NCBI GenBank assembly: GCA_018903055.1
Contig: JAHIPW010000040.1
Coordinates: forward strand, 1-6,043
Direction of reading: 5' to 3'
Source: DRGV01 sp018903055 [NCBI: bacterium]
GTDB taxonomy: Bacteria > UBP18 > UBA7526
DNA: 6,043 bases
Under the pieces are notes generated by a model, which had not been told where the DNA came from, did not search any database, and was given only the letters and a program-made list of their open reading frames with translations. The translations under genes were made by a program, and so were the position numbers. The stretch's first letter is position 1, and every line of letters begins with the position of its first letter. Below, piece by piece: positions 1-6,043 of this stretch.

Positions 1-945
1 ATAATCGATGACCGGGGCATATATCTCAGAATCCTTTATTGTGCTGAATTTCAATATCCTCTCACTCAATATAGGTATCGGTATCCCTACTCCTACAGTC
101 AAGGTAGTCCCATATCCAGTAAAGGAGGTTCCTCTCAGCCACCTGGGGCTCATCTTCTTCAGTTCCCCGGTTAGGGCCAGGGTCCCGGCAGGCGATATCG
201 GAATGCCTTTAGAGGTTCTCCTCACCTTGGGATTATGCTGGGTTCCACTCCAGGCCACATACCCTATCCCTCCTCCTAAGAAGATACTGGTTCCGATGCC
301 AATGGTCTCGTAGTAAGGGTCATTGAATAGAGGACTTAACTGGCCAGCAGAGCAGTAGTTGGCATTCCCCAGTCTCGGTTGCAGAATACCCATATAGGTA
401 TAGATCACCCTATCCGATAGGTTGACGGCCACATTATAGTTCTGATAGGCATTCCTTGGGTTATATAAAATGGCCTTATCCAGGTTTTTAATATTAATCA
501 TTCTCTCCAGTTCCTTCCTGGGATAGCAGTCTGTTCCATAGGCCGAGGCTTTCAACCTAATATTTTTCCCTGCTACCAGTTCTTCTATAACATGTCCTCC
601 CCCATATCTGAACTCCCCGGGATAGACCTTATTGCGTGGATCATCATCTGGTAAGGCGCTGGCCCCAAGGTAGATATCCACCGCTGCCAGGCCTCCATAG
701 GCCGGGACATCGTTTAGATAGACCCTGCCCCCTCCCACCTTAATCTTTGGCTTAGAATGACCGAAATTGATAAAGACACCAGAGGAACACATGGGTCCAA
801 AGGTAGCGGTAGTCACTACATCCACCTCTCTGGCACATCTCTTCATTCCTCTTTTCTTCACCAGATCTATGATCTCTTCAGCAGTGACTACGACCGCTTT
901 GCCCTTCTTTATTCTCTCATTTATCTCTTTTATTGTCTTGGCCAT
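1..945 (-). CDS. DUF39 / COG1900 homocysteine biosynthesis protein (L-aspartate semialdehyde sulfurtransferase type), 3' end cut by window
   Basis: The frame starting at the ATG at 945 stays open for 315 codons to the window edge with no stop, so the C-terminus is missing. The start is preceded by AGAGAGG (954-960), eight bases upstream. Residues 41-64 (VDVVTTATFGPMCSSG, then FINFGH) and later VGGGRVYLNDVPAYGG, YGTDCYPRKE, LYNPRNAYQNY and IFLGGGIGY are hallmarks of the DUF39 family. Cys53 and Cys140 fall in the two most conserved cysteine motifs, and there is another Cys at 198. In methanogens and some sulfate reducers, DUF39 proteins together with a NIL/ferredoxin partner convert aspartate semialdehyde and sulfide to homocysteine in the cytoplasm. 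Known relatives may carry C-terminal CBS or ferredoxin-like domains; whether this one does lies outside the window. The gene follows cysK after a repeat-filled gap, which fits a shared sulfide-assimilation role. Family assignment is strong; the exact substrate is inferred from the family. Confidence 0.9.
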   Translation of the reverse strand, partial: MAKTIKEINERIKKGKAVVVTAEEIIDLVKKRGMKRCAREVDVVTTATFGPMCSSGVFINFGHSKPKIKVGGGRVYLNDVPAYGGLAAVDIYLGASALPDDDPRNKVYPGEFRYGGGHVIEELVAGKNIRLKASAYGTDCYPRKELERMINIKNLDKAILYNPRNAYQNYNVAVNLSDRVIYTYMGILQPRLGNANYCSAGQLSPLFNDPYYETIGIGTSIFLGGGIGYVAWSGTQHNPKVRRTSKGIPISPAGTLALTGELKKMSPRWLRGTSFTGYGTTLTVGVGIPIPILSERILKFSTIKDSEIYAPVIDY

Positions 946-1174
946 TTTTTGAACCTCTCTATAGTCTCTTTATTAGTAATCAGTGACTAGTAAAAAAACG
1001 GAAATCGGTTGTTAGAAAACAGAAATCAGTGGGGAAAACAGAGAACGGAAAACAGTTTTCCCCGGCCTCGCTCCGCGAAGCGGGGCGGGCTGATTTTAGA
1101 TTTCCCTACGGTTTTCAGATTTCGGATAACTGATTTCGGCCTTTCTTTACTGATAACCGATCACTGATAACTGG
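946..1174. repeat. Repeat-filled intergenic stretch with nested inverted repeats
   Basis: The 229 bp between cysK and the DUF39 gene hold degenerate repeats of short words such as AATCAGT, GATAACTG, GAAAACAG and GGTTACT. The left part and the right part are imperfect inverted copies of each other around a GC-rich centre. Near the centre are GGGGAAAAC (1031-1039) paired with GTTTTCCCC (1055-1063), the perfect odd palindrome at 1047-1061, and a near-perfect palindrome at 1065-1086. I see no open reading frame, tRNA or recognised riboswitch. It resembles a decayed non-coding repeat array more than a regulatory leader, but a role in transcript processing or end formation after cysK is possible. 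Confidence 0.7.
1065..1086. repeat. GC-rich quasi-palindrome
   Basis: Bases 1065-1086 form an inverted repeat centred between 1075 and 1076 on CGCG. The arms match except for one mismatch and one G-T type position. As RNA it would make a stable hairpin on either strand. It is not followed by a clean T-run on the minus strand, so it is not a standard intrinsic terminator. Its base composition contrasts sharply with the AT-rich repeats on both sides. Confidence 0.6.
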
Positions 1175-2104
1175 TTACTGGTTACTACTAAATAATTCAG
1201 TACTCAGGTATCTTTCTCCCGTATCTGGTAAAATAACAACAATTAACTTTCCCTTATTCTTAATTCTTCTTCCCACCTCTAAGGCAGCATGGACAGCAGC
1301 GCCAGACGATATTCCTCCCAGAATACCTTCTTCCCTTGCCAGTCTTCTGACCGTTTTAAAAGCATCCTCATCGCTTATTTGAAAGACCTTGTCAATCAAT
1401 GACCTATCCAGAACCTTGGGGATGAATCCCGCGCCAATTCCCTCAATTCTATGGGAACTGGCCGTCCCTCCAGAGAGGACAGGAGAAGAAGCGGGCTCGA
1501 CAGCGATTACTTTAATGTTTGGCTTCTTTTTCTTTAGATAGCGTGAGGTACCGGTAATCGTCCCCCCCGTGCCCACCCCGGCTACTAAGATATCTATCCT
1601 TCCTTCGGTATCTTCCCAGATCTCTGGTCCAGTAGTTCTTTCATGAATCTTAGGATTGGCTGGATTTTCAAACTGATTCAGAATGAAAGAATTGGGATCC
1701 CCTTTCGCCAATTCTCTTGCCTTTTCGATGGCTCCTCCCATCCCTTTCTCTTTCGGGGTCAAGACTATTTCCACGCCCAGAGAAGAAAGAATCTTTCTTC
1801 TCTCCTGGCTCACGTTTTCAGGCATAGTGAGTACCAGTCTATAGCCCCGAGAAGCAGAAACAGAGGCTAAGGCAATGCCCGTATTGCCGCTGGTAGCCTC
1901 AATGAGAGTTGTCTTTCCCGGAGTAATCTTTCCCTCTTTCTCTGCTGCTTCAATCATAGCCACCCCAATCCTATCCTTTACGCTTCCTAAAGGGTTGAAG
2001 AACTCCAACTTGGCCGCTATCTCAGCCCCTAATCCTTTAGTTATTCTATGCAACCTTACTAAAGGGGTCTTGCCAATGGTCTTTGTTATATCGGAATAAA
2101 TCAT
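1175..2104 (-). CDS. cysK: Cysteine synthase (O-acetylserine sulfhydrylase)
   Basis: This 309-residue protein is a PLP enzyme that makes L-cysteine from O-acetylserine and sulfide in the cytoplasm. The sequence shows the full family signature: the N-terminal IGKTPLVRL, the PLP-binding lysine at 43 in NPLGSVKDR, the substrate loop TSGNTG at 71-76, the phosphate-binding GTGGTITG at 178-185, GISSGA around 264-269, and [10 protein letters not shown] near the end. The length is typical of CysK. The ATG overlaps the cysE stop as ATGA, so the two are translationally coupled and the substrate-making enzyme comes first. The last few codons (SSNQ) and the TAA stop lie in the start of the repeat tract that fills the downstream gap, so the native C-terminus may have been slightly altered by repeat sequence. 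Cystathionine beta-synthase is a paralogue, but the motifs and cysE partnership favour CysK. Confidence 0.96.
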
Positions 2105-2745
2105 CTCTTCTTCTTTTCCAGTTTCTCTATTCTTTTCTCTAACTTCTCCTGTTTTTCTAAGAGGATATTGACCGCCTCGGCCACCGGATCGGGAAGTCTT
2201 CCATGTTCTAAGTCGATTCTGGGCTTCACCTTGGGCCTCTCCACCGCCCTTCCCGGAACACCAACCACTACCGCTCCCGGAGGAACGTCCTTTACTACCA
2301 CAGAGCCGGCACCGATTCGCGCCCCCTCACTAATCTCTATGGCCCCTAAGACAATGGCATCCGCACCAATTACCACCTTATTTCTGATGGTGGGATGGCG
2401 TTTCCCCTTCTCCTTCCCTGTTCCTCCTAAGGTTACTCCCTGATAGAGTAAGACATCGTCTCCTATCTCTGTCGTCTCACCGATGACCACTCCCGAGCCA
2501 TGATCGATAAAGAACCTTCTTCCAATCCTCGCCCCAGGATGGATCTCAATATCTGTTAGATGGCGACTGATTTGGGAGACAAATCTTCCTAAGAAACGCA
2601 GCCTGTGATTCCAGAAGAAATGGGCTATCCGATGGAACCAGAGGGCTTGGAGGCCAGGATAGCAGAATAGAACCTCCAAGAGATTCCTCGCAGCTGGATC
2701 CTCATCGAAGACCGTCCTGATATCTTCAGCTATTCTTTTAAACAT
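2101..2745 (-). CDS. cysE: Serine O-acetyltransferase
   Basis: This 214-residue enzyme acetylates serine with acetyl-CoA, the first committed step of cysteine synthesis. An N-terminal helical region (residues 1 to about 60) is followed by a left-handed beta-helix of hexapeptide repeats. The catalytic region is visible as [19 protein letters not shown] (His82 in the DHG motif), then [30 protein letters not shown] (His117) and [23 protein letters not shown]. The length and motifs match the short Bacillus-type CysE rather than the longer enterobacterial form. The C-terminal tail (about 195-214) is rich in Lys, Glu and Leu and probably forms a short charged coiled coil; it is not the usual Ile-ending peptide that docks into CysK, so formation of the classical cysteine synthase complex is doubtful. 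A good Shine-Dalgarno AGAGGTGG (2751-2758) precedes the ATG. cysK follows with a 4-bp overlap. Confidence 0.96.
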
Positions 2746-2761
2746 TTATTCCACCTCTAAT

Positions 2762-2790
2762 AAGATATTACATCCTATAAATTTTGTCAA
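2762..2790 (-). promoter_or_regulatory. Sigma-70-type promoter for cysE-cysK
   Basis: On the minus strand a perfect -35 box TTGACA (2785-2790) is followed after 17 bp by TATCTT (2762-2767), which matches four of six positions of the -10 consensus. It sits in the 81-bp gap between thi4 and cysE. The predicted transcription start is around 2755, giving a leader of only about ten bases that would cut into the Shine-Dalgarno, so the real start may differ. The leader is too short for a T-box or riboswitch. Confidence 0.6.
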
Positions 2791-2826
2791 TAATTAATGC
2801 ACAGGGGATACAAGGGTAACAGGGGG

Positions 2827-3600
2827 TCATATTCTCTTTGCTATAAGTTGGGCAACCTTCTTTCCAGATAAAAGCATCCCTCCGAAAATGGGACCCATTC
2901 TCGGACCACCGAAGACGGCATTGGCCGCCATTCCGGCCACATAGGCCCCAGGATAGAACTCCTTAGTATTCTTGACAATGGCCCTCTCCCCAACCTCGGC
3001 CCACATGGGCTCTTCACCAACAATCCCTCCTGTTCTGGTTTTTAATCTTGTCCCCAACTTCCTTTGGATAATCTTGGCTACTTCGCAGGGGTGGCCCGTA
3101 GCCTCTACTAGAAACTTCGCCCTTATTGTCATGGGATCGACATGGAGATTTGCCAATTCCACGCTACTCCAGTTTAGGACAAAGCCCGTTACCCTATCCT
3201 TCCTCATCTCAACGTCTTCTACGCTCATGAGATTAAAAACTTGGGCCCCGGCTTTAACCGCCTTAGAAGCTAAAGTGGTCACGGCCTCAATGGCATCCGC
3301 CACATAGTATCCCTTCTTATATTCTTTATTTCTAATTCCGAACTCATCCAAGATTTTCTTGCCTTCAGAGCAGACAACGATGCTGTTGAACATCATCCCC
3401 CCACCCCACATGCCGCCACCAACAGATAACTTCCTCTCGAATAGAACTACCTTTTTCTTTGCTTTGGCAAGATAGTAAGCAGCGCAAAGGCCCGCTGGTC
3501 CTCCACCAGCAATGGCCACATCAGAAGACAAATAATCCCTAAACTTCTTGGTAAAAGTTTCTATTATCGCCTCGGTTATGATGATCTCATCCAGTTTCAT
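2827..3600 (-). CDS. thi4: Thi4 family sulfide-dependent ADP-thiazole synthase
   Basis: This 257-residue flavoprotein-fold enzyme belongs to the Thi4 family, which builds the ADP-thiazole precursor of thiamin from NAD and glycine. The dinucleotide-binding [14 protein letters not shown] begins at residue 32 and the following acidic Glu55 closes the beta-alpha-beta unit. [11 protein letters not shown] (61-71), [16 protein letters not shown] (141-156), [10 protein letters not shown] and the C-terminal [20 protein letters not shown] are family hallmarks. In yeast and plant enzymes a cysteine before M-D-P gives up its sulfur in a suicide reaction. Here the same place holds His153 in LHVDP, as in methanogen enzymes that use free sulfide catalytically with iron. 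The assignment to the sulfide-using class is therefore by motif. A strong AGGAGGAGGAG site lies just before the ATG, and a consensus promoter lies upstream. It is separated from cysE by 81 bp with another promoter. No thiamin riboswitch fits in the short leader. Confidence 0.95.
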
Positions 3601-3649
3601 CCCGCTCCTCCTCCTATGACATAATTTGTTAGACTAAATCTTCTATCAT

Positions 3650-3678
3650 ATTATATAATCTTTCTCTTCTGATTTCAA
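3650..3678 (-). promoter_or_regulatory. Sigma-70-type promoter for thi4
   Basis: On the minus strand TTGAAA (3673-3678) and a perfect TATAAT (3650-3655) are separated by exactly 17 bp. This is close to the ideal sigma-70 arrangement, in an AT-rich 119-bp gap. The predicted start near 3643 gives a leader of about 40 bases ending in the strong AGGAGGAGGAG ribosome site. This suggests thi4 can be transcribed separately from the tRNA-modification genes upstream. Confidence 0.75.
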
Positions 3679-3719
3679 TATATTTAATTATTTTTTCTTC
3701 TTCCGTCCTTTATCTATCA

Positions 3720-4763
3720 TTAGATCCTGGTGATTCCCAACTCCGTAGCATCGACTGGGGTTACAATTATAGATTTAATCTTTCCATCTGGCAATCTCTT
3801 ATAACTTACCTTTACTCTGGGGGATTCTTTTCCATCGCTATATCGTGCACAGAGAGAGGCCGCCTCTTCTAAAGTCTCCGCATCCCCGCCTGCCTCCCCG
3901 CCTGCGCCGAAGCTTCGGCGGGCAGGTGCGGGGCACGAGCGGGCAGGCAAATTTCCCCGAACAATGGCCAGGGGTCCTTTGTGACCTATCACATTGAAAG
4001 AGGCATCTCCCCCCTTAGCGAGAGCCTTCAGCTTCTTATTCTCTTCCTTATTCCTTCCAATTACAATCTTTAATCCAGTTGAGGACCTGAAGTGTCTTCC
4101 CAATTTGAGGAGTAGAATATTATCTAAGGTATATTCGTTATGCTCCAAGAGGTCCTTCAGGCGTCTGGAAAATATGGAATCTGTTAAAAGACAGCCACCT
4201 GCTGGAGTCCCATACTCCTTCAGATTATATCTTCTGGCTAACTCCAGTTGGGGCTTTCGGCTCTTTCCAGAAAGGGCCAATAACTTCTCTCTATTAATCG
4301 ATCCTCTTTTTTCTGGGTCTGTAATTGGTAGGAGTTTAGCAGAAAGGGGTCTTAGAAGTTTTCCCAAAATATCTGCTCTCTTTGCTATGGCTTCCAGGAT
4401 TTGCTTATTCTGGGACCTCGGTCGCTGCCCCACTACCTCTCCACTGATGATGAAGGAGGCCTTTGCTTCGAGCATCTCTTCCTTTGCCTTCTGGGCCATC
4501 AGGATGTGACAGTCGATGCAGGGGTTCATATTCTTCCCATAGCCATACCTGGGGTTCTTAATGATCTCCAATATCTCGCTTGATACATCTCTGATATAGA
4601 GATTGATCCCCAGTTCCTCTGCCGCTTTCTTGGCATTCTCTGGGCCAAAGAAGGGAGAAGTAAAACTTATCCCCTCAACTTCAATCCCCTGCTCCTGAAT
4701 TAACTTAACCGCTAAGGAGCTATCCAGCCCACCAGATAATAAGGCTAAGGCCCTGATTTTCAT
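3720..4763 (-). CDS. PP-loop ATPase with C-terminal NFACT-R/DUF814-like domain; probable tRNA sulfurtransferase (ThiI/MnmA-like)
   Basis: The 347-residue protein opens with ALLSGGLDSSLAVKL, a PP-loop (SGGLDS at 10-15) of the ATP-pyrophosphatases that adenylate tRNA uridines before sulfur transfer. NPCIDCH gives a Cys82-x-x-Cys85 pair, and TPAGGCLLTD gives Cys191, placed like catalytic cysteines in MnmA/ThiI relatives. Residues from about 215 (LKLGRHFRSSTGLKIVIGRNKEEN) resemble the NFACT-R (DUF814) RNA-binding domain, which is known fused to ThiI-like PP-loops. This supports a tRNA-thiolation role, but which base it modifies cannot be told. I chose the ATG at 4763 because GAGGAG lies just before it; an in-frame ATG at 4775 has no ribosome site and would add only four residues. 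Residues 273-293 are encoded by a GC-rich palindromic repeat of the same family as one in mnmA, inserted between IVRGN and the final domain strand. It follows mnmA after a short repeat-bearing gap. Confidence 0.85.
   Translation of the reverse strand: MKIRALALLSGGLDSSLAVKLIQEQGIEVEGISFTSPFFGPENAKKAAEELGINLYIRDVSSEILEIIKNPRYGYGKNMNPCIDCHILMAQKAKEEMLEAKASFIISGEVVGQRPRSQNKQILEAIAKRADILGKLLRPLSAKLLPITDPEKRGSINREKLLALSGKSRKPQLELARRYNLKEYGTPAGGCLLTDSIFSRRLKDLLEHNEYTLDNILLLKLGRHFRSSTGLKIVIGRNKEENKKLKALAKGGDASFNVIGHKGPLAIVRGNLPARSCPAPARRSFGAGGEAGGDAETLEEAASLCARYSDGKESPRVKVSYKRLPDGKIKSIIVTPVDATELGITRI
3885..3947 (-). repeat. In-frame GC-rich palindromic repeat inside the PP-loop/NFACT-R gene
   Basis: These 63 bp encode residues 273-293, rich in Pro, Ala, Arg and Gly. 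The core (3897-3926, 30 bp) starts CCTGCCCGCCGAA and ends GCAGGCGGGG, with a perfect 16-bp palindrome at 3905-3920. Partial copies of the same arms (CCTGCCCGC and GGCAGGCGGGG) flank the core, giving a nested inverted repeat. The whole is a multiple of three and leaves the frame open. GC content is far above that of the surrounding gene. Confidence 0.85.
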
Positions 4764-4767
4764 CCTA

Positions 4768-4773
4768 CTCCTC
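4768..4773 (-). promoter_or_regulatory. Ribosome binding site that sets the PP-loop gene start
   Basis: GAGGAG on the minus strand lies four bases before the ATG at 4763. It overlaps the alternative upstream ATG at 4775, which itself is preceded by a C-run and repeats without any purine-rich site. This favours the shorter protein. Confidence 0.5.
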
Positions 4774-4780
4774 ATGGGGG

Positions 4781-4851
4781 TATCAGGATATCAGGACATC
4801 AGGGAATCAGGAACTTCCCGATCACCTGATAACTCGATAACCCGATCACCT
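4781..4851. repeat. Short tandem and direct repeats in the mnmA to PP-loop gene gap
   Basis: On the plus strand the gap begins with degenerate tandem copies of an 8-9 bp unit, TATCAGGA (4781-4814). It continues with two exact 11-bp copies of CCCGATCACCT (4817-4827 and 4841-4851), 24 bp apart, separated by GATAAC-type words. No promoter or terminator is evident, so the PP-loop gene is probably read through from mnmA. Confidence 0.75.
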
Positions 4852-4855
4852 CTTA

Positions 4856-5932
4856 TCAAACGATCCAGCCCCCCCCAAGGACAATATCCCCGCCTGCTCC
4901 GACCGCCTTCGACGGACGGATTCGGCGGGCAGGCTTATCGTAGAAGACCACTGCCTGTCCGGGAGTAATTGCTCTCTGGGGTTTCTCAAATTTTACCCTT
5001 ACCCTATTTTTAGATAGAGGGGTGACTGTCGCTTCTGCTTCTTTATGCTGATACCTTATCTTTGCTTTCACCCTTCTGGACCCCTTTAATCCATCGATGG
5101 CAATCCAGTTAACATCTCTTGCTATTAGTTCATCTCTGAGTATCTCTTTCTCACTTCCCACAACAATTACATTTTTGCTGTTATCAATAGCGACGACATA
5201 TAGAGGCTTTCCAAGGGCAACTCCCAACCATCTTCTCTGACCAATGGTATAGAAGGCGATCCCCTTATGTTTTCCCAAGACCTTCCCTTCCCTATCAACA
5301 ATCAACCCTTCCTTTAATCTATCTGCGGTAATCTGCGTTCCGAGGAATCTGCGGTAATCTGCGTCCGGGACGAAACATATCTCCTGACTGGATGGTCTGT
5401 TGTGAATTCCCAGTTCCCTTGCTTTTTTTCTAACCTCTTCTTTAGTGAAATTGGCCAAAGGAAACAAGGTATGCTTCAGTTGCTTTTGATTCAGAATGCA
5501 TAAGACATAGGACTGGTCTTTTTTTCTATCTCTTCCCTTCTTTAATAGATACCTTTTTCTTTTTTTATCGTAGGTTACCTTTGCATAGTGGCCGGTGGCG
5601 ATATAATCCGCTTTCAGTTCCTTTGCTTTTTTCAGGAGAGCCTTAAACTTTATCTTCCTATTACAGACAACACAGGGATTAGGGGTGCGGCCCTTAGAAT
5701 ATTCTCTTGTAAAGTAGTTGATCACCTTTTTCTCAAACTCTTTCTTGAGATTGAGAGAGTAGAAGGGGATATCTAACTTAGAGGCCATGCTTCTGGCAGG
5801 CTCTTCTGCATTCAGAGCACAGGCCAGATTGAGATGCACCCCAACAACCTCGTATCCCCTCTCCTTCAAGAGAAGAGCGGCCACAGAAGAGTCCACTCCC
5901 CCACTCATCCCAACTAAAACCTTCTTCTTCAC
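4856..5932 (-). CDS. mnmA: tRNA-specific 2-thiouridylase MnmA
   Basis: This 358-residue enzyme activates U34 of Lys, Glu and Gln tRNAs with ATP and installs sulfur to give 2-thiouridine. The PP-loop SGGVDSS is at 10-16. The catalytic Cys87 lies in TPNPCVVCNRKIKF and the persulfide Cys186 in SSQEICFVPD. ATGHYAKV, FYTIGQRRWLGVALGKPLYV and the C-terminal beta-barrel ending ITPGQAVVFYD ... VLGGGWI are all typical. The start is GTG, overlapping the stop of the upstream gene as GTGA; it is the only start that keeps the complete PP-loop strand. No clear Shine-Dalgarno is seen, because the upstream bases are a tandem repeat, so translation is probably coupled. Two oddities: residues 334-348 are an in-frame GC-rich repeat insertion where the family normally has a very short turn, and residues about 190-204 are encoded by an 18-bp direct repeat read in two frames. 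All catalytic residues are intact. Confidence 0.97.
   Translation of the reverse strand: MKKKVLVGMSGGVDSSVAALLLKERGYEVVGVHLNLACALNAEEPARSMASKLDIPFYSLNLKKEFEKKVINYFTREYSKGRTPNPCVVCNRKIKFKALLKKAKELKADYIATGHYAKVTYDKKRKRYLLKKGRDRKKDQSYVLCILNQKQLKHTLFPLANFTKEEVRKKARELGIHNRPSSQEICFVPDADYRRFLGTQITADRLKEGLIVDREGKVLGKHKGIAFYTIGQRRWLGVALGKPLYVVAIDNSKNVIVVGSEKEILRDELIARDVNWIAIDGLKGSRRVKAKIRYQHKEAEATVTPLSKNRVRVKFEKPQRAITPGQAVVFYDKPARRIRPSKAVGAGGDIVLGGGWIV
4889..4933 (-). repeat. In-frame GC-rich palindromic repeat inside mnmA
   Basis: These 45 bp encode residues 334-348 between the conserved VVFYD and VLGGGW segments. The left end CCTGCCCGCCGAA and right end GCAGGCGGGG are identical to those of the element in the PP-loop gene, and it is read in the same frame (PARR ... 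GAGG). The middle differs and is 15 bp longer. Both arms are near-complementary, so the element can fold. Confidence 0.88.
5321..5364 (-). repeat. 18-bp direct repeat pair inside mnmA
   Basis: On the plus strand ATCTGCGGTAATCTGCGT occurs at 5321-5338 and exactly again at 5347-5364. The period is 26 bp, so the two copies are read in different frames: one gives ADYRRF, the other TQITAD. Each copy is itself a near-tandem of ATCTGCG. Confidence 0.9.
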
Positions 5933-6043
5933 CTCTGTGTTCTCTGTGGTTTTCTCTGTGTCCTCTGTGGTTCCCAGACACCGGATATCTTCGCCCCACA
6001 GTATTTACATCTTCCCTCTATCTTACCCCCGGTAAAAGCGTAA
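5929..6043 (-). CDS. amrS: C-terminal end of a CxxCG protein, probably AmmeMemoRadiSam-system radical SAM enzyme; 5' part outside window
   Basis: A frame open from the window edge (first full codon at 6042) runs 37 codons to a TGA at 5929-5931. Its residues include GGKIEGRCKYCGAKISGVW, with a Cys-x-x-Cys-Gly and a closing Ile-x-Gly-Val-Trp. From memory, this pattern matches the extreme C-terminus of the AmmeMemoRadiSam radical SAM enzymes (relatives of pyruvate formate-lyase activating enzyme), which end in a small cysteine knuckle followed by a G-V-W. The radical SAM core would lie outside the window, so the identity is tentative; another zinc-knuckle protein is possible. After the Trp, the last 14 codons are almost wholly encoded by a 21-bp tandem repeat and give P-Q-R-T-Q-R-K-P-Q-R-T-Q-R, a tail unlikely to be native. 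The stop overlaps the mnmA GTG start by four bases, indicating an operon. Confidence 0.5.
   Translation of the reverse strand, partial: YAFTGGKIEGRCKYCGAKISGVWEPQRTQRKPQRTQR
5933..5971 (-). repeat. 21-bp tandem repeat at the amrS/mnmA junction
   Basis: On the minus strand ACCACAGAGGACACAGAG (5954-5971) recurs 21 bp later as ACCACAGAGAACACAGAG (5933-5950), with one mismatch in 18. It codes for the C-terminal tail of the upstream gene and ends immediately before the mnmA GTG, occupying the place where its ribosome site would be. Confidence 0.88.

Follow-up and report, generated by a model that had tools for sequence, protein, structure and literature searches.

The mnmA gene of an uncultured bacterium carries a 45-bp palindromic insertion that leaves its reading frame intact, and its ThiI/MnmA-like neighbour carries a 63-bp insertion that encloses a complete copy of a related 30-bp unit. 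Both insertions are exact and in frame, the family of the 30-bp unit, here called P1, is dispersed, and its members recur in the same genes and loops of other species. Taken as a whole, the observations are very probably explained by a small dispersed family of GC-rich palindromes, inserted with the frame kept and tolerated in loops. The original prediction, made from the letters of the window alone (the window being the whole stretch of 6,043 nucleotides analysed here), had described 4889–4933 as a palindromic in-frame insert covering MnmA residues 334–348; this observation is confirmed and proves broader than described, and the accompanying interpretation is partly supported.

The window corresponds to contig C16 in a draft genome of 1.085 Mb (G000; 191 contigs, 85% complete, 2.95% contamination), with which five further genomes of the same family, G001–G005, were compared, the six family genomes being 53–93% complete. 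The MnmA proteins of G002 and G004 are identical to those of bacterium UBP18_UBA7526 and 'bacterium isolate CSMAG_2758', and from these identities we provisionally term the lineage UBP18-type. The identified genes, all on the minus strand, are mnmA, the ThiI/MnmA-like gene with its NFACT-R_2 domain, ADP-thiazole synthase, cysE, cysK and a relative of methanogenesis marker 16 (Table 1 lists the features discussed). The product of mnmA is assigned to MnmA with 411 bits against the NCBIfam cut-off of 284. The relative of methanogenesis marker 16, at 1–945, is a distant one of that metalloprotein in a bacterium (TIGR03287, 115 bits, below the cut-off of 364). The intergenic stretches 961–1195 and 4776–4856 hold short-period arrays, with a GC-rich hairpin-like stretch seen by eye at about 1060–1095, and at the mnmA start (5933–5972) there are CTCTGTGTTCTCTGTGGTT-type repeats, present there in G004 and G005 also, which are read as TTEDTEKTTEDTE.

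Table 1. Features of the window discussed in the text
Feature	Position	Strand	Basis
mnmA, tRNA 2-thiouridine(34) synthase, 358 codons + stop	4856..5932	-	NCBIfam NF001138, Pfam PF03054, PF20259, PF20258
45-bp P1-type palindromic insertion in mnmA, codes PARRIRPSKAVGAGG	4889..4933	-	empty site in four relatives; hairpin
ThiI/MnmA-like PP-loop protein gene with NFACT-R_2 domain	3720..4775	-	Pfam PF18297, PF03054, PF02568
63-bp nested P1 insertion in ThiI/NFACT-R_2-like gene, codes PARSCPAPARRSFGAGGEAGG	3885..3947	-	empty site in relatives
30-bp P1 core within 63-bp insertion	3897..3926	-	P1 pattern match, zero mismatches

On the minus strand the mnmA insert reads CCTGCCCGCCGAATCCGTCCGTCGAAGGCGGTCGGAGCAGGCGGG, is translated as PARRIRPSKAVGAGG (residues 334–348 of 358) and is flanked by TTCTACGATAAG and GATATTGTCCTT. 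The site is empty in all four relatives compared (G002–G005): uninterrupted, it reads TTCTATGATAAGGATATTGTCCT in G003 and G004, and the junction without the insert is VVFYDKDIVLGGGWI in G003 and G004, VVFYDKNIVLGGGWI in G005 and VVFYDRDMVIGGGWI in G002. The insert is absent also from the other MnmA C-termini displayed, which comprise only the loci matching a motif search. An ancestral non-repeat insertion, named in the original prediction as a contrary outcome, is rejected on account of this empty site, and none of the aligned MnmA proteins of G002–G005 has a homologous non-repeat insertion there. The arms said to be shared with the sister copy were found, namely a 13-bp left arm common to the copy in the next gene and a right arm of about 10 bp, and the two window copies are alike above chance within their own genome (E 9.3e-5, 82% identity, query bases 27–74). 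The 45-bp copy has no match to the 30-bp P1 pattern described below and was caught by a looser pattern; it is a probable member of P1, assigned only by its shared arms and this looser search.

The RNA fold of 4880–4940 beats dinucleotide shuffles (z −4.3, 0 of 200 as good), as does the DNA fold (z −2.5, 2 of 200 as good), and the insert alone folds better than 499 of 500 mononucleotide shuffles. In an AlphaFold2 model of the window MnmA, built on an alignment of 39 sequences, the mean pLDDT is 92.4 and residues 340–345 fall below 50. The insert, proposed earlier as a possible loop, is accordingly modelled as a poorly ordered one, predicted to lie between barrel strands 327–332 and 350–357.

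The bin contains a second mnmA (G000:C38; L147 2476–3564), which is 66% identical to that of the window, lacks the insert and adjoins nadA, as in G001, to whose mnmA it is 83% identical. This second gene is either a paralogue or a binning error, and it brings the ESSENTIALITY caveat that the window mnmA may be under relaxed constraint if the C38 gene is from the same organism. The earlier view of a repeat tolerated as coding sequence in an essential-type enzyme therefore stands in that the insert is kept as coding, whereas 'essential-type' is weakened because the bin holds this insert-free gene. An 18-bp exact direct repeat, ATCTGCGGTAATCTGCGT, lies elsewhere inside mnmA (5321–5338 and 5347–5364), and a similar motif borders a P1-like copy in G003 valS; considered as a second insertion, it was rejected, the MnmA proteins of G004 and G005 being equal in length there. 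A tblastn search of MnmA against phage records gave 24 records, all below 60% identity, with no bearing on the insert.

In the neighbouring gene, the insert PARSCPAPARRSFGAGGEAGG splits VRGNL|DAETLEEAASLC, for which G003 reads VRGNLDAETLEEAASLC. The exact empty site in the G003 gene is GGAAATTTG|GATGCGGAG, and G002 and G004 are empty too. The sister copy had been placed at 3897–3926, which is indeed present as the 30-bp P1 core but is only part of the 63-bp insertion, in which an outer P1-like hairpin encloses the complete 30-bp P1 (predicted fold nested, −39.6 kcal/mol). G005 has an unlike palindrome, CCGCCGGCCCAGAGGGCCTCTGGCCCGGAGGGG (PPAQRASGPEG), in the same ThiI-like loop, one codon away; one loop has therefore been struck independently by two different palindromes.

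The distribution of P1 was determined by searching 290 genomes with the 30-base pattern CCTGCCYGCCGAAGCYTCGGCGNAGGCRGG at up to three mismatches, with the reversed pattern as control. The 30-bp core occurs at 30 places in 12 of the 290 genomes, and the control gave 0 in every genome. Carriers within the family are G000, G001, G003, G004 and G005, and those outside it (G043, G155, G168, G184, G185, G188 and G271) represent seven other families. P1 is not abundant: at the 30-base pattern, G000, for which further copies had been anticipated, has five places, and G002 has none. The 15-base core, at up to two mismatches, matches nine places in G000 against one for the reversed pattern; four of the nine are edges of another palindrome family, which leaves five, and the window holds two of these. 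A search of 80 named loci (516 kb) at up to five mismatches found one further P1 copy (control 0). The MnmA of 'Candidatus Omnitrophota bacterium CSMAG_2090' has an in-frame P1 copy, SARRSLGAGG, elsewhere in the protein than that of the window. IMG/VR yielded 17 exact P1 matches in 16 stretches from 15 putatively viral contigs, and the PLSDB plasmids gave no match to the typed 30-mer at E up to 0.01. A looser search of sampled G000 and G003 DNA recovered 11 P1-like copies (27–51 bp as matched, seven in ORFs), several of which coincide with places of the 30-base pattern, and two of which are new, in genes that we take from their sequences to be HydF-like and PriA-like. P1 and P1-like copies range from 21 to 63 bp with a typical unit of 30 bp, and some P1 copies sit inside short-period arrays.

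Twelve of the 30 P1 places are in ORFs that could be assigned to a protein family. Nine P1-bearing ORFs were scanned against Pfam and eight gave matches (L232 gave none): UvrD (G184), an AroA–cytidylate kinase fusion (G043), V/A-ATPase A (G003), DnaX (G004), a transglutaminase protein (G043), an MMPL protein (G000), the GyrA C-terminal region (G003) and a GH38 mannosidase (G188). Three others, L245 and L256 (DnaX of G005 and G003) and L234 (GyrA tail of G001, printed residues only), were assigned by likeness to scanned relatives, and L235 is the window itself. Only UvrD and ATPase A have P1 within a matched Pfam domain. The fusion protein, DnaX and GH38 carry it between domains, and in the remaining scanned cases it lies outside the domain that was matched. 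The P1 peptide in the V/A-ATPase A of G003 stands opposite a gap of nine residues in PDB 1vdz_A. The UvrD of G184 was rejected as a clean insertion and is a doubtful case, because its alignment with PcrA gives a net gain of only three residues. One DnaX site is common to G003 and G004, and G005 uses another site in another frame. In addition, ValS of G003 has a 21-bp P1-like copy (LSAEEAG) that is missing from G000, and a P1-like in-frame copy is also present in birA.

The same palindrome is read in different ways. The frame giving PARR...GAGG or the like is used in both window genes, the MMPL protein, the Omnitrophota MnmA and the PriA-like gene; PPxPxLRRAG in the fusion protein, ATPase A, the DnaX of G005, the transglutaminase and the GyrA tail; LRRGFGGQ in the DnaX of G003 and G004; PDYAKASSGR in GH38; and LSAAPAQAG or LSAEEAG in the HydF-like gene and the ValS of G003. 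Since at least five of the six P1 frames are used in genes of several genomes, in both orientations, the common frame pointed out in the original prediction holds for the two window genes but not as a regularity, and it needs no explanation, because a chance match of strand and frame has a probability of 1/6. There are no stops in the six frames of either window copy or of the 30-bp core, and one common variant is interrupted by a stop in a single frame. Openness in six frames is found in only 1.5% of random 45-mers from the genome sample, against 30% of composition shuffles, so that GC content accounts for much of the openness of P1.

To place the two inserts among length differences in general, we compared 285 kb of G000, which include the window and of which 268 kb are free of Ns, with 674 kb of G003. 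Of 116 gene pairs, 25 that overlapped were dropped, and the remaining 91 have a median identity of 83%. The pairs contain 32 indels of at least five residues, with G000 the longer in 19 and G003 in 13; because many contigs were chosen for matches, these counts should not be taken as an unbiased rate for the genome. Eleven of the 32 surpass, in how well they fold, 98% of length-matched random coding stretches, a control that does not keep GC and predicts about 0.6: on the G000 side both window inserts, argS, birA, nadC, ybeY, a SPOR protein and a zinc-finger protein, and on the G003 side a polysaccharide deacetylase, L170:6007–7278 (without family search) and valS (via an antisense ORF). Against 500 composition shuffles, seven indels pass 0.02 and ten pass 0.05, with 0.6 and 1.6 expected. 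Those passing 0.02 are both window inserts, argS, the deacetylase, the zinc-finger and SPOR proteins and a lower-identity gene, L199:5139–6341; birA, valS and L199:2517–3743 pass 0.05 only; and nadC (0.29), ybeY (0.09) and L170:6007–7278 (0.30) fail once GC is kept. The window inserts pass both hairpin tests. By the first test the other 21 indels do not qualify as hairpins; short-period arrays account for some of them (valS, murF), and alignment noise may account for others.

GC-rich hairpins number 37 in the 268 kb of G000 (21 in ORFs; Markov control 11) and 73 in the 674 kb of G003 (39 in ORFs; control 15), a tally that we rejected as a count of insertions because it mixes native coding hairpins with inserts. 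Other repeat families are present as well. One of them, bounded by CCCCGTTAGA...TCTAACGGGG, possesses terminal inverted repeats and shows an exact 4-bp duplication in 14 of its 23 copies, which marks it as a MITE; it was seen in frame in two genes (L206:1417–2037 and L178:12320–13498). The palindrome GCCGAAGGCGAGGTCTCGCC was located at 11 places with no more than three mismatches (control 0), and several of these places are in genes. The valS gene of G000, split over L154 (G000:C133) 1–1599 and L153 (G000:C116) 1446–3083, carries several large in-frame repeat composites made of short-period arrays and palindromes, and at one of these places G003 has a different stretch. In murF (L160:7576–8844 and L180:1–750), G000 and G003 have differing, partly repeat-like stretches at the same position.

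We infer that P1 is mobile from its presence and absence between species and its spread over loci and families, and mobility thus keeps the inferential standing it had in the original prediction. P1 would insert into DNA without an evident target-site duplication, none being seen at the two window sites, AAG|GAT and TTG|GAT. A copy landing in a gene would add a short peptide rich in Ala, Arg, Gly and Pro; since the lengths of the window copies and of the typical unit are divisible by three and their frames are all or nearly all free of stops, the reading frame would usually stay open. Selection would then remove copies that disturb the fold and keep those in tolerant loops, such as the barrel loop of MnmA. 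ORFs make up 89% and 91% of the sampled DNA and 12 of the 30 places are in recognised genes, which suggests that most genic insertions are lost, a rough estimate in which the ORF share is taken from the G000 and G003 samples rather than from the seven distant genomes and ORFs without a family are uncounted. P1 is probably best regarded as a passenger that survives in genes where it is placed in loops, presumably neutral, translated and filtered by selection. A bolder version, in which P1 is a horizontally circulating, protein-compatible micro-parasite that spreads by virtue of its length (a multiple of three) and nearly stop-free frames and is moved by an undescribed enzyme or process, is speculative and has perhaps one chance in a few of being right; if true, the proteins of P1 hosts would be continually seeded with the same short peptides.

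How such a unit moves bears on two other accounts, both of which we consider unlikely and to the same degree. P1 could belong to the canonical REP-type repeats and be mobilised by a REP-associated tyrosine (Y1/HUH) transposase, as its short, imperfect palindrome and the lack of duplications at the window sites would allow, and REPs inside genes are documented (PMC3733652). However, Y1_Tnp (PF01797) was found in 0 of the 6 family genomes against 5 of 14 positive controls, a comparison in which incompleteness (53–93%) could hide a gene, and the ends of P1 are paired, without the unpaired GTAG/CGTC tag as defined in that paper (PMC3733652). DDE_Tnp_1 (PF01609) was likewise found in 0 of these 6 incomplete genomes and in 9 of 14 positive controls. 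Alternatively, the hairpins could arise locally, by template switching or slippage on quasi-palindromes and with no transposition, an origin that fits the lack of target-site duplications at the window sites, the several unlike hairpin families and the P1 copies within short-period arrays, but not the recurrence of the same 30-bp sequence at unlinked sites and across unrelated genomes (0 matches for the control), nor the empty mnmA and ThiI-like sites, which contain no hairpin precursor.

Two remaining accounts are far less probable. The strength of the RNA hairpin (−32.5 kcal/mol with flanks, and the z-score given above) would suit retention for a role in the mRNA, such as translation pausing, stability or attenuation, yet the insert is missing from the mnmA of four relatives, and P1 occurs in unrelated genes, in several frames and both orientations, and we regard such a role as highly improbable. 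Least credible of all, by a small step, is an assembly or binning artefact: the draft is fragmented, with some contamination, and its bin has the second mnmA, but the gene is in frame on both sides of the insert, the same type of insertion is found in other genomes, and the identity between the window and G003 (mean 87% over six pairs) is in line with most other contigs (72–92%, with three at 54–59%). The insertion of a dispersed palindrome family remains our preferred reading.

Peptides of environmental proteins such as PARRSLGAGG can be repeat-derived, and then carry no homology signal. How selfish DNA comes to add segments to proteins, and by what process 30-bp hairpins move, become questions that comparative genomics can test across many lineages. 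Palindromes in frame are known above all from Rickettsia, and some other species supply REP cases. The present example is a tiny palindrome within conserved enzymes of an uncultured lineage that is not rickettsial; its 30-bp core recurs in an Omnitrophota MnmA and in genomes from seven further families, and in sister species one loop has received different palindromes. No report of such palindromes in UBP18 or candidate phyla was found in the searched open-licence literature, which covers few subscription journals.

The very small mobile repeats of cyanobacteria, the SDRs, are tiny hairpins, some within short tandem arrays. P1 resembles them in that some of its copies lie within arrays, a likeness taken from their general description rather than from sequences. 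In-frame palindromes themselves are already known, as RPEs and intragenic REPs, from PMC10969869, PMC3767692 and PMC3733652. RPEs and WPEs are described there as palindromic repeat families found in frame in unrelated protein genes, several per genome (PMC10969869, PMC3767692), the RPEs, from Rickettsia and Wolbachia, being about 100–150 bp long (PMC3767692). The analogy with RPEs drawn in the original prediction has held up: P1 is a hairpin-forming palindromic family, repeat-derived, inserted in frame into existing protein genes and kept as coding, and it appears to work like Rickettsia palindromic elements, a likeness of behaviour rather than a comparison of sequences. It differs in its length of 21–63 bp and in its hosts, a UBP18-type lineage and other bacterial families. 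MITEs, which PMC10969869 describes as non-autonomous repeats that may fuse in frame, differ from P1, which has no target-site duplication at the two window sites. As to a related autonomous element, the two transposase families searched for, PF01797 and PF01609, were each found in 0 of the six incomplete genomes. GTAG/CGTC REPs are palindromes of 20–40 bp, placed mostly between genes and in several species also inside them, according to PMC3733652. The 30-bp core of P1, an imperfect palindrome, has this length, and the window inserts (45 and 63 bp) are longer; unlike in REPs, the ends of the 30-bp unit are paired, GTAG is only internal and only in some copies, no RAYT (Y1 transposase) is found in the six genomes at 53–93% completeness, and 12 of 30 places are in family-tied ORFs, against the mostly intergenic REPs (PMC3733652). 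Because P1 departs from RPEs in length and from REPs in the tag and the RAYT, we class it as a variant that works like RPEs and REPs.
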